From Sphaerisporangium sp. (lineage in GTDB: Bacteria; Actinomycetota; Actinomycetes; Streptosporangiales; Streptosporangiaceae): a stretch of 64,000 nt of DNA. Below the pieces are notes generated by a model, which worked only from the letters and a program-made list of their open reading frames with translations, ran no database searches and was not told the DNA's origin. The stretch covers positions 1 through 64,000 of the forward strand of contig JAOPYI010000074.1 of the NCBI GenBank assembly GCA_025964675.1, written 5' to 3'. Positions 1 through 64,000 of the stretch are shown here, piece after piece (positions within the stretch are counted from its first letter, which is position 1; every line of letters begins with the position of its first letter). A program made the position numbers and the translations under genes.

Positions 1-583
1 CGATCGTCACCTGCGCGATCACCAGCACATCACGCCCGGCCGCCTCGATCGCCCGCTTGGCCCCGATCACCGCCGCCTTGACCTGCAACAGGTCCTGACA
101 GGTCTCCACGATCAACGCGTCCGCGCCCCCCGCGATCAACCCCGCCGCGTTGTCGCGGTAGGAGTCGCGCAGCGTGGCGTACGGAAGGTGGCCGAGGGTG
201 GGCAGCTTGGTGCCCGGCCCCATCGAGCCGAGCACGAAACGCGGCTGCTCGGGCGTCGACCAGTGGTCGGCACGCTCGCGGGCCAGCCGCGCGCCGGCCT
301 CGGAGTACTCATAGATCTTCTCAGGTATGCCGTATTCGCCGAGGGCCGCGAAGTTGGCGCCGAAGGTGTTGGTCTCCACGCAGTCGACGCCCACCTCGAA
401 GTAGGCGTCGTGCACGGCCTGCACGATGTCGGGACGCGTGACGTTGAGCACCTCGGGGCAGCCCTCGTGGCCCTGCACGTCGTCGAGCGTGATGTCGTAG
501 GCCTGCAGCATGGTCCCCATGGCCCCATCCGCCACGATCACCCGATCGGCCAGGGCATGTCTGAAGGACGCTCTGCTGTTCAT
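1..583 (-). CDS. metH: Methionine synthase (cobalamin-dependent), N-terminal part
   Basis: Cobalamin-dependent methionine synthase transfers a methyl group from methyltetrahydrofolate to homocysteine. Only the first 194 codons lie in the window; the gene runs off the left edge. The visible part is the homocysteine-binding barrel, with the signature VADGAMGTML at residues 17-26 and VETNTFGANF near residues 72-82. The ATG at 583 is chosen because it starts the conserved block at the usual distance; a TTG at 590 opens another frame. It is divergent from the PAC2 gene, as I recall for Rv2124c/Rv2125 in M. tuberculosis. No cobalamin or SAH riboswitch could be recognised upstream (584-877). Identification is secure from sequence; the C-terminal cobalamin and activation domains cannot be checked. 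Confidence 0.93.
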   Translation of the reverse strand, partial: MNSRASFRHALADRVIVADGAMGTMLQAYDITLDDVQGHEGCPEVLNVTRPDIVQAVHDAYFEVGVDCVETNTFGANFAALGEYGIPEKIYEYSEAGARLARERADHWSTPEQPRFVLGSMGPGTKLPTLGHLPYATLRDSYRDNAAGLIAGGADALIVETCQDLLQVKAAVIGAKRAIEAAGRDVLVIAQVTI

Positions 584-877
584 GGGCCAAGCCTAGCGGG
601 AGGCGTCATGTGCCTGTTCGAAGGGCGATTGAACACCGCCTCCCATCGCTCACGGCGAAGCCGATGAATCACGCAAGCGGCGACGACTTCGTGTACCAGA
701 CGAATCCAGGTCGCAACCGGCGGCTCCGTGACCTCCTCTCACACCCGGCTATCCCCTCTCGGTGACACTGAACGCCCCTCAACGAATAGGCTTAGTTAGG
801 AACAAGGCCGCCGCCGGCGGCCCAGAGGGCGCTCCCGCGACGCGGACGGCCTCGGCCAGGCGAGGAGGAGGCGGCGC

Positions 878-1732
878 GTGATCGAGCTCGAAGGACTTCC
901 CGAGCTCGTCGACCCGGTGCTGATCGCCGCGTTCGAGGGCTGGAACGATGCGGGGGAGGCGTCGAGCGGCGCTCTGGCCCACCTTGAGTCGGAGTGGAAG
1001 GCCACCCCGCTCGTGGAGCTCGACCCCGAGGACTACTACGACTTCCAGGTGACCCGCCCGGTCGTCGAGCTGGGCGACGGCGTGACGCGTTCCATCGTGT
1101 GGCCGACCAGCCGCCTGCTCGTCGCACGGCCGCCGGGCAGCGAGCGCGATGTGGTCCTGCTGCGCGGCATCGAGCCCAACATGCGCTGGCGCACCTTCTG
1201 TTCCGAGATCGTCGGCATCTCCCTGGAGCTCGGCGTGGAGACCGCGGTGCTGCTCGGCGCCCTGCTCAACGACTCGCCCCACACCCGTCCGGTGCCGATC
1301 GTCGGCTCCGTGAGCGATCCGGGCCTCGCGCGCTCCCTCAACCTGGAGCTGACCCGCTACGAAGGCCCTACGGGGATCGTCGGGGTCCTGCAGCACTCCC
1401 TCGGCGCGGCCGGCACCAAGACCATCTCGCTGTGGGCCTCGGTGCCCCACTACGTCGCCCAGCCGCCCAACCCGAAGGCCACGCTGGCGCTGCTCCGCCG
1501 CATGGAGGACCTGCTCGACATCCCCATGCCCGTGGGCGAGCTGCCCGAGGAGGCGGAGGCGTGGGAGCACGGAGTGGACGAGCTCGCCGCCCAGGACTCC
1601 GAGGTGGCGGAGTACGTCCGCGAGCTCGAGGAGCGCAAGGACGCCGCCGAGCTGCCCGAGGCGAGCGGCGACGCGATCGCGGCCGAGTTCGAGCGCTACC
1701 TGCGGAGGCGCGACACCGACGGCGACGGCTGA
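878..1732 (+). CDS. PAC2 family protein
   Basis: A 284-residue protein of the PAC2 family, related to archaeal/eukaryotic proteasome-assembly chaperones; in actinobacteria the role is unproven. It opens with the typical ELPELVDPVLIAAFEGWNDAG-like segment, here with FEGWNDAG near residue 20, followed by alternating Rossmann-like strands such as VVLLRGIEPNMRW and TAVLLGALLNDSPHTRPVP. The C-terminal 60 residues are acidic and helical (ELPEEAEAW, EYVRELEERKD). The GTG start at 878 follows a strong Shine-Dalgarno GAGGAGGAG at 862-870. It stands alone, divergent from metH. PAC2 proteins are found in proteasome-bearing actinobacteria, but nothing in this window links it to the proteasome. Confidence 0.85.
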   Translation: MIELEGLPELVDPVLIAAFEGWNDAGEASSGALAHLESEWKATPLVELDPEDYYDFQVTRPVVELGDGVTRSIVWPTSRLLVARPPGSERDVVLLRGIEPNMRWRTFCSEIVGISLELGVETAVLLGALLNDSPHTRPVPIVGSVSDPGLARSLNLELTRYEGPTGIVGVLQHSLGAAGTKTISLWASVPHYVAQPPNPKATLALLRRMEDLLDIPMPVGELPEEAEAWEHGVDELAAQDSEVAEYVRELEERKDAAELPEASGDAIAAEFERYLRRRDTDGDG

Positions 1733-1996
1733 AAGGTCCGGTCGCCCGCCGGCGTCACTTCGGAGCGATCACCATAACGGTGCCGTGAAAACGCGAATCG
1801 CGTAGTTCTCGTTATTCGCCACGCGGCTTCTGTGTTTCGGGCAATAATTGGCCGCTCGCCGTTTCGCACCATTGCACCTGGGCGGCACCACACGCCGCAA
1901 CGATTCGATAACGGACAGAAAATACGACTCCGCGGACATCGTGTTTGACGCCCTCCGCGTGAACCCCCACATGTGACTGCGCACCTTGGGACCCCC

Positions 1997-2650
1997 ATGG
2001 CGACTCCATATCCCGATCCGCACAAGAGAGCACAGGAGACGCGGCGACGCGTTCTTGAAATGGCCGTTTTCATGAAACAGGTGGGCGGAGACTCGTCCGC
2101 GAACCCCGGCGGCGCACCCGCCCGTCCCGAGGAAGGCGCCGCCTATCCCCAGCTGCGCGGCGCGACCCCGGCCCAGGCCGTCGGGATGTTCCTCGCCCTT
2201 CTCCAGGACCGCCTGCCGGTCTGGCTGCACGGCCTCGACGACCTGATGCACATGGCCGGCAAGGGACGGGTGAACGACAACCTGCTCCCGGTGGCGCGGG
2301 CCGGCATCGACTACTACGCCGAGGTGCAGGCCGCGGCGATGCCCGCGTTCATCTCTCCCTCGATCACGGTGCGCTTCCGCGAGGCGCTACGCGAGACCGA
2401 CCTCGGCCCCTCCTCCGAGATCGCCCCTCTCGCGCGGTACATCGCGGCCGAGCGCGGGCTCGGGCGGGTGTCGCCGGACGTCACCCCCGAGGCGAGCGCC
2501 CGCCTCCTGCTCGCCGGGTGCTTCCGGCACGCCTACTACGAGATGTTCATCGGCGCGGGCTCCGGTCTGTCCCGCGACGACGGCGCGGTGGAGATCGTGC
2601 GGGAGCTGCGGCTGGAGGTCGTCACGCCCCGGACGCCGGCGCTGTCCTGA
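1997..2650 (+). CDS. TetR-like C-terminal ligand-domain protein lacking a recognisable HTH
   Basis: About 217 residues from ATG 1997 (225 from GTG 1973; neither start has a strong Shine-Dalgarno). Residues from about 55 on are helical and resemble the ligand-binding half of TetR regulators (PAQAVGMFLALLQDRLP, then ARYIAAERGLGR, then ARLLLAGCFRHAYYEMF). The front begins like a TetR protein (RAQETRRRVLEMA) but then passes directly to a Gly/Pro-rich linker where the DNA-binding helices should be, and no HTH could be found in the other frames of 1735-1996. It may be a regulator that lost its DNA-binding domain or a stand-alone ligand-binding protein. Its last 29 bases overlap the convergent chelatase gene. 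Family assignment is moderate; function unknown. Confidence 0.55.
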   Translation: MATPYPDPHKRAQETRRRVLEMAVFMKQVGGDSSANPGGAPARPEEGAAYPQLRGATPAQAVGMFLALLQDRLPVWLHGLDDLMHMAGKGRVNDNLLPVARAGIDYYAEVQAAAMPAFISPSITVRFREALRETDLGPSSEIAPLARYIAAERGLGRVSPDVTPEASARLLLAGCFRHAYYEMFIGAGSGLSRDDGAVEIVRELRLEVVTPRTPALS

Positions 2651-3446
2651 GCGCTCCCGCGGCATTCCCGCCGGGCCCGGCGGGCGGCTCGGGTCCGCCC
2701 TGGCCCACGGTGGCGGCGGCCTCGTCGAACCTTCGCCAGGCCAGGGTGGCGAGGTCGTCCTCGGCGCCGAGCGGGCGGCTCACCAGGTCGGCCCCGCTGG
2801 ACTCCAGCCGTTCCTGGAAGAACCCCGGAGCCAGCAGGTAGGACGCGAGGGCGACCCGGGGCGCCGGACCCGAGCGCAGCCTGTCCATGGCGGCGTCGAT
2901 CGACGGGCTGCCCGCCGAGGCGAACGCCGCGGTGACCGGGCGCGCCAGCCGTACCGACAGCAGCCGGGCTGCGGAGCGCACGTCGGCGAGGGCCGCGGGG
3001 TCGGAGGAGCCCGCGGCGCCGAGGATCACGGCGTCGGTGGAGCGCAGGCCCGCCGACACCAGCCGCCGGGTCAGCACGGAGGTGATCAGCGGGTGGGGGC
3101 CCAGCCGGGCTGCGACCAGCGCGTCCGGCCTCGCCCTCGTGACGACCGCCGGAAGGTCGATGTGGACGTGGTAGCCGCCCGCCAGAAGGAGCGGGACCAC
3201 GACGACCGGACCTGGCACGCCCGCGAGGACGCCGGCGAGCGAAGGCGAACTGATCTCCAGGTAGCCCAGCTCGACCCGGTGACCCGGCCGCGACCGGCGC
3301 ACCCGTTCCGCCAGCGCGGACAGCGTGGCCTCGCCCGCCACGCTGCGCGTGCCATGAGCGACCAGCACCAGCGTCCCGGCGGCCCCTGCCGATGGGGGCT
3401 TGCCTCTGGCACCGCTCCCCCGCAGGACGACCCCCCGGTTTCTCAC
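2622..3446 (-). CDS. cbiX: Sirohydrochlorin chelatase (CbiX family)
   Basis: A 274-residue CbiX-type chelatase, expected to insert Fe2+ (or Co2+) into sirohydrochlorin for siroheme or cobalamin. The N-terminal half shows LVLVAHGTRS with the metal-binding histidine, then VELGYLEISSPSL and VVVVPLLLAGGYHVHIDLP with the second histidine pair; the second half is a degenerate repeat of the fold (DAVILGAAGSSDP, VALASYLLAPGFFQERL). Length fits the two-domain actinobacterial form. GTG at 3446 is the likely start. It lies 40 bases after nnaR and downstream of nirBD, so the simplest role is supplying siroheme to the nitrite reductase. Which metal it uses cannot be read from sequence. Confidence 0.85.
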   Translation of the reverse strand: MRNRGVVLRGSGARGKPPSAGAAGTLVLVAHGTRSVAGEATLSALAERVRRSRPGHRVELGYLEISSPSLAGVLAGVPGPVVVVPLLLAGGYHVHIDLPAVVTRARPDALVAARLGPHPLITSVLTRRLVSAGLRSTDAVILGAAGSSDPAALADVRSAARLLSVRLARPVTAAFASAGSPSIDAAMDRLRSGPAPRVALASYLLAPGFFQERLESSGADLVSRPLGAEDDLATLAWRRFDEAAATVGQGGPEPPAGPGGNAAGALRTAPASGA

Positions 3447-3486
3447 GTGACATTCCCCCGGTCGCGCGCCTCGGCGTCCGGTGGCG

Positions 3487-4656
3487 TCATCTGGTGTCCA
3501 TCCTGTCGCAGGCCAGCCGGTAGCCGCGCTTCACGACGGTCTCCACGATGCCGGAGGGGCCGAGGGCGCGCCGGAGCCGGGTGACCGCCATCTCGACCGC
3601 GTGCTCGGCGGAGTCCCTCGACGGGCCGCCGGGCAGCACCACGCGCAGCTCCGAGCGGGGCACCACGTGACCGGGACGCTCGGCGAGGCGCTTGAGCACC
3701 GCCATCGGTGCGGGCGGGAGCGGCTTGAGATCTCCGTCGACGGCGACCGCGTGCCCTCGGATCTCCAGCTCGTGGGCGCCCGCGCTGACCCGGGTGACAC
3801 TGTGCTCCGGGAGGTGCCGGGCGAGGGTGCGGGCCAGCGCGCCGAGGCGGGAGCGCTCCGGCTGGATCACGGGCACGCCCTTGGCCAGCAGCGGCGCCGC
3901 CGTCACCGGGCCGACGCAAGCCGCCACCACCGGGCCCTTGAAGGCCGCGACCAGCGAGTCCTCCAGGTTTTCCGCCCTGGCCGCGTTGAGCATCGCGAGC
4001 ACGGCCGGGGCGCTGGTGAAGGCCACGGCGTCCACCGACCCGGAGATGGCCTGCGTGATCAGGCGGCGCAGCGGCGAGGTGTCGCGGTACGGCAGCCAGC
4101 GGTAGACCGGCACCTCGATCACCGTGGCGCCCGCCGCGCGCAGGGCCGCCACGAACCCGGTGAGCGGCTCGCCGTGCAGTTGCACCACGATGCGGCGCCC
4201 GCGCAGGTCCTGGGCGAGGAGATACTGCTTGATCTCGTCGCAGGACTCCGTCAGCGGAGTCCAGTGGTCGTTCAGCCCGGCGGCGCGCACCGCGCCACGG
4301 GCCTTCGGCCCCCGGGGCAGGAGCCGTGCCGCCGCCAGGTGGTCGGCCAGGTCGGCGGAGAGCCCCCAGCCCTCGGCGGCGGCCACCCACCCGCGAAATC
4401 CCACGCCCGTGGTGACCACCACGTCGTGGACCGGTCCGTCCAGGCACTCGCGGGTGGCGGCCAGCAGGTCTGAGTCCTCGGCGAGCGGGACCAGCCGGAT
4501 CGCCGGGGCCTGTACGACCCGCCCGCCCCGCCGCTCCAGGAGGGCCGCGAACTCCTCTCGCCGGCGGGTCGCGGTCACCCCGATGGTGAACCCGGCGAGT
4601 GCGTCCGGCGCCGTCTCGGGGGTGGTCAGGGGATTGTCCAGAAGCGCAGCTGTCAT
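3487..4656 (-). CDS. nnaR: HemD-like domain fused to OmpR-type winged helix; NnaR-type nitrate regulator
   Basis: A 389-residue two-domain protein. Residues about 20-275 form a uroporphyrinogen-III-synthase-like domain (FTIGVTATRRREEFAALLE, VVTTGVGFRGW, IVVQLHGEPL, AVAFTSAPAVLAML). Residues about 285-385 are an OmpR/PhoB-type winged helix (LPPAPMAVLKRLAERPG, EHAVEMAVTRLRRAL, VKRGYRLACD). Proteins of this build are known as NnaR in Streptomyces and Mycobacterium smegmatis, where they activate nitrate/nitrite assimilation genes; M. tuberculosis Rv0260c is similar. Its ATG overlaps the nirD stop (ATGA at 4653-4656), so it is co-translated with the nitrite reductase. I infer a regulator; residual synthase activity cannot be excluded. 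Confidence 0.85.
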   Translation of the reverse strand: MTAALLDNPLTTPETAPDALAGFTIGVTATRRREEFAALLERRGGRVVQAPAIRLVPLAEDSDLLAATRECLDGPVHDVVVTTGVGFRGWVAAAEGWGLSADLADHLAAARLLPRGPKARGAVRAAGLNDHWTPLTESCDEIKQYLLAQDLRGRRIVVQLHGEPLTGFVAALRAAGATVIEVPVYRWLPYRDTSPLRRLITQAISGSVDAVAFTSAPAVLAMLNAARAENLEDSLVAAFKGPVVAACVGPVTAAPLLAKGVPVIQPERSRLGALARTLARHLPEHSVTRVSAGAHELEIRGHAVAVDGDLKPLPPAPMAVLKRLAERPGHVVPRSELRVVLPGGPSRDSAEHAVEMAVTRLRRALGPSGIVETVVKRGYRLACDRMDTR

Positions 4657-5021
4657 TCCACGCTCACCTCCACGGTGCCGTTGGTGACACGAATTGGATA
4701 TGTCGGTACTGCTGTCGCCGGATCGTCCAGGCAGACGCCGGTGACCAGGGAGAAGACCTGCTTGTGCATGGGCGTGGCGACCACAGGCTCGTCGCCCCGG
4801 GTGCCGGTGATGCCGCGGGAGATCACGTACGCGCCGCTGAACGGGTCACGGTTCCCGACGGCGAACAGGCGTCCGTCGAAGGCCCGGAACAGCGCGACCT
4901 GGCGGCCCCGGACCAGCGCGGCGGCTCCGCGCTCGGGGATCAGGTCGTCGTAGGGACAGATGGGGACCCACTTCTCCCCGGCGTTCCCCGGTGTCACCTG
5001 AGCCTTCTGGACGGTGGTCAT
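4653..5021 (-). CDS. nirD: Nitrite reductase small subunit
   Basis: A 122-residue NirD, the small subunit of cytoplasmic NADH-dependent nitrite reductase. It has the Rieske-like fold of the family (WVPICPYDDLIPERGAAAL, VALFRAFDGRLFAVGNRDPF, ATPMHKQVFSLVTGVCLDD) but no cysteine/histidine cluster ligands, as is normal for NirD. The ATG at 5021 overlaps the nirB stop by four bases (ATGA), and its own stop overlaps the nnaR start in the same way. Length and conserved segments fit the family fully. Confidence 0.93.
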   Translation of the reverse strand: MTTVQKAQVTPGNAGEKWVPICPYDDLIPERGAAALVRGRQVALFRAFDGRLFAVGNRDPFSGAYVISRGITGTRGDEPVVATPMHKQVFSLVTGVCLDDPATAVPTYPIRVTNGTVEVSVE

Positions 5022-7456
5022 CGGCGTGTCACCTCCATGAGTACGGGCTTGATCTGGTCGCGCTCGGTCTCGAAGACGATGGAGGGGTCGGGGGTGCCGG
5101 GCGCGTTGACGAAGCTGACGAACCGGCGCAGCTTCTCGGGGTCCTCGACGGTGGCGCGCCACTCGTCGAAGTAGCCGCCGACGTGCCGCTCCATCCCCGC
5201 GTCCAGGTCGGCGCAGATCCCGAGCGAGTCGCCGACGATCACGTCGCGGAGGTAGTCGAGGCCGATGTCCTGGACCCAGGCGGCCGTGCGCTGGAGCCGG
5301 TCGGCCGTACGGATGTAGAACATCAGGAAGCGGTCTACCGCGCGGATCAGTTCGTCGTCGGACAGGTCGCTCGCCAGCAGGTCGGCGTGACGCGGTCTGA
5401 AGCCGCCGTTGCCCCCGACGTAAAGGTTCCAGCCGTTCTCGGTCGCGATGAGGCCGAAGTCCTTGCTCCGGGCCTCGGCGCACTCGCGGGCGCAGCCGGA
5501 GACGGCGGCCTTGATCTTGTGCGGCGAGCGCAGCCCCCGGTAGCGGAGCTCCAGGGCGATGGCCATGCCGACCGCGTCCTGGACGCCGTACCTGCACCAG
5601 GTGGACCCCACACAGGACTTCACCGTGCGCAGCGCCTTGCCGTACGCGTGCCCGGACTCGAAGCCCGCGTCGACCAGCCGCTTCCAGATCTTGGGGAGCT
5701 CCTCGACCCGGGCCCCGAACAGGTCGATCCGCTGGCCGCCGGTGATCTTGGTGTAGAGGCCGAAGTCGCGGGCCACCTCCCCGATCACGATGAGCTTCTC
5801 CGGGGTGATCTCCCCGCCGGGGATGCGCGGCACCACCGAATACGTGCCGTTCTTCTGGATGTTGGCGAGGAAGTGGTCGTTGGTGTCCTGCAGCGCCGCG
5901 CGCTCGCCCTCGAGGACGTGGCCGCCGTTCAGCGACGCCAGGATCGAGGCCACGACAGGCTTGCAGACGTCGCAGCCGCGCCCCCTGCCATGCTCGCCGA
6001 CGAGCCGTGAGAACGTCGTGATCCCGCGCACGCGGACGATGTCGAACAACTCGGCCCTGCTGTGGTCGAAGTGCTCGCACGGCGCCTTGCCCGGCGCGAC
6101 CCCCTCGGAGGCGAGGATCGAGACCAGGGCCGGCACGCAGCTCCCGCAGCTCGTCCCCGCCCGGGTGCACTTCTTGACCCCCGCCACGTCGGTCAGCCCA
6201 AGCTCGGCGATGGCGGCACTGATCCGGCCCTTGGTGACGTTGTTGCAGGAGCAGACCTGCGCGTCGTCGGGGAAGTCCGCCCCCGCGACAGCCGCCGACC
6301 CCGTCCCGGCGAACAACAGCTCACTCGGCTGGGCGGTGAGCTCCCTGCCGACCAGCGGGCGCAGCAGGCTGTACGGAGTGGCGTCGCCGACGCAGATGCC
6401 GCCGAGCAGGGTGCGGGCGTCGTCGCTGATGAACAGCTTCTTGTAGACGCCGCCCACCGGGTCCATGTACGTCACGTCGAGCGCGCCGGAGAGCTGCCCG
6501 AAGCTGGCGACGTCCACGCCGAGCAGCTTGAGCTTCGCCGACAGGTCCGCGCCCGTGAACTGCGCCGAGCCGCCGAGCATGCGGTCGGCGGCCACCTCCG
6601 CCATGGTGAAGCAGGGGCCCACCAGGCCGTAGACCATGCCTCCCACCAAGGCGCACTCCCCCACGGCGTAGATCGCGGGGTCGGCGGTGCGCATCCCCTC
6701 GTCGACGACGACGCCTCCCCGCTCGCCCACCGGGAGACCGGCGCGGCGGGCCAGCTCGTCACGCGGCCGGACCCCGGCGGAGAAGACCACGACCCCCGCG
6801 TCGATGACCGTGCCGTCGGCGAGGATCACCCGGTCGTCCTCGATCCGGTCGAGCCCCGTCCCGGTGTGCACGACGAGGCCCAGCCTTTCGACATGTCCCC
6901 TGAGCACCGCCCCGCCGCCCTCGTCGACCTGCCGGGGCATCAGCCAGCCGCCCATCTCGACGACGTGCGTCGACAGGCCGAGTCCCCGGAGCGCGTCGGC
7001 CGCCTCCAGCCCGAGCAGCCCGCCTCCGACGACCACCCCTGAGGTCGCGTGCGCGGACGCCTCGCGGATGGCGTCCAGGTCCTCGATCGTGCGGTAGACG
7101 AAGGCCCTTCCGGCTCCGGGCACCGGCGGCACGAACGGCGCGGATCCCGTGGCGAGGACCAGGACGTCGTACGGCTCGTCGTGGCCGGCCTCCGTGGTGA
7201 CCGTGCGGCGGGCGCGGTCGATCGAGGCGACCCTGTCGCCCAGCCTGACCGCCACCGGCCCGGACGGGGCCGGGTAGGCCAGCGCCTCGCCGCCCGTGCC
7301 GGGCGGCCCGGACAGGTAGGAGGTCAGCGCCACGCGGTCGTAGGCGGCCCTCGGCTCCTCCCCGAGAACCGTGATCGTGCCGTCGAACCCCCTGTCCGCG
7401 AGGGTCTCGACGAGCCGGTGAGCCGCGGGGCCGTACCCCGCCACCACGATCCTCAC
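5018..7456 (-). CDS. nirB: Siroheme nitrite reductase large subunit
   Basis: An 812-residue NirB that reduces nitrite to ammonium with NAD(P)H. Domain order: FAD/NAD(P)-binding pyridine nucleotide oxidoreductase (residues 1-400, RIVVAGYGPAAHRLVE, VVVGGGLLGLEAA), a BFD-like [2Fe-2S] domain (CSCNNVTKG, CTRAGTSCGSC near 410-460), and a C-terminal sulfite/nitrite reductase half. The siroheme-[4Fe-4S] ligands are visible as a CX5C (SCVGSTWCRYG) and a CX3C (GCARECAEA). The GTG at 7456 is preceded by AGGAGGAGG and overlaps the previous stop (GTGA), deciding against the longer reading from 7525. The siroheme needed would come from the neighbouring chelatase. Confidence 0.95.
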   Translation of the reverse strand: MRIVVAGYGPAAHRLVETLADRGFDGTITVLGEEPRAAYDRVALTSYLSGPPGTGGEALAYPAPSGPVAVRLGDRVASIDRARRTVTTEAGHDEPYDVLVLATGSAPFVPPVPGAGRAFVYRTIEDLDAIREASAHATSGVVVGGGLLGLEAADALRGLGLSTHVVEMGGWLMPRQVDEGGGAVLRGHVERLGLVVHTGTGLDRIEDDRVILADGTVIDAGVVVFSAGVRPRDELARRAGLPVGERGGVVVDEGMRTADPAIYAVGECALVGGMVYGLVGPCFTMAEVAADRMLGGSAQFTGADLSAKLKLLGVDVASFGQLSGALDVTYMDPVGGVYKKLFISDDARTLLGGICVGDATPYSLLRPLVGRELTAQPSELLFAGTGSAAVAGADFPDDAQVCSCNNVTKGRISAAIAELGLTDVAGVKKCTRAGTSCGSCVPALVSILASEGVAPGKAPCEHFDHSRAELFDIVRVRGITTFSRLVGEHGRGRGCDVCKPVVASILASLNGGHVLEGERAALQDTNDHFLANIQKNGTYSVVPRIPGGEITPEKLIVIGEVARDFGLYTKITGGQRIDLFGARVEELPKIWKRLVDAGFESGHAYGKALRTVKSCVGSTWCRYGVQDAVGMAIALELRYRGLRSPHKIKAAVSGCARECAEARSKDFGLIATENGWNLYVGGNGGFRPRHADLLASDLSDDELIRAVDRFLMFYIRTADRLQRTAAWVQDIGLDYLRDVIVGDSLGICADLDAGMERHVGGYFDEWRATVEDPEKLRRFVSFVNAPGTPDPSIVFETERDQIKPVLMEVTRR

Positions 7457-8853
7457 GCGCGAACCTCCTCCTGCTCCGACAGCCAGCCGATGAGCCCCTC
7501 CACCGCGGAGCGGCAGCTCCCGCATCCGGTCGTGGCCCTGGTGGCGGCCGCGACGGCCGCGGTGTCACGGGCGCCCGCCTCCCAGCAGGCGCGGATCCTC
7601 CCCTTGGTGACGTTGTTGCACTCGCACACCCGCGCCGAGTCCGGCATGCGGACCGGGCTGTCGGCGAGCATGGCGCCGTCGAAGCCGGGGAACAGCAGCC
7701 CGGCCGGGTCGCCGGGCAGCGGCCCGCCACGGTCGTAGAGCTGGGTGAGCGTTCCGACCGTGGGGGCCTCGCCGAGCAGGATCGCGCCCACCAGGCGGTC
7801 GTTCCTGATGATGAGCTTGCGGTAGATGCCCCTGGCCCGGTGGGTGAAGCGGACGACCTCGACGGCGGCCGCCGAGTCGTCGGTGAGCTGGGTCTCCCCC
7901 ATCGCCGCCAGCTCGACGCTCCTGGCCTTCAGGCGGGTGACCAGGCGCGAGCCGCGGTACCTCGCGGCCTTGTCGGCCCCGGTGATCAGGTCGGCCACCA
8001 CGGCGGCCTGCTCCCAGGCCGGCGCCACCAGGCCGTACACCGTGCCGTCGTGCTGCGCGCACTCCCCGATGGCGTAGATCGCCGGGTCGCGGGTGCGCAG
8101 CCGGTCGTCCACGACGACGCCGTGGCCCACCTCCAGTCCGGCGTCCCTGGCCAGGCCGACCACCGGGCGTACCCCGCAGGCGAGGACCACCAGCTCCAAG
8201 GCGAGCACCTCGCCCGTGGCCAGTTCGACGCCGTGGGAGTGGATCGCCGCGACCTGGACACCGGTCCTGACGGACACCCCGAGGCCGGCCAGTGCCTCGC
8301 CGAGCACCAGCCCGGCCTCGGCGTCCAGCTGGCGTTCCATCAGGTGCCCGCCGAGGTGCAGCAGGGTCACCGGCATGCCGCGCCCCGCGAGGCCCCGGGC
8401 CGCCTCGACGCCCAGCAGGCCGCCGCCGATCACCACAGCGCCGGTCGCCGTCGCCGCCGCGCCGAGGATCCGGTCGCAGTCGTCCATGGTGCGGAACGTG
8501 ATGGCCCGGGTGGCGCCGGGGATCGGCGGCACCACCGGCTCGCTTCCCGTGGCCAGCACGAGGACGTCGTACGGCTCGCGCCCGCCGTCGGCGGTGCGGA
8601 TCGTGCGGGAGTCGCGGTCGATTGCGGTGACCGTGACGCCGAGGCGGGCGGTGACGCCTTCTCCGGTCTGCGAGGGAAGGCGGACCTGCTCGGGGGTCGC
8701 GGTGCCGGCGAGCACGTTGGACAGCAGCACCCGGTTGTACGGCCTGCGGGTCTCGGCGCCGAACACCGTGACCTGGATGTCCTTGTCGCGTGCCCGTACC
8801 TCGCTGGCCAGCCGGGTGCCGGCCATGCCGTTGCCGACGACGACGAGCCTCAC
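7453..8853 (-). CDS. NasB-like FAD/[2Fe-2S] electron-transfer oxidoreductase
   Basis: A 466-residue pyridine nucleotide-disulfide oxidoreductase with a C-terminal BFD-like [2Fe-2S] domain. The FAD motif LVVVGNGMAGTRLASEV is at the very N-terminus and the NAD motif VVIGGGLLGVEAARGL near residue 145. The cluster ligands are CECNNVTKG and TTGCGSC near the C-terminus. It resembles the front third of NirB but lacks the siroheme half. Sandwiched by GTGA overlaps between nasA and nirB, it most likely passes electrons from NAD(P)H to the nitrate reductase, as NasB does in other bacteria. The GTG at 8853 is fixed by the conserved N-terminal FAD motif; the open frame continuing to 10176 is antisense-free overlap with nasA and not real protein. 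Confidence 0.82.
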   Translation of the reverse strand: MRLVVVGNGMAGTRLASEVRARDKDIQVTVFGAETRRPYNRVLLSNVLAGTATPEQVRLPSQTGEGVTARLGVTVTAIDRDSRTIRTADGGREPYDVLVLATGSEPVVPPIPGATRAITFRTMDDCDRILGAAATATGAVVIGGGLLGVEAARGLAGRGMPVTLLHLGGHLMERQLDAEAGLVLGEALAGLGVSVRTGVQVAAIHSHGVELATGEVLALELVVLACGVRPVVGLARDAGLEVGHGVVVDDRLRTRDPAIYAIGECAQHDGTVYGLVAPAWEQAAVVADLITGADKAARYRGSRLVTRLKARSVELAAMGETQLTDDSAAAVEVVRFTHRARGIYRKLIIRNDRLVGAILLGEAPTVGTLTQLYDRGGPLPGDPAGLLFPGFDGAMLADSPVRMPDSARVCECNNVTKGRIRACWEAGARDTAAVAAATRATTGCGSCRSAVEGLIGWLSEQEEVRA

Positions 8854-11012
8854 GCGCCCAGCCGCCGCTCGCCGCTCGGAGCCGCGTCCCGCCGCTCGAT
8901 CCGTACGGCGCACACCTTGAACTCCGGCATCCGGGACACCGGATCCAGGGCGGGGTTGGTCAGGCGGTTGGCGCCCTCCCAGTGGAAGGGCATGAATACC
9001 GTGTCGTGGCGGATGGCGCGGCTGACCCTGGCGGCGGCCTCGGTGGATCCCCTGCGGCTGGTCACCGTCAGCATGTCGCCGGAGGTCACGTTGAGGCGTT
9101 CGGCGAGGTCGGGGGGGATCTCCAGGTACGTCTCGGGCGCGGCCTCGTTCAGCGCGGGGATCCGCCGGGTCTGCGCGCCGCTCTGGTAGTGCGCGAGGAC
9201 GCGGCCCGTGGTCAGGTAGTACGGGTAGTGGTCGTCGACCTCCTCTGCCACCGGCCGGTGGTCGACGGGCACCAACCTCGCCCGCCCGTCCGGCGTCGCG
9301 AAGCGGTCGAGGAACGGGCGCGGGGTGCCGGGATGGTCCTCCGACGGAGCGGGCCAGAACACGCCGGTCTCGGAGGCGATCCGCTCGTAGGTGATGCCGG
9401 AGTAGTCGGCGACGCCGCCCGCGCTCGCCCGGCGAAGCTCGTCGAACACCGTGCCGGGATCGGCCGAGAAGCCGTCCGCCAGGCCGAGCCGCGCGGCCAG
9501 CCCGGAAAGGATCGCCAGGTCGCTCCGCACCCCCGAGGGCGGAGCGACGGCCTGGCGGCGCAGCAGGACCCTTCCTTCCAGGTTGGTCATCGTGCCGTGC
9601 TCCTCCGCCCACTGGGTGGTGGGAAGCACGACGTCGGCCATCGCGGCGGTCTCCGACAGCACGAAGTCGGAGACCACGAGAAGGTCCAGCGCGGCGAGCC
9701 GCTCGGTCACGTGGCTCGATCGCGGGGCCGAGATCACCGGGTTGGAGCCGAACACCAGCAGGCCGCGCGGCCCGCCGGGGGTGCCGAGGGAGTCGAGCAG
9801 CTCGTAGGCCGAGCGCCCTGGCCCGGGAAGCGCGTCCGGATCGACGCCCCAGACCCCGGCGACGTGCGCGCGGGCGGCCGGGTCGTCGATCCTGCGGTAG
9901 CCGGGGAGCTGGTCGGCCTTCTGACCGTGCTCGCGTCCCCCCTGGCCGTTGCCCTGGCCGGTCACACAGCCGTAGCCGGAGCCCGCGCGTCCAGGCAGGC
10001 CGAGCGTGAGCGCCAGGTTGATGAACGCGGTCACCGTGTCGACGCCCTTGGAGTGCTGCTCCGCGCCCCGGCCGGTGAGGATCATGGCCGTGCGCGCGCT
10101 CCCGAGAAGGTGGACGGCCTCGCGCATCTGGGCGACGGGCACGCCGGTGACCCGCTCCGCGCGCTCGGGCCACCACGACGCGACCGATGCGCGCACCTCC
10201 TGGAAGCCGGTCGTGCGGGCGGCGATGTAGTCCTCGTCGGCGTACCCCTCGGTGATGGCGATGTGCAGCAGACCGAGCGCCAGGGCCAGGTCGGTGCCGG
10301 GCGTGACCCGAAGGTGCAGGGTGGCCTGCCTCGCCGTCCTGGTCTCCCTCGGATCGACGACGATCAGGGTGTTCCTCAGATGCCGCATGAACGGCGGCAT
10401 GGTGTCGGCGACGTTGCCCCCGACCATCATGACCGCGCCGGCCCCGGCCACGTCGGTGATCGGGAACGGCAGTCCCCGGTCCATGCCGAACGCGCGGTTC
10501 GACGCGGCGGCGGCCGAGGACATGCAGAACCGGCCGTTGTAGTCGATCTGGCTCGTGCGCAGCGCCACCCGGGCGAATTTGCCGAGCTGGTAGGCCTTCT
10601 CGTTGGTCAGGCCGCCGCCTCCGAACACGGCCACCGCGTCGTCGCCGTGCTCCGCCTGGATCTCGCGTACGGCTCCCGCGACGCGGTCGAGCGCGTCTTC
10701 CCAGCTCACGGGCGAAAGTGGGCTCGTGTGGCCGGCGCGGGCGAGCGGGGTGGTGAGGCGCGCGCCGCCGGTCAGCAGCTCACCCGCCGTCCAGCCCTTC
10801 TGGCAGAGCAGCCCCCCGGCGTTCGCCGGGATGTCGTGCCGCGGGGTGATGGTCAGCGTGCCGTCCGATATGTCCCCGTTGACGTACATGCCGCACTGCA
10901 ACGCGCAGTACGGGCAGTGCGTGGCCTCTCCCAGACGCGCCGGCGACATCACAGGCGCCTGCGGGAAAAGTGAGATCGGCATGGATCCGATGGTGCTTTC
11001 AGGCCGTTTCAC
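8850..11012 (-). CDS. nasA: Assimilatory nitrate reductase, molybdopterin catalytic subunit
   Basis: A 720-residue molybdopterin oxidoreductase of the NasA/NarB type, reducing nitrate to nitrite in the cytoplasm. The N-terminal [4Fe-4S] motif is CPYCALQCGMYV followed by LCQKGW (about residues 33-72). Then come typical bis-MGD segments: WEDALDRVAG, FGGGGLTNEKAY, YNGRFCMSSAAAA, GRGAEQHSKGVD, and the C-terminal molydopterin-dinucleotide domain (YYLTTGRVLAHYQSGAQTRR). No Tat signal is seen, consistent with a soluble assimilatory enzyme. GTG at 11012 follows AGGAGGG with eight-base spacing. It overlaps the NasB-like gene by GTGA. The mobA/moaA genes at 32-34 kb could serve cofactor synthesis. Confidence 0.92.
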   Translation of the reverse strand: MKRPESTIGSMPISLFPQAPVMSPARLGEATHCPYCALQCGMYVNGDISDGTLTITPRHDIPANAGGLLCQKGWTAGELLTGGARLTTPLARAGHTSPLSPVSWEDALDRVAGAVREIQAEHGDDAVAVFGGGGLTNEKAYQLGKFARVALRTSQIDYNGRFCMSSAAAASNRAFGMDRGLPFPITDVAGAGAVMMVGGNVADTMPPFMRHLRNTLIVVDPRETRTARQATLHLRVTPGTDLALALGLLHIAITEGYADEDYIAARTTGFQEVRASVASWWPERAERVTGVPVAQMREAVHLLGSARTAMILTGRGAEQHSKGVDTVTAFINLALTLGLPGRAGSGYGCVTGQGNGQGGREHGQKADQLPGYRRIDDPAARAHVAGVWGVDPDALPGPGRSAYELLDSLGTPGGPRGLLVFGSNPVISAPRSSHVTERLAALDLLVVSDFVLSETAAMADVVLPTTQWAEEHGTMTNLEGRVLLRRQAVAPPSGVRSDLAILSGLAARLGLADGFSADPGTVFDELRRASAGGVADYSGITYERIASETGVFWPAPSEDHPGTPRPFLDRFATPDGRARLVPVDHRPVAEEVDDHYPYYLTTGRVLAHYQSGAQTRRIPALNEAAPETYLEIPPDLAERLNVTSGDMLTVTSRRGSTEAAARVSRAIRHDTVFMPFHWEGANRLTNPALDPVSRMPEFKVCAVRIERRDAAPSGERRLGA

Positions 11013-11119
11013 CGTTGGGTCCCTCCTGTTACCTCTGTGCTACAAGCAGCCAACCGTGTTCACATCCGGAGCGGGTCGCCTGTGCGCACATCGCGGCGCC
11101 CCCTCCGTGAGCCGGACGC

Positions 11120-12484
11120 TCAGACGCGGGCCGAGGCGAGGCTGGGCGCGAGCCGCGCGCCGACGGTGCGCAGGTAGCAGAACCATGTCAGCACCGCGCA
11201 GGCGGCGTAGAACGAGGCGAAGGCGACGAGCGCCGCACCCGCGCCGCCGGTCGCGGCGATCGAGGTGCCGAAGCCCCGGTTGATGAAGAACCCTCCGAAG
11301 GCGCCCACGGCCGAGATGATCCCGATGGCCGCCGAGCTGTCACGCCTGCCCGCCGTGACGGCGGCCTCGTGCGCCGCCTCGTCACCCGGGACGACGCCCT
11401 CGACCGCCTTGGCCTTGAAGATGGCGGGGATCATCCGGTACGTCGAGCCGTTGCCCACCCCGGTCAGCGCCACGAGCAGCAGGTACGCCCCGAAGAACAG
11501 GCCGAAGCCACGCGTGCCCAGCCCGAGCCCGACCAGCGCGGTGGCGACGCCCATCGCGGCGAAGTTCCACAGCGTGACCCGCGCCCCGCCGAGCCGGTCG
11601 GACAGCCGGCCGCCGAGCGGCCTGACCAGCGAGCCGACGAGGGCCCCGAGGAAGGCCCACGTGACCGTGGAGGCGTGATCGGGGAACTGGCTCTTGATGA
11701 GCAGGGGGAACGCGGTGGTGTAGCCGATGAACGAGCCGAACGTGCCGATGTACAGGAACGACATGATCCACGTCTGTGCCCTGCCGGCGATCTTGAGCTG
11801 TTCCCTGGCGCTCGCCTTGGCGGAGGTGAGGTTGTCCATGAAGAAGAACGCGCCCGCCGCCGCGAGCACGATGAACGGGACCCAGAACAGCCCGGCCGCC
11901 GCCAGCCCGAACCCTGTGATCACCAGTGGCATGAGGAGCTGCACGGAGCTGACGCCGATGTTGCCGCCCGCGGCGTTCAGGCCGAGCGCCCAGCCCTGCT
12001 TCCTCTCGGGGTAGAAGTAGGTGATGTTGGCCATGCTGGAGGCGAAGTTCCCGCCGCCGAGACCCGCCGTGGCGGCGATGAGCAGGAAGGCCCAGTACGG
12101 CGTGGTGGGGTCGCTCACCGCCACGGCGAGCAGCGCGGCCGGCACGAGCAGCAGCAGCGCGCTCACCACGGTCCAGTTCCGGCCGCCGAACCTAGCGGGC
12201 GCGAAGGTGTAGGGCAGGCGCAGCGCCGACCCGACCAGGTTGGGCAGCGACACCAGCCAGAAGAGCTGGTCGGTGGAGAACCTGTAGGCGCCGAGCTTGA
12301 CGGCGACGATGCTCCAGACCGTCCACAAGGTGAAGCCGAGGTGCTCGGCCAGGATCGAGAAGACCAGGTTTCTGCGGGCGACCCCCTTGCCTCGGCTCTC
12401 CCAGAAGTCCGGGTCGTCGGGGTTCCAATCGGTTATCCAGCGGCTTTTCGCCGACGCGGTCCGAGTGACCTCCGCCACCGTCAC
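11120..12484 (-). CDS. narK: Nitrate/nitrite MFS transporter
   Basis: A 454-residue major facilitator transporter of the NarK/NasA family with about 12 membrane helices. The nitrate signatures are clear: LGGGNFASSMANITYFYP and KQGWALGLNAAGGNIGVSS near residues 140-180, and RPLGGRLSDRLGGARVTLW in the second half. The N-terminus WNPDDPDFWESRGKGVARRN is the typical soluble lead of the actinobacterial form. GTG at 12484 has an excellent Shine-Dalgarno (AGGAGGAACC). It is upstream of nasA in the same orientation with a 107-base gap, so it may be a separate transcript or the head of the operon. It likely imports nitrate for the downstream enzymes. Confidence 0.92.
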   Translation of the reverse strand: MTVAEVTRTASAKSRWITDWNPDDPDFWESRGKGVARRNLVFSILAEHLGFTLWTVWSIVAVKLGAYRFSTDQLFWLVSLPNLVGSALRLPYTFAPARFGGRNWTVVSALLLLVPAALLAVAVSDPTTPYWAFLLIAATAGLGGGNFASSMANITYFYPERKQGWALGLNAAGGNIGVSSVQLLMPLVITGFGLAAAGLFWVPFIVLAAAGAFFFMDNLTSAKASAREQLKIAGRAQTWIMSFLYIGTFGSFIGYTTAFPLLIKSQFPDHASTVTWAFLGALVGSLVRPLGGRLSDRLGGARVTLWNFAAMGVATALVGLGLGTRGFGLFFGAYLLLVALTGVGNGSTYRMIPAIFKAKAVEGVVPGDEAAHEAAVTAGRRDSSAAIGIISAVGAFGGFFINRGFGTSIAATGGAGAALVAFASFYAACAVLTWFCYLRTVGARLAPSLASARV

Positions 12485-12714
12485 GGTTCCTCCTATTTTG
12501 CTGCGAATCGGGAGGTCTGAAGGTATCCGAAAAGATCACACGCCCTGACGACGGTTGTCAGATATCGGCGTTACGTCTGACGCACGGTCGAAACCTGTGA
12601 TCTACAGGCATCACGAAAGCAACATGGATTTAACAAAGGTTGCCTTCGCGGCCGGACGGGAATCGGACTGGGGAACCTTCCAACGGAGTTACCGACACCC
12701 CCCGGGGGGCGGGC

Positions 12715-13194
12715 ATGACCAGCGTCCAGCCGATCAGGCTCTTCTCCGACCCGGTGCTCCGCACCGTGGCGAGCCCGGTCATCTCGTTCGACCGCTCCCT
12801 GCGCGAGCTGGTCAAGTCGCTCCAGGTCACCACCCGCGCGGGCTCCGGGCGCGCGGGGCTCGCGGCGCCGCAGATCGGCGTGCCGCTGCGCGTCCTGGTC
12901 TTCGAGGTGGACGGCAGGTCGGGCCACCTGGTGAACCCCCGCCTTGAGCCGTCTGAGCGCACGATCGTGGCCGACGAGGCGTGCCTGTCCGCCCCCAGCG
13001 CGTGGTGGCCCCTGCAGCGTTCCTACTCGGTCGTCGCCCGGGGGCGTGACATGCACGGCAAGCCGGTCACCCTGCGGGCGCTCGGCATGCTGGCCAGGGT
13101 TCTCCAGCACGAGGTGGACCACCTGGACGGCATCCTCTTCAGCGACCGGCTTCCCGCCGAGGAGCGCGAGCGCTTCCTGTCCGCCATGGCGTAG
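12715..13194 (+). CDS. def: Peptide deformylase
   Basis: A 159-residue deformylase removing the N-formyl group from new proteins. Motif 1 is GLAAPQIG (about residue 46), motif 2 is EACLS with the metal-ligand cysteine, and motif 3 is HEVDH followed by LDGILFSDRL (about 132-145). Motif 2 usually reads EGCLS; here Ala replaces Gly, a variation found in secondary deformylases. ATG at 12715 starts just before the conserved MTSVQPIRLFSDPVLR lead. No fmt gene is adjacent, which also suggests an additional copy rather than the housekeeping one. It stands alone between the nitrate and gas-vesicle blocks. Confidence 0.9.
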   Translation: MTSVQPIRLFSDPVLRTVASPVISFDRSLRELVKSLQVTTRAGSGRAGLAAPQIGVPLRVLVFEVDGRSGHLVNPRLEPSERTIVADEACLSAPSAWWPLQRSYSVVARGRDMHGKPVTLRALGMLARVLQHEVDHLDGILFSDRLPAEERERFLSAMA

Positions 13195-13320
13195 GGCGAC
13201 CCGCAGGCCGTCTTAGCTCTCGTTTCGCCCATCGGGCGGGGCGTCGCCTCCGCGACCGGCGCCGGACATCGACGCACCTTGCTTCTGTGTGTGTTATGTC
13301 CGATTTTTCGGGAAATGAGC

Positions 13321-13345
13321 GTTCTTGGGCTATATGACGGGGTAG
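13321..13345 (+). promoter_or_regulatory. Candidate stress-sigma-type promoter ahead of the gas-vesicle operon
   Basis: GTTC at 13321-13324 and GGGTAG at 13340-13345 are 15 bases apart, resembling the SigB-type consensus of Streptomyces (G-T-rich -35, GGGTA -10). The predicted transcript start would lie about 40 bases before the first gvp gene, whose GTG at 13393 has AAGGAGG at 13381-13387. A short match like this can occur by chance. Confidence 0.3.
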
Positions 13346-13392
13346 GGCAACCGTCGATCGGGTGGCCGGAGCGGCCGGAGAAGGAGGCAGTC

Positions 13393-14121
13393 GTGACAGG
13401 CGGACTGAAGGTAGCCGTAGCCGTTGCCCTCGGCTACTTCCTCGGCCGGCATCGCAGGTTCAAGCTCGCGATAGCGCTGGCCGTGGCGGGAGCCACCGGC
13501 AGGCTCGGCGGAGCCCGGGGAAACCTGCTGGAGCAGGGGATGAAGCTCGTCAGCTCCTCTCCGGAACTGGAAAAGATCGTCAACAGCGTCCGGGGCGAGC
13601 TGTTCGAGGCCGGGAAGGCCGCGACCAAGGCGGCGGCGAGCAGGCAGGTCAGCTCGCTCAGCACCAAGCTCCAGGACCGGGCGGAGGCCCTGCAGCACGC
13701 GGCCAACGTCGCCGCGGGCCTGGAGGACACGGTCGCGGGCGCCGCCGCGGGCACCGCCGCGGGCGCCACAGAGGGCGTCACGAAGACGGCACGAGGCGGG
13801 GTCAGAGGTCTGCGCGACAGAGCGACCGGAGGAGTCCGGGCAGCCAGGTCGCGGGTGCGCCCACCCGTCAAGGAAGAAGAGGAAGAGCCGTACGAGGACG
13901 AGTACGACCAGTACGAGGAAGTGGACGAGGAGTACGAGGAGGAGCCGCGTCCGCGCCGCGGGCCTTCGGAGAGCCGGGGACGGCCGTCCGGGCGTGGAGC
14001 ACGCGAACCCCTGGACGACGGGGAAGAGGAGCCCGAGGACGAGGAGCCGGCCCCGCGCGGCCGGGTGGTCCGTGACCAGCCGCCCGCAGGCTCCCGGCCG
14101 ATTCGCCGGACGCGGGAGTGA
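13393..14121 (+). CDS. Gas-vesicle cluster accessory protein with acidic tail (GvpY-like)
   Basis: A 242-residue protein at the head of the gas-vesicle operon. The N-terminus has a short hydrophobic stretch (VAVAVALGYFLGRHRRFKLA, then IALAVAGATGRLGG), the middle is helical (PELEKIVNSVRGELFEAG, then a Lys/Ala-rich segment), and from about residue 155 it is an acidic, low-complexity tail rich in Glu, Asp, Tyr and Arg. Similar proteins in actinobacterial gvp clusters are often misnamed DNA primase and may correspond to Streptomyces GvpY. No enzymatic motif is visible. I infer a structural or assembly role from context only. The GTG start is set by AAGGAGG five bases upstream. It is followed after three bases by the SRPBCC gene. 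Confidence 0.7.
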   Translation: MTGGLKVAVAVALGYFLGRHRRFKLAIALAVAGATGRLGGARGNLLEQGMKLVSSSPELEKIVNSVRGELFEAGKAATKAAASRQVSSLSTKLQDRAEALQHAANVAAGLEDTVAGAAAGTAAGATEGVTKTARGGVRGLRDRATGGVRAARSRVRPPVKEEEEEPYEDEYDQYEEVDEEYEEEPRPRRGPSESRGRPSGRGAREPLDDGEEEPEDEEPAPRGRVVRDQPPAGSRPIRRTRE

Positions 14122-14124
14122 CCC

Positions 14125-15393
14125 ATGGCGGACAAGGACAGGGGTGGAGTGGCCGAAGGGCTGCGGAACCCGATCAAGAAGCAGCTGCGCGGCCTGGCGG
14201 GCATCGCCGGGAAGATGGCCCTGGGCGCGCTGAGGCGCAAGGTGGAGCAGACCACCAAGACGCTGAACGGCATCGCCGACGGCGACGGGCTCCACACCCT
14301 CGGCCAGCTGGCCGGGTCGGAAGGCCGCATGGGCAGGGTCAAGGGCCTCGCCAAGATGGCCTGGGGCGGCCTGAAGCAGAAGCTCGGGTTCGGCGGGGCG
14401 GCGGGCAAGAAGAAGCTCAAGCTCACCAACATCGTCGAGTCGCTCGACTTCGGAGCCCCGGTCCGCCTGGTCTACGACGTGTGGACGCAGTTCGAGGACT
14501 GGCCGACCTTCACCAAGAAGATCGAGAAGGTGGTCCAGGACAGCGACGAGAAGCTCACCTGGCAGGTGAAGATCTTCATCCCGCGCCGGACCTGGGAGTC
14601 CACGATCATGGAACAGGTCCCCGACGAGAAGATCATCTGGCGGTCCAAGGCCGCGAAGGGCTACGTCGACGGGGCGGTGACCTTCCACGCGGTCACCGAC
14701 GACATGACGCGGGTCCTGATGGTCCTCGAGTACCACCCCAAGGGCCTGATAGAGCACATCGGCAACCTGTGGCGGGCACAGGGACGCCGCGCGCGCCTTG
14801 AGTTCAAGCACATCCGGCGCCACATCATGACGCAGGTGCTGCCCCACCCCGAGGAGGTCCAGGGCTGGCGCGGCGTCATCCACGAGGGCGAGGTCGTCAA
14901 GGACCACGAGACCGCCCTTCGCGAGGAGGAGGAGCGCGAGGAGCGCGAGCGTGGCGAGGAGCCCGAGGAAGGCCAGTACGAAGAGGAAGAGGCCGAGGAG
15001 GGCCGCGCGGAGCCCGGAGAGGGCGAGGAGGAGGCCGGACCCGAGGCCGAAGGAGCCGAGGGCGAGGCCGAGCCTGAGGAGGAGCCCGGCGAGGAGGCCG
15101 GGGCACGGCGGCGCCGTCCCTGGGGCAGGCGGGGCGGCGAGCGCCCGGAGACGTCAGGGCCGGGGGAGGCGGAGGAAGAGGCACCGCCGGTCCGGCGGCG
15201 CCGGCCCGAGGGCGCAGGCGACGAGGAGCCACGACGGCGCAGGCCGGGCAGCGAGTCCGAAGAACCGACGCGGCGGCGCCGACCACGCGGCGAGCCCGAT
15301 GAACCGCGGGCGCGGCGGCGGCCCGAGACCACCGAGGAGCCGGCTCCCCGCCGCTCCCGCCGCGAAGCCGAACCCCGGGGAAGGGGCAGATGA
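14125..15393 (+). CDS. SRPBCC-domain protein with long charged C-terminal tail (GvpZ-like)
   Basis: A 422-residue protein. Residues about 100-250 form an SRPBCC/START-like lipid- or ligand-binding domain (SLDFGAPVRLVYDVWTQFED, WPTFTKKIEKVVQ, EQVPDEKIIWRSKAAKGYVD, LMVLEYHPKGLIEHIG). From about residue 255 the chain is an extreme low-complexity tail, first Glu-rich and then Arg/Pro-rich, in all about 165 residues. The N-terminal 90 residues are basic and helical. Such a protein occupies the same place in Streptomyces gvp clusters (gvpZ). The role is unknown; the tail suggests intrinsic disorder and possible contact with the vesicle surface or membrane. Position inside the operon, three bases after its neighbour, ties it to gas vesicles. 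Confidence 0.75.
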   Translation: MADKDRGGVAEGLRNPIKKQLRGLAGIAGKMALGALRRKVEQTTKTLNGIADGDGLHTLGQLAGSEGRMGRVKGLAKMAWGGLKQKLGFGGAAGKKKLKLTNIVESLDFGAPVRLVYDVWTQFEDWPTFTKKIEKVVQDSDEKLTWQVKIFIPRRTWESTIMEQVPDEKIIWRSKAAKGYVDGAVTFHAVTDDMTRVLMVLEYHPKGLIEHIGNLWRAQGRRARLEFKHIRRHIMTQVLPHPEEVQGWRGVIHEGEVVKDHETALREEEEREERERGEEPEEGQYEEEEAEEGRAEPGEGEEEAGPEAEGAEGEAEPEEEPGEEAGARRRRPWGRRGGERPETSGPGEAEEEAPPVRRRRPEGAGDEEPRRRRPGSESEEPTRRRRPRGEPDEPRARRRPETTEEPAPRRSRREAEPRGRGR

Positions 15394-15438
15394 GATGACC
15401 CGCGACCCCGCAGACACCAACACAAAGGAGTGCATTGT

Positions 15439-15849
15439 ATGACCATCGTGCAGCCCTCAGGGGGCGGGGCGGCCGGTCGGCCGTCCTCGTCGGGCGGCGG
15501 TCTGGCCGACGTCATCGACACGATTCTGGACAAGGGCCTGGTCATCGACGTCTACGTCAGCGTCGCCCTCGTGGGGATCGAACTGCTGACGATCAACGCG
15601 CGCGTCGTCGTCGCCAGCGTGGACACCTACCTGCGCTTCGCGCAGGCGGTCAACCGGCTGGACCTCGCGGAAGGCCAGAAGGGGCTTCCCGAGCTGATGC
15701 AGGACATGACGCAGGGCGTGGCCAAGTCGAAGACGAAGGGCATCGCGCAGGGGGCGCTGGAGGCGGCGGGCGAGAAGCTCCGCGACTTCATCAGCGAGCC
15801 CGCCGAGGAGCCGGCGCCGCGTCGCAGGCGCATGCGAGAGGAGGACTGA
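15439..15849 (+). CDS. gvpA: Gas vesicle major structural protein GvpA
   Basis: A 136-residue GvpA-family shell protein. The core at residues about 21-70 matches the family: [49 protein letters not shown]. The C-terminal 60 residues are longer than in cyanobacterial GvpA and end basic then acidic (RRRRMREED), as in other actinobacterial copies. ATG at 15439 is set by AAAGGAG at 15424-15430. It has three relatives in the operon by fold (GvpJ, GvpS), but this one keeps the best shell consensus, so it is the likely rib protein. Translationally spaced 1 base from gvpF. Confidence 0.9.
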
Positions 15850-15850
15850 T

Positions 15851-16780
15851 ATGGGCCGCTCCACCCCAAGCCCCGCGGCGCCCGGATCCGAGCGGAACGC
15901 TCATGAGGGCCGCGACACCCGGCAGGTGGCCAAGGTACCCGAGGACGCCCCGGCGCCGGAGCCCCGCCAGGGGGCCGGCGCCCCCCATCCCGGGCAGGCG
16001 GGCGAGGCGGCCGGTGCCGCCGGTGTCCCCGGCGAGCAGGCCACCGCGTCGTACATCTACGGCATCCTGCCGGGGGACGTCGAGCTGACCCCTGAGGTGC
16101 GCGGGGTGGGAGACCCGCCCGGCGAGATCAGGCTGGTGCGGCACGACGACATCGCCGCCCTGATCAGCGACCTCCGGCTGAACCGGCCCCTCGGCAAGCC
16201 CAAGGACCTGATGGCGCACCAGCAACTGCTGGACGACGTCGCGAGCGAGGTTCCCGTGCTGCCGCTGCGTTTCGGAGCGGTCATGGAGAGCCCGGAGGCG
16301 ATCGTCCGCGAGCTGCTGGCACCCCACCACGACGAGTTCCGCACCGCCCTCGATGAGCTCGAAGGACGCGCCCAGTACGTCGTCAAGGCGCGCTACGAGG
16401 AAGGGACCGTGCTCAGGGAGGTGCTCCAGGAGCAGCCGGAGGCCTCCCGCCTGCGCGAGGAGATCCGCGACCTCCCCGAGGACGCGACGTGGGACGCGCG
16501 GATCCGGCTCGGGGAGATCGTCAACCAGTCGATCGAGGCGAAGCGGGACGCCGACACCCAGGCGCTGGCCGAGGGCCTGGCCCCGCACGCCGTCGCGATC
16601 GTCATCCGCGAGCCGACCCACGAGGAGGACGCCGCGCATCTGGCCGTCCTGGTGGAGACCGACCGGCAGGACGACTTCGAGGAGGCCCTGGACGAGTTCG
16701 GCCGCCGGTGGGCAGACCGCGTCACGCTGCGCCTGCTCGGCCCCCAGGCACCGTACGACTTCGTCATGACACAGATGTAG
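15851..16780 (+). CDS. gvpF: Gas vesicle protein GvpF (GvpL/GvpF family)
   Basis: A 309-residue GvpL/GvpF-family protein; the family is thought to help nucleate or cap the growing vesicle. The first 60 residues are Pro/Gly/Ala-rich and unlike the family core. The domain begins with ASYIYGILPGDVEL and continues with DIAALISDLRL, VLPLRFGAVMESPEAIV, YVVKARYEEGTVLREVL and ends LLGPQAPYDFV. It is one of two such proteins here, the other at 17914-18720. It starts one base after gvpA ends. An internal start nearer the domain cannot be excluded because of the odd N-terminus. Confidence 0.9.
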   Translation: MGRSTPSPAAPGSERNAHEGRDTRQVAKVPEDAPAPEPRQGAGAPHPGQAGEAAGAAGVPGEQATASYIYGILPGDVELTPEVRGVGDPPGEIRLVRHDDIAALISDLRLNRPLGKPKDLMAHQQLLDDVASEVPVLPLRFGAVMESPEAIVRELLAPHHDEFRTALDELEGRAQYVVKARYEEGTVLREVLQEQPEASRLREEIRDLPEDATWDARIRLGEIVNQSIEAKRDADTQALAEGLAPHAVAIVIREPTHEEDAAHLAVLVETDRQDDFEEALDEFGRRWADRVTLRLLGPQAPYDFVMTQM

Positions 16781-16794
16781 AGGTCGTGAGTGAC

Positions 16795-17016
16795 ATGGGT
16801 TTGTTCAAACTGCTCTTCGGCTGGCCGCTCGCGCCGGTTCACGTGCTGATCCGGCTCGGCGAGCTGATAGAGGAACAGGTGGAGACGCAACTCCACGACC
16901 CGGCGTCGGTCCGGCGCCAGCTCGAGGAGGTGGAGGAGGCGAGGGCCGCCGGCCTGATCTCCGAGGAGGAAGAGGACCGCGCCACGGAGGAGATCCTCCA
17001 GCGGATGATCTCCTAG
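16795..17016 (+). CDS. gvpG: Gas vesicle protein GvpG
   Basis: A 73-residue GvpG. The family shape is clear: a hydrophobic amphipathic start MGLFKLLFGWPLAPV, then GELIEEQVETQLHDP and a charged coiled-coil RRQLEEVEEARAAGLISEEE. GvpG is a minor accessory protein needed for vesicle formation in haloarchaea and bacteria. ATG at 16795 lies 14 bases after gvpF. Nothing odd is seen. Confidence 0.9.
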   Translation: MGLFKLLFGWPLAPVHVLIRLGELIEEQVETQLHDPASVRRQLEEVEEARAAGLISEEEEDRATEEILQRMIS

Positions 17017-17056
17017 CGGCGCCCGTACCCGGGAAGCGGCGAAAGGAAGTGATGGC

Positions 17057-17485
17057 GTGCCCGCGAGTCGCAGAGTCCGGGGGGAGCGCGCCACCGGCGG
17101 ATACGTTCCGGACGACTCCCACGAGTACGACGCGGCAGGCGACGACGCCGTGGACGAGGATTTCCTCGACGAGGACGAGGAGCCGCCGCGCCGCCCGGCG
17201 AGGGCGAGACCGTCTCGGCGGCTGACGGCCGTCACCGCCGGCCGTGCCGGGCTGCGCTACATCACCGAGCTGACCGGCAGGGAGGTCGAGGGCGTCACGA
17301 TGGTCAAGCCGGCCGGCGACGGCTGGACCGTCGAGGTCGAGGTCGTGGAGGACCACCGTGTCCCGTCCTCGGGTGACACCCTGGCGATCTACGCCGTCGA
17401 GCTGGACTCCGAGGGCGACCTGGTGTCGTACCGGCGGGTGCGGAGCTACAAGCGCGCCAAGGGCGACACGGGCGGGGTGTCCTGA
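17057..17485 (+). CDS. gvpO: Gas vesicle protein GvpO
   Basis: A 142-residue GvpO. The first 50 residues are a variable, Asp/Glu-rich segment; the conserved GvpO domain follows from about residue 58 (VTAGRAGLRYITELTGREVE, GWTVEVEVVEDHRVPSSGDTL-like strand, IYAVELDSEGDLVSYRRV). In haloarchaea and Streptomyces GvpO is an essential accessory protein; in Streptomyces it usually begins the operon, whereas here it is the sixth gene. GTG at 17057 is preceded by AAAGGAAG. It ends two bases before gvpJ starts. Confidence 0.9.
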   Translation: MPASRRVRGERATGGYVPDDSHEYDAAGDDAVDEDFLDEDEEPPRRPARARPSRRLTAVTAGRAGLRYITELTGREVEGVTMVKPAGDGWTVEVEVVEDHRVPSSGDTLAIYAVELDSEGDLVSYRRVRSYKRAKGDTGGVS

Positions 17486-17486
17486 C

Positions 17487-17921
17487 ATGTCCGACCCGAC
17501 GAGGTCCGCCCGCGTGGTGTCGTCGTCCCCGTCCTACGGCTCGCGGGCCCCCGCGGCACGCGACTCCGGCGGCAATCTCGGCGACATCCTGGAGAGGGTG
17601 CTCGACAGGGGCGTCGTGATCGTGGGCGACATCCGGGTGAACCTCCTGGACATCGAACTGCTCACCATCAAGCTGAGGTTGCTCATCGCCTCGGTGGACA
17701 CGGCGCGGGAGCTGGGCATCGACTGGTGGGAGCACGACCCGTGGCTCAGCTCCAAGGACCAGGACCTGATCGAGGAGAACCGCCGTCTCCGCCGCCGTCT
17801 CGCCGCCGTGGAGGGTGAGGAAGAGCCGGAGCCGAGGGAGATCGAACGACCGCGAAGGACCGGGACGCGCGAGCGCGGGGCCGCGTACCGGTCCGCCGAC
17901 CGGGAGGACCACGGTGGCTGA
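17487..17921 (+). CDS. gvpJ: Gas vesicle protein GvpJ (GvpA-like fold)
   Basis: A 144-residue protein with a GvpA-like hydrophobic core at residues about 30-75 (LGDILERVLDRGVVIVGDI, NLLDIELLTIKLRLLIAS, DTARELGIDWW) and a long charged C-terminal extension. The WW after the core and the extension are typical of GvpJ, a minor shell or tip component. Start ATG 17487 is two bases after the gvpO stop. It overlaps the gvpL start by eight bases. Confidence 0.85.
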   Translation: MSDPTRSARVVSSSPSYGSRAPAARDSGGNLGDILERVLDRGVVIVGDIRVNLLDIELLTIKLRLLIASVDTARELGIDWWEHDPWLSSKDQDLIEENRRLRRRLAAVEGEEEPEPREIERPRRTGTRERGAAYRSADREDHGG

Positions 17922-18720
17922 CAGGGGAACCTATCTGTACGCGGTCACCCGCGAGGAGGACCGCCCCGGCCCGGCCGCTCTGGAAGGCGTGGCTGGCGTG
18001 GCGGGAGCGCCGGTCCGTACGGTCGCGCACGCCGGTCTGGTGGCGTACGTGAGCACCGTGCCGCTGGAGGAGTTCGGGGAGGAACCGCTGCGGCGCTCCC
18101 TGGAGGACCTGGACTGGGTCGGCGCGACGGCCCGCGCGCACCACAGCGTCGTGGAGGCCGTGGCGGAGGCGGCCGCGACCGCGCCGGTGCGGCTGGTCAC
18201 CGTGTACAGCGGCGACGACCAGGTCCGCGACATGCTGGACCGGCGGTGCGAAGACTTCACCGCGATCCTGTCGCAGGTCGCCGGACGGCGGGAGTGGGGG
18301 GTGAAGGCGTACGCCGCGCCGCCCGCCGCCGAGCGGGAACAGGACCGCGGCGAACCCGCGACCACAAGACCCGGCACGGAGTACCTCAGACGCCGCAAGG
18401 CGAGCCTGCGCACCCGGGACGACGCCTGGCGCGACGCGGCCGCGCGCGCCGAGCGCATCCACGCCGCCCTGGGGGACGTCGCGGTGGCGAGCACGCGCCA
18501 TCGGCCCCAGGACCCGCAGCTGTCCGGCCGCGACGACGTGATGCTGCTGAACGGCGCCTACCTCGTCGGCGAGGACCGCCGCGAGGAGTTCGCGGCCACG
18601 CTGGACGCGCTTCGCGAGCCCGGAGTGGAGATAGAGCTGACCGGCCCGTGGGCGCCGTACTCCTTCAGCGCCCTTGAGTCCGGCGGAGGCCCCGGCACGG
18701 AGGCGCACGATGGCCCGTGA
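17914..18720 (+). CDS. gvpL: Gas vesicle protein GvpL (GvpL/GvpF family)
   Basis: A 268-residue GvpL/GvpF-family protein, the second in the operon. It begins with GTYLYAVTREED, then LVAYVSTVPLEEFGEEPL, APVRLVTVYSGDDQVRDML, and ends TGPWAPYSFSAL, the family's terminal motif. Unlike GvpF it has no extended N-terminus. GTG at 17914 is preferred over the longer reading because GGGAGGA lies five bases upstream and it starts exactly at the family's first strand. Overlaps gvpJ by eight and gvpS by eleven bases, indicating translational coupling. Confidence 0.88.
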   Translation: MADRGTYLYAVTREEDRPGPAALEGVAGVAGAPVRTVAHAGLVAYVSTVPLEEFGEEPLRRSLEDLDWVGATARAHHSVVEAVAEAAATAPVRLVTVYSGDDQVRDMLDRRCEDFTAILSQVAGRREWGVKAYAAPPAAEREQDRGEPATTRPGTEYLRRRKASLRTRDDAWRDAAARAERIHAALGDVAVASTRHRPQDPQLSGRDDVMLLNGAYLVGEDRREEFAATLDALREPGVEIELTGPWAPYSFSALESGGGPGTEAHDGP

Positions 18721-18955
18721 CGTCGCGCCGAGGGGCGCCCGACTGGCGGCCGAGGGAAGGCTGCCCGCCGAGCGCGTCGCCCTGGTGGACCTGCTGGACC
18801 GGCTGCTGGCGGGAGGCGTCGTGATCACCGGCGATATCGTCCTGTCCATCTCCGACATCGACCTGGTGCGCATATCGCTGCGAGCGCTCATCATGTCCGT
18901 CCGCGCTTCCGAACCGCTCGAGACGGGAGTCCGGCATGAGCCGTCCCAGCTCTGA
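18710..18955 (+). CDS. gvpS: Gas vesicle protein GvpS (short GvpA-fold)
   Basis: An 81-residue short member of the GvpA/J/M/S fold (VALVDLLDRLLAGGVVITGD, IVLSISDIDLVRISLRALIMS). It lacks the C-terminal extension of GvpJ and is placed between gvpL and gvpK, the position of gvpS in Streptomyces clusters. It overlaps both neighbours. Most likely a minor structural protein; distinction between S and M naming rests on gene order. Confidence 0.82.
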   Translation: MARDVAPRGARLAAEGRLPAERVALVDLLDRLLAGGVVITGDIVLSISDIDLVRISLRALIMSVRASEPLETGVRHEPSQL

Positions 18956-19238
18956 AGGGTCGGGGCGCTGGCACCTGGAGACCGATCCCGAGACGGTCGA
19001 GCGCGACCTGACCCGTCTGGTCCTCACCCTGGTCGAGCTCGTCCGCCAGCTCGTGGAGCGCCAGTGCGTGCATCGGATGGACCAGGGCGATCTGTCCGAC
19101 GACCAGGTCGAGACACTGGGGCTGACGCTGATGCGCCTGGAGGAGGCCATGACGGACCTGTGCGAGCGTTTCGACCTGTCGCCGTCCGACCTGAACCTCG
19201 ACCTCGGGCCGCTCGGCACGCTCCTGCCGAGCGACTGA
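18936..19238 (+). CDS. gvpK: Gas vesicle protein GvpK
   Basis: A 100-residue GvpK, an essential accessory protein of vesicle assembly. Family segments: DPETVERDLTRLVLTLVELV, RQLVERQCVHRMDQGDLSDD, VETLGLTLMRLEEAM and the ending DLNLDLGPLGTLLPSD. It overlaps gvpS by 20 bases and is the last gene of the operon; its stop is 10 bases from the convergent mshC stop, leaving no room for a classical terminator. No gvpN is present in the cluster, as is usual in actinobacteria. Confidence 0.92.
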   Translation: MSRPSSEGSGRWHLETDPETVERDLTRLVLTLVELVRQLVERQCVHRMDQGDLSDDQVETLGLTLMRLEEAMTDLCERFDLSPSDLNLDLGPLGTLLPSD

Positions 19239-19248
19239 GACACCGCTG

Positions 19249-20472
19249 CTACAGGGCGACCCCGAGAAGGGCGTCGGCGGCGGCGCGGACCAGGGCGGGG
19301 GCGTCCGGGTCTGTGGCCTCCCCGCCCGCCGCGCGGGCGGCCCAGGCGTCGACGGCCGCGAGGGCGCCGGGCGCGTCCAGGTCGTCGGCCAGGCGCTCCC
19401 TGACCTGCTGGAGCACGGCCCGCCCGTCGGGGCCGGCCGGCAGCTCCACCGCCGATCGCCAGCGCGCCAGCCGGTCGGCGGCCGAGGCGATCTGGTCGCC
19501 GGTCCACTCCCAGTCGGAGCGGTAGTGGTGGGCGAGCAGCGCCAGCCGCACCGCCATCGGGTCGTGATCGCCGCGAAGCCGGGAGACGAACACCAGGTTG
19601 CCCCGGGACTTCGACATCTTCTCGCCGTCGAGGCCGACCATACCGGCGTGGACGTAGGCCTTGGCGAAGGGCCACTCCCCCGTCGCGACGTGCCCCTCGC
19701 TGGCGCCCATCTCGTGGTGCGGGAAGATCAGGTCCGAGCCGCCGCCCGACACGTCGAACCCGCTGCCGAGACAGCTCAGCGCGATCGTGGTGCACTCGAC
19801 GTGCCAGCCGGGCCGGCCGGGGCCGAAAGCCGAGGGCCAGGCCGGCTCGCCGGGACGCTCGGCGCGCCACAGCAGCCAGTCGAGCGGGTGGCGCTTCCCC
19901 TCGCGCCCGGGGTCGCCGCCGCGCTCGGCGAACAGCTCCAGCATCCGCTCCTCGGAGTATCCCGAGACGGCGCCGAACTTCGGTGAAGCGGCGACCGAGA
20001 AGTAGACGTCGTCGTCCACCTCGTAGGTGGCGCCCTTGTCCTTCAGCCGGCCGATCAGCTCGGCGACCTGGCCGACGACCTCGGTGACGCCGACGTAGTT
20101 CCGCGGGGGAAGGACGCGCAGCGCCTCCATGTCGGTGCGGAAGAGCTCGATCTCCCTCTCGGCGAGGTCACGCCAGTCGATCCCGATCTGCTCGGCACGT
20201 TCCAGCAGGGGATCGTCGACGTCGGTGGCGTTCTGCGTGAAGTGCACATCGTGCCCGGCGTCCAGCCACACGCGGTTCACCAGGTCGAAGGCCAGGTAGG
20301 TGTTGGCGTGCCCGAGATGGGTCGCGTCGTAGGGCGTGATGCCGCAGACGTAGATCCGTGCCGTGGCCCCCGGGGACGTCTCCCTGGCCTCCCGAGCCGA
20401 GGTGTCGTAGAGCCGGAGAGGGAGGCCGGCGCCGGGGAGAGAGGAGATCTTGGGAGCAGACCACGATCGCAT
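19249..20472 (-). CDS. mshC: Mycothiol biosynthesis cysteine ligase MshC
   Basis: A 407-residue MshC, which ligates cysteine to glucosaminyl-inositol using ATP in mycothiol synthesis. It is a class I aminoacyl-tRNA-synthetase-like protein: the HIGH-type motif appears as [13 protein letters not shown] near residue 52, the zinc-site region [11 protein letters not shown] and [12 protein letters not shown] near 230-260, and [10 protein letters not shown] near 295. The N-terminal [14 protein letters not shown] distinguishes it from cysteinyl-tRNA synthetase, as does the short C-terminus (no tRNA-binding extension). It identifies the host as a mycothiol-producing actinobacterium. It stands before the NRDE gene, with a 229-base gap. 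Confidence 0.93.
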
Positions 20473-20701
20473 GCCATGAGCCTATCCATGCGGCGGCGTG
20501 GTGCGATCACCCCGGGGTGTCCGTTTTGGGGCATGAGCGCTGATCGTGGCCAATGACACAAAACCATACTCACGGCGCGAGAGCCCCGCGCCTCCACCGG
20601 CGGCGCCCTCATACGAGGGACCCATCCCGTTGAGCTCCCGGCCGCTGTGGCCGAAGCCCGCGGAGGGGCGGGGTGCTCTGCTGACCGGGCGTGGCCTGGG
20701 T

Positions 20702-21448
20702 TCAGCCGGTGGTCGGCGGGCGCAGGACTCCGTACCAGGCGGCCGGGTCGGCGGGACGCGCGCAGAAGTCGTAGCGCAGGGCGTCCGCGCCGAGGGCCAG
20801 CAGCGTGATCGAGGAGGTGCCCCACACGCGCCCGTCTGGCAGCTCCTCGCGGACCACCAGCGCCCTCGGATCGGAGACGGGCAGCCCCGCCCCTGAGGCG
20901 AGCCCGCGCCATGCCTCCCACGAGCCGTCACCGGCGTCATGCGCGGAGGGGCGGCCCGCGGCGGCGAAGCGCGGGCGGAAGAAGGCGGCCCGGGGGTTGC
21001 CGTCGCCCCGCTCCCACCCGCTGTTGACCACGACCTGCACGCCCGGAGGAAGCTTGTCCTCGGTCACGCCCTCGCCGTCCCAGCTCCACAGCCGCACGCC
21101 GCCGGGCTCCGCGATGATCAGGTGGAACGGGTCGTAACAGGACAGGTCCACCTCAGGGAGCTGTCCGGAAGCCGCCGCCCGGAGCGGCAGGTCGCCGCGG
21201 GACCTGCGGATCCGCTCCCCGGCCATCAGGCCGCACCCGTTCAGCAACGCGGCGACCCGAGGGGCGCCGGGATCGGCGGCCAGCCAGGTGCCGCCCGCCG
21301 ACAGGTCGCGCCCGCCCACCAGGCGGGGGAACTCCGGCCAGTGCGCCGCGGGCGGCTCCCAGGGCCGGGCCGCGAACTCGTCGCGCACCCCGGCGAGGAC
21401 GACCGGCGTCTCCGCGCCGGGCTCGAAACCCACGATGACCGTGCACAT
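20702..21448 (-). CDS. NRDE-family (TANGO2-like) protein
   Basis: A 248-residue protein with the Ntn-hydrolase-like NRDE/TANGO2 features: it begins MCTVIVGFEPG with Cys2 as potential nucleophile, then VLAGVRDEFAARPWEPP (the NRDE-like segment) and GGTWLAADP, ending with GVWGTSSITLLAL. The start at 21448 is chosen because Cys2 must follow the initiator; the upstream GTG reading is unlikely. Function in bacteria is unknown, though TANGO2 relatives have been tied to heme or lipid homeostasis. It is between mshC and the SCO1664 gene, in the same orientation. In M. tuberculosis this position holds other genes, as I recall. Confidence 0.78.
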   Translation of the reverse strand: MCTVIVGFEPGAETPVVLAGVRDEFAARPWEPPAAHWPEFPRLVGGRDLSAGGTWLAADPGAPRVAALLNGCGLMAGERIRRSRGDLPLRAAASGQLPEVDLSCYDPFHLIIAEPGGVRLWSWDGEGVTEDKLPPGVQVVVNSGWERGDGNPRAAFFRPRFAAAGRPSAHDAGDGSWEAWRGLASGAGLPVSDPRALVVREELPDGRVWGTSSITLLALGADALRYDFCARPADPAAWYGVLRPPTTG

Positions 21449-21526
21449 GCCCGTTCCCTCCAAGGCCGGTAGAGATGGCAGACCCCTCGCAGGGTACGCC
21501 TGGCCGTGGAGAGCGCGCCCAGGAGG

Positions 21527-22291
21527 TCAGATCGGCGGCCAGGGGATCGCGGGCCAGTCCTCGGAGGGATACGGGTGGATGCCGGTGCTGAGCAGGCGGC
21601 GCACCCGGTCCCAGGTGGCCTCGACCTCCGGGAGCGTCAGCAGCTCGCGCAGTCGCCGGCCGAGCCTGCCACGCTCGATCTCGCGCTCCAGCCGGGCCAG
21701 GACGTTCACCGCCTCGCGAGGAAGCGGCTTGCCCCGCCACTGCCACAACACGGTGCGCAGCTTGTCCTCGGCGGAGAAGCAGACACCGTGGTCCACGCCG
21801 TAGATGTGCCCGTCGGGAAGGGGCAGAAGGTGGCCGCCCTTGCGGTCGGCGTTGTTCACCACGGCGTCGAAGATCGCCATGCGGCGCAACACGGGGTCGC
21901 GGCTGCGGATCAGGGCCATGAGGTCGGCCTCGGGATCGGTGTCGATCCACAACTGGCACATGCCGGGACCGTAGGGGCCGTCGCGGTAGACGCTCGGCGG
22001 CACGATGTGCCAGCCGGTGGCCGCCGACACCTCGAAGGCGGCCACCTCCCGCGAGGCGAGCGTGCCGTCCGGGAAGTCCCACAGCGGGCGCTCTCCCCTG
22101 ACCGGTTTGTAGACGCACTCGGCGACGACGCCGTCGAGGCGGACCGAGCAGTAGAGCGTCATGTTGGTCGCCTCGACCAGACGGCCGGCGACCTCGATGG
22201 TGCCCTCACGGAGCAGGCGCAGGGCAGTGACGTCGTCGAGGCCGGACGTACCAGGGATGCTGCTGAGCCGGGGGTCGCTCTCTGCACTCAC
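21527..22291 (-). CDS. SCO1664-family protein (PI3/4-kinase-like fold)
   Basis: A 254-residue SCO1664-family protein, related in fold to phosphatidylinositol 3/4-kinases and HipA-like kinases. Kinase-like features: VAECVYKPVRGERPLWDFPDG with the candidate ATP-binding lysine, REVAAFEVSAATGWHIVPP, then the catalytic segment RRMAIFDAVVNNADRKGGHLL (D..N) and IYGVDHGVCFSAEDKLRTVLW with the metal-binding D-H-G. GTG at 22291 overlaps the DUF3090 stop (GTGA), so the two are co-translated. The counterpart in M. tuberculosis is, as I recall, Rv2133c. Substrate unknown; the co-translation with a zinc-ribbon protein and a phosphomutase suggests a common pathway. Confidence 0.82.
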   Translation of the reverse strand: MSAESDPRLSSIPGTSGLDDVTALRLLREGTIEVAGRLVEATNMTLYCSVRLDGVVAECVYKPVRGERPLWDFPDGTLASREVAAFEVSAATGWHIVPPSVYRDGPYGPGMCQLWIDTDPEADLMALIRSRDPVLRRMAIFDAVVNNADRKGGHLLPLPDGHIYGVDHGVCFSAEDKLRTVLWQWRGKPLPREAVNVLARLEREIERGRLGRRLRELLTLPEVEATWDRVRRLLSTGIHPYPSEDWPAIPWPPI

Positions 22292-22854
22292 GTACTGTCC
22301 CCCCGGTGGCCGTTCAGGCGAACGCAGATGTGTCCCTCCGCGTCGAGTGGCTGCCCGCAGAGCGGGCAGGGCGGCCGCCCTGCCGCGACGATCTCGAGGG
22401 CCCGCTGGGTGAACGCGCGGGCCGCGGCCGCGGTGATGTGAACCCGCAGGACGGCGGACTCGGGCCGCTCGATCTCGTCGATGATCGGCTCCTCCTCCTC
22501 GTCATCGCCGGTGACCTCCTGGGCCTCGATGACCACCTGCGAGGTGTCCGGATCCCAGGCGAGGGCCATGGTGCCGACCCGGAAGTCCTCGTCGAGGGGA
22601 AGGTCGAGGGGGGCCTTGTCGGCGAGCTCCACCGGTGCCATGGCGGGCACCGGGGCCGTGCCTCCGCTGCGCCGCAGGACCTCGTCGAGCAGCTCGTCGA
22701 GCCGATCGGCCAGCACCGCGACCTGGAACTTCTCCAAGCCCACGGTCGTCAGGCGGCCCTGACCACGGGCTTGCAGAAAGAAGGCGCGTGATCCCGGTTG
22801 CCCAACGGCACCGGCCACGAACCTGTCTGGCGGATCGTAGTCGAAGACCGGCAT
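22288..22854 (-). CDS. DUF3090 family protein with C-terminal zinc ribbon
   Basis: A 188-residue DUF3090 protein. It starts PVFDYDPPDRFVAGAVGQPG and has a family-typical acidic stretch (GDDEEEEPIIDEIERPESAV). The C-terminus CPLCGQPLDAEGHIC carries four likely zinc ligands (C-x2-C, H/C). GRAFFLQARGQGRLTTVGLE is a conserved strand. The ATG at 22854 has no competitor. It overlaps SCO1664 by four bases and lies nine bases from the phosphomutase. M. tuberculosis Rv2134c should be the equivalent. No known function; likely a partner of the SCO1664 protein. Confidence 0.85.
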   Translation of the reverse strand: MPVFDYDPPDRFVAGAVGQPGSRAFFLQARGQGRLTTVGLEKFQVAVLADRLDELLDEVLRRSGGTAPVPAMAPVELADKAPLDLPLDEDFRVGTMALAWDPDTSQVVIEAQEVTGDDEEEEPIIDEIERPESAVLRVHITAAAARAFTQRALEIVAAGRPPCPLCGQPLDAEGHICVRLNGHRGDST

Positions 22855-22863
22855 AGCCCGACC

Positions 22864-23577
22864 TTACGTGGTTCCGGCTCCGCCGCCGACAGCGGCGTCG
22901 CTCTCGGTGAAATTTTCTCCCCCGTCTCGCTGCTCCGAACCCTCAGGCCGGGGCGGCGGGGGTATGAGATTTTCTACCCCGCCGCCTACGTCGTTGACCC
23001 TGAGGACGAAAGGCCGCAGCGTGGTGTAGCGGATCACCGTGACGGAGGCGGGATCGGCCGTTATGCGCTGGAACTGGTCGAGGTGAACCCCGAGCGCGTC
23101 CGCCACGATCGCCTTGATGACGTCTCCGTGGCTGCACACCATGTAGACCGCGTCGTCGCCCAGCTTGGCGTTCCAGTGCCGTACGGCCGCGACCGCGCGG
23201 CGCTGCACCCCCGCCAGCGACTCGCCTCCGGGGAAGACCACCGCGCTCGGATGCTGCTGCACCACCCGCCACAGGGGCTCCTCCGCGAGCTCCTTCAGCG
23301 GGCGGCCGGTCCAGTCGCCGTATCCGCACTCGCCGAACCGCTCGTCGCTCTCGATCGTGACGCCCTCACGCCCGCCGAGCACCGCGCGGGCGGTCTCCTG
23401 GCATCGCTCGAGGGGGCTGGACACGATCGCGTCGAGGCGCAGGGGTGCCAGCCGGGCCGCGAGGGCCTCGGCCTGGGCTAGGCCGCGCTCGCTCAGGTGG
23501 ACCCCGGGGGTCCAGCCGGCGAGCACCGGCCCGGTCATGTCTGTCAGACCGTGCCGCACCAGAAGCAAAGTGGTCAC
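22864..23577 (-). CDS. Histidine-phosphatase family protein, MSMEG_4193-type putative phosphomutase
   Basis: A 237-residue histidine-phosphatase superfamily enzyme. RHG motif LLLVRHGLTDMTG (His9) and the second histidine in VYMVCSHGDVIKAIVADAL near residue 155 are present, with SPLERCQETA and ERFGECGYGDWTG between. The C-terminal 40 residues are Gly/Pro-rich and poorly conserved. Family members are named MSMEG_4193; M. tuberculosis Rv2135c would correspond. It might be a phosphatase rather than a mutase; substrate unknown. GTG at 23577. The conserved block with SCO1664 and DUF3090 points to a shared, undescribed pathway. Confidence 0.85.
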   Translation of the reverse strand: MTTLLLVRHGLTDMTGPVLAGWTPGVHLSERGLAQAEALAARLAPLRLDAIVSSPLERCQETARAVLGGREGVTIESDERFGECGYGDWTGRPLKELAEEPLWRVVQQHPSAVVFPGGESLAGVQRRAVAAVRHWNAKLGDDAVYMVCSHGDVIKAIVADALGVHLDQFQRITADPASVTVIRYTTLRPFVLRVNDVGGGVENLIPPPPRPEGSEQRDGGENFTESDAAVGGGAGTT

Positions 23578-23587
23578 AAAGGCAAGC

Positions 23588-24409
23588 TTATTGGGCCGTG
23601 ATCACCCCTAGAGACAACAGTGTCAACAGGAAGGCGCCGATGAAGACCCGATAGGTGACGAAAACCATCATCGAGTGCTTCGTGATGTAGCGAAGCAACC
23701 ACGCGATCGAGGCGTACCCCACGACGAAGGCCACCACCGTGGCGATCAGGGTCGGCACCAGGTCGGGCCCGCCCCCCGCGCCGACGCCGCGCAGCTCGAA
23801 CAGGCCCGAGAGCACCACGGCTGGGATGGAAAGCAGGAACGAGTAGCGCGCCGCCGCCTCGCGGGTGAACCCGAGGAACAGCCCGCCCGTGATGGTCGAC
23901 CCGGACCGCGACGCGCCGGGCACCAGGGCGAGCGCCTGGAAGCCCCCGATGATGAGGCCGTCCTTCAGCGTCAGCTCGCCGATGGCGCTTCTTTGCCGGC
24001 CCACCTGTTCCGCCAGGAGGAGGAGCAGGCCGAAGACGATCAGAACGGTGGCGTTGATCCACAGGTTGCGCGCCGGTCCCTCGATCACGCTCTTGAACAC
24101 CACGCCGAGCAGGCCCAGCGGGATCGTGCCGAGGCCGATGTACCAGCCCATGCGGGCGTCCATGTCGTCGCGTAGCTCCGGGGTCCACAGGCTGCGCAGC
24201 CAGGTCCAGACGATGCGCACGATGTCGCGCCAGAAGTAGATGACCACGGCCAGCATGGTGCCGAGCTGGATCACCGCCGTGAAGGCGGCTCCCGGGTCGG
24301 ACCAGCCGAACAGCCTGGGAACGATGAGCAGATGAGCTGAGCTGGAGATCGGCAGGAACTCGGTCAGCCCCTGCACGATGCCGAGCACGATGGCTTGCAG
24401 TGCGTCCAT
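23588..24409 (-). CDS. uppP: Undecaprenyl-diphosphatase
   Basis: A 273-residue UppP/BacA that dephosphorylates undecaprenyl diphosphate to recycle the lipid carrier of cell-wall synthesis, at the membrane outer face. Both catalytic motifs are present: the Glu-rich ALVLG-like [14 protein letters not shown] near residue 15-27 and GASRSGSTI near residue 175. About eight hydrophobic segments follow. It lies 10 bases before the phosphomutase gene, suggesting co-transcription. The upstream region (24410-24599) is shared with the divergent aldo/keto reductase gene. Confidence 0.93.
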
Positions 24410-24599
24410 AGTGCGCGCCAGCCTAGGGCAGCACCGGCGCCGTGGTCAGCACGGCGGGTCGGTACCCGGCGTAGGAACCCGTGAAAAAGTGACGGGCAGG
24501 TGAAGAAGAAGTGAAAGCATGGTGCCGAACCGCCGGGCGGGGCGCGTCCTGCGGCATCGCGGGAAGTGAGACGTTGCAACGCGGTAACCTGGCCGGATC

Positions 24600-25547
24600 A
24601 TGGATCAGCGATTGGTCGGGCGTAGCGGTCTTTCGGTGTCACGGGTGGGGCTGGGCACCATGACCTGGGGGCGTGACACCGGCGCGGACGAGGCGGCCGC
24701 GCAGCTCGTCGCCTTCGCCGAAGCAGGGGGCACCCTGGTCGACACCGCCGACGTCTACGCCGGCGGCGACGCCGAGCGGCTGCTCGGCCGCCTGCTGCGG
24801 GAGTCGGTGCCGCGTTCCGAGATGGTCGTCGCGACGAAGGCCGTCCTGACGCCCAGGGGGCCGCGCTCGAGGAACGCCTCCCGCAGGAGCCTGATCTCCG
24901 CGCTCGACGCCTCCCTCGCCCGTCTGGGGGTCGAGGAGGTCGACCTGTGGCAGCTGCACGCCTTCGATCCCGAGGTGCCCCTGGAGGAGACCCTGGCCGC
25001 CGTCGACACCGCCGTCTCCTCCGGCCGCACGATGTACGCCGGGGTGTGCAACTACGCCGGCTGGCAGCTCGCGGCGGCGGGCGTCTGGCAGCGTACGGCG
25101 CCCGGGAGGGCACCCATCGTGTCCGCCCAGGTGGAGTACTCCCTGCTGGCCAGGGACGCCGAGCGCGAGATCCTGGCCGCCGCCGAGCACGTCGGCGCCG
25201 GTGTGCTGGCCTGGTCGCCGCTCGGGCGGGGAGTACTGACCGGCAAGTACCGCGTGGGCATCCCCGCCGACTCGCGTGCCGCGACGCCGCACTTCGCCGA
25301 CTTCGTCAAGCCGTATCTCGACGAGCGCTGCCGCCGCGTCGTGGAGTCGGTCACCACGGCCGCCGAGGGGCTCGGAGTCTCCCCTCTCGCGGTCGCGCTG
25401 TCCTGGGTGCGCGACCAGCCGGGCGTGGCCTCGGCCATCGTCGGGGCGCGCACCCACACCCAGCTCAAGGGAGTGCTCCAGGCGGAGGAGCTGACCCTGC
25501 CCGTGGAGATCCGCGAGGCCCTCGACGACGTGTCCGCCGTCGACTAG
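24600..25547 (+). CDS. Aldo/keto reductase
   Basis: A 315-residue NAD(P)H-dependent aldo/keto reductase. N-terminus VGRSGLSVSRVGLGTMTWG; catalytic residues D and Y in DTADVYAGGDAERLLG, Lys in VATKAVL and His in LWQLHAFDPE; NADP-binding segment VLAWSPLGRGVLTGKY and C-terminal VRDQPGVASAIVGAR. Substrate cannot be told. A TAACCT hexamer ends nine bases before the ATG, so the mRNA might be leaderless, but no -35 is convincing. It is divergent from uppP. In M. tuberculosis the region also has a related gene after the uppP block as I recall loosely. Confidence 0.88.
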   Translation: MDQRLVGRSGLSVSRVGLGTMTWGRDTGADEAAAQLVAFAEAGGTLVDTADVYAGGDAERLLGRLLRESVPRSEMVVATKAVLTPRGPRSRNASRRSLISALDASLARLGVEEVDLWQLHAFDPEVPLEETLAAVDTAVSSGRTMYAGVCNYAGWQLAAAGVWQRTAPGRAPIVSAQVEYSLLARDAEREILAAAEHVGAGVLAWSPLGRGVLTGKYRVGIPADSRAATPHFADFVKPYLDERCRRVVESVTTAAEGLGVSPLAVALSWVRDQPGVASAIVGARTHTQLKGVLQAEELTLPVEIREALDDVSAVD

Positions 25548-25714
25548 CCAACCTCGCGCGCCACCGAACAGGAATCTCCCTCGCGTATCACTAGTCGGTA
25601 CCGAATCGCAACTTTTCATGGAAAGACCGGCGTGTTGGCACACGATGGTCTCGGAGGCGACGGGAGGGGAGCCGGCGTCTCCGCTGTGCGTGTGGAAGAC
25701 GATGGAGGGGAACC

Positions 25715-26608
25715 ATGCGTAAAGGCACGACCGCCATCTCGGCGGGAGCGCTGGCGCTGGCGCTGGGCGGAGGGACCACACTGCTGGTGGCGACGCCCGC
25801 CGCCGCGTCCCCGGCGCGTGTGGCCGACTGCAGCAGGGACGGCAGGCTCCTGTCCAGCCTCACCGGCGGAGCCTGCGACCTGTTGGGCGGGGTCACCGAC
25901 GCGGTGGACCACATCACCGGCGACAGCCTGAAGCCGGTCACCGACACGGTCGACACGACCGCCCACCAGGTCCTCGGGGGGGCGAGCCAGCCGCCGGCCA
26001 CCGATCTCGCCGCGGGAAGCGCCCCCAAGACCTCGCCGGGCCCGCCCAGTGAGGCGTCCGGCCACGGAGACGGCGGCGCCGACCTGCTGGGGTTGCCCCT
26101 CGACACCTCATGCCTGCCTTTGTTGGCCCCGGACTGCGGGGGGGCGGGGACTTCGCCGGCTCCCCGGGGGCCCTCCGGGCGGGACCGTTCCAATCCGGCC
26201 CCGGCCCCCAAGACTCCGGCTCCCCGCGAAGCGGCCTCCCGGCCACCGGCCGTACCTCCCGCCCAGGAGGACACGCTCACGGGGGGTGCGGGGCCCGGCG
26301 GAGGCGTGGAGCGTGCCATCACATCCACCCAGCCCACGGCGCCGCCCCGGGCCGATGTCGAGACGCCGCCGCTCACCTGGCTGTGGCCCGGACAGCCCGT
26401 CCCGGTGCTGGCCGGCCGCCTCGAGGCCCGCAAGATCGCGCCGAGCAGGCCGTACGACGCCGCGGGCACCACGCTGACCGCGGTGCTGCTGGCGTCGGCG
26501 ATCCTGGCGGCGCGCATCGTGCAGGCCCGCAGGAACGAGGACGAACCGCAGTCAATGCCGTTCGAGGGCCTGCGCCGCCCCGACGCCGGGCGGCACCGCC
26601 TGGCCTGA
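25715..26608 (+). CDS. Secreted, probably membrane-anchored Pro/Ala-rich protein
   Basis: A 297-residue protein I do not recognise. It begins with a clear signal peptide (MRKGTTAISAGALALALGG, then a hydrophobic run ending AAAASPA). The body is low-complexity Pro/Ala/Gly/Ser, with three conserved-looking cysteine pairs (DCSRDG.../GGACDLLGG, DTSCLPLLAPDCGG). Near residues 250-275 there is a predicted membrane segment (GTTLTAVLLASAILAARIV) followed by basic residues, so it is likely held in the membrane by its C-terminus. This layout resembles actinobacterial surface proteins with a cysteine-rich head and long stalk. Strong start: GATGGAGGGGAACC just before ATG 25715. Confidence 0.75.
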   Translation: MRKGTTAISAGALALALGGGTTLLVATPAAASPARVADCSRDGRLLSSLTGGACDLLGGVTDAVDHITGDSLKPVTDTVDTTAHQVLGGASQPPATDLAAGSAPKTSPGPPSEASGHGDGGADLLGLPLDTSCLPLLAPDCGGAGTSPAPRGPSGRDRSNPAPAPKTPAPREAASRPPAVPPAQEDTLTGGAGPGGGVERAITSTQPTAPPRADVETPPLTWLWPGQPVPVLAGRLEARKIAPSRPYDAAGTTLTAVLLASAILAARIVQARRNEDEPQSMPFEGLRRPDAGRHRLA

Positions 26609-26625
26609 CGGCCGCGTGAGGCGCG

Positions 26626-27390
26626 TCAGGCGCCCATGGCGTGCACGCCGCCGTCGACGTGGACGATCTCGCCGGTCGTGGCAGGGAACCAGTCGGACAG
26701 CAGCGCCACGCACGCCTTCGCGGCGGGCCCCGGGTCGCCGAGGTCCCATCCGAGGGGCGCCTTGGCCGGCCAGCTCTCCTCGAACTCCTTGAAGCCGGGG
26801 ATGCTCCTGGCAGCCATGGTGCGGACCGGGCCGGCCGCCACCAGGTTGACACGGATGCCGTGCTTGCCGAGATCGCGGGCGAGGTAGCGCGAGCAGGACT
26901 CGAGGCCCGCCTTGGCCACGCCCATCCAGTCGTAGACGGGCCAGGCCTTGGTGGCGTCGAAGTCGAGCCCGACGACGGCGCCGCCCTCCTTCATCAGCGG
27001 CAGGCAGGCGACCGCCAGCGACTTGAACGAGAACGTCGAGACCTGGACGGCCGTGGCGACGTCCTCCCAGGTGGTGTTGAGGAAGTTGCCGCCGAGCGCG
27101 GTCTGCGGCGCGAAGGCGATGGCGTGGACGACCCCGTCGAGACCGTCGAGATGCTCCCCGACGCGGTCGGCGAGAGAGTCGAGCTGGTCGGTGTTCTGCA
27201 CGTCGAGCTCGATCACCGGCGGCGGCTCGGGGAGCCGCTTGGCGATGCGCTCAACCAGGCTGAGCCGGCCGAAGCCGGTGAGCACGACCTGGGCGCCCTC
27301 CTGCTGTGCCAGCTTGGCCACGGTGAAGGCGATGGAGGCATCGGTGAGCACGCCGCTGACCAGAAGCCGTTTGCCGTCGAGGATTCCCAT
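26626..27390 (-). CDS. fabI: Enoyl-ACP reductase, InhA type
   Basis: A 254-residue enoyl-[acyl-carrier-protein] reductase using NADH in fatty-acid elongation. NAD motif GVLTDASIAFTVAKLAQQEG; InhA-like features LDVQNTDQLDSLADRVGEHL, HAIAFAPQTALGGNF, and the catalytic YDWMGVAKAGLES (Tyr and Lys). C-terminus IVHVDGGVHAMGA. ATG at 27390 starts one base after the fabG stop. This is the fabG1-inhA gene order of mycobacteria, here in a likely two-gene operon. No resistance-type change could be judged. Confidence 0.92.
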   Translation of the reverse strand: MGILDGKRLLVSGVLTDASIAFTVAKLAQQEGAQVVLTGFGRLSLVERIAKRLPEPPPVIELDVQNTDQLDSLADRVGEHLDGLDGVVHAIAFAPQTALGGNFLNTTWEDVATAVQVSTFSFKSLAVACLPLMKEGGAVVGLDFDATKAWPVYDWMGVAKAGLESCSRYLARDLGKHGIRVNLVAAGPVRTMAARSIPGFKEFEESWPAKAPLGWDLGDPGPAAKACVALLSDWFPATTGEIVHVDGGVHAMGA

Positions 27391-27391
27391 G

Positions 27392-28096
27392 TCAGTGCCC
27401 CATTCCAAGGCCGCCGTCGACCGGGACGACCGCCCCGGTGATGTATGCGGCGTCGTCGCTCGCCAGGAACTTGACCACCCGGGCGATGTCGGCCCCGCTA
27501 GCGGCCCGCCCGAGCGGGATGTTCTTGAGTATGGCCTGCTGCTGCTCGGCCTCCAGCGCGGCCGTCATGTCGGTCTGGACAAAGCCCGGGGCGACCACGT
27601 TGACGGTGATGCCGCGCGACCCCAGCTCGCGTGCCAGCGACCGGGCGAAGCCGATCATCCCGGCCTTGGAGGCGGCGTAGTTGGTCTGGCCGGCGGACCC
27701 CAGCATGGCGACCACGGAGGAGATGAGGATGATGCGGCCACGCCTCATCTTGAGCATGCCCCTGCTCGCCCGCTTGGCGACGCGGTAGGCGCCGGTCAGG
27801 TTGGTGTCGATGACGTCGGTGAAGGTCTCTTCCTTCATCAGCGGCAGCAGCGTGTCCCTGGTGATGCCGGCGTTGGCCACGACGACCTCGACGGGCCCGT
27901 GCTCGGCCTCCGCCTTGGAGAAGGCGACGTCCACGTCTTCTGAGCTGGTGACGTCGCACTTCACGCCGAAGAGCCCCTCAGGGGGCTCACCCGAGCGGTA
28001 GGTGACGGCGACGGCGTCACCGGCCGCGGCCAGCTCGCGGGCGATCGAAAGGCCGATCCCGCGATTGCCACCGGTTACGAGTACTGATCGAGCCAT
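27392..28096 (-). CDS. fabG: 3-oxoacyl-ACP reductase
   Basis: A 234-residue short-chain dehydrogenase, FabG/MabA, reducing 3-oxoacyl-ACP with NADPH. NADP motif VLVTGGNRGIGLSIAREL at the N-terminus, NAGITRDTLLPLMKEE, catalytic Ser in LISSVVAMLGS, Tyr and Lys in NYAASKAGMIGFARSLAREL, and C-terminal VVPVDGGLGMGH. One base separates it from fabI. It is the only candidate for the reductive partner of FabI in the window. Divergent from tldD. Confidence 0.93.
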   Translation of the reverse strand: MARSVLVTGGNRGIGLSIARELAAAGDAVAVTYRSGEPPEGLFGVKCDVTSSEDVDVAFSKAEAEHGPVEVVVANAGITRDTLLPLMKEETFTDVIDTNLTGAYRVAKRASRGMLKMRRGRIILISSVVAMLGSAGQTNYAASKAGMIGFARSLARELGSRGITVNVVAPGFVQTDMTAALEAEQQQAILKNIPLGRAASGADIARVVKFLASDDAAYITGAVVPVDGGLGMGH

Positions 28097-28166
28097 GGCC
28101 TAGACGCTATCGCCTACTGACAGGTAAACCCTTATCCGCGCCGTACAAGATCACAGGGTTAGGATC

Positions 28167-29672
28167 GTGGACATGCGCCAGATCGATCCCGACTTTCTCG
28201 TCCTGCCATTGCGGCAACTGGCGGACGCGGCCCTGCAACGAGCCCGTGACCTGGGCGCCGAGCACGCCGACTTCCGCCTGGAGCGGGTGCGCGGCGAGAC
28301 CCTGAGTCTCTTCGACTCCCGGCTCGAAGGTTCCATGGACGCCGACGACCTCGGCTACGCCGTGCGTGTCATCGTCGGCGGCACCTGGGGCTTCGCGGCG
28401 GGCATCGAGCTGACCCCCGAGGCCGCGGCGGCGGTCGCCGCACAGGCCGTGGAGGTCGCCCAGGTCGCCGCAGCCGTGAACCGCGAGCCCGTCGAGCTGG
28501 CCCCCGAGCCGGTCCACGCGGGCGTCACGTGGGTGTCGTCCTACGACGTCGACCCCTTTTCCGTGGCTTTGAAGGACAAGGTCGACCTGCTGACCGACTG
28601 GTCCACCGGCCTGCTGAAGGACCCGCGCGTCGACCACGTCTCGGCCTCGCTCATGCAGGTCAAGGAGCAGAAGTTCTACGCCGACACCGCCGGCACCGAC
28701 GCCACCCAGCAGCGGGTCAGGATCCACCCGGTCCTCACCGTGATGCGGGCGGCCGACGGCCGCTTCGACGACATGCGCACGCTGGCCCCGCCCGTCGGCC
28801 GAGGCTACGAATACCTCTCCGGCACCGGCTGGGACTTCCCCGCCGAACTGGCGACCCTGCCGGAGCTGCTGGAGGAGAAGCTCAAGGCGCCCTCGGTCGA
28901 GGCGGGCACCTACGACCTGGTGGTCCACCCGTCCAACTTGTGGCTGACCGTCCACGAGTCGATCGGCCACGCCACCGAGCTCGACCGGGCGCTCGGCTAC
29001 GAGGCGGCGTACGCCGGCACGAGCTTCGCGACCTTCGACAAGCTCGGAACCCTCCAGTACGGCTCGCCGGTGATGAACGTCACCGGCGACCGCACCGCCG
29101 AGCACGGCCTCGCCTCGGTCGGCTACGACGACGAGGGCGTGTCGACGCGCCAGTTCGACATCGTGCGTGAGGGGACGCTGGTCGGCTACCAGCTCGACCG
29201 CCGCATGGCGCTGCTGAAGGGGCTCGGCCCCTCCAACGGGTGCGCGTTCGCCGACTCGCCGGGGCACGTCGCGATCCAGCGGATGGCCAACGTCTCCCTC
29301 CAGCCCGCACTCGACGGCCCGTCGACCGACGAGCTGATCTCCCGCGTGGAGCGAGGCCTGTACGTCATGGGCGACAAGAGCTGGTCCATCGACATGCAGA
29401 GATACAACTTCCAGTTCACCGGGCAGCGGTTCTACCGCATCCAGGACGGCCGCCTCACCGGCCAGGTGCGCGACGTCGCCTACCAGGCCATCACGACCGA
29501 CTTCTGGCGGTCCATGGAGGCGGTCGGCGGCCCCGGCACGTACGTCCTCGGCGGCGCCTTCAACTGCGGCAAGGGCCAGCCGGGCCAGGTCGCGCCGGTC
29601 AGCCACGGCGCCCCCTCCGCGCTCTTCCGCGGGGTCAAGATCCTCAACACCGTTCAGGAGGGTGGAAAGTGA
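28167..29672 (+). CDS. tldD: TldD-type metalloprotease
   Basis: A 501-residue TldD/PmbA-family protease. The zinc motif HEXXXH is VHESIGHATELDR with His263 (approximate) and the family ending includes the conserved GAPSALFRGVKIL. TldD/TldE complexes degrade unfolded or modified peptides and process antibiotics and bacteriocins. GTG at 28167 (or ATG 28173, two codons later) is the start. It overlaps tldE by a GTGA, so the two are made together as a heterodimer. This is a housekeeping pair in many actinobacteria; no natural product genes lie adjacent. Confidence 0.92.
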   Translation: MDMRQIDPDFLVLPLRQLADAALQRARDLGAEHADFRLERVRGETLSLFDSRLEGSMDADDLGYAVRVIVGGTWGFAAGIELTPEAAAAVAAQAVEVAQVAAAVNREPVELAPEPVHAGVTWVSSYDVDPFSVALKDKVDLLTDWSTGLLKDPRVDHVSASLMQVKEQKFYADTAGTDATQQRVRIHPVLTVMRAADGRFDDMRTLAPPVGRGYEYLSGTGWDFPAELATLPELLEEKLKAPSVEAGTYDLVVHPSNLWLTVHESIGHATELDRALGYEAAYAGTSFATFDKLGTLQYGSPVMNVTGDRTAEHGLASVGYDDEGVSTRQFDIVREGTLVGYQLDRRMALLKGLGPSNGCAFADSPGHVAIQRMANVSLQPALDGPSTDELISRVERGLYVMGDKSWSIDMQRYNFQFTGQRFYRIQDGRLTGQVRDVAYQAITTDFWRSMEAVGGPGTYVLGGAFNCGKGQPGQVAPVSHGAPSALFRGVKILNTVQEGGK

Positions 29673-31036
29673 CTCCTCAGGAGACCGTCGAGCGTGCCCT
29701 TGCCCTCAGCAAGGCCGACGACTGCGTCGTGATCGTCGACGAGGGGTCCACCGCGAACCTCCGCTTCGCCGGCAACACCCTGACCACCAACGGCGTGGCG
29801 CGCTCCTCACGCCTCACCGTGATCTCGGTGACCGGCCGGGGCGTCGGGGTCGTCTCGCGCTCGGCCGTGCGCCCCGACCAGCTTCCCGACATCGTCACGG
29901 CGGCCGATCTCGCCTCGCATGAGGCGCCGCCCGCCGAGGACGCCCGGCCGCTCGTCGCGGCGGCGCAGTCACCCGACTGGGACCGTCCCGCCGAGTCGAC
30001 CTCGATCGGCGTGTTCGGCGAGTTCGCGCCCGCGCTCGGCGAGGCGTTCGCCGTGGCCGAGACCGCCAACCGCAAGCTGTACGGCTTCGCCGAGCACATC
30101 GTGACCTCGACGTTCCTCGGGTCCTCCACCGGGCTGCGGCTACGGCACGACCAGCCGACGGGCCGCTTGGAGCTCAACGCCAAGTCGCCCGACATGAGCC
30201 GCTCGGCCTGGACCGGCGTGGCCACCAGCGACTTCACCGACGTCGACGTCGCCTCGCTGGACGCCACGCTCGCGCGCCGTCTCGACTGGGCCAAGCGCCG
30301 CGTCGACCTGCCCGCCGGCCGGTACGAGACGCTGATCCCGCCCACGGCCGTCGCCGACCTGATGATCTACCTGTACTGGTCGGCGGGGGCCAGGGACGCC
30401 GCGGACGGCCGCACGGTCTTCTCCAAGCCCGGCGGCGGCACCCGGGTCGGCGAGTCGCTGTCGGCCTCCCCGGTCCGGCTCCACAGCGACGCGGCCGCCC
30501 CGGGCATCGAGTGCGCCCCGTTCGTGATCGCCCACGCTGGCAGCCGCGAGAGCTCGGTCTTCGACAACGGCCTGGCGCTGTCGCCCACCGACTGGGTGCG
30601 CGACGGCTCGCTGGCGGCGCTGCTGCAGACCCGCTACTCCTCGGAGCTGACCGGGCTCGCCGCGACCCCGCAGATCGACAACCTGATCATGTCGGGGCCC
30701 GAGGGCGGCCGCTCGCTGGAGGAGATGGTGGCCTCGACCGAGCGCGGCCTGCTGCTCACCTGCCTGTGGTACATCCGCGAGGTCGACCCACAGTCGCTGC
30801 TGCTGACCGGCCTCACCCGTGACGGGGTCTACCTCGTGGAGAACGGCGAGGTGGTCGGCGAGGTCAACAACTTCCGGTTCAACGAGAGCCCGGTCGACCT
30901 GCTCGGCCGGCTCACCGAGATCGGCCGCGAGGACCAGACGCTCCCCCGCGAGTGGAACGACTACTTCACCCGCACGATCATGCCCGCCGTCCGGGTGCCG
31001 GACTTCAACATGTCGACGGTCAGCCAGGCCAGCTGA
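29669..31036 (+). CDS. tldE: TldE/PmbA-type protease partner
   Basis: A 455-residue TldE/PmbA-family protein, partner of TldD without its own zinc motif. Segments FAGNTLTTNGVARSSRLTV, PPTAVADLMIYLYWSAGARD, GLAATPQIDNLIMSGPEGG and LLTGLTRDGVYLVENGEVVG are family-typical. GTG at 29669 overlaps the tldD stop. A perfect 11-base-pair hairpin follows at 31047-31073. Clear assignment. Confidence 0.9.
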   Translation: MTPQETVERALALSKADDCVVIVDEGSTANLRFAGNTLTTNGVARSSRLTVISVTGRGVGVVSRSAVRPDQLPDIVTAADLASHEAPPAEDARPLVAAAQSPDWDRPAESTSIGVFGEFAPALGEAFAVAETANRKLYGFAEHIVTSTFLGSSTGLRLRHDQPTGRLELNAKSPDMSRSAWTGVATSDFTDVDVASLDATLARRLDWAKRRVDLPAGRYETLIPPTAVADLMIYLYWSAGARDAADGRTVFSKPGGGTRVGESLSASPVRLHSDAAAPGIECAPFVIAHAGSRESSVFDNGLALSPTDWVRDGSLAALLQTRYSSELTGLAATPQIDNLIMSGPEGGRSLEEMVASTERGLLLTCLWYIREVDPQSLLLTGLTRDGVYLVENGEVVGEVNNFRFNESPVDLLGRLTEIGREDQTLPREWNDYFTRTIMPAVRVPDFNMSTVSQAS

Positions 31037-31046
31037 TTCCCTAGCA

Positions 31047-31073
31047 CCGGTGCCGGGGCTCTCCCGGCACCGG
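31047..31073. terminator. Hairpin terminator between tldE and dodecin
   Basis: Stem CCGGTGCCGGG (31047-31057) pairs perfectly with CCCGGCACCGG (31063-31073) around a five-base loop. It lies 11 bases after the tldE stop and before the convergent dodecin stop, so it could serve both directions. There is no T-tract, as usual for high-GC actinobacteria. Confidence 0.7.
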
Positions 31074-31112
31074 CCAGGGGCTTGCCGGGAAGGGTCTCGG
31101 GTCGCCCAGGGG

Positions 31113-31325
31113 TCAGGAGTCCTCCAGGCGGAAGCCCACCTTCATGCCGACCTGGAAGTGGCCGACCTCGCCGTCCTGGATATGGCCCCGGACCTCGGTG
31201 ACCTCGAACCAGTCGAGGTGCCGCAGGGTCTCGGAGGCGCGGCGTATCCCGTTCCGGATCGCCTGGTCCATGCTCTCGGCCGACGTGCCGACGATCTCGG
31301 TCACGCGGTAGGTACGATCGCTCAT
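31113..31325 (-). CDS. Dodecin
   Basis: A 70-residue dodecin, a dodecameric flavin- or CoA-binding storage protein. The short sequence has the family pattern: TYRVTEIVGTSAESMDQAI, RRASETLRHLDWFEVTEVRG and a final HFQVGMKVGFRLED with the Trp in the flavin stack. ATG at 31325 is preferred; upstream in-frame codons would add an unlikely tail. It sits alone between two divergent/convergent neighbours. Confidence 0.9.
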   Translation of the reverse strand: MSDRTYRVTEIVGTSAESMDQAIRNGIRRASETLRHLDWFEVTEVRGHIQDGEVGHFQVGMKVGFRLEDS

Positions 31326-31411
31326 CCAACTCTCCTTACCGTCGGCCTTGATCGTATGACGGCCGCTCACGCTCACGGCCGCCGTCACGCCCTGGCACCC
31401 CTGGGTCTAGC

Positions 31412-31732
31412 GTGGACTTCGTGAAGGTATGGCACGGCCGCAGGGTCGTACATCAGGTCACCGACGCGAGGCCCTCGCTCACCGCCGACATCGGACGCCG
31501 CGAGAAGCGGTACTTCATCCAGATGGGGATCCGCACGCTGTGCCTCATCCTGGCCGTCGTCGTGAACGTACCCTGGCCGATCAGAGCGCTGTTCGTCGCC
31601 GGTGCGATCTTTTTGCCGTACGTTGCCGTCATCGGGGCGAACGAGCCGACCCGTGGCGCGAGCTCGACCTTTGACGCGGAATCACCTGACCAAACCGAGA
31701 TACCACTGCACCGACGCGAGATCGGGTCGTGA
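31412..31732 (+). CDS. DUF3099 family membrane protein
   Basis: A 106-residue DUF3099 protein. The family pattern is a short N-terminal stretch VVHQVTDARPSLTADIGRRE, then two hydrophobic segments (GIRTLCLILAVVVNVPWPIR and ALFVAGAIFLPYVAVIGAN), then a charged C-terminus. Function unknown. GTG at 31412 is accepted but an alternative GTG lies three codons downstream. The three-hairpin RNA at 31777 begins about 45 bases after its stop. Confidence 0.75.
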   Translation: MDFVKVWHGRRVVHQVTDARPSLTADIGRREKRYFIQMGIRTLCLILAVVVNVPWPIRALFVAGAIFLPYVAVIGANEPTRGASSTFDAESPDQTEIPLHRREIGS

Positions 31733-31776
31733 CAAAGTCTTGACGCACCCCATGGGTTGTAGGTGTACGCTTTAGA

Positions 31777-31886
31777 CAAGCGCTCTGGTCCCCCGTCGGA
31801 GCGCTTGGTGCCGGCGTTCCGGGCCCCCGTCGGAACGCCGATGAAGCGACGCCGGGTGGTTTGCCCCCGTAACCACCCGGCGTCGC
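31777..31886 (+). ncRNA. Three-hairpin RNA with C5-G-T loops, possibly 6C-like
   Basis: Three perfect hairpins stand in a row: 31777-31785 with 31799-31807 (9 bp); 31812-31820 with 31832-31840 (9 bp); 31846-31861 with 31871-31886 (16 bp). All three loops contain CCCCCGT. A run of C in the loops of adjacent stem-loops is the mark of the 6C RNA family of actinobacteria, though that family is described with at least six C and two hairpins. The last, strongest stem could be the terminator. A TTGACG at 31740-31745 and TACGCT at 31766-31771 could be a promoter, but are 20 bases apart. No coding ORF fits. The strand is chosen from this and from the C (not G) loops; the reverse strand would have G loops. 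Confidence 0.6.
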
Positions 31887-31930
31887 CCATCTCTCCATAA
31901 AACCAATCCGAATAGGCTATTTCGGATTAC

Positions 31931-32188
31931 TCAATGGTCGCCGAGCGTCTCCACCGTTGCCTGTCCCCAGTTGCGCGCCAGGGTCGTCAGCCGCTCCAGC
32001 GCCTCGGGCGACGCGGTGCCCGCCCCCTGCGCGAGACCGAGCAGGTACGCCGTGAGCGGCGCCGCCGGGCGGGCCACCCCGTGCGCGACGTCCCTGGTCA
32101 GGTCGAGAACCGCGTCGCGGTCCACCTTCTCCGGGTCGATGCCCAGCTCGTTGCAGACCAGCGCCGTCCACTCGGCCAGCACGTTCAT
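31931..32188 (-). CDS. DUF6457 family small protein
   Basis: An 85-residue protein starting MNVLAEWTALVCNELGIDPE and ending in a helix GQATVETLGDH. The pattern LDLTRDVAHGVARPAAPLTAYLLG fits DUF6457, a small helical protein next to molybdopterin genes in actinobacteria. It is downstream of mobA and on the same strand. The function is unknown; it may be a partner of MobA or a molybdenum-related protein. ATG at 32188 is chosen over longer readings that have no conserved sequence. Confidence 0.75.
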   Translation of the reverse strand: MNVLAEWTALVCNELGIDPEKVDRDAVLDLTRDVAHGVARPAAPLTAYLLGLAQGAGTASPEALERLTTLARNWGQATVETLGDH

Positions 32189-32244
32189 GGCGTCCCTTTC
32201 GTCGTTAATTGTTGGTGAGTGATAAAGCGGCTTCCGCCGGTGAA

Positions 32245-32853
32245 TCAACGTTCGCCGGTCGCGTGCGGGATCCGCTTCCTCGCGTCTCTCACATCGTCGA
32301 CCGTGTCGCAATCGAACCACGGAACGCGGCCGTCGTCGCTCACCGGCAGGCTGAGCCTCACCGGATCGAGGGCGCCGAGCAGCCCATACAGGGACCGGCC
32401 CTCATAGGCGGCAAGGGCGCGGGCGAGCACGTCCACGCGCCAGACGCCGGTGAGCCACTGTTCCCGGCCACCATCGTCGACGAGCACGGCCCCGGGCCGC
32501 CGCCCGGCGGCATCGAGCAGCGCCGCGACGTGCCCGGGCAGGAGGAAGGGGAGATCGGCTGCCAGCAGCGCCACCCACGGTGACGACGCCGCCGCGAGCC
32601 CTGTACGCAACGCGGGCACCGGGCCGCCCCCGGGCGGGTCCTCGCGGACGAACTCGGCGCCCGGCAGGCCGGGGCGCGCCGGGCCCACCACGACGAGCCG
32701 GGCGGCGTCCGGGACCGCGGCCACGACGCGCTGGATCAGCGTCAGGCCGCCCACACTGACGCCTGGCTTGTCCCCCCCGCCGAGCCTGCGCGCGCCGCCC
32801 CCCGCCAGCACCACCGCGTCGTACGGCAGGCTCGGCGGGCCGGCGCGCGCCAC
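32245..32853 (-). CDS. mobA: Molybdenum cofactor guanylyltransferase MobA
   Basis: A 202-residue MobA-like nucleotidyltransferase attaching GMP to molybdopterin. The signature VVLAGGGARRLGGGDKPGV is at the start, followed by AEFVREDPPGGGPVPALRTG, LLAADLPFLLPGHV and a C-terminal PWFDCDTVDDVRDARKRI. It starts one base after the moaA stop (GTG at 32853), so both are likely in one operon. Molybdenum-bis-MGD is needed by the NasA enzyme at 9-11 kb. Clear family; the guanylyl versus cytidylyl specificity is inferred. Confidence 0.88.
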   Translation of the reverse strand: MARAGPPSLPYDAVVLAGGGARRLGGGDKPGVSVGGLTLIQRVVAAVPDAARLVVVGPARPGLPGAEFVREDPPGGGPVPALRTGLAAASSPWVALLAADLPFLLPGHVAALLDAAGRRPGAVLVDDGGREQWLTGVWRVDVLARALAAYEGRSLYGLLGALDPVRLSLPVSDDGRVPWFDCDTVDDVRDARKRIPHATGER

Positions 32854-32854
32854 C

Positions 32855-33844
32855 TCAGCCGCCGATGGCCGACATGGGGCGCGCCGGCTGCAGGAAGCTC
32901 GGATCGTCGATGCCGTGCCCGGCACGCTTGCCCCGCACGGCGGCGACCCACCGCCGCGCGAGCTCGTCATCGGAGGCCCCCGTGCGCATGGCCTCGCGCA
33001 GGTCGGACTCCTCGGTCGCGAACAGGCAGTTGCGGATCTGGCCGTCGGCGGTCAGCCGTACCCGGTCACAGGCACCGCAGAACGGCCGGGTCACCGAGCC
33101 GATGACGCCGACCCTCCCGGGACCGCCGTCCACGAGGAAGATCTCGGCGGGGGCGCTGCCCCGCTCCCCCGGGTCGTCGGGGACGAGCCCGAACTCGGGG
33201 GTCAGTATGGAGAGGATCTCGTCGGCGGTGACCATGTCCTCCCGGCGCCAGCCGTGCTGGGCGTCCAGTGGCATCTGCTCGATGAACCGCAGCTCATAGC
33301 CCTGTTCCAAGCAGAAGCGCAGCAGCCGTACCGCCTCGTGCTCGTTGACGCCCCGCATGAGGACCGCGTTGACCTTCACCGGGCGAAGGCCCGCGGCGTC
33401 TGCGGCGGCGAGGCCCGACAGGACGTCGGCGAGCCGGTCGCGGTGGGAGAGCTTGACGAAGGTCTCGCCGTCGAGGGTGTCGAGCGAGATGTTGACCCGG
33501 TCGAGGCCCGCGGCGGCCAAGGGCGCGGCGAGGCGGGCCAGCCCGATGCCGTTGGAGGTGATCGACACCTGCGGCCGGGGCCGCAGGGCCGCCGTCCGCG
33601 CGACGATCTCGACGACCTCGCGGCGGAGCAGGGGCTCCCCGCCGGTGTAGCGGACCTCGGTGATGCCGAGCCGCTCGACGGCGATCGCCACCAAGCGGGA
33701 GATCTCATCGGCGGTGAGCAAGGCGGGCTTTGGCAGCCAGTCGAGGCCCTCCGGCGGCATGCAGTAGGTGCAGCGAAGGTTGCACTTGTCCGTCAGCGAG
33801 ACCCTCAGGTCCGCCGCCACCCGCCCGAAGGAGTCAACGAGCAC
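32855..33844 (-). CDS. moaA: GTP 3',8-cyclase MoaA
   Basis: A 329-residue radical SAM enzyme, first step of molybdopterin synthesis. The radical SAM cluster CX3CX2C is visible as CNLRCTYC near residue 20-27; the C-terminal second [4Fe-4S] site as PFCGACDRVRLTADGQIRNC; and the final GG is present (MSAIGG). Segments VRYTGGEPLLRREVVEIVAR, SITSNGIGLARLA and DRVNISLDTLD are typical. GTG start at 33844. Other moa genes (moaC, moeA) are not in the window. It forms a three-gene group with mobA and DUF6457. Confidence 0.94.
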   Translation of the reverse strand: MLVDSFGRVAADLRVSLTDKCNLRCTYCMPPEGLDWLPKPALLTADEISRLVAIAVERLGITEVRYTGGEPLLRREVVEIVARTAALRPRPQVSITSNGIGLARLAAPLAAAGLDRVNISLDTLDGETFVKLSHRDRLADVLSGLAAADAAGLRPVKVNAVLMRGVNEHEAVRLLRFCLEQGYELRFIEQMPLDAQHGWRREDMVTADEILSILTPEFGLVPDDPGERGSAPAEIFLVDGGPGRVGVIGSVTRPFCGACDRVRLTADGQIRNCLFATEESDLREAMRTGASDDELARRWVAAVRGKRAGHGIDDPSFLQPARPMSAIGG

Positions 33845-34224
33845 CAGGGGGCCCTCCTGTCATCCGTACGAGGTGTTGCCGGTCAGACCGCCAGCCTACG
33901 GTGAATGTGAAAGCCGGTTCACAGTCGACCTCACCTTTACACAACAGCGGGTGCCCCCGGAGCGATTCCACGGCCGCGCGCTCCTGGTCGCCGTCCTGCT
34001 CATAAACGTGCGCTCCTCGGGGTCCTCGTTTTCTTCATGTGCTCAATTGAACTCGTTCTCGCCGCAGGCCGTCGTGCCCTGCGCTGAGATCTCGACCTCG
34101 AGCATCACTTCAAGAGTTGGGCAAATAGTGCTAATTCTCCTGTCCCTCCTATGTCCAAAGAAGTTAGCGAGAAGGTAGACAGAGTGGACAGGCCAGGTCA
34201 ACAGTGACGTTCGGGGGAGGCACC
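33845..34224. other. Intergenic region upstream of the GAF regulator
   Basis: Between divergent moaA and the GAF/Fis gene. No ORF is convincing. A loose inverted repeat CCTGTCC (34139-34145) and GGACAGG (34186-34192) with a 40-base gap is seen, and the region is less GC-rich than the genes. It may hold both promoters, but no clear -35/-10 pair was recognised. Confidence 0.4.
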
Positions 34225-35301
34225 ATGGCGCGGGATCGGGACGCGTGGGAAGTCTTCCAGTCCGGCGGAGACCCGACCGGTGTGCAAGCGGAGATCGTCA
34301 AGTCCTGGCGCCGCTCCCAGTGGAACGGCGTGGACCCCGGGGGGCTCGAGGTGCGTCATGCCGAGGTCGACCCCGAGTCCGCGTTCGTGCGGACCGCCGC
34401 ACCGGTGCTGTCGCACATGGCCGACGTCCTCACAGGCAGCTCGACATGCCTGGCACTGGCCGACCTCAGCGGCAACCTGAGCTGGCGCTGGGTCTCCGAA
34501 CCGTCCCTCGGCCGCACGCTCGACCGTTTCCAGTTCGACAAGGGCGCCCGCTTCGGCGAGGAGCACATCGGGACCAACGGTCTTGGAAGCTCCCTCCAGA
34601 GCGGCCACCTCGCGATGGTCGTCGGCAGGGAACACTACAAGGAGGCACTTCACGGCTGGGCCTGTGCCGCCGCGCCCGTCATTCATCCCATCACCCGCCG
34701 GGCCTGCGGCGCCGTCAACGTGACCTGCCGGGCGGCCGACGCGAACCAGCTGCTGCGGATGGCGGTACGCCTGCTGGCCGACGAGGTCCGGTCGGCGTTG
34801 TACTCGGCCTCCACCGCCAAACAGCGGCGCCTCCTCGACGCGTTCGTCAGCTACCGCGCCGCGACGACGAGGCCGGTCATCACCCTCTACGATCACATCA
34901 TGATCGCCGACGAGGCGGCTACGGCGCTCAACCTGGAGCAGAGCGGCCTTTGGGCAGCGGTCCGGGAAGCCGGGCCGTGGGCGACGGTGATCCGCCTCAG
35001 CGGCGCCGTGACCGCCCGCATGTATCCGGTGACGCCGGGAAGGCTGAGCGACGGAGTCGTGCTCGTACTGCTGACCGCCAAGCCCTCCAACGGCCGGCAC
35101 GGTGAGGTCGTACGCGCCGGTGCGGCGGCCGACCCGCATCCGCCGGGGCTCAGCCCGATCGAGCGCGCCGAGGCGGAGATCGTCTGCAATGTGCTCGCCG
35201 AGTGCGAGGGCAACAAATCCGCGGCGGCGGCACGGCTCGGCATCTCGAGGGGCACCCTCTACCAGAAGCTGCGGCGCTACCACCCGCTCGGCGGATCCTA
35301 G
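34225..35301 (+). CDS. GAF-domain transcription factor with Fis-type HTH and no AAA+ domain
   Basis: A 358-residue regulator. Residues about 85-190 form a GAF sensory domain (SSTCLALADLSGNLSWRWV, GARFGEEHIGTNGLGSSLQS, APVIHPITRRACGAVNVTC). The C-terminus has a Fis-type helix-turn-helix (ERAEAEIVCNVLAECEGNKS, AAAARLGISRGTLYQKLRR). This is the layout of AcoR-like sigma-54 activators with the AAA+ module removed, which is common in actinobacteria that lack sigma-54. ATG at 34225 has GGGGGAGG five bases upstream and is better than GTG 34204. It converges on a histidine kinase with a 17-base gap. The target is unknown; the divergent moaA is one candidate. Confidence 0.82.
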   Translation: MARDRDAWEVFQSGGDPTGVQAEIVKSWRRSQWNGVDPGGLEVRHAEVDPESAFVRTAAPVLSHMADVLTGSSTCLALADLSGNLSWRWVSEPSLGRTLDRFQFDKGARFGEEHIGTNGLGSSLQSGHLAMVVGREHYKEALHGWACAAAPVIHPITRRACGAVNVTCRAADANQLLRMAVRLLADEVRSALYSASTAKQRRLLDAFVSYRAATTRPVITLYDHIMIADEAATALNLEQSGLWAAVREAGPWATVIRLSGAVTARMYPVTPGRLSDGVVLVLLTAKPSNGRHGEVVRAGAAADPHPPGLSPIERAEAEIVCNVLAECEGNKSAAAARLGISRGTLYQKLRRYHPLGGS

Positions 35302-35318
35302 CCGGCCTCGCTGTTCCT

Positions 35319-36125
35319 TCAGCGCGGCTGCCGACCGGCCACCGGGTTCTGCTTTCGACGGTCCCACGCCGCGCCACACGGGTCAGGAGGGTCCATGAGA
35401 GGGAGCCGCAGCACGAAGGACGCGCCGCCGCCGGTGGCGTCTTCGACCCGGAGGGTGCCTTTGTGAGCATGCGCGATGTCGCGGGCGATCGCGAGGCCTA
35501 GGCCGGTGCCTCCACACTCGCGGCCACGGGCGGCGTCGAGCCGGCTGAACGGCCCGAAGATCCGTTCCCGGTCCGCAACGGCGATCCCCGCTCCGTCGTC
35601 GATGACGGTCAGCTCGCCGCCGCCGCCGTCGCGGCGCACTCGGACCTCGATGCCGCGCCTGGCGTGCCGCTGGGCGTTGTCGAGCAGGTTGGCCAGCAAC
35701 CGGCCGATCTGGCTGCGGACAGCGTCGACGATCACTCCGGGCTCGAGCCGCAACCGCACCTCCAGGCCGCTCGCCCTCCCGGAGACCTCGGCCCGCACCG
35801 TCTCTGCCAGGTCGACCGCCTCGCACTCGGCCGCGGCCGCCCCCGCCGCCACCCGCGTCAGCAGGAGCAGGTCCGCGGTGATCCCCTCGATCCTGTCGAC
35901 ATCGCGCAGCAAGGCATGGAGCAACTCGGGGAGCTCGGTCTCGTCCGGATGCAGGAGAGCTTCTTCCAGTTGAACCCTCAGGCCGGCCAGGGGCGTCCGC
36001 AGCTCATGTGAGGCGTCCGCGGCGAACTGCAGCTGCCGGGCGAGCATCGACTCGGTATGTTCGTCGCCCTGCTGACCGCAGTTCGCCCGCACCTGAGCGG
36101 CGATGTGGTCCAACTGCATTGTCAT
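35319..36125 (-). CDS. Short soluble sensor histidine kinase (truncated or atypical)
   Basis: A 268-residue kinase with DHp and HATPase domains only. The phosphorylated His is in [15 protein letters not shown] near residue 40; catalytic boxes are [13 protein letters not shown] (N), VIDDGAGIA (G1), FGPFSRLDA (F) and [17 protein letters not shown] (G2). No membrane segment, HAMP or sensor is present upstream, nor in other frames of 36126-36442. It may be the C-terminal remnant of a longer kinase, but the ATG has a plausible Shine-Dalgarno. No response regulator is nearby. It may be an orphan, a decayed gene, or read upstream input from a separate protein. Confidence 0.75.
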
Positions 36126-36442
36126 GCCGCATCCTCTCGTTCGCCCCTCAGACGCCTGCGCCGGGGCAGGCGAACGGCATCGATCGGCTTCCGGCCCGAG
36201 CAGGGACGTCGCTCCGGTCAGTGGCGATCCTGCGTCCTCGCGAGACGAACCGCAACGCCTTGTTCAGGAATTGAACAACGGGCACGATCCACGGCGAGCA
36301 GGCTTCGCGATGCAGACCGGCTGACCCTCGCTGCCGCGCCGCTGAGTTGATCACGCCGGTCCGGTTCGTGTTCGCTTTTAAGGAGGCCCGGGAGCAGGAA
36401 GGACTAACCACCCCACCCCTGCCTTTGGCCTACGACCCAGCC
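36126..36442. other. Intergenic region, no gene seen
   Basis: 317 bases between the kinase (minus) and the MFS gene (minus). Open frames exist on both strands but none shows a recognisable protein or a good start. It does not contain the missing N-terminal half of the kinase. No hairpin or promoter stands out. Confidence 0.4.
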
Positions 36443-37642
36443 TCAGACCCGGCGAGCCTTCAACACCAACGGCACCACCAAGAATGCGACGCCGGCAGTG
36501 AGGAACGCCGCCGGACCGACGGCACCGCCAACACCGCCCACCAGCGCGACCACGCCAGGCACCGCGGGCTGAGCAACTCCCCTCGACGAGCCTTGGAAAG
36601 CGAACCAGCGAGGACGTTCAGGTTCGGGAGCCGCGTCTGCGACCAGAGCCTGCCAGCGGCCCAGCAACACCCCGTTCACGGCCGTCCATGCCATATAGAC
36701 ACAGATGGTGAGTGCGACGTTCTCCGCGCGGGCCATCGCCAACGACAGGAGTCCGAGCACGATGGCCCCGCCGGCCAGCACCAGACCATGAGGACGTCCG
36801 GTCAGCGATCGCCGTGCCCCCCACAGCGCCAGAGGGGCAAGGACGGCCGCTCCGGCGAGAGCGATCCCCGGAACCCATGCGGGCGCGCCGCGCTGCAGGA
36901 GCACCAGCGGCATGAACATCACCACCGCCAGATAGCCGACCGCGAAGGCGGTATTGGCCAGTGTGAACCGCAACAGCAGCACGGGTGGCCTCCAGCGCTT
37001 GCCGTTCTTCCCGGCCACCGGTCGTTCCCGGTCCTCGCGAGGCAGGAACAACAGCGCCACCGCCGCAGCCGCCAGGCAGGTGACAGCGTCGACGACCACC
37101 AGCCACCGCACCCCCAGCGGCAGCAGCGCCGCGGCGATCAGCCCGGCGATCGCACCCGCGGCCACCAGCGAGCTACCCAACAGCCCATACATCTCCTGGC
37201 GCTGATCACCTTCCGTGACCTGGGCGACCAGCTCCTGGGATGCCGGTTCATAGATCTCAAACGCCAGCCCCACCAGAGCGACAGAGATCAACACCTGCAG
37301 GGGCGTTCCCGAAGCCGACAACGCGATCAACGACAGACCCGTCGCACCCAGGCCGAGGGACACCACGATGCCAGGTGGCAGCCAGCCGAGAATGAAGGCA
37401 CCAGCCCAGCGCGAAACCAGCGCCGCGACTCCGAAGATGACCAAGGCGGCCACCGCGACGGCAGGACCGGCGAACACCGCGAGAAAGGCGAGCGCATAAG
37501 CGCCCACCTGATTGAGAATCCGAACCCACAACAGCGCCTTGGCCGCCCCCGGCAGCGAAGCGAACACCCACACCTCCGTCACGACAAGGCGGACGCCGCC
37601 ACCATCAGACCCGGACAAACCGGGCGAGTGCCATCGTGTCAA
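36443..37642 (-). CDS. MFS transporter
   Basis: A 399-residue major facilitator protein with roughly 12 membrane segments (for example LNQVGAYALAFLAVFAG, then IVVSLGLGATGLSLIALSA, then LVVVDAVTCLAAAAVALLF, then TLANTAFAVGYLAVVMFMPL). It resembles DHA-type drug efflux proteins without a specific signature; a loop ELVAQVTEGDQRQEMYG occurs near residue 135. No regulator adjoins it. Substrate unknown. The start at 37642 is one of several in a GC-rich leader; GTG near residue 20 could also start it. It lies upstream in the opposite orientation to the M1 peptidase leader. Confidence 0.78.
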   Translation of the reverse strand: MTRWHSPGLSGSDGGGVRLVVTEVWVFASLPGAAKALLWVRILNQVGAYALAFLAVFAGPAVAVAALVIFGVAALVSRWAGAFILGWLPPGIVVSLGLGATGLSLIALSASGTPLQVLISVALVGLAFEIYEPASQELVAQVTEGDQRQEMYGLLGSSLVAAGAIAGLIAAALLPLGVRWLVVVDAVTCLAAAAVALLFLPREDRERPVAGKNGKRWRPPVLLLRFTLANTAFAVGYLAVVMFMPLVLLQRGAPAWVPGIALAGAAVLAPLALWGARRSLTGRPHGLVLAGGAIVLGLLSLAMARAENVALTICVYMAWTAVNGVLLGRWQALVADAAPEPERPRWFAFQGSSRGVAQPAVPGVVALVGGVGGAVGPAAFLTAGVAFLVVPLVLKARRV

Positions 37643-37775
37643 ACCACACCGACACGAATGGACCTACGTGCCTTTGCAGGAGGGACAGCTCAGCTCTCGG
37701 CGTCTGTGCGGCGCCCGACTGATGCTCACAGGCGTCGGCGGGTGAAGTTAGGGGATTTGGACAGTTAAGGTGATC

Positions 37776-37804
37776 TTGACCGGTTTCATGTGGCTTTGTA
37801 CGAT
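37776..37804 (+). promoter_or_regulatory. Housekeeping-type promoter of the M1 peptidase
   Basis: TTGACC at 37776-37781 and TACGAT at 37799-37804 are separated by exactly 17 bases, a near-ideal sigma-70 type promoter. Transcription should begin near 37811 and leaves about 209 bases of leader before the peptidase ATG at 38020, including the hairpin and small ORF at 37877-37948. Confidence 0.65.
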
Positions 37805-37876
37805 CCGGATCATCTTCCTCCGGCGCCTCAACCCGGCGTCGTTCTGGAGGACGTCCCTTTCTCTGCCGAGGGTGGG

Positions 37877-37948
37877 CTCCTCCTTACCCCCTGAGGAGTC
37901 GTCATGCCGGCCCCCACACGTGTCCGTTGCTCGCGGGCTGATCGGTGA
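37877..37948 (+). promoter_or_regulatory. Leader hairpin masking a Shine-Dalgarno, with a possible 14-codon upstream ORF
   Basis: CTCCTC (37877-37882) can pair with GAGGAG (37893-37898) around CTTACCCCCT. GAGGAG is also a strong Shine-Dalgarno for ATG 37904, which opens 14 codons (MPAPTRVRCSRADR) ending in TGA at 37946. That TGA overlaps GTG 37945/ATG 37948, which open the extended reading frame of the peptidase. The arrangement could be a translated leader or an attenuator. It is one pattern in a 200-base stretch and could be chance. Confidence 0.35.
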
Positions 37949-38019
37949 TGACACCCCACGGCCCTGCGCCCGCTCCTGCGTCGAGCGGGTTCCGGCCGGA
38001 ACCTGCTGGAAGGAATCGC

Positions 38020-39432
38020 ATGAGATCTCGTACTTTGCGTGGTGCGGCTGTCGCTGCTGGGCTATGTGTGCTGACGAGTGCCCAGCCCGCGCTCGCCGCT
38101 CCCGTGGATCACGGCAAGCCGCGCTACTCGGCGGGTGCCCCCAGTGTCGGGGACCCGTACTTTCCCGACGAGGGCAACGGCGGGTTCGATGTGCGGCATT
38201 ACGACATCGCGTTCAGCTATGACCCGGCCGCCAAGCGCATGGACGCCACCACGACGATCACCGCCGTCGCGACCCAGGACCTGGACCAGTTCGACCTCGA
38301 CTTCCGGGGACCGGACATCTCATCCCTGACCATCGACAGGCACCCGGCGGCGTTCCGGCGGGAGGGGCAGGAGCTCATCGTCACGCCGCGCCCGAAGCTC
38401 AAGGCCGGGACGAGCTTCACGGTGATCGTCAAGTACGCGGGGACACCTCCCGTCATCACCGATCCGGACGACTCCATCGAGGGCTGGGTGCCGACCGAAG
38501 ACGGGGCCTTCGTGCCGGGAGAGCCGCAGGGGTCCCCGGCGTGGTACCCCGGCAGCGACCATCCGACGGACAAGGCGACGTTCACCTTCCACGCGACCGT
38601 GCCCGAGGCTCTCACCGCGGTCGGCAACGGCCAGCTGCTGTCGCAGAGGACCAGTAACGGCCGGACGACGTTCGTGTGGGACTCGACCGAGCCGATGGCG
38701 ACCTACCTCGCCACGGTGACCATCGGGAAGTTCCAGGTGGCCCAGTCGGCGACACGCAGCGGGATCCCGATCTACACCGCCGTCGACCCGCAGCTGGCAA
38801 GCAGGTCGGCGGCCACCGTCGCCAGGATCCCGGACATCATCGAGTACTTCAGCTCGATCTTCGGCCCGTACCCCTTCGCCTCGGCGGGGGCGATCATCGA
38901 CCGCGCGCCGGACGTCGGCTACGCCCTCGAGAGCCAGACCAAGCCGATCTTCTCCAGCGCCCCCGACCTCAGCACGATGGCGCACGAGATCGCGCACCAG
39001 TGGTACGGGGACAGCGTGTCGCTCGGACGGTGGTCCGACATCTGGCTCAACGAGGGGTTCGCGACCTACGCCGAGTGGATATGGACGGAGCACAACGGCG
39101 GCGCCACGGCGCAGCAGACGTTCGACAGCGCGGGCAACTACGGCCGCGCGGCGACCTCGGCGTTCTGGCAGACCGTCACGACCGATCCGGGACCGGTGGA
39201 CATGTTCGGCAACGTGCCGTACGACCGCGGCGCCATGACGCTGCACGCCCTGCGGGGCAAGATCGGCGATGCCGCGTTCTTCCGGCTGCTCAAGGAGTGG
39301 GCCGCCAAGCACCGCTACGGCAACGTGAGCACGGCCGACTTCGTCCGTGAGGCGCAGAAGGTGTCTGGCATGGATCTGAGAAGCTTCTTCGACGTGTGGC
39401 TCTTCCAGAAGGGCAAGCCTTCGGCCTGGTAA
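38020..39432 (+). CDS. Secreted M1-family metallopeptidase
   Basis: A 470-residue M1 aminopeptidase-like protein with a signal peptide (MRSRTLRGAAVAAGLCVLTS, then AQPALAA). The catalytic zinc motif is HEIAHQWYGD at about residues 322-326, followed 18 residues later by Glu in WLNEGFATYAEW (about 345). The family proton donor region is present as PYDRGAMTLHALRGKIGD. The ATG at 38020 has GGAAGGA six bases upstream. The protein lacks the large C-terminal domain of aminopeptidase N, so it is a short form typical of actinobacteria. Secretion suggests degradation of external peptides. A small SHOCT-domain membrane protein follows. Confidence 0.88.
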   Translation: MRSRTLRGAAVAAGLCVLTSAQPALAAPVDHGKPRYSAGAPSVGDPYFPDEGNGGFDVRHYDIAFSYDPAAKRMDATTTITAVATQDLDQFDLDFRGPDISSLTIDRHPAAFRREGQELIVTPRPKLKAGTSFTVIVKYAGTPPVITDPDDSIEGWVPTEDGAFVPGEPQGSPAWYPGSDHPTDKATFTFHATVPEALTAVGNGQLLSQRTSNGRTTFVWDSTEPMATYLATVTIGKFQVAQSATRSGIPIYTAVDPQLASRSAATVARIPDIIEYFSSIFGPYPFASAGAIIDRAPDVGYALESQTKPIFSSAPDLSTMAHEIAHQWYGDSVSLGRWSDIWLNEGFATYAEWIWTEHNGGATAQQTFDSAGNYGRAATSAFWQTVTTDPGPVDMFGNVPYDRGAMTLHALRGKIGDAAFFRLLKEWAAKHRYGNVSTADFVREAQKVSGMDLRSFFDVWLFQKGKPSAW

Positions 39433-39471
39433 ACACGGAACTTGCGATACTCCTGTACGGTTCCCGCTGTG

Positions 39472-40014
39472 ATGTACCGAATCCGTGTCTGCATCGGTTC
39501 GCTGATCTCCTTGGTGTGCCTGGGGTTCGCGTTCTACGCGCTGTATCAGCTGATCCGCGGTGGTAGCTGCGCGTCCGGCGGAAACTACGTCTCCGTGCGC
39601 CAGTGCCCGCCGGGCACGGAGAAGTGGGCCTGGGTGCTGCCAGGGGCGATCATCGGCGGGCTGCTCAGCTTGTTCCTGGGCACGTTCAAGGGCTTCGGGC
39701 CCGCGCCGAAGGCACCCCTCAAGAGCGCGGCCCCGGCGCCGTTCGACCCGGCCGGTCTCTTCGACGGCCGGGTGGTCGTGGCGAGGGGCCAAGTCTTCAC
39801 CCGCGGGCAGGTGCCCGACTCAGGGCAGATGTTCACCCCTGGGCAGGCGCCCACCTCCGGGCAGGCGTTCACCCCTGGACGGACGCCTGGCGGGCCCACG
39901 GACGCTCAGGATCCGATCGTCCGGCTCCAGAGGCTTCGCGAGCTGCTCGACGCGGGCACGCTGTCGCCCGCCGAGTTCGAGCTGGCGAAGGCGAAGATCC
40001 TCGCCGAGATGTGA
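39472..40014 (+). CDS. Two-helix membrane protein with repeats and SHOCT domain
   Basis: A 180-residue protein. Membrane segments lie at residues about 8-28 and 53-72, with cysteines (SCASGG, RQCPPG) in the loop between. Residues 106-139 are three imperfect repeats of the type GQxFTPGQxPxS. Residues about 148-180 are a SHOCT domain (VRLQRLRELLDAGTLSPAEF, then ELAKAKILAEM), a helical motif of small actinobacterial membrane or regulatory proteins. Its start, 39 bases after the M1 peptidase, suggests co-expression, but whether it is functionally linked is unknown. Confidence 0.75.
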   Translation: MYRIRVCIGSLISLVCLGFAFYALYQLIRGGSCASGGNYVSVRQCPPGTEKWAWVLPGAIIGGLLSLFLGTFKGFGPAPKAPLKSAAPAPFDPAGLFDGRVVVARGQVFTRGQVPDSGQMFTPGQAPTSGQAFTPGRTPGGPTDAQDPIVRLQRLRELLDAGTLSPAEFELAKAKILAEM

Positions 40015-40079
40015 CCGCCGACGTCACGCCTGGAACGACCCGCATGGCCATCGTGCCCGTGGGTGTGACCGGGTGGACC

Positions 40080-40295
40080 TCAGAGCGGCGTCTCCCCCCG
40101 CCCCTGCTCGGCCAGCCACTCCCCCAGATCGACGAGATCGGCGGAGGTGAGGCGTACGGACATCGCGATCAGGTAGTGCTCCCCTGTTCGCGGGCAGCGC
40201 CAGAGCTCCACCGCAGGCAAGGTTGGGTGGGTGACGGCGTGAGGAAGGGATGCGGTCACGATGGGATCATTGTGTCCTACGAGACGGTTCCTCAC
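40080..40295 (-). CDS. Hypothetical small protein
   Basis: A 71-residue reading frame that looks protein-like in its second half (VELWRCPRTGEHYLIAMSVR, then LTSADLVDLGEWLAEQGR) but has no recognised family. It is separated by 65 bases from the SHOCT gene and by 56 from the PPOX gene. The start GTG 40295 lacks a convincing Shine-Dalgarno. It may be real, or a chance frame of a GC-rich strand. Confidence 0.3.
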   Translation of the reverse strand: MRNRLVGHNDPIVTASLPHAVTHPTLPAVELWRCPRTGEHYLIAMSVRLTSADLVDLGEWLAEQGRGETPL

Positions 40296-40351
40296 CGGGC
40301 GGACCGGCGCGACTTCTCTCGACGACGGCTGTCAGCCGGTGAGGTACGCGT

Positions 40352-40978
40352 CTAGGAGCCGTAGAGGCGCGTGGCGTATCCCGGGCCGTAGTAGTGCTCC
40401 AGCTCCTCGATGGTCTCCTCGGTCTGCTGGACGCTCTTGACGATGCGGGCGTGGCTCGGCAGATCGTCGGGGTTCCACGTCTCCGGGTTCCACAGCGAGG
40501 AGCGAAGGAACGCCTTCCCGCAGTGGAAGAAGATCTGCTCGATCTCCACGACCAGCGCCAGGACGGGCCGGTGGCCCTTGACGATCATCTGGTCGAAGAA
40601 CGGCGCCTCCCGCACCAGCCGGGCCCGGCCGTTGAGGCGCAGCGTCTCGGTGCGGCCGGGCACCAGGTAGACCAGGCCGACGTGGGGGTTCTCCAGGACG
40701 TTCTCGAAGCCGTCCATCCGGCGGTTGCCGGGGCGGTCGGGGACCGCGATCGTGACGTCATCCAGGACATGCGTGAATCCGGGCGGATCGCCCTTGGGCG
40801 ATACATCGCAGGTGCCGTCCGCGCCGGCCGTGGCGATCAGGCAGAAGGGGGAAGCCGCGAGCCACTCCCTGTCGCGCTCGTGCAGCGCCACCCGCTCCTT
40901 GGCGACCGCCCTCGGCATCGGCTCGCCGAGCAGCTCACGCAGCTCGGCCTTGGAAGTGATCTCCACGTCCCCGGCCAC
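40352..40978 (-). CDS. FMN-binding pyridoxamine-5'-phosphate-oxidase-like protein
   Basis: A 208-residue PPOX-family flavin-binding protein of the MSMEG_1061 subgroup. The split-barrel fold appears in FCLIATAGADGTCDVSPKGD, VTIAVPDRPGNRRMDGFENV, LRLNGRARLVREAPFF and VVEIEQIFFHCGKAFLRSSL. The C-terminal IVKSVQQTEETIEELEHYYG is typical of the subgroup. Family members reduce small molecules with F420 or FMN; the exact reaction is unknown. It stands alone. ATG at 40978 is fixed by the conserved MAGDVEITSKAELREL start. Confidence 0.85.
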   Translation of the reverse strand: MAGDVEITSKAELRELLGEPMPRAVAKERVALHERDREWLAASPFCLIATAGADGTCDVSPKGDPPGFTHVLDDVTIAVPDRPGNRRMDGFENVLENPHVGLVYLVPGRTETLRLNGRARLVREAPFFDQMIVKGHRPVLALVVEIEQIFFHCGKAFLRSSLWNPETWNPDDLPSHARIVKSVQQTEETIEELEHYYGPGYATRLYGS

Positions 40979-41400
40979 CGCAGCTCCTCACGTCACGTGA
41001 TCACGACCGTCACCCAGCTTAGTTGACGTGGTCTTGACCAGCAGGACGCCGCGACCAACCTGCCACAGCCACTTCAAGGTTAGAACCTGCCGTGTCAACC
41101 GTGGAAGGTGCAAGGCGCACCCTCCCTGCCCCGAGCTGCCGATTATGCGCGGCGCCCGGCCCGGCCGGCAGTCGCGCACTATCGCAGCTATCGGGGCCGG
41201 GGGGGTGTGGTCCGGAGGTGACGACGACCCCCGACGGCACCTGATACGGCCGCTCGCCGCGACCCCGGCTGTAACCGTTGGCATCCAATCACCCTGAAAG
41301 ATGCACAGGCGAAGGGACACGTCAAGCAGGGCTTGCACCTCCGTCGCCGGCCCGCTGCCGCTCCACGGTGGGGTCGACGGCAGACGGGATGGTGCGGCGG
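40979..41400. other. Intergenic region, no gene seen
   Basis: About 420 bases between the PPOX gene and the SnoaL-like gene. Several open frames are present on both strands but they consist of Arg/Pro/Gly-rich low-complexity runs typical of chance frames. No RNA hairpin of note, tRNA or promoter was recognised. Confidence 0.4.
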
Positions 41401-41832
41401 CTAGCGGGACGGCTCGAAGTCGAGGGGGAGGCGCATCCCGAGCTGCGCGTATATCTGCAACTGATCGTAGTAGACACGCTGGCTGGCGATCAGACCGTCC
41501 TCCAGGCACCAGAACCAGGAGGAGCGCACCGTGATGGGGCGGCCCGTCGCCTCCAGCACCTCGCCCCCAACGACCAACCACGGCCCAGTGTGCGTGCCGA
41601 CTCCCACCATCTCGGTCGCGATCGCGTCCCCGCTGACGATCTTCTCCCACACCGTGTAGTGGATGTCGGGGAACCCCTGCCATAGCTGCGCGAAGAAGGA
41701 GCCGATCTCGTCGAGGTCCCCCAACTCCATCTCCGGCGTTACCGCCACCGCGTCCGGCCGGTAGCACCGCATCGCCGCGTCGAGATCATGCGTGTTCAAC
41801 GCACTGGTCAGCCGTTCCACGACATCAGGCAT
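41401..41832 (-). CDS. SnoaL-like polyketide-cyclase/ester-cyclase family protein
   Basis: A 143-residue NTF2/SnoaL-fold protein. The pattern VERLTSALNTHDLDAAMRCY, EIGSFFAQLWQGFPDIHYTVW, ITVRSSWFWCLEDGLIASQR and VYYDQLQIYAQLGM matches the fold, with conserved His/Trp residues lining the cone. Such proteins act as cyclases or simple isomerases or hold unknown ligands. ATG at 41832 is favoured because upstream codons are low-complexity. No biosynthetic genes are near. Confidence 0.78.
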   Translation of the reverse strand: MPDVVERLTSALNTHDLDAAMRCYRPDAVAVTPEMELGDLDEIGSFFAQLWQGFPDIHYTVWEKIVSGDAIATEMVGVGTHTGPWLVVGGEVLEATGRPITVRSSWFWCLEDGLIASQRVYYDQLQIYAQLGMRLPLDFEPSR

Positions 41833-42055
41833 CGCGAAGCACCCCCCTCGCCCGATCAGCATATTGAGACCAGGGCAATACGCCGCTAAACAGCCACCCC
41901 CGCCGTCGCAAGCGCGTAACTTCGGCCCCGACCTGCCGTACCAACGGGGGCACATGACTCCGTGATCACATGCGAAACGTCGAGAACCACCGAGATGACC
42001 AACGCCAGGTCATCAGGTTGGTTGTCGTTGCAGCGCAGGTCACGAGCACGCGCCG

Positions 42056-42310
42056 TCACTTCCACCTGAAGTACACGAAGAGGCGCCCGTGGTTCTTGGC
42101 GTCCTTGTCGATGCGGTGGTAAAGGGCCTTGATCTCCTTCTGGTCGAGGAAGCGCAGCACCTTCTTCTTCAGCTGGCCCGAGCCCTTGCCAGGGATGATC
42201 TCGACCTCGGTGGCCTTCTTCTGCACCGCCTCCTGGATGATCCCGCGCAGCGCGCGGTCGATCTCGCCGCCCCTGTTGTAGATGTCGTGGAGATCCAGCT
42301 TCAGCTTCAC
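42056..42310 (-). CDS. Small Smr-domain protein
   Basis: An 84-residue Smr domain (KLKLDLHDIYNRGGEIDRAL, then EVEIIPGKGSGQLKKKVLRF and HRIDKDAKNHGRLFVYFRW). The Smr fold is found at the C-terminus of MutS2 and in small stand-alone proteins that bind branched DNA or cleave RNA; GKGSGxL is the binding loop. GTG at 42310 starts at the domain; the longer reading upstream seems unlikely. Function here is unknown. The next gene, a secreted subtilisin, is divergent. Confidence 0.8.
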   Translation of the reverse strand: MKLKLDLHDIYNRGGEIDRALRGIIQEAVQKKATEVEIIPGKGSGQLKKKVLRFLDQKEIKALYHRIDKDAKNHGRLFVYFRWK

Positions 42311-42607
42311 GCCCGCGATTGTACGTCCCGCCGATTGGAACGTTCTCCTAACTGCGGCAACCACACCACTTAACCGATTCATGTTCATATTTGGTCAGAT
42401 ATTGCCGCTGATCGGTGACCGCATTGATCTAGGCGGATATCTGGGGGACCTCTAGACTCCGTCTGTGTTTGGTCACCCGGGCACGGGTGGTCATCCACTT
42501 GTCGCCCAACGGGGAGGGTGGGGGGTCCTGCCCGTGTTCCTCGACGGGTGACGCGGCTCCTCCATGCCTGCTGGGCGGCGAGTCCCAGTGGTTCTCCAGG
42601 AGGTCTC

Positions 42608-45600
42608 GTGCCAAGCAAGCCCCTGCCCACCCTCTTATCCCGAGCGCGCCGTATCGCGGCGGTCGGTGCGAGTCTCGCGGTCGTCGCCGTGATGAGCCCC
42701 GCCGTCCCGGCCTCCGCGGATCCGACGCCCAGCCCGGCTACAGGTTCGACCAGCAAGTGGAAGGCCACCCCGCTCACCCTCGCGGACCGCGTCCAGGGAG
42801 CCAAGTCCCCGACCGGCAAGCTGGCGAAGAGCGATGAAACACTTTTCAAGGCGACGTCGGCCAAGCCGATCAGCGTGGTCGTCAAGCTCGACTACGACTC
42901 GCTCGCATCGTACAAGGGCGGCCTGAAGGGCCTCCCCGGCACGAGCCCGCAGGTGACAGGCAAGAGCCTCGACGTCAACAGCGCGCCCGCCAAGCAGTAC
43001 GAGAAGCACATCGAGGGCGTCGAGAACACCTTCCTCGGCGAGCTGGCCAAGCGCGTCCCCGGCGCCAGGGCGGGCCAGAAGCTCCGCACGGTCTACGGCG
43101 GCATCGCCCTGACCCTTCCCGCCAACAAGGCGGCGGAGCTGCTGAAGCTGCCCGGCGTGGCCGCCGTGCAGGAGGACAAGCTCCTGCAGCCTCTCAGCGA
43201 CTCGAGCCCCGACTTCCTCGGCGCTCCCACGATCTACAACCAGCTGGGCGGGAGCTCGTCCTCCGGCAAGGGCGTGGTCTACGGCAGCCTCGACACCGGC
43301 GTCTGGCCGGAGCACCCGTCCTTCGCGGACCCGGGCAACCTGCCCGCTCCCCCGCCGACCAAGGACGGCACCCCCCGGGTCTGCAACTTCGGGGACAACC
43401 CGCTGACGCCCGCGAGCGACACGTTCGTCTGCAACCACAAGCTCATCGGCGGCCGGCCGTTCCTGGACACCTACAACGCCGTCATCGGCGGCGATGTGTA
43501 CGCCGCCAGCGCGCGTGACTCCAACGGGCACGGCACGCACACCGCCTCCACGTCCGCGGGCAGCCCGGTGGCCGACGCCAACCCGCTCGGCATCAGTCGG
43601 GGACCGATCCACGGCATCGCGCCCGCCGCGGCCGTGTCGGTCTACAAGGTCTGCGGCGCCCAGGGCTGCTTCTCCTCCGACTCGGCCGCGGCCGTCGGAC
43701 GGGCCATCCTCGACGGCGTCCGGGCGATCAACTTCTCGATCTCGGGCGGCAGCGACCCGTACAGCGACCCGGTGGAACTGGCGTTCCTCGACGCGTACGC
43801 GGCCGGCGTGTTCGTCTCGGCCTCGGCGGGCAACTCCGGTCCCGGCGCGAACACCACCGACCACCGCAGCCCGTGGGTGACGACCGTCGCCGCGTCCACG
43901 CAGACCCGCACCTTCAGGTCGACCGTGACGCTGACCGGGACCGGCGGGGCCACGGCCACCGTCTCCGGCGCCTCGATCACGGCGGGCATCGCCTCGCCGC
44001 TGCCTGTGGTGTCGGCCGCAGCCCCGCCGTACTCCGACCCGCTCTGTGTGAACCCCGCCCCCCCGGGGCTGTTCACCGGCAAGATCGTCGTCTGCCAGCG
44101 CGGCGCCAACCGCGTGATGAAGGGCTACAACGTCAAGCAGGGCGGCGCGGCGGGAATGCTCCTGTACAACGCGACGCCGCTCGACGTGATGACCGACAAC
44201 CACTGGCTCCCGGCGGTCCACATCGACCAGCCGGACAGCACGACGCTGCTGAACTTCCTGGCGGCCAACCCGGGGGCGACCGCGAAGTTCACCCAGGGCA
44301 CCAAGACGACCTGGCAGGGCGACGCCATGACCACGTTCTCCTCGCGGGGACCGGGCGGCGACTTCCTCAAGCCGGACGTCACCGCGCCCGGCCTGCACAT
44401 CCTGGCGGGGCAGACCCCGACGCCGGAGTCTCCCGCGGAAGGCCCTCCTGGCAACCTCTACCAGGTGATCGCCGGCACCTCGATGTCCTCACCCCACGTG
44501 GCCGGGGCAGGCGCCCTGCTGTTCGCGCTGCATCCGGACTGGACGCCGGGCCAGGTCAAGTCTGCCCTGGAGACCACGGCCAAGACCTCGGTCACCAAGC
44601 AGGACCGGGTCACCCCCGCCGACCCGTTCGACTACGGCGGCGGCCGCATCGACCTGAGCAAGGCCGGCGACCCCGGCCTGACGCTGGACGAGACCGCGGC
44701 CAACTACGCCGCCTCCGCGGCCGACCCGCTGAACCGGATCGACCTGAACGTGCCGTCGGTGAACGCGCCGACCATGCCCGGCCTGATCACGGCCAAGCGT
44801 ACGTTCACCAACGTCACCAGCAAGACGCTCACCTACACCGCCTCCGGCACCGCTCCGAGCGGCGCCAGCGTCTCGGTGCTGCCGCCGTCGTTCAGCGTCC
44901 AGCCGGGGAAGACCGTCAAGCTGACGATCGTGATCACCGCGGCGGACCTGCCCGACGGGCAGTACTTCGGCCAGGTCAACCTGAAGCAGAGCGGCGGCAG
45001 CCGTAACCTGCACCTGCCGGTGGCGTTCTTCCGCAAGGAAGGCCCTGTCCCGATCGACCAGACCTGCACCCCCAGCACGATCGCCAAGAACACCGGCGAG
45101 TCCACCTGCACGGTCACGGCCGAGAACACCACGCTCAAGGACACCGACGTCACCGCGCTGAGCACGCTCGACAGCAAGCTGCGGCTCAACAGCGTGACCG
45201 GGGCCACCAAGGTCGGCACCCAGATCGCGACGGCCAAGGCGACCCTGAAGGCACGCCAGCCCGACAAGCCGGGCATCGCCCCGGGCACGGGCCCGGCGGG
45301 CTACCTCCCGCTGGACACGTTCGGCATCGCGCCGACCCCGATCGGCGACGAGGAGTCGATCAACTTCAACGTTCGCCCCTTCACCTACGCCGGGAAGAGC
45401 TACAGCCGGATCGGCGTCGTCTCCGACGGCTACAGCGTCGTGGGCGGCACCTCGGGGACGGCGGACGTCTCGTACGCTCCGCAGACCCTGCCGAACGCCG
45501 CACCGCCGAACAACGTGCTGGCCAGCTACTGGACGGACCTGGACGGCACCGGAGCGCCCGGCGTCTACGCCGGCTCGCTCACCGACGGCGTCTCCACCTG

Positions 45601-45973
45601 GCTCGTCCTGGAATGGCGCGTCCACCTGTACGGCCAGACCGGGCTGAAGGTGTTCCAGCAGTGGATCGGTGTCGACGGCACCGAGGACATCACCTACGCC
45701 TACGACCCGTCCAACCTCCCCGGTGACCCTGGGGCCTCCTTCGGGCTGACGGTCGGCGCGGAGAACTCCGAGGGCACGGCCGGCAGCCAGATCTCCGGGC
45801 CGCCGACCCAGGAGTACCGCGTGAGCAGCACTCCGGGCGCCCCCGGTGGAAAGCTCACCTACACCATGAAGGTGAAGGGCGTCACCTCAGGCGTCGGGTC
45901 GGTCACCACGGCCACCTCGACCCCGGAGGTCAAGGGCATCACCATCGAAGTAGACAAGATCACCGTCCAGTGA
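42608..45973 (+). CDS. Large secreted subtilisin-like serine protease (S8 family)
   Basis: A 1121-residue subtilase. A signal peptide (VPSKPLPTLLSRARRIAAVG, then a hydrophobic run ending PAVPASA) is followed by an I9-like propeptide (SVVVKLDYDSLASYKGGLKG), the S8 catalytic domain with Asp229 (YGSLDTGVWPEHP), His308 (SNGHGTHTAST) and Ser625 (GTSMSSPHVAGAG), and an inserted PA domain (CQRGANRVMKGYN, GGAAGMLLYNATPLDV). C-terminal regions resemble Fn3-type and beta-sandwich domains. The GTG at 42608 has AGGAGG four bases upstream; an earlier reading from 42518 lacks support. A perfect hairpin terminator follows at 45981. Extracellular proteolysis is the likely role, fitting a soil actinobacterium. 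Confidence 0.93.
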   Translation: MPSKPLPTLLSRARRIAAVGASLAVVAVMSPAVPASADPTPSPATGSTSKWKATPLTLADRVQGAKSPTGKLAKSDETLFKATSAKPISVVVKLDYDSLASYKGGLKGLPGTSPQVTGKSLDVNSAPAKQYEKHIEGVENTFLGELAKRVPGARAGQKLRTVYGGIALTLPANKAAELLKLPGVAAVQEDKLLQPLSDSSPDFLGAPTIYNQLGGSSSSGKGVVYGSLDTGVWPEHPSFADPGNLPAPPPTKDGTPRVCNFGDNPLTPASDTFVCNHKLIGGRPFLDTYNAVIGGDVYAASARDSNGHGTHTASTSAGSPVADANPLGISRGPIHGIAPAAAVSVYKVCGAQGCFSSDSAAAVGRAILDGVRAINFSISGGSDPYSDPVELAFLDAYAAGVFVSASAGNSGPGANTTDHRSPWVTTVAASTQTRTFRSTVTLTGTGGATATVSGASITAGIASPLPVVSAAAPPYSDPLCVNPAPPGLFTGKIVVCQRGANRVMKGYNVKQGGAAGMLLYNATPLDVMTDNHWLPAVHIDQPDSTTLLNFLAANPGATAKFTQGTKTTWQGDAMTTFSSRGPGGDFLKPDVTAPGLHILAGQTPTPESPAEGPPGNLYQVIAGTSMSSPHVAGAGALLFALHPDWTPGQVKSALETTAKTSVTKQDRVTPADPFDYGGGRIDLSKAGDPGLTLDETAANYAASAADPLNRIDLNVPSVNAPTMPGLITAKRTFTNVTSKTLTYTASGTAPSGASVSVLPPSFSVQPGKTVKLTIVITAADLPDGQYFGQVNLKQSGGSRNLHLPVAFFRKEGPVPIDQTCTPSTIAKNTGESTCTVTAENTTLKDTDVTALSTLDSKLRLNSVTGATKVGTQIATAKATLKARQPDKPGIAPGTGPAGYLPLDTFGIAPTPIGDEESINFNVRPFTYAGKSYSRIGVVSDGYSVVGGTSGTADVSYAPQTLPNAAPPNNVLASYWTDLDGTGAPGVYAGSLTDGVSTWLVLEWRVHLYGQTGLKVFQQWIGVDGTEDITYAYDPSNLPGDPGASFGLTVGAENSEGTAGSQISGPPTQEYRVSSTPGAPGGKLTYTMKVKGVTSGVGSVTTATSTPEVKGITIEVDKITVQ

Positions 45974-45980
45974 CGGCAGG

Positions 45981-46011
45981 GCGGGGGCCCGGTGCGTCAC
46001 CGGGCCCCCGC
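45981..46011. terminator. Strong hairpin terminator after the subtilisin gene
   Basis: GCGGGGGCCCGGTG (45981-45994) pairs perfectly with CACCGGGCCCCCGC (45998-46011): 14 base pairs with a three-base loop, eight bases after the protease stop. There is no T-run, typical of actinobacterial terminators. It could also act on the opposite strand for the gene at 46069. Confidence 0.85.
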
Positions 46012-46068
46012 CCACGACCCGGTCCGCATGCCCCACCGCTGCAGGGACGCCGACACTCCGCCTGACGG

Positions 46069-46512
46069 TTACTCCGCCACCTGGAACCAGACGGACCTGC
46101 CCGCCTCGCCGTCGTGGCAGGACGAGCCCCACGCGGTCGCGATGAGGTTCACCAGCCACAGTCCCCGCCCGCCGTCGCTGTCGGCCTCCGCCACCCGGGC
46201 GACCGGTGCGCGCGTGGCCGATCCCGCGTCGGTCACCTCCACGTGGACAGCGTGGGAAACCCTGGCAACGCGCACCGTCACCTGCCCTTCCTCCGTGCGC
46301 CCGGACTCCGAATGGGTCACCGCGTTCGTGATCACCTCGCTCAGCAGGAGCAGAAGGTCGTCCAGCGCCGTAGAGGCGATCCGCGTGGCCAGCAGCTCGC
46401 GCGCCCAGGACCGAGCCGCCGGTACGGAGGCCTCCTCCCCGGGGAACTCGCGGCACCACCCACCCGCCGGCACTTCGCCGCCATGCCGGACGACCTGGTC
46501 GTCCATTCTCAT
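46069..46512 (-). CDS. ATP-binding (HATPase_c) regulatory protein, RsbW-like
   Basis: A 147-residue stand-alone histidine-kinase-type ATPase domain, related to anti-sigma factors. N-box LLLLLSEVITNAVTHSES, G1 VEVTDAGSATRAPV, G2 DGGRGLWLVNLIATAWGS. It has no partner sigma factor nearby. If the frameshift upstream is a real gene break, it begins at ATG 46512 with an ATGA overlap to the small gene before it; as the sequence stands it is fused in frame to that gene. Close to an XRE regulator and a DUF397 protein, a combination common in actinobacteria. Confidence 0.8.
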   Translation of the reverse strand: MRMDDQVVRHGGEVPAGGWCREFPGEEASVPAARSWARELLATRIASTALDDLLLLLSEVITNAVTHSESGRTEEGQVTVRVARVSHAVHVEVTDAGSATRAPVARVAEADSDGGRGLWLVNLIATAWGSSCHDGEAGRSVWFQVAE

Positions 46513-46857
46513 GCGATCACCGCGGACTTGACGATGTCGGCCGCGTTGTCGGCCTCGGGCCCACACGCACTCGCCCCGGTGCCACAGGCCCGCCCACCAC
46601 GGCCGCCAGGTGTACACCCACCCGCGCCGACGCCGGATGACCGTGATCTCTACCAAGGCGCCGGCCGCCGACCAGACCTGCAGGACCGGCTGCCCGGACA
46701 CGGGCGGCACCACTGAGGTGCGCACTCCGAGAGCGCGCAGATCGCGGCCGAGCCGTACCAAGTGGGTGTACCGCTCCCCCGTCACCACCGCGCCGCTGTC
46801 CGAAGCCCTCCGATGAAGGACACCGGGGTACGGAAGACCACCCTTTCGATCACGCAT
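46509..46857 (-). pseudogene. Small conserved protein gene, apparently frameshifted
   Basis: Reading from ATG 46857 gives a conserved-looking protein (GVLHRRASDSGAVVTGERYT, then RRRRGWVYTWRPWWAGLWHR, then GECVWA). Just after, at the GGGCCC around 46557-46562, the frame breaks: the current frame runs on into Arg-rich sequence and into the HATPase gene. If one C is removed, the frame reads EADNAADIVKSAVIA and stops with TGA at 46509, four bases overlapping ATG 46512. The restored ending matches how I remember such proteins. It could be a sequencing error, a real mutation making a 263-residue fusion, or a programmed +1 shift. The unmodified reading is one continuous ORF, 46069-46857. Confidence 0.6.
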
Positions 46858-47084
46858 CACTTGTCCCGTCCCTGATTCACGGAATGCCGATTGGCTTTTC
46901 TTTTGCGTCCCTGTCGAGCAAAGAGGACGTGTGCTTAGATTGCCCTCGTGACCGATGAATCCATGACCGGATCGGCACCCCAGAAGATGACCGGTAATGA
47001 CAGGCGTTGGTTTATCGAAACCAGGATTCTGGTATTGCCGCTCAAGCCGAAAGGTCCGTTTTTCTCTATTTCGGGAGGAACGCG

Positions 47085-47912
47085 ATGAGCGTCGAACCCC
47101 TCCCCGGCCCGGACTCTCCGCGCGTGCGCTTCGGCACCGAAATGCGCCGCCTGCGCGAGGCCGCGCAACTCTCCCAGGCCGCCGTGGCCTCCCGCCTCGG
47201 ATGCACCCAAACCCAGGTGAGCCGCCTGGAGGCCGCCACGCGGACGCCGTCGAGGTCCGACGCCGAGAGACTCGACCAGCTCTTCGGACCCGGCGACGGT
47301 GCGTACTTCGCCGGGCTGCGCGAGCGCATCGTCGCCGCTCCCGGCGGACCCACCTGGTTCAGAGGCTGGGTCGAGGAAATAGAACCCACCGCCCTCGTCC
47401 TCCGCTCCTGGGACCCCCTCCTGATCCCCGGCCTCCTCCAGACGGAGTCCTACGCGCGGCGCATCTTCAGCCGGGAGCCCCTGATCACACGGGATGAAGT
47501 AGAAGAGCGCGTCGAGGCCCGCATGAAACGTCAGGGGATCATCCACCGGGACGTCCCTCCCGTGATCCTTGCGCTCATCGACGAGGGCGTACTGCGTCGC
47601 CGGGTCGGCGGCGCAGAAGTGATGCCGGAACAGCTTGCTTACCTGTTGGAGATCGCCGACAGCCCCACCATCTCCATCCAGGTCGTCGACCACGAATGCC
47701 TGCCAGGCCTGTTGGGCGCCTTCATGATCGCCGAGCTACCGAACGGACAGCCTGACACCATTCACGTGGACTCTTCAGCCGAAGGTCACATCACAAGCGA
47801 ACACGGCCTCGTATCCTCGATACGAAACCGATATGAAGCGATACGACTGTGGGCCTATCCTGAGCATGTATCCCTCAAAATGATCGAGGATGTGAAACGG
47901 GAATGGACCTGA
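47085..47912 (+). CDS. XRE-family HTH regulator with DUF5753 domain
   Basis: A 275-residue regulator. The N-terminal XRE helix-turn-helix is clear (RRLREAAQLSQAAVASRLGC, then TQTQVSRLEAATRTPSRSDA), followed by the DUF5753 domain common in actinobacteria (IPGLLQTESYARRIFSREPL, VMPEQLAYLLEIADSPTISI). ATG 47085 follows GGGAGGAA. It is coupled to the DUF397 gene by a ten-base overlap. Members of this pair act in development and antibiotic control in Streptomyces (BldB-like and AbaA-like modules); a toxin-antitoxin-like relation has been suggested. It is divergent from the HATPase gene, so all four genes may form one module. Confidence 0.88.
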   Translation: MSVEPLPGPDSPRVRFGTEMRRLREAAQLSQAAVASRLGCTQTQVSRLEAATRTPSRSDAERLDQLFGPGDGAYFAGLRERIVAAPGGPTWFRGWVEEIEPTALVLRSWDPLLIPGLLQTESYARRIFSREPLITRDEVEERVEARMKRQGIIHRDVPPVILALIDEGVLRRRVGGAEVMPEQLAYLLEIADSPTISIQVVDHECLPGLLGAFMIAELPNGQPDTIHVDSSAEGHITSEHGLVSSIRNRYEAIRLWAYPEHVSLKMIEDVKREWT

Positions 47913-48109
47913 GCGCCGCTGTATGGCAAAAGTCGTCGTTCTCTGGCGGGAACGGCGGGCAGTGCGTCGAGGTGGCCGCCAACCTCCCCGGGGTGGTCGC
48001 CGTCCGCGACAGCAAGAACCCTGGCGGCCCCAAGCTGATCTTCACTCCCACCGAGTGGCGATCCTTCGTCGGCGGCCTCAAGGCGGGCGACCTCGATCAC
48101 CTGGCCTAA
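47903..48109 (+). CDS. DUF397 domain protein
   Basis: A 68-residue DUF397 protein: AVWQKSSFSGGNGGQCVEVA, then NLPGVVAVRDSKNPGGPKL, then FTPTEWRSFVGGLKAGDLD. It is encoded immediately after an XRE regulator, overlapping its last three codons, which is the usual arrangement. DUF397 proteins are thought to be partners or targets of the regulator. No further annotation can be supported. Confidence 0.93.
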   Translation: MDLSAAVWQKSSFSGGNGGQCVEVAANLPGVVAVRDSKNPGGPKLIFTPTEWRSFVGGLKAGDLDHLA

Positions 48110-48230
48110 TTGCCGGACTTAGCCCGTTTTTCGCCGAGCGACCCCCACCCCACCCACCGGCGGGCATCCACGTCGGCTGACCGGCGACGCCTGGGCGACA
48201 ACGGGACGGAGCCTGGCCAAGGTCGTCAGA

Positions 48231-49772
48231 TCAGTTGAACACGATGGAGTCGGGGTCTTCCCCGACGACCGGGTCCGCCGGCCGATAGCGGGCCCTCGAC
48301 GCGGCCAGCCGGCCCCAGTCGTTCATGACGCCCTCCCGGATGGCCAGGAAGTCGCCGTACAGCTCGTCGTACAGCGCGGAACGTTTCGTGTCGGGCTCGA
48401 ACACGTCGCGCGTGAACACGTGGCGTTCGACCGCCGCCTGTACGGTCTCCTCGTCGCCCGACGCGACGAGTGCGGTGATGAACGCCCCCTTGGCCCCGAT
48501 CTCGGAGTCGGCCGACCGCAGCGTGGGCACGCCGGTGATGTCGGCGAGCAACTGACACCAGAAGGTGCTGTTCGCGCCGCCTCCGGTGACGCGCAGCTCT
48601 TTGGCCTGGCTGCCGGAGAACTCCAGGCACTCACGCACCACGTAGCTGAGCCCTTCGAGCATCGCACGCGCGATGTGCGACCGGGTGTGCTCGAACGTGA
48701 GTCCGCTCATCGAGCCGCGCGCACGGGTGTCGCGGAAGGGAGCGCGCTCGCCCGCGGGGCTGAGGTAGGGGTGGAAGAAGATGCCACCGGCGCCGGGATC
48801 GGTGGTCTGCGCCAGATCGGAGATCCAGTTGGGGTTGTCAAGGCCGATCAGCTTCATCCCCCAGCCGATGGCCTCGACCCCGGACATCGCCGCGAGGGAC
48901 CGCAGGTAACCGTCCGGCACACCGGAGGGCAGGGTCATCCCGGAGGGCGGGCCCGACGTGTCCGCCATGGCGACGGGGGTGCAGGTCGAAAGGGTCGTCC
49001 CGAGGATCGTGCAGGCGTGGCCGGGGGTGACGGCACCGATGCCGATGGCCGTGACCGGGATGTCGAAGGGAGCCATGACCACCGGCAGCCCCACCGGGAG
49101 CCGCAGCTCGGTCGCGGCCAGCGTCCGCAGCTCTCCGACGCGGTCGCCGTGGCCGCGGATGTCGGGGAGGAGCCGCTCGACCCAGGGCATGTCGAGGAGT
49201 TCGAGGATCGCCGGGGAGTAGACACGCTCGCGGAGGTCCAGGAACGGCGAGGCGGCGTCGGACTCCTCCGCCGCGTACTCGCCGGTGAGCTTCAGGAACA
49301 ACCAGCCGTCGCAGTACAGCGCCTTGTGCGATGCCTCGATTCGCGGCCGGTCGTGCGCCCACAGCCACTTCATGATGGCGCCGGAGGTGCCGGCGAAGCC
49401 GTAGTTTCCGTTGATCCTGAAGGCGTCGTCGAGCACCCCGCCGGTCTCCCACCGTTCGATGACGTCGGCGGCCCGACCGTCGTTCCACAGGATGGCCGGG
49501 CCTGTGGGACGGCCGTCGGGTCCCACGAGCCAGCACCCGTCACCCTGCCCGGTGAACGCGAGCATCCGCACCGGCTCGCTGACTCGGTGCACGACGGACC
49601 GCACAGTGTAGACGACCGCGTCCCAGACGCTGTACATGTCCTGCTCGCTGAAGCCGGGGAGGCGCCGCTGGACCTGCGTCGCCTGGCGGGCGACCCGCAG
49701 CTCGCGGCCGTCTTCGTCGAACATCACAGCCTTGACCATGGTAGTGCCCGCGTCGACGCACAGGATGGCCAT
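48231..49772 (-). CDS. FGGY-family carbohydrate kinase
   Basis: A 513-residue FGGY kinase, last gene of the minus-strand sugar operon. N-terminal phosphate loop AILCVDAGTTMVKAVMFDED; the catalytic Asp lies in APFDIPVTAIGIGAVTPG near residue 235; C-terminal GGANSTFWCQLLADITGVP is a family motif. It is nearest in feel to xylulokinase and EryA-like kinases. Gene neighbours (RpiB-like isomerase, DhaK-DhaL kinase, GlpD-like dehydrogenase) suggest phosphorylation of a polyol such as erythritol, or a ketose. Well placed Shine-Dalgarno (GAAGGAG). Intact, unlike the second FGGY kinase at 60.9-62.3 kb. Confidence 0.88.
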   Translation of the reverse strand: MAILCVDAGTTMVKAVMFDEDGRELRVARQATQVQRRLPGFSEQDMYSVWDAVVYTVRSVVHRVSEPVRMLAFTGQGDGCWLVGPDGRPTGPAILWNDGRAADVIERWETGGVLDDAFRINGNYGFAGTSGAIMKWLWAHDRPRIEASHKALYCDGWLFLKLTGEYAAEESDAASPFLDLRERVYSPAILELLDMPWVERLLPDIRGHGDRVGELRTLAATELRLPVGLPVVMAPFDIPVTAIGIGAVTPGHACTILGTTLSTCTPVAMADTSGPPSGMTLPSGVPDGYLRSLAAMSGVEAIGWGMKLIGLDNPNWISDLAQTTDPGAGGIFFHPYLSPAGERAPFRDTRARGSMSGLTFEHTRSHIARAMLEGLSYVVRECLEFSGSQAKELRVTGGGANSTFWCQLLADITGVPTLRSADSEIGAKGAFITALVASGDEETVQAAVERHVFTRDVFEPDTKRSALYDELYGDFLAIREGVMNDWGRLAASRARYRPADPVVGEDPDSIVFN

Positions 49773-49818
49773 GCTTATCGCTCCTTCGTGACCGCGCTGA
49801 ACTCGCCCGCCGGGCTGC

Positions 49819-50298
49819 CTAACACCGGGAACGCTCCTCGTAATCGGTGATGACCACGACCTTGTCGTTCGACGGGGAGGAGCTGTCGAACTCGTAGCCG
49901 AGCCACTCCCTGACCAGCCGGCGTGCCAGCTCAGGCCCGATCACACGCTGACCGAGCGAGAGCACCTGGCAGTTGTTCGAAAGGATGGACCGCTCGGCGC
50001 TGAAGGAGTCGTGCACGACCGTGGCACGCACTCCGTGCACCTTGTTGGCGCTGATGGCCATGCCGATGCCGGTGCCACAAACCAGGACACCCCGGTCGAT
50101 CTCACCCGCCGCGACCAGCTCGGCGAGCCTGATGCCGACTTCGCCGTAGGACTCACTCTCAGGATCCGACGCGTGGACTCCGAGGTCCCTGACCCAGTCC
50201 ACACGGTCGTCCTTCTCCAGATCCGCGAGGAGGATCTCCTTGTATTGGAGCCCGGCGACATCGCAACCGATGGCCATCCGCCAGTGCTTGGCTGTCAT
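49819..50298 (-). CDS. RpiB/LacAB-type sugar-phosphate isomerase
   Basis: A 159-residue RpiB-family isomerase. Family segments: AIGCDVAGLQYKEILLADLE, then DRGVLVCGTGIGMAISANKV, then HGVRATVVHDSFSAERSILS and NNCQVLSLGQRVIGPELAR. The catalytic Cys is in LVCGTGIG. In Brucella (EryI) and M. smegmatis (DerI), RpiB-type proteins isomerise erythrulose phosphate to erythrose phosphate; in this context such a role is plausible, though ribose-5-phosphate or allose isomerisation cannot be excluded. It sits 30 bases after the DhaK-type gene. Confidence 0.85.
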   Translation of the reverse strand: MTAKHWRMAIGCDVAGLQYKEILLADLEKDDRVDWVRDLGVHASDPESESYGEVGIRLAELVAAGEIDRGVLVCGTGIGMAISANKVHGVRATVVHDSFSAERSILSNNCQVLSLGQRVIGPELARRLVREWLGYEFDSSSPSNDKVVVITDYEERSRC

Positions 50299-50328
50299 AA
50301 CCGTTCGTCTCCTTCATATATCAGGGGT

Positions 50329-52050
50329 TCAGGCGTCGGTCGGCAGGCAGAGCACCTGGCCGACGACCGTGAGGAGGAGGCCCATGGACGTCGCGCCGGC
50401 GTCAGGGGTTCCGACGCTGCGCTGGGCCAGGGGACGAGCACGCCCGACCTTGGGTACGAGTCGCGCGGTGGCGGCGGCCGCTTTGACGGCGGACCGTGCC
50501 GCGGCGGTCCACGCGTCGGCGAGGCCGAGCCCGGCGGCGAGATTCGCGTCGAGGGCGTCGACGAACGGAAAGATCGCGTCGAGCATGGTCTTGTCGCCGA
50601 GCTCGGCCTTCCCGAAGTCCTTCATCGCGTCCGCGCCCCGCCGCACGGCTCGCGCGAGCCGGACCGCGTCGACGGGGTCGTCGTCGCCGAGGGACTGTCC
50701 GATGGTGCGCAGGAACAGGCCCCACAGCACCCCGGAGGTGCCACCGGCCCGGTCGCCGAAGGCGGTCGCGGCCGCGGTGAGAACGGTCTCGACGCCGCCC
50801 TGGGCCGCGTCGGCCGCCGCCGACTCGGCGGCGCGCAGGCCGCGGACCATGCCGGAGCCGTGGTCGCCGTCGCCGGCGACGGCGTCGATCCGCGCGAGCT
50901 CGTCCTCGTGTTCGACCGCGACGGCGGTCATCGCGTGGAGCGCCCGCCTGGCCATGGCGGCGGCACGCTCTGACTCGGGGCTGGCCTGTGCCGCCGGGCC
51001 GGCGGTGGCAGCGGACGCGGACCCGGCGTACCGTTCGAACGTCGCGACGGCGACACTCCCCCGGCGGAAGGCGGGCGTGTGTGCCGGGGCTCTCCAGAGC
51101 TCTTCCAGTTCGTCGTCCAGCCAGGTGATCGACAGCGAGCAGCCCGCCATGTCCAGGCTGGTGACGAGCTCACCGACCTCCGGCATGACCGGCTCGACGC
51201 CGGCCTCGACGAGCAGCGGCTGCACGTTGCTCCACAGCAGGAACAGCTCTTCGTATTTGGTGGCCCCGAGACCGTTGAGGAGCACGGCGGCCCGCCGGGC
51301 GCCTTCCGGACGTTCGGCGAGAAGCGGTTCGGCCAGCGCCGATGCGATCTTGGCCGCGGGCATCCAGGCGTCGGATCGTACGCCCGGCTCGCCGTGGATG
51401 CCGAGCCCGAAGTCCATCGTGCGCGTGGCCACGGCGAACAGCGGCTCGGACCGCCCAGGGAAGGTGCAGCCGGAGAAGGCGACGCCGAAGGAGAAGGTGC
51501 GGGCGTTCGCCTTGCGCATCACCCTCTCCACCGCGTCGAGACCGTCGCCGCGCTCGGCGGCGGCGCCGCCGATCTTGTAGACGGTGAACGTGCCGGCGAT
51601 CCCGCGCCGCTTGCCGGTCTCGTCGACGTCGGCCGACGCGATGTCGTCGGTGACGTACACGATGCGGACGTCGATGCCGTCGGCGCGCAGGCGGTCCGCG
51701 GCCGCGGCGAAGTTCAGCCGGTCGCCGGCGTAGTTACCGAAGGCCAGGACCAGGCCGGCGCCGCCGCTCGCGGCCCGCGCGATCCGGTAGACCTGCTCGG
51801 TCGAGGGCGAGGTGAAGACGTCACCGAGCACGGCGCCGTCGGCGAAGCCCACACCGGTCACGCCGGAGTACGACGGGTAGTGGCCCGACCCGCCGCCGAT
51901 GACCAGGCTCACCTTGCCCGCGCGGGGGCCGCCGTGCCGGACGAAGCCGGACGCGCCGGGCACCCGCTCGACGTAATCGGGGTAGGCGAGGGCGAACCCG
52001 TTGATGACCTCGTTCTTGAATTCGGCCGGGTCGTTGTAGACCTTTGTCAC
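50329..52050 (-). CDS. DhaK-DhaL-type ketose kinase (dihydroxyacetone/erythrulose kinase)
   Basis: A 573-residue ATP-dependent kinase with DhaK domain (residues about 1-335: PDYVERVPGASGFVRHGGPR, KVSLVIGGGSGHYPSYSGV, GDVFTSPSTEQVYRIARAA with the covalently bound His region) and DhaL domain (residues about 370-570: LARIDAVAGDGDHGSGMVRG, GGTSGVLWGLFLRTIGQSLG). Substrate His lies in GIHGEPGVR. Such fused kinases phosphorylate dihydroxyacetone or D/L-erythrulose (DerK/LerK in M. smegmatis). With RpiB- and TPI-like isomerases in the island, erythrulose is the most likely substrate. GTG at 52050 overlaps the HAD stop (GTGA). Confidence 0.88.
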   Translation of the reverse strand: MTKVYNDPAEFKNEVINGFALAYPDYVERVPGASGFVRHGGPRAGKVSLVIGGGSGHYPSYSGVTGVGFADGAVLGDVFTSPSTEQVYRIARAASGGAGLVLAFGNYAGDRLNFAAAADRLRADGIDVRIVYVTDDIASADVDETGKRRGIAGTFTVYKIGGAAAERGDGLDAVERVMRKANARTFSFGVAFSGCTFPGRSEPLFAVATRTMDFGLGIHGEPGVRSDAWMPAAKIASALAEPLLAERPEGARRAAVLLNGLGATKYEELFLLWSNVQPLLVEAGVEPVMPEVGELVTSLDMAGCSLSITWLDDELEELWRAPAHTPAFRRGSVAVATFERYAGSASAATAGPAAQASPESERAAAMARRALHAMTAVAVEHEDELARIDAVAGDGDHGSGMVRGLRAAESAAADAAQGGVETVLTAAATAFGDRAGGTSGVLWGLFLRTIGQSLGDDDPVDAVRLARAVRRGADAMKDFGKAELGDKTMLDAIFPFVDALDANLAAGLGLADAWTAAARSAVKAAAATARLVPKVGRARPLAQRSVGTPDAGATSMGLLLTVVGQVLCLPTDA

Positions 52051-52733
52051 CGGCGTGCTCCCTCCGACAGATGAGCGAGGATGAACTCACGCGCATCGGC
52101 GTGGTCGACGGCAAGGTGACCCGCCAGTGCCGCGGCGTCTGGTTTCGGTGGGTAGGTGGAGTTCGGGATTCCGACGACGAACAGCCCGGCGGCGTACGCG
52201 GCCCGGATGCCGTTGCCGGAGTCCTCCACGGCGAGTCCCCTGTGCGGGCTGATCCCGAGCCGGGAAACCGCCTCAAGATAGACGTCGGGGCTCGGCTTGC
52301 CGCGAGGAACCTCTTCGCTGGACACGGTCGCGGTGAAGAGGTCCGCCAGCTCATGGTGGTGGAGCACCGCGTCGATGGTCCTGCGGGCACCTGAGGATGC
52401 CAGCGCGATGGGCACCCGTGCGCTCACGCTGGTGACCAGCTCTCTCGCGCCGGGAAGAAGCTCGGCCTCGCCGCGCCCAATGCGTTCGACGAGGTCATCA
52501 ACGCAGTAGTCACGCGCCCGGTCCACATCGCCGGGCGCGCCGACGTGACCGGCCAGGTAGCCGGCCCACTCGGGCGCGCTCATGCCCTGGACGGACAGGG
52601 TGTCGGACAGCTCCCACGGGTGTCCCCTGGACTCGGAGAAGTCACGCCAGGCGGCCTCCCAGAGGTGCTCGCTCTCGGTGATCACGCCGTCCAGGTCGAA
52701 CACGACTCCATCGATGGTGCGGTCGTCGGTCAT
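52047..52733 (-). CDS. HAD-superfamily phosphatase, beta-phosphoglucomutase-like subfamily
   Basis: A 228-residue HAD hydrolase. Motif I is VVFDLDGVITESEHLWEAAW with the nucleophile Asp; motif II PIALASSGARRT; motif III/IV KPSPDVYLEAVSRLG and LAVEDSGNGIRAAYAAGLF. The subfamily includes sugar-phosphate phosphatases and beta-phosphoglucomutase. It is translationally coupled (ATGA and GTGA) to DeoR and DhaK genes. A repair or side-product phosphatase of the pathway is a reasonable guess. Confidence 0.87.
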   Translation of the reverse strand: MTDDRTIDGVVFDLDGVITESEHLWEAAWRDFSESRGHPWELSDTLSVQGMSAPEWAGYLAGHVGAPGDVDRARDYCVDDLVERIGRGEAELLPGARELVTSVSARVPIALASSGARRTIDAVLHHHELADLFTATVSSEEVPRGKPSPDVYLEAVSRLGISPHRGLAVEDSGNGIRAAYAAGLFVVGIPNSTYPPKPDAAALAGHLAVDHADAREFILAHLSEGARR

Positions 52734-53539
52734 GAGGCCACCTCCACAGCGACTCCGGCTCCCTCAAGGGCGGCGAGTGCCTGCGGGCTCGCCTCGGAGT
52801 CAGTGATCACTAGGTCAAAGACAGACAAGGGCGCCAACAGGTGAAGCGCGGTCTTTTCGAGCTTGCTGTGGTCCACCAGCAGGTAGCGCGCCGAGGCGGA
52901 CTCGATCATCGCGCGCTTGAACGCCACGATGCGGTCCTCCTGGTGGTAGCCGTGCCCGGCCGAGACGGCCGAGGTCGACATGAACAGCGCGTCGGCGTGG
53001 ATGGCCTGGATGGCCTCTATGGCATGCATGCCCTGAAACGAGTCGTGCAGCGGGTCGTAGTCGCCGCCGATCCCGATGACGCGGATGTCCGGCACGGCGC
53101 TCAGCTCCTTGAGCCCGGCGAGGAAGTTCGTGGCGACGTGCAGCGGCGCGAGCTCGCCGAGCCCGGGGATCAGGTGCAGAACGGTCGTCGAGTCGTCGAA
53201 TATCAACGACATGCCCGGCTCGATATGGCGCAGTGCGGCCTGGGCGATCTGACGCTTCTGTTCGATGGCGGCGGCGTGCCGGAACGCCACGCGGGACTCG
53301 AACACGCCGCTCGGCAGAGCCGTCGCGCCGCCGCGCGCCTTGCGCAGGACTCCCTGCCTCTCAAGCTCGTCGAGGTCACGGTGGATCGTCATGACGCTGA
53401 CGCCGAACCTCCCGGCGAGCTCCTGCGCCGCCATCGAGCCCTGGCCCAGGATGAGGTCGGCGATCTGGTTCTGGCGAGCCTTGTTTTTGCGCACGGGGGG
53501 GACCTTCTCGACGTCGGGGACGCTCCGAAGGTTCGTCAC
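52730..53539 (-). CDS. DeoR-family transcriptional repressor (sugar operon)
   Basis: A 269-residue DeoR/GlpR-type regulator. N-terminal helix-turn-helix (ELAGRFGVSVMTIHRDLDEL) and C-terminal sugar-phosphate-sensing domain (SLIFDDSTTVLHLIPGLG, LHVATNFLAGLKELS, FMSTSAVSAGHGYHQEDRIV, YLLVDHSKLEKTAL). It is encoded inside the minus-strand operon, coupled to glpD-like and HAD genes, so it is likely autoregulated. A second DeoR protein at 63043 has clear similarity in the effector domain. It probably senses an operon intermediate such as erythrulose phosphate. Candidate operators: inverted repeats in the divergent promoter region at 59872 and 59999. Confidence 0.9.
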   Translation of the reverse strand: MTNLRSVPDVEKVPPVRKNKARQNQIADLILGQGSMAAQELAGRFGVSVMTIHRDLDELERQGVLRKARGGATALPSGVFESRVAFRHAAAIEQKRQIAQAALRHIEPGMSLIFDDSTTVLHLIPGLGELAPLHVATNFLAGLKELSAVPDIRVIGIGGDYDPLHDSFQGMHAIEAIQAIHADALFMSTSAVSAGHGYHQEDRIVAFKRAMIESASARYLLVDHSKLEKTALHLLAPLSVFDLVITDSEASPQALAALEGAGVAVEVAS

Positions 53540-55266
53540 GGCCGGGCCTCGCGGTGAACCCGTCCGTCCGCCACCCGGAGCCGTGGGTCCCTGACGATAT
53601 CGCGCGCCGCCACCGCCGATTCGTCGTCGGGAAGGCGCTGTGAGGCCAGCTCCGCCTCGACTCTGGCGAGGGAGAATCCGAGCTCCTCGCGGACGCGGCC
53701 GGCGTCCCAACCGAGCTCCTTGCCGATCACCGGTGCGATCGCGCGGGCGGCGGTCGTGCCCCGGTCGTGCGACTCGATGGAGATGTGGGTACGGCGCGTC
53801 AGAATGTCGTCGAGGTGCAGCGCGCCCTCGTGCGTGACGGCGTAGACCGCCTCAGCGAGGAGGTAATCGGGTGCGCCTTCGATGGGCTGCCCGAGCTCTG
53901 GGCGCTCGGCGATCAGCGCGATCAGGTCCTCCGTCAGCGAACCGTAACGACGGAGGAGGTGGTCGATCCACGCGGGGGTGAGACCGCTGGACGCGGCGAG
54001 CCGGTCCCCGTGCGCCTTGGTCTCCGCGTAACCGACGGCGCCGATCAGGGGGACGCCGGCGGTGCGCGATGGGGGCACCTTCCGCCCGAGTCCCTTCACC
54101 GCCTCGTCGATCGCGTCCTCGGCCATCACGCGGTAGGTGGTGTACTTGCCGCCCGCGACCGTCGTGAAGCCGGGCACGGACGTCTCCACCGCGTGCTCGC
54201 GGCTGAGCTTGCTCGTCGCGCCCGCGTTGCCGCGGATGAGCGGGCGGAGCCCGGCGAAGACGCCGTCGATGTCGTTCCTGGTGAGCTTGGTCTCCAGTAC
54301 GGCGTTCACATTCCGCAGCAGGTAGTCGATGTCGGTCGAGGTCGCCGCCGGATGGTCGAGCCCGGCCGTCCAAGCCGTGTCCGTGGTGCCGATCAGCCAG
54401 TGGCGACCCCAGGCGCGGACGAACAGGACGCTGTCCTCGGCGCGTACGAACAGGGAGACGTCGCTTCGGATCTTCTCCCTCGGCACCATGATGTGGACGC
54501 CCTTGGACGCCTTCACACTGAAGCTGGGCCGGCCGCCGGCGAGCTTTTGCAACTCGTCGGTCCAGACACCGGCGGCGTTCACCACGTGCTTCGCGCGGAT
54601 GGCGAAGGTCGCTCCGGTCTCGAGATCCCGCACCTCCGCGCCGCGGACCGCGCCGTCCGACGTGGTGAGGCCGACGACCTTGACGGCGGAGGCGACGTCC
54701 GCGCCGTGGGCCGCGGCGGTGCGGACCAGTTCGAGGGTGTGGCGCGAGTCGTCGATCTGGGTGTCGTAGAACGTGATCGCGCCGACCAGCCGGCTGTGCT
54801 TGAGACCAGGCGCCAGACGCCGTACCCCCTTGAGGGACAGGTGCTTGTGGCGGGGCACCGCGCCCGCACCTCCGATCGTGTCGTACAGCATGAGGCCGGC
54901 GCCCATGTAGGCGCGCTCCCAGACCCGGTGGTGGAGCGGGTAGAGGAAGCGGATGGGCTTCACGAGGTGGGGCGCGAGGTGTTTCAGGAGCAACCGGCGC
55001 TCGCGCAACGACTCGCGGACGAGGCCGAAGTTGAACTGTTCGAGGTAGCGAAGGCCTCCGTGGATGAGCTTGCCGGACCGGCTAGAGGTGCCGGCCGCAT
55101 AGTCACGCATCTCGACGAGAGCGACCACCAGCCCGCGTGTGGCCGCATCGAGTGCGGCCCCGGCGCCGGTGACACCGCCACCGATCACGAGAACGTCGTA
55201 GTCCGTGCTGGCGAGTCGAGCCAAGGCTTCCGCGCGGTTCGCGGGGCCCAGTTGGCCGTTCGACAT
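53536..55266 (-). CDS. GlpD-family FAD dehydrogenase (glycerol-3-phosphate or EryB-like)
   Basis: A 576-residue FAD-dependent glycerol-3-phosphate dehydrogenase-type oxidoreductase. FAD motif YDVLVIGGGVTGAGAALDAA, the GTSSRSGKLIHGGLRYLEQF signature, LIGTTDTAWTAGLDHPAAT and FAGLRPLIRGNAGATSKLSR, TVAGGKYTTYRVMAEDAIDE are family-typical. In Brucella the related EryB oxidises erythritol-4-phosphate; in the island context this or a similar polyol phosphate is possible. It is followed at a GTGA overlap by the DeoR gene. A second, broken copy lies at 60056-60887. Confidence 0.9.
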   Translation of the reverse strand: MSNGQLGPANRAEALARLASTDYDVLVIGGGVTGAGAALDAATRGLVVALVEMRDYAAGTSSRSGKLIHGGLRYLEQFNFGLVRESLRERRLLLKHLAPHLVKPIRFLYPLHHRVWERAYMGAGLMLYDTIGGAGAVPRHKHLSLKGVRRLAPGLKHSRLVGAITFYDTQIDDSRHTLELVRTAAAHGADVASAVKVVGLTTSDGAVRGAEVRDLETGATFAIRAKHVVNAAGVWTDELQKLAGGRPSFSVKASKGVHIMVPREKIRSDVSLFVRAEDSVLFVRAWGRHWLIGTTDTAWTAGLDHPAATSTDIDYLLRNVNAVLETKLTRNDIDGVFAGLRPLIRGNAGATSKLSREHAVETSVPGFTTVAGGKYTTYRVMAEDAIDEAVKGLGRKVPPSRTAGVPLIGAVGYAETKAHGDRLAASSGLTPAWIDHLLRRYGSLTEDLIALIAERPELGQPIEGAPDYLLAEAVYAVTHEGALHLDDILTRRTHISIESHDRGTTAARAIAPVIGKELGWDAGRVREELGFSLARVEAELASQRLPDDESAVAARDIVRDPRLRVADGRVHREARP

Positions 55267-55373
55267 GCGCTTTCGTCCTCCCTTCTGGCAGACGACTGCG
55301 GATGGTGGATTGGGGTGTGCCGGCCGTCGCGGGGCGACGGCCGGCCCATAGCCCGGTCCCCGATGCCGCGTGC

Positions 55374-56372
55374 TTACTTCTCCATAACGAACGGAGAGGT
55401 GTACTTGTCGGCGTTGTCCTTGGTGATCAGCACACAGTCGATGCTCTGCTTCTCATCGGGGACGCCCGTCTTGCCGGTCTTGAGGTACTCGACGGCCTGG
55501 GCGACGGCGTTCGTCGTGCCCTGGACGATGGGCTGGAGCACGGTGGCGACCATGGTCCCGGACCGGACCGCGTTGACGGCGTCGGCGCTTCCGTCGAAGC
55601 CGAGGACCTTCACCTTGTCGAGCATCTTGGCGCCCTTGAGAGCCTCGATCGCGCCGAGAGCCATCTCGTCGTTGCCGGCGATGACACCGGTCATGTCGGG
55701 GTGGGCCGCGATGAGGCCCTCCATCTTGTCCTTGCCCTGCGCGCGGTCCCAGTTCGCCGTCTCCTGGCCGAGCTTCTTGAGGTCGGGGTAGGCGGAGATG
55801 ACGGCGGCGTAACCGTCGGAACGCACCTTGGCGTTGTTGTCGGTGGGGTTGCCGAACAGCTCGACGTACTTGCCCTTGCCGCCCATCGCCTTCACCCACG
55901 CCTCGGCACCGATCGTGGCGCCCTGGGCGTTGTTGGAGATGATCTGCGACTTGGCGATGCCCTGCTTGGAGATCTCGGCGTTCACGAGGAGCACCGGGAT
56001 ACCCGCGTCGGTGGCCTTCTGGACCGCGGCCACGGACTCGTCGGCGCCGGCCGGGTCGAGGATGATGGCCTTGACCTTGTTGCTGATAGCGGTGTCGATC
56101 AACTGGTTCTGCTTGTCGGCGTCGGCCCCGTGGGCGTTGACCGTGGCCTTGTACCCGGCCTTCTCGATCTCGGCCTTGGCGGTGTTCGCCTCCGCCTGCC
56201 AGTAGGAGTTGGCGAGGTCCACCGTGATGACGGCGATGGTTCCGCCCTGGGAACCTCCACCTGCGGCGGGGGCGGCACTCGACGAGGCGGTGCTGGAACT
56301 CGAGCCGCCGCAGGAGGCGAGGCTGAGTGCCATGACGCCCATCGCGGCAACGACGGCAATCTTTCGGAACAT
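55374..56372 (-). CDS. Ribose-type ABC transporter substrate-binding lipoprotein
   Basis: A 332-residue periplasmic-binding protein family 4 (ribose/xylose-type) member with a lipobox (LASCGG, about residues 18-23; cleavage before Cys). The mature protein starts with a Ser-rich linker, then GTIAVITVDLANSYWQAEAN, and carries the family hinge segments AIILDPAGADESVAAVQKAT and VIAGNDEMALGAIEALKGAK. It binds a sugar or polyol outside the cell. Encoded between permease and dehydrogenase. The ligand specificity is unknown. Confidence 0.9.
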   Translation of the reverse strand: MFRKIAVVAAMGVMALSLASCGGSSSSTASSSAAPAAGGGSQGGTIAVITVDLANSYWQAEANTAKAEIEKAGYKATVNAHGADADKQNQLIDTAISNKVKAIILDPAGADESVAAVQKATDAGIPVLLVNAEISKQGIAKSQIISNNAQGATIGAEAWVKAMGGKGKYVELFGNPTDNNAKVRSDGYAAVISAYPDLKKLGQETANWDRAQGKDKMEGLIAAHPDMTGVIAGNDEMALGAIEALKGAKMLDKVKVLGFDGSADAVNAVRSGTMVATVLQPIVQGTTNAVAQAVEYLKTGKTGVPDEKQSIDCVLITKDNADKYTSPFVMEK

Positions 56373-56435
56373 CTGGAGCCTTTCAGAACGCGGGTTGTGC
56401 AGACGCGAACGGGGGGCCGTCCGGGTTACGCCGGG

Positions 56436-57545
56436 CTACACCGGGGCGGGTGTACGCTCCGACGGCTTGGGGGGTGACACCGCTGCTTTCGCCGAGCGGC
56501 GCTTCTGAAGGGTCTGCTGGAGCTGGTCCAGCGCGACCGCGACGATGATGACGGCGCCCTTGATGATCTGCTGCCAGAACTGGGAGACGCCGATGAGGAC
56601 CAGGCCGTCGACGAGAAAGCCGATGACGAAGGCGCCGATGAGGGTGCCGCGGATGGTGCCGCGCCCACCGGAGAGCGCGGCGCCGCCGATCACCACGGCG
56701 GCTATGGCGTTGAGCTCGAAGAACTCACCGGCGGCGGGGGTGGCGGAGGACAGGTCCCCCGTCAGGAGCAGGCCGACGGCCGCCGCGCACAGGCCGGAGA
56801 GTACGTAGATTCGGGTCTGCACCTTTTTCACGGGCACACCGGACAGCTCGGCCGCACGCTCGTTTCCCCCGGTCGCGTAGAGCCAGCGGCCGAACGGGCT
56901 CTTGCTGAGCACCACCGCGAAGATCGCCGCGAAGAGGATCATCGCCCAGACCGGCATGGGGAGACCGAGCGGTGCACCCTTGAGGAAGGTGAGGAATCCC
57001 GTGTTGCCGAGTCCCGCCTCTCCTTCGAGACTGGAGAACGGGGTGCCGTTCGTGATCAGCAGCGCGATCCCACGGGCGACGTACAGCATGCCGAGCGTCG
57101 CGATGAACGGCGCGACCTTGAGTCTCGCCACCACAACGCCGTTCACGTAGCCGACCAGGGTCCCGACGCCGAGGGAGACGATGATCACGACCCAGACGGC
57201 GGGGTAGAGGAAGACGTTGAGACTCTTGATCTCAAGTCCCTGCAGCAGCATGCCGGCGACGACACCCGACAGGCCGACGGTAGAACCGACCGACAGGTCG
57301 ATGCCGCCGTTGAGGATCACCAGGAGCATCCCGATCGCCAGGATGGCGTTCATCGCGACGTGCCGGGTCATGATGATGAGGTTGTCGGCGCTGAGGAAGT
57401 TGGGGGACAGTAGCGAGAAGACGACCACGATGAGCAGAAGCGCGAACAGCGCGCGCCCTTCCATCATCAGGGCCCTGAGATTGATCTTGCGGGAGGTGTC
57501 CTGCGCTGCCGCGGCCTTCCCTGCGGCGTGGCTCAACTCACTCAC
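56436..57545 (-). CDS. Ribose-type ABC transporter permease
   Basis: A 369-residue CUT2-family permease with about eight to ten membrane helices (ALFALLLIVVVFSLLSPNFLS, MNAILAIGMLLVILNGGIDL, and the C-terminal GRGTIRGTLIGAFVIGFLVD). The signature NGGIDLSVGSTVGLSGVVAG and AFVIGF fits the RbsC/XylH type. GTG 57545 overlaps the ATPase stop by eight bases. It forms the importer with the neighbouring ATPase and binding protein. Confidence 0.9.
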   Translation of the reverse strand: MSELSHAAGKAAAAQDTSRKINLRALMMEGRALFALLLIVVVFSLLSPNFLSADNLIIMTRHVAMNAILAIGMLLVILNGGIDLSVGSTVGLSGVVAGMLLQGLEIKSLNVFLYPAVWVVIIVSLGVGTLVGYVNGVVVARLKVAPFIATLGMLYVARGIALLITNGTPFSSLEGEAGLGNTGFLTFLKGAPLGLPMPVWAMILFAAIFAVVLSKSPFGRWLYATGGNERAAELSGVPVKKVQTRIYVLSGLCAAAVGLLLTGDLSSATPAAGEFFELNAIAAVVIGGAALSGGRGTIRGTLIGAFVIGFLVDGLVLIGVSQFWQQIIKGAVIIVAVALDQLQQTLQKRRSAKAAVSPPKPSERTPAPV

Positions 57546-59124
57546 TGGGCGTTCCAATCGGGTGGATGCCGACCTCGGACTCGCCGGAGGCCGCCATGAT
57601 CTCTTCACGTGATGCCGTGTAGGGGTCGAACTCCCTGACGACCCGGCCCTTGGACATCACGACGATGCGGTGCGACGCGGTGATCGCCTCGCCGATCTCG
57701 CTGGTCACGTAGAGGACCGCGAGACCCTTCTTCGCCTCACGGAAGAGCAGGGAGAAGATCTCACCCTTAGCGCCGACGTCGATGCCGCGGGTCGGCTCGT
57801 CGAGCAGGAGCACCTTCGGGTCGGTCAGCAGCATCTTGCCGATCACGACTTTCTGCTGGTTCCCGCCGCTCAGCGACGTGATCGCCGCACCGGGACCGGG
57901 GGTCTTCACCCGGACCTCGGAGATGCCGTCCCTGATCCTGCTGGACTCACGCCCGCGGGAGATCAGGAATCTCTTGGTCAGTTCCAGCAGGCTCGACAGC
58001 GACAGGTTCTGGCCGACGGACATCGACTGGACCAGTCCGTCGCGCTGCCGGTCCTCGGGGACGAGGCCGATACCGAGCTTGATACGTTCGATGATCGACG
58101 TGCCGGAGATGTCGATGCCGGAGATGTCACCGCCGCCGAGTTTGACGCTGCCGGAGGCGATGGCGCCGCGACCGGCCAGTGCCTCGACCAGCTCGGTCCG
58201 GCCGGCGCCCATGAGTCCGTACAGGCAGACGATCTCGCCGTGCCTGACCGTCAGTGAGACGTCGTTGACCGCGAGGCGGCCCTCGCCTGCGGCGTCGACG
58301 ACCTTGAGGTGCTCGATGCTCAGCGCGACATCGCCGTAATCGCGCTCCTCGCCGCGGAAGTCGTACTCCGCGGCTCGCCCGACCATCTTGCCGACGACCC
58401 AGGGAAGGTCGATGTTGGCGGCGTCCTCGGTGGCCACTAGTTCGCCGTCGCGGAACACGACCGCGTGGTCGGAGATGGCGATCGCCTCCTCCAGGTGATG
58501 GGAGATGTAGACGATCGCGACCCCGTTGCCGGTGAGGTCCTTGATCACCTTGAACAGGACCTCGACCTCCGAGGCGCTGAGCGCGGAGGTGGGCTCGTCC
58601 ATGATGAGGATGCGGGCGTCCATCGCCAGGGCCCGGGCGATCTCGACGATCTGCTGCTGCCCGAGGCGGAGGTCGGCGACGAGCGTGTTCGGGTCGATCT
58701 TCTCCTCAAGGCGCTCCATGAGCCCTCGGACGATCTTGCGTTCGCCCCGGTAGTCCACCGTGCCGAACGCGCGAGTGCGCTCCCTGCCGATAAAGATGTT
58801 GTCGCGCACGCTCATGTTGGGACAGAGGTTGAGCTCCTGGTGGATGATCGAGATGCCGTGGTCGACCGCCTGGTTGGGCGACCGCAGCTCGATCCGCTCC
58901 CCGTCGAGCTCGAGGTGTCCGCCGGTGGGTGACTCCACTCCGGCGAGGATCTTCATCAGCGTGGACTTGCCGGCGCCGTTCTCGCCGAACAGTACGGTGA
59001 CCTTGCCGCGCTTCACCTCGAAGTTGACGCCCTTCAGTGCCTGCGTCGCGCCGTACGTCTTGGTGATGTCAACTGCCCGGAGTACGACCTCCGGCTGCCG
59101 AGGGCTCGCGGCTTCCTGGAACAT
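57538..59124 (-). CDS. Ribose-type ABC transporter ATPase (double domain)
   Basis: A 528-residue fused ATPase of the RbsA type. First half: Walker A LFGENGAGKSTLMKILAG, ABC signature LRLGQQQIVEIARAL, Walker B RILIMDEPTSALS. Second half: LYGLMGAGRTELVEAL, LSGGNQQKVVIGKM, LLLDEPTRGIDVG. The first-half signature is LRLGQQQ rather than LSGGQQQ, but this is common in the CUT2 class. ATG 59124 overlaps the DUF2291 stop by one base. Confidence 0.93.
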   Translation of the reverse strand: MFQEAASPRQPEVVLRAVDITKTYGATQALKGVNFEVKRGKVTVLFGENGAGKSTLMKILAGVESPTGGHLELDGERIELRSPNQAVDHGISIIHQELNLCPNMSVRDNIFIGRERTRAFGTVDYRGERKIVRGLMERLEEKIDPNTLVADLRLGQQQIVEIARALAMDARILIMDEPTSALSASEVEVLFKVIKDLTGNGVAIVYISHHLEEAIAISDHAVVFRDGELVATEDAANIDLPWVVGKMVGRAAEYDFRGEERDYGDVALSIEHLKVVDAAGEGRLAVNDVSLTVRHGEIVCLYGLMGAGRTELVEALAGRGAIASGSVKLGGGDISGIDISGTSIIERIKLGIGLVPEDRQRDGLVQSMSVGQNLSLSSLLELTKRFLISRGRESSRIRDGISEVRVKTPGPGAAITSLSGGNQQKVVIGKMLLTDPKVLLLDEPTRGIDVGAKGEIFSLLFREAKKGLAVLYVTSEIGEAITASHRIVVMSKGRVVREFDPYTASREEIMAASGESEVGIHPIGTPSE

Positions 59125-59780
59125 CAGCCCGCCGTCTCGATCTTGACGGGCGTGATCAGGTAGCTGCTGTCGGGGCCCGTGTTGGTCACGTATACGCCGA
59201 CCACCGAGGTGTTCTTGCCACGCGAGGAGGCGGCGTCGACCTTGCCGGTCACGTTCGCGAGCGTCTTGGCCTTCAGCTCGTTGGCCACCTGCTGGTAGTC
59301 GGTCTGGTTCTCGAAGTCCTTGAACTTGATCGTCCCGGTGACGTCGCGCAGGGCCGTGCCATTGACGGCCGGGCCGATGGCGACGCGTACGACGCTGTCC
59401 TTGGGCAGGCCGGGCACCTTGACGGTCAGGAAGTCCGCGTCGACTTCGGTGATCTTGCCGGTGAAGGTCACCGGGATCGCGTACTTGTCGGTCCCCGCGA
59501 CGTTGCCGTACTTCACGCCGGCGGCCGCGGGGTCGGCGACGACCGCGGCGGCGACCTCATTAAGACCTTTGGCCTTCGCCTCAACGGCACTGACGATCTT
59601 GGGGTACTGGGCGGTGGCGAAGGTCTTGGCGTTGAACTGCGCGGGGTTGATCGCGGAGACCTCCGCTCGCGACAGGACCTTCGTGTTCAGCGCCATGGCG
59701 ATCAAGAGGACGACTATCACGGCAGGCCAGGCATAGCGCGCGAGCGTGTGAGGCGAGCGGGGGACGGCTGCTGTACTCAT
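59124..59780 (-). CDS. DUF2291 family protein, transporter-associated
   Basis: A 218-residue DUF2291 protein with an N-terminal membrane anchor (WPAVIVVLLIAMALNTKVLS) and an extracytoplasmic domain (FNAKTFATAQYPKIVSAVEA, then VTFTGKITEVDADFLTVKVP and VVRVAIGPAVNGTALRDVTG). DUF2291 proteins are encoded at the head of ribose/erythritol-type ABC transporter operons in actinobacteria and proteobacteria; they may be accessory lipoproteins. It is the first gene of the minus operon. The start at 59780 is chosen for its position ahead of the membrane anchor; upstream codons are in frame as far as 59807. Confidence 0.78.
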   Translation of the reverse strand: MSTAAVPRSPHTLARYAWPAVIVVLLIAMALNTKVLSRAEVSAINPAQFNAKTFATAQYPKIVSAVEAKAKGLNEVAAAVVADPAAAGVKYGNVAGTDKYAIPVTFTGKITEVDADFLTVKVPGLPKDSVVRVAIGPAVNGTALRDVTGTIKFKDFENQTDYQQVANELKAKTLANVTGKVDAASSRGKNTSVVGVYVTNTGPDSSYLITPVKIETAG

Positions 59781-60055
59781 CGGACTCGGGTGGCTCCTTT
59801 CCAGCAATCGCGCGGGGCGTGCGGCGGTCCGGGGGCAAGATGCGGGGACTTGTCACGCGTTCACGAGAACGTAACAGTAGATATTGTTATTAATCAAGAT
59901 TTTTCGTTACCTGCACCAGAAAATCTCCCGGACCGTCACGCAGATGACGACATAGTGGACTTATCACCCAGATCACGGTATCTTCTGCCGTCAGTCACGT
60001 TAGAACTAACATCAAACCCCTCGCCGAGCGGTGAGATAATCACGCAGGGATCGCG
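59781..60055. promoter_or_regulatory. Divergent promoter region with candidate DeoR operators
   Basis: The only marked AT-rich stretch of the window lies between the two divergent sugar operons. TAACA (59872-59876) and TGTTA (59885-59889) form an inverted repeat with eight bases between; GTTAG (59999-60003) and CTAAC (60006-60010) form another with two bases between. Either may be a repressor-binding site for the two DeoR proteins. A -10 or -35 cannot be assigned with confidence. Confidence 0.4.
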
Positions 60056-60887
60056 ATGAGCAGCTACCGAGACCGCTCCCTCCAGCGTCTTCAGGATGAT
60101 TTCGACCTGCTCGTCATCGGGGGAGGCGTACGGGCTCGGCATCGCGGGACGCCGCCGACCGTGGCCTTTCCGTGCTGGTGATCGACAAGGGAGACTGGGG
60201 CAGCGGCACGTCCTCGTGGTCGTCACGCATGATCCACGGTGGGCTCAAGTACCTCGAGAAACTCGAAGTGGGGCTCGTCAGGGAGTCGCTGCGCGACCGC
60301 GAGTGGTTGCTGCGGCACGCGCCGCACCTCGTCGCGCCGTTGCCGTTCCTGCTGCCGTTCTACAAGAACAACAGGCACCACCGGCTCGCACTCCGCGCCG
60401 GCATGGTTCTCTACGACCTCCTCTCCTACGACAAGTCGCTGCCGAGGCATCGCGCAAGGGGGCGCGACGAGACCGCGGCCCTGCTGCCAGGTCTGTCACG
60501 AGACGGGCTCCAGGGCTCGGCGCTCTACTACGACGCACAGGTCCAGTACGCCGAGCGACTCTGCGTCGAGACCCTTCTCGCCGCGCGCACCGCCGGGGCC
60601 GTCACCCTCAACTTCACCGAGTCGACCGCACTGCGCGTCGAGCACGGCCGCGTGGTCGGGGCGTCGGTTCGCGATGCGGTCACCGGCAAGAACCACGAGG
60701 TCAGGGCACGGTTCACTGTCAACGTGGCGGGCCCGTGGGTCGACGCCGTGCTCTCCGGTGCTTCGCCCGTCCCCGAGCGGCTCATCGGCGGGACGAAGGG
60801 CACGCACCTCGTCGTCGAACCGTTCCCCCGCTCCCCCGACTTCGCGATGCACTACGAGGCGATCAGCGACGGCCGTCCCCTCATGGT
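60056..60887 (+). pseudogene. GlpD/EryB-like dehydrogenase, frameshifted and 3'-truncated
   Basis: From ATG 60056 the frame begins as a GlpD-family enzyme (RLQDDFDLLVIGGGV) but then breaks. The normal reading resumes in another frame as VLVIDKGDWGSGTSSWSSRM, then IHGGLKYLEKLEVGLVRESL. Comparing with the family FAD motif (GGGVYGLGIARDAADRG) the break is explained by loss of TA from GTATAC and of CG from GCGCGG near 60127-60145, four bases in all. The 3' half is also missing: after DGRPLMV near 60884-60892 the sequence becomes the FGGY kinase below. About half of a normal GlpD is gone. It cannot be functional as it stands unless recoded. Confidence 0.75.
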
Positions 60888-62267
60888 GTCGAGCGCTACC
60901 AGGACGTGCTGTGGGACGTGACCTGCTTGGTCATCCGCGAGGTCATCGCCACGACCGGCGTCAAGCCCGAGGACATCGCCGGCGTCGCGGTCACCTCCCA
61001 TGGTGACGGGATCTACCTGGTCGACGAATGGGGCCGGCCGACCCGGCCGGGGATCCTCTCCCTCGACACGCGCGCGGCGGAGTTGGTCGCGGGCTGGGAA
61101 CGCACCGGCCAGAGCGACACCGTCCTGCCGCTCAGCGGGCAGAAACCCTGGCCGGGCTCGCCGGTCTCGGTGCTCGCCTGGCTGGCGCGGAACGAACCGG
61201 ACGTCATGGCGCGGACCGCCTACGCGCTGCCAGGCAAGGACGCCATAAAACAACGGCTCACCAACGTCTTCTCCACCGATCCGACGGAGTCGAGCCTCTC
61301 CTTCACCAACGTCTACTCGCAGGAATACGACGTGGAGACGCTGCGCGTCTTCGAGGTCGACGAACTGTTCCGCCTGCTGCCGGAGGTGATCCCGTCCGGA
61401 CGGATCGCGGGCGAGGTCACCGTCGCGGCGGCTGAGCGGTGCGGGCTCGCGCCGGGCACTCCGGTCGCCTCAGGCTCGCACGACGTCGACTGCGGGGCTA
61501 TCGGCATGGGAACCGTGCTCCCGGGCCAGCTCGCGATCATCGCGGGAACCTTCAGCATCAACGAGGTCATCTCCGACGCGGCCCGCGTTGACGGGCGCTG
61601 GAACGCCCGCAACTTCGTCGTACCAGGCCAGTGGATGAACATGTCGCTCTCCCCGTCGAGTGCGACCAATCTGGAGTGGTTCGCCACCAGGCTCGCCGCG
61701 CATGACGTGCGGGCGGGAGGTGCCGTGGGCGATCCGTTCGCGTTCGTGGAGGAGGATCTCCGCGCGATCGAGGCGAGTCCGAGCGATCTGGTCTATCTTC
61801 CCTTCCTGTACGGATCTCCCTACACCATCGACGCCAGCGCCGCCTTCCTCGGGTTGCGCGGATGGCACGAACGCGGCCACATGGTCGGCGCGGTGATGGA
61901 AGGGGTGGTCTTCAACCACCGTCATCATGTCGACGCGCTGCGAGACGGGTTCGACGTCACCGACATCCGTCTCACGGGTGGGGCGGTCAACAGCGGCCGG
62001 TGGGTGCAGATGTTCGCCGACACCCTGGCCACACCGGTGAAGGTGAGTAACGTGCGGGAGGCCGGCGCGCTCGGATCGGCCATGCTCGCCGGTATCGCCG
62101 TGGGCGTCTACTCCGACCTCCCGGATGCCGCGGCGGCGATCGTCGCGGAACCGGTCGTCCGCGAGCCGACACCCGCCGGTGTGGCACGCCAGGAGGACAA
62201 CTACCGGCGCTACCAACGCGTCATCGAGGCGATGACGACCGTGTGGACCGGATCTCGGGGCGACCCG
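60888..62267 (+). pseudogene. FGGY-family kinase lacking its N-terminus
   Basis: Reading from about 60888 (VERYQDVLWDVTCLVI) to the TPI start, this is an FGGY kinase without its first ~55 residues (no N-terminal phosphate loop DxGTT). The remainder is intact: GVAVTSHGDGIYLVDEWGRP, catalytic Asp in SHDVDCGAIGMGTVLPG, and the C-terminal GGAVNSGRWVQMFADTLATP. It runs in frame, with no stop, into the TPI gene. The joint with the dehydrogenase remnant at 60884-60892 looks like a deletion that removed the end of one gene and the start of the next. A truncated kinase is unlikely to bind ATP. Confidence 0.75.
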
Positions 62268-63062
62268 ATGACATGGATCGGCACCAGTTGGAAGATGAAC
62301 AAGACGCTGGCCGAGGCGCGCGCGTTCGTCGACGGGATGGTGGCCGCGCGCAGCGTGCTCCGCGGCGTCCAGACCTTCGTCATCCCGCCGCACACCGCGA
62401 TCGCGGCCGTACGCGAGCGCCTGCCCTGCGACGTGCCCGTCATCGTCGGCGCCCAGAACGCCCACTGGGAACCCGGCGGTGCCTACACGGGCGAGGTCTC
62501 GATGGGGATGGTCGCCGACGCCGGCGCGACACTCGTCGAGATCGGTCACTGGGAGCGCCGGGCGTACTTCGGCGAGACCGACGACACCGTCGCGCTCAAG
62601 GTCGAAGCCGCGGTCGCGGCGGGTCTCACTCCCCTGCTGTGCGTCGGCGAACCGGCCAGGGTGCGCTCCGCCGGAGGGGAGATCGACTGGATCGCCGCCC
62701 AGGTGAGCCGCGGGCTCGCCAGACTCGCCGCGCAAGACTTGCACAAGGTCGTCATCGCGTACGAGCCCGTCTGGGCGATCGGCGACCTCGGCCGCGAGGC
62801 CCTGCCGCACGAGATCGCGCCCGTCATGGCGATGCTGTCCGCTCGTTTGGGGCCGGATGGGGACACCCGTAGTAGGGTCGCGGCAGTTCTCTACGGCGGG
62901 AGCGTCAACCGGCTCAACGCCGCGGCATTGCTCGACGTGCCGGGAACCGACGGCCTGTTCATCGGCCGGGCGGCCTGGCAGGTGGCGGACTTTCTCGCAT
63001 TGGTTTCCATCGGCGCCCGCGCCGGATCTGGTAGGAGGCGAGATGATGGAGCCGCCCGCTGA
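62268..63062 (+). CDS. Triosephosphate-isomerase-like sugar-phosphate isomerase
   Basis: A 264-residue TPI-fold isomerase: Lys in WIGTSWKMNKTL, the catalytic His in EIGHWERRAYFGETD, catalytic Glu in IAYEPVWAIGDLG, phosphate loop YGGSVNRLNAAALLD. The usual TPI reads IGHSERR; here Ser is Trp. Such paralogues act on other substrates, e.g. EryH of Brucella and LerI of M. smegmatis, which isomerise tetrulose phosphates. The start is ATG 62268 in frame with the kinase remnant. It overlaps the DeoR gene by 20 bases. It is unlikely to be the housekeeping TPI. Confidence 0.82.
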   Translation: MTWIGTSWKMNKTLAEARAFVDGMVAARSVLRGVQTFVIPPHTAIAAVRERLPCDVPVIVGAQNAHWEPGGAYTGEVSMGMVADAGATLVEIGHWERRAYFGETDDTVALKVEAAVAAGLTPLLCVGEPARVRSAGGEIDWIAAQVSRGLARLAAQDLHKVVIAYEPVWAIGDLGREALPHEIAPVMAMLSARLGPDGDTRSRVAAVLYGGSVNRLNAAALLDVPGTDGLFIGRAAWQVADFLALVSIGARAGSGRRRDDGAAR

Positions 63063-63849
63063 GGGCCGCCTGTCGCGGCAGCGAGCACGTCAACGCGCTA
63101 TCGCCGCGGACGTGATGGCGGACGGCTCGGTCCGCATCGACGCGCTCGCGGAGAAGCACGGCATCAGCCTGATGACCGCCCACCGCGACCTCGACGCGCT
63201 CGTCGCCCGGGGCATCGTCCGCAAGACCCGGGGCTTGGTCACCGCCCTGCCGTCCAGCCTCGTCGAGGCCAGTGACCTCTTCCGTCGTGGGCAGCAGCAC
63301 AGCGAGAAGGCCGCCCTCGCCCGAGCCGCCTGCGCGTGGATCGAGCCGGGACACGCCGTCATCCTCGACGACTCGACGACCACCCTGAATCTCGTACCGT
63401 TGATCACCGACAAGGTGCCGCTGACAGTGATCACGAACTTCCTCCCGATCATCGAGGACCTGAGCGGCGAACCGGCACTCACCTTGATCGCACTCGGTGG
63501 CCAGTTCCATCCCTGGGCGAACTCGTTCATGGGCCACATGACCGTCGCCGCGATCCGCGATATTCGCGCCGACATCGTGATCATGTCCACCTCGGCCATC
63601 ACCGACGACATCTGTTTCCACCAGACCCAGGAGACGGTGGACACCAAACGCGCCATGTTCGAGTCGGCGGCCATCCGCCTGCTGATCGTCGACCACACGA
63701 AGTTCGAGCGCCGGGCCCTTCACGCCCTCGCCCCGCTGACCGACTTCGACCACGTCATAGTGGACTGGCGAACCCGTGCGGAGCATGTGGACCGGCTGAA
63801 ACGCCAGGGAATAGGCGTCACCGTAGCCCCGTCGGCACGCGCGCGTTAG
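63043..63849 (+). CDS. DeoR-family transcriptional regulator (second)
   Basis: A 268-residue DeoR/GlpR-type regulator. Helix-turn-helix LAEKHGISLMTAHRDLDALV and effector domain VILDDSTTTLNLVPLITDKV, IVIMSTSAITDDICFHQTQE, and LLIVDHTKFERRALHALAPL. It closely resembles the DeoR gene of the minus operon, suggesting duplication of the regulator. AGGAGG at 63033-63038 lies before ATG 63043 or 63046. It is the last gene of the plus operon. It and the first regulator may share operators. Confidence 0.88.
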   Translation: MMEPPAEGRLSRQRARQRAIAADVMADGSVRIDALAEKHGISLMTAHRDLDALVARGIVRKTRGLVTALPSSLVEASDLFRRGQQHSEKAALARAACAWIEPGHAVILDDSTTTLNLVPLITDKVPLTVITNFLPIIEDLSGEPALTLIALGGQFHPWANSFMGHMTVAAIRDIRADIVIMSTSAITDDICFHQTQETVDTKRAMFESAAIRLLIVDHTKFERRALHALAPLTDFDHVIVDWRTRAEHVDRLKRQGIGVTVAPSARAR

Positions 63850-63899
63850 CGCTGCTCTCCTGACCGCGGCCACCCGTGACTAAGGAGAGGCGAACGTCC

Positions 63900-64000
63900 T
63901 CACTGTGGGCGCGCCAGGCGGGTACGGCCGAGCCCGGACACCGCAAGGTTTTCCACGTACACCGCTTGGTTGTCGCGGATGATCCGCGTGGAGAACTTGT
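63900..64000 (-). pseudogene. IS200/IS605-type TnpB fragment
   Basis: At the window's right edge the minus strand reads KFSTRIIRDNQAVYVENLA, then VSGLGRTRLARPQ and a stop at 63900. This is the RuvC-II region of TnpB (OrfB), the RNA-guided nuclease carried by IS200/IS605 elements; the motif VYVENL with the catalytic Glu is visible. The normal protein continues beyond LAR with the zinc-finger and RuvC-III segments, so here the tail is cut off early. The 5' part lies beyond the window. Confidence 0.65.

Follow-up and report, generated by a model that had tools for sequence, protein, structure and literature searches.

The 64,000-nucleotide stretch of DNA analysed here (the window), from the soil actinobacterium Sphaerisporangium sp., contains a row of three hairpins (31777-31886, plus strand) downstream of a gene for a DUF3099 protein and facing convergent genes for a DUF6457 protein and moaA, between which a MobA-like protein gene, also convergent, is listed (Pfam; Table 1). 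The most plausible reading of the hairpin region is a small-RNA gene in intergenic DNA. CCCCCGT occurs at 31790, 31824 and 31864, one copy in each of the three hairpin loops, which confirms the initial annotation on this point. That annotation also described three perfect stems of 9, 9 and 16 bp, which holds for the lengths and for stems 2 and 3, stem 1 having one U-G pair; the separation of 4-5 bases that it gave applies to the longer helices of a centroid-like fold (12, 11 and 16 pairs for hairpins 1, 2 and 3, with hairpin 1 extending outwards and gaps of 4 and 5 bases) and not to the inner 9-pair stems. The free energy of the fold is -78.2 kcal/mol compared with a shuffled mean of -53.0 kcal/mol, and 0 of 200 shuffles were as good. 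On the plus strand of the window, 4 of 54 CCCCCG sites lie within hairpins of at least 8 pairs, three of them at this locus and the fourth at 9530, and on the minus strand none of 44 sites does so.

Table 1. Features at and around the putative small-RNA gene in the window (R1, covariance model of the three-hairpin form).
Feature	Position	Strand	Details
DUF3099 protein, same-strand gene upstream	31412-31732	+	Pfam PF11298, 81 bits; synteny
Promoter-like block	31740-31771	+	TTGACG 31740-31745; TGTACGCT 31764-31771; conserved upstream
Putative small RNA, ~115 nt	31777-31893	+	R1 match 31775-31893; fold z -6.6; ends inferred
Hairpin 1	31779-31805	+	loop GTCCCCCGT; inner stem 31779-31787/31797-31805, 9 pairs, one U-G
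Hairpin 2	31813-31839	+	loop GGCCCCCGT; inner stem 31813-31821/31831-31839, 9 perfect pairs
Hairpin 3	31846-31886	+	loop TGCCCCCGT; stem 31846-31861/31871-31886, 16 perfect pairs; terminator-like
DUF6457 protein, convergent neighbour	31931-32188	-	Pfam PF20058, 90.2 bits
moaA, convergent neighbour	32855-33844	-	Pfam Mob_synth_C and Radical_SAM; synteny

The promoter-like block is conserved across 61 aligned upstream regions of three-hairpin loci. TTGACG and TACGCT are separated by 20 bases, and a sigma-70 scan allowing 16-18 bases of spacing reported nothing for the block, which makes the -35 assignment uncertain; because of this unusual gap and the absence from the scan, the TTGAC part may instead represent an activator site. 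A -10-like element is located just 5' of the RNA in the three- and two-hairpin groups and, on visual inspection, in 17 of the 18 listed loci with one hairpin, the upstream set of one-hairpin loci used for alignment having been chosen by a script that demands a -10-like word.

Additional sequence features were observed in these upstream regions. In the three-hairpin group, GAGATC..GTCGTnACT preceding TTGAC (31700-31745 in the window) is conserved beyond the basal promoter, which suggests a regulator site. Streptomycetaceae loci (L110-L189, e.g. L111, L113 and L129) share a conserved direct repeat close to GCTCAAGAAAAGCTCAGATCAAT, some tens of bases 5' of the -10-like element, which resembles the site of a regulator. 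The one-hairpin form (L117, L119, L134, L150, L171 and others, mostly Micromonosporaceae) has its own -10-like word, e.g. GTGTACGATT. Furthermore, the promoter spacers of L020, L021, L023, L116 and L118 contain a run of at least six G, in some cases as ACGGGGG, the complement of the loop. On the minus strand, a terminator-like hairpin at 31904-31929, just after the DUF6457 gene, probably marks the end of the convergent transcript.

Several other roles for the region were considered. A cis-regulatory leader or riboswitch was rejected, since no recognised gene is found on the same strand downstream of the RNA until 34204 and the adjacent DUF6457 gene is convergent. The promoter-like block and the existence of loci that have no DUF3099 hit speak against a 3' untranslated region of the DUF3099 gene. 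The RNA had no match among phage records, and its single match among plasmid records, NZ_LT559118.1, is an 11.85 Mb sequence of Nonomuraea gerenzanensis that looks like a chromosome, on the basis of which a mobile-element reading was also rejected. In this record, filed as a plasmid, the position of the RNA carries no listed feature.

Covariation and loop constancy

Compensatory changes, proposed by the initial annotation as a check, are abundant in related genomes. In alignment A1 (25 rows, with identical rows and the repeat loci L012 and L013 left out), 98.6% of cells are paired and both partners have changed in 14 of 34 pairs, compared with 4.0 on average after shuffling (0 of 500 shuffles); as the shuffles do not keep relatedness, this count and those given below for alignment A3 are not probabilities. 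A1 includes one truncated row (L026) and two rows of two-hairpin loci (L029 and L030), whose letters at the position of hairpin 1 are not a hairpin. Without these three, the 22 remaining rows are 100% paired and retain double changes in 10 of 34 pairs, with four each in hairpins 1 and 2 and two in hairpin 3. Hairpin 1 thus has double changes in 4 of its 9 pairs in the 22 full three-hairpin rows and in 5 of 9 in all 25 rows.

Alignment A3 (44 rows, 43 distinct) has 95.0% of cells paired, with 109 double-change cells compared with a shuffled mean of 28.6 and a covariation score of 0.399 compared with 0.211 in shuffles (0 of 500 in both cases), and pairing falls to 33-52% when the structure is slid along the alignment. 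Double changes occur in 9 of the 16 pairs of hairpin 3 and in 7 of the 9 pairs of hairpin 2, although its two outermost pairs are not formed in 19 and 18 of the 43 distinct rows. A3 flatters hairpin 2, since six loci in which this hairpin has no C loop (L076, L079, L086, L092, L097 and L102) were left out; it is also without L023, which fell outside the pattern of the script, and without L089, L098-L101 and others of the R1 loci, which were never proposed for it.

The loops are nearly constant. Across the 43 distinct rows of A3, the first four C of the hairpin-2 loop are present in 43, the fifth C in 40, and the G and the T in 42 each; the constancy of the hairpin-3 loop, both in A3 and in the named loci described below, follows in part from the patterns by which the loci were collected. 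All of the 30 best-scoring R1 loci, which belong to the family of the window and were not picked by loop, keep three CCCCCG loops. Among 40 other R1 loci, mostly diversity picks, CCCCCG is found in hairpin 3 of 37 and in the hairpin-2 stretch of at most 27, and in some distant lineages (L079, L086, L092 and L097) hairpin 2 has no C loop. One locus within the family of the window, L106, has CCCCG in two of its loops. With loop letters nearly fixed while the stems covary, selection on both structure and loops is supported at the sequence level. The initial annotation had proposed that the loops are selected for pairing with G-rich targets; the constant loops and covarying stems bear out the selection, and the pairing is treated below as a proposal. 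Covarying stems combined with constant C-rich loops, as found here, are what characterizes the C-rich-loop kind of trans-acting small RNA (sRNA).

Two deviating loop arrangements were observed among the relatives. In L070 (1188-1277), the loop of hairpin 2 consists of seven C without GU, a 6C-like loop inside a family with CCCCCGU loops. L076 and L102, in which hairpin 2 has no C loop, contain ACGGGGG approximately 40-50 bases before the hairpin-3 loop, with which it could pair.

Distribution, architectures and gene neighbourhood

A DNA search identified the RNA in 27 of 41 near genomes, the genome of the window included; G020, a genome of the same family, gave no match in this search. With R1 (E up to 0.01), matches were obtained in 142 of 394 genomes of the class, a number that includes at least two probable false positives, L094 and L095, which have neither a C loop nor synteny. 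Among the R1 matches are 41 genomes of the same family, and none of this family occurs among the no-match genomes listed, outside which a further 232 no-match genomes fall. A two-hairpin covariance model (R2) matched 150 of the 394 genomes and, under strict filters, gave no match in the other 244. In a sample of 396 genomes from the phylum, of which the share outside the class is not given, R2 matched 13, all of them in the same class. Matches on the opposite strand were taken as echoes of the palindromes.

Architectures and synteny were counted in 80 loci listed from a scan of named genomes, out of at least 119 stretches. Among these, 18 loci have three hairpins, 44 have two and 18 have one, as judged by eye. 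Three-hairpin loci among those listed belong to Nonomuraea, Microbispora, Nocardiopsis, Rhizohabitans and metagenome-assembled genomes (MAGs), and two-hairpin loci to Streptomyces, Kitasatospora, Streptacidiphilus, Embleya, Nocardioides and others. Of the listed one-hairpin loci, 16 of 18 carry the names of genera that we take to be Micromonosporaceae, or of that family itself. A supposed additional occurrence of the one-hairpin form in genome family f21 proved wrong, as eight f21 genomes gave a two-hairpin locus only. Hairpin 3 is the one hairpin common to all three architectures, and hairpin 1 is present only in the three-hairpin group among the loci listed.

The gene neighbourhood is conserved together with the RNA. 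In 52 of the 62 listed named loci that have two or three hairpins, a DUF3099 gene on the strand of the RNA precedes it by no more than 700 bases, and moaA is convergent in 37 of the 39 for which over 2.5 kb of downstream sequence was available; the automated count of three-hairpin loci in this tally includes three two-hairpin loci (L114, L136 and L160) with an extra CCCCCG upstream. None of the 18 listed one-hairpin loci has a DUF3099 hit, and one of them, L165 from a Frankiaceae MAG, has a convergent moaA. Nocardiopsis loci also keep the RNA without a DUF3099 hit. In four Micromonosporaceae loci examined, the one-hairpin form adjoins a gene for a MoxR-type ATPase, as read from its translation, with a fabG relative within approximately 4.2 kb in three of the four. 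The MoxR/fabG surroundings suggest that the one-hairpin form in Micromonosporaceae may occupy the same chromosomal area after rearrangement.

The position of the hairpins between convergent DUF3099 and DUF6457/moaA genes would also suit an array of transcription terminators rather than a regulatory RNA, and T-rich sequence is found 3' of hairpin 3 in many relatives (GCCTTTTT and GCTTTTTT), the tail in the window being weaker (CCCATCTCT). However, hairpins 1 and 2 are not followed by T tails, and the loops of terminators need no fixed letters, whereas CCCCCG occupies all three hairpins in the 30 same-family loci described above. An ordinary terminator array is further disfavoured by the promoter-like block kept just upstream, and by the retention of the RNA both in those Nocardiopsis loci that have no DUF3099 hit and beside the MoxR-type gene in Micromonosporaceae. 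We consider it very unlikely.

Relation to 6C RNA and other C-rich-loop RNAs

The initial annotation raised two options, a variant 6C RNA (RF01066) with a third hairpin or a new family, and named the Rfam 6C model as a check. In 31600-32000 this model, which has a cut-off of 47 bits, found nothing at E values of up to 10, and no Rfam family reached its cut-off in the window; likewise, no family, 6C included, was found at cut-off in 28 distinct loci of relatives. The genome encodes its own 6C gene elsewhere (G000:C178:27430-27506, 63.2 bits), and in 24 of the 27 near genomes with the CCCCCGU RNA a 6C match is present as well, in 23 of them above the cut-off. Conversely, R2 scores the own 6C gene at 24.8 bits, no better than unrelated stretches at 26.3 and 27.4 bits. 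6C RNA is defined by two hairpins with at least six C each (PMC8388888); the window has three hairpins, with five C followed by GU in each loop. A 6C variant would account for the shared general design, with stable C-rich-loop hairpins in actinobacteria of which the last is terminator-like, but the missing 6C match, the coexistence of both RNAs in one genome, the different loops and the R2 scores make it highly improbable. The new-family option gains from the same Rfam searches and from the abundant compensatory changes. At the Rfam threshold the CCCCCGU RNA and 6C RNA are separate; the two may have a deep shared ancestor.

The closest likeness is to B11, which we take to be the mycobacterial name of 6C RNA. 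Both RNAs are actinobacterial, with compact hairpins bearing C-rich loops and a terminator-like last hairpin, but the CCCCCGU RNA is located at another locus, gives no match to the 6C model and contains one to three hairpins with CCCCCGU loops. Two further Rfam families, ar7 (RF02342) and terC (RF03067), show a short likeness in C-rich or hairpin sequence at 20.5 and 20.8 bits. These scores fall well short of the respective cut-offs (60 and 39.9 bits) and are at chance level.

In Streptomyces coelicolor, moaA corresponds to SCO1821 (PMC4021200), and the listings and passages of the open literature searched mention no sRNA at moaA/SCO1821. A Streptomyces orthologue may already be listed as a transcript in a supplementary table (e.g. 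Table S3 of PMC3765725). The main text of that study describes 90 S. coelicolor sRNAs identified by RNA-seq, with northern blots of scr5583 and scr1434 (PMC3765725). These two resemble the CCCCCGU RNA as conserved Streptomyces sRNAs with C-rich loops seen on northern blots (PMC3765725), but they are named after their right-hand genes SCO5583 and SCO1434, whereas the neighbour of the CCCCCGU RNA is moaA (SCO1821); the distinction is drawn from the neighbour genes.

Taken as a whole, the locus appears to belong to a conserved small-RNA family of the known C-rich-loop kind, separate from 6C, without a match to Rfam 15 in the scanned loci and with one to three identical loops.

Putative targets and mode of action

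We consider it probable that the window encodes a stand-alone, trans-acting small regulatory RNA of approximately 115 nt with loops that pair with G-rich mRNA. It would belong to an actinobacterial family that has no match in Rfam 15, of which the window carries the form with three hairpins. Transcription would begin at a dedicated promoter immediately before hairpin 1 and end at hairpin 3. The weak T-tail in the window, the lack of an R2 match in more than half of the class sample and the hairpin 2 without a C loop in some lineages count against this reading. The stems would function as scaffolds presenting one to three copies of identical single-stranded CCCCCGU, and the loops would most likely pair with G-rich stretches (core GGGG or GGGGG, best fit ACGGGGG) near ribosome-binding sites. 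The C-rich loop of the terminator hairpin of B11 pairs with G tracts near ribosome-binding sites (PMC12395582). As the part common to all architectures of the CCCCCGU RNA is likewise a terminator-like C-loop hairpin, we infer by analogy a similar way of working, in which pairing would lower the translation or stability of several mRNAs, as reported for B11 (PMC12395582).

The initial annotation had also suggested a search for ACGGGGG near ribosome-binding sites. Among 446 crude gene starts in 0.74 Mb (roughly a tenth of the genome), 3 have this word in the preceding 25 bases, which amounts to 21.7 per thousand genomic sites compared with 12.8-16.5 for three other NCGGGGG control words, a result not clearly above these controls; three sites are too few to count as enrichment or to exclude a small set of targets. 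Around the assumed starts of seven local genes, neither CGGGG nor GGGGG is present. Both tests are weak.

This lack of clear enrichment of ACGGGGG at gene starts would also fit a protein-binding RNA, with the recurring CCCCCGU loops serving to recruit or titrate an RNA-binding protein rather than to pair with mRNA. Sponge RNAs show the same pattern, with one to three identical loops in each molecule, and the constancy of the loops reaches to the GU after the C run. However, the closest tested analogue, B11, functions by base pairing (PMC12395582), and we regard protein binding as unlikely, though less so than a terminator array or a 6C variant.

For the trans-acting, base-pairing sRNA preferred here, a broader proposition is evenly balanced: in parallel with 6C, Actinomycetes may possess in this family a second widespread C-loop sRNA, with a modular 'multi-finger' design in which lineages gain or lose whole hairpins, each finger retains CCCCCGU and the dose of identical binding loops per molecule evolves. 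As it matches nothing in Rfam 15, this putative sRNA, located at one locus in Streptomyces, Nonomuraea, Nocardiopsis, Nocardioides and their relatives, is missed by annotation that relies on Rfam. Its separateness from 6C suggests that C-rich-loop regulation in GC-rich actinobacterial genomes rests on more than one RNA family. Furthermore, the natural series of one-, two- and three-loop forms could be used to test, in antibiotic producers, whether repetition of a seed loop alters the range or strength of targeting.
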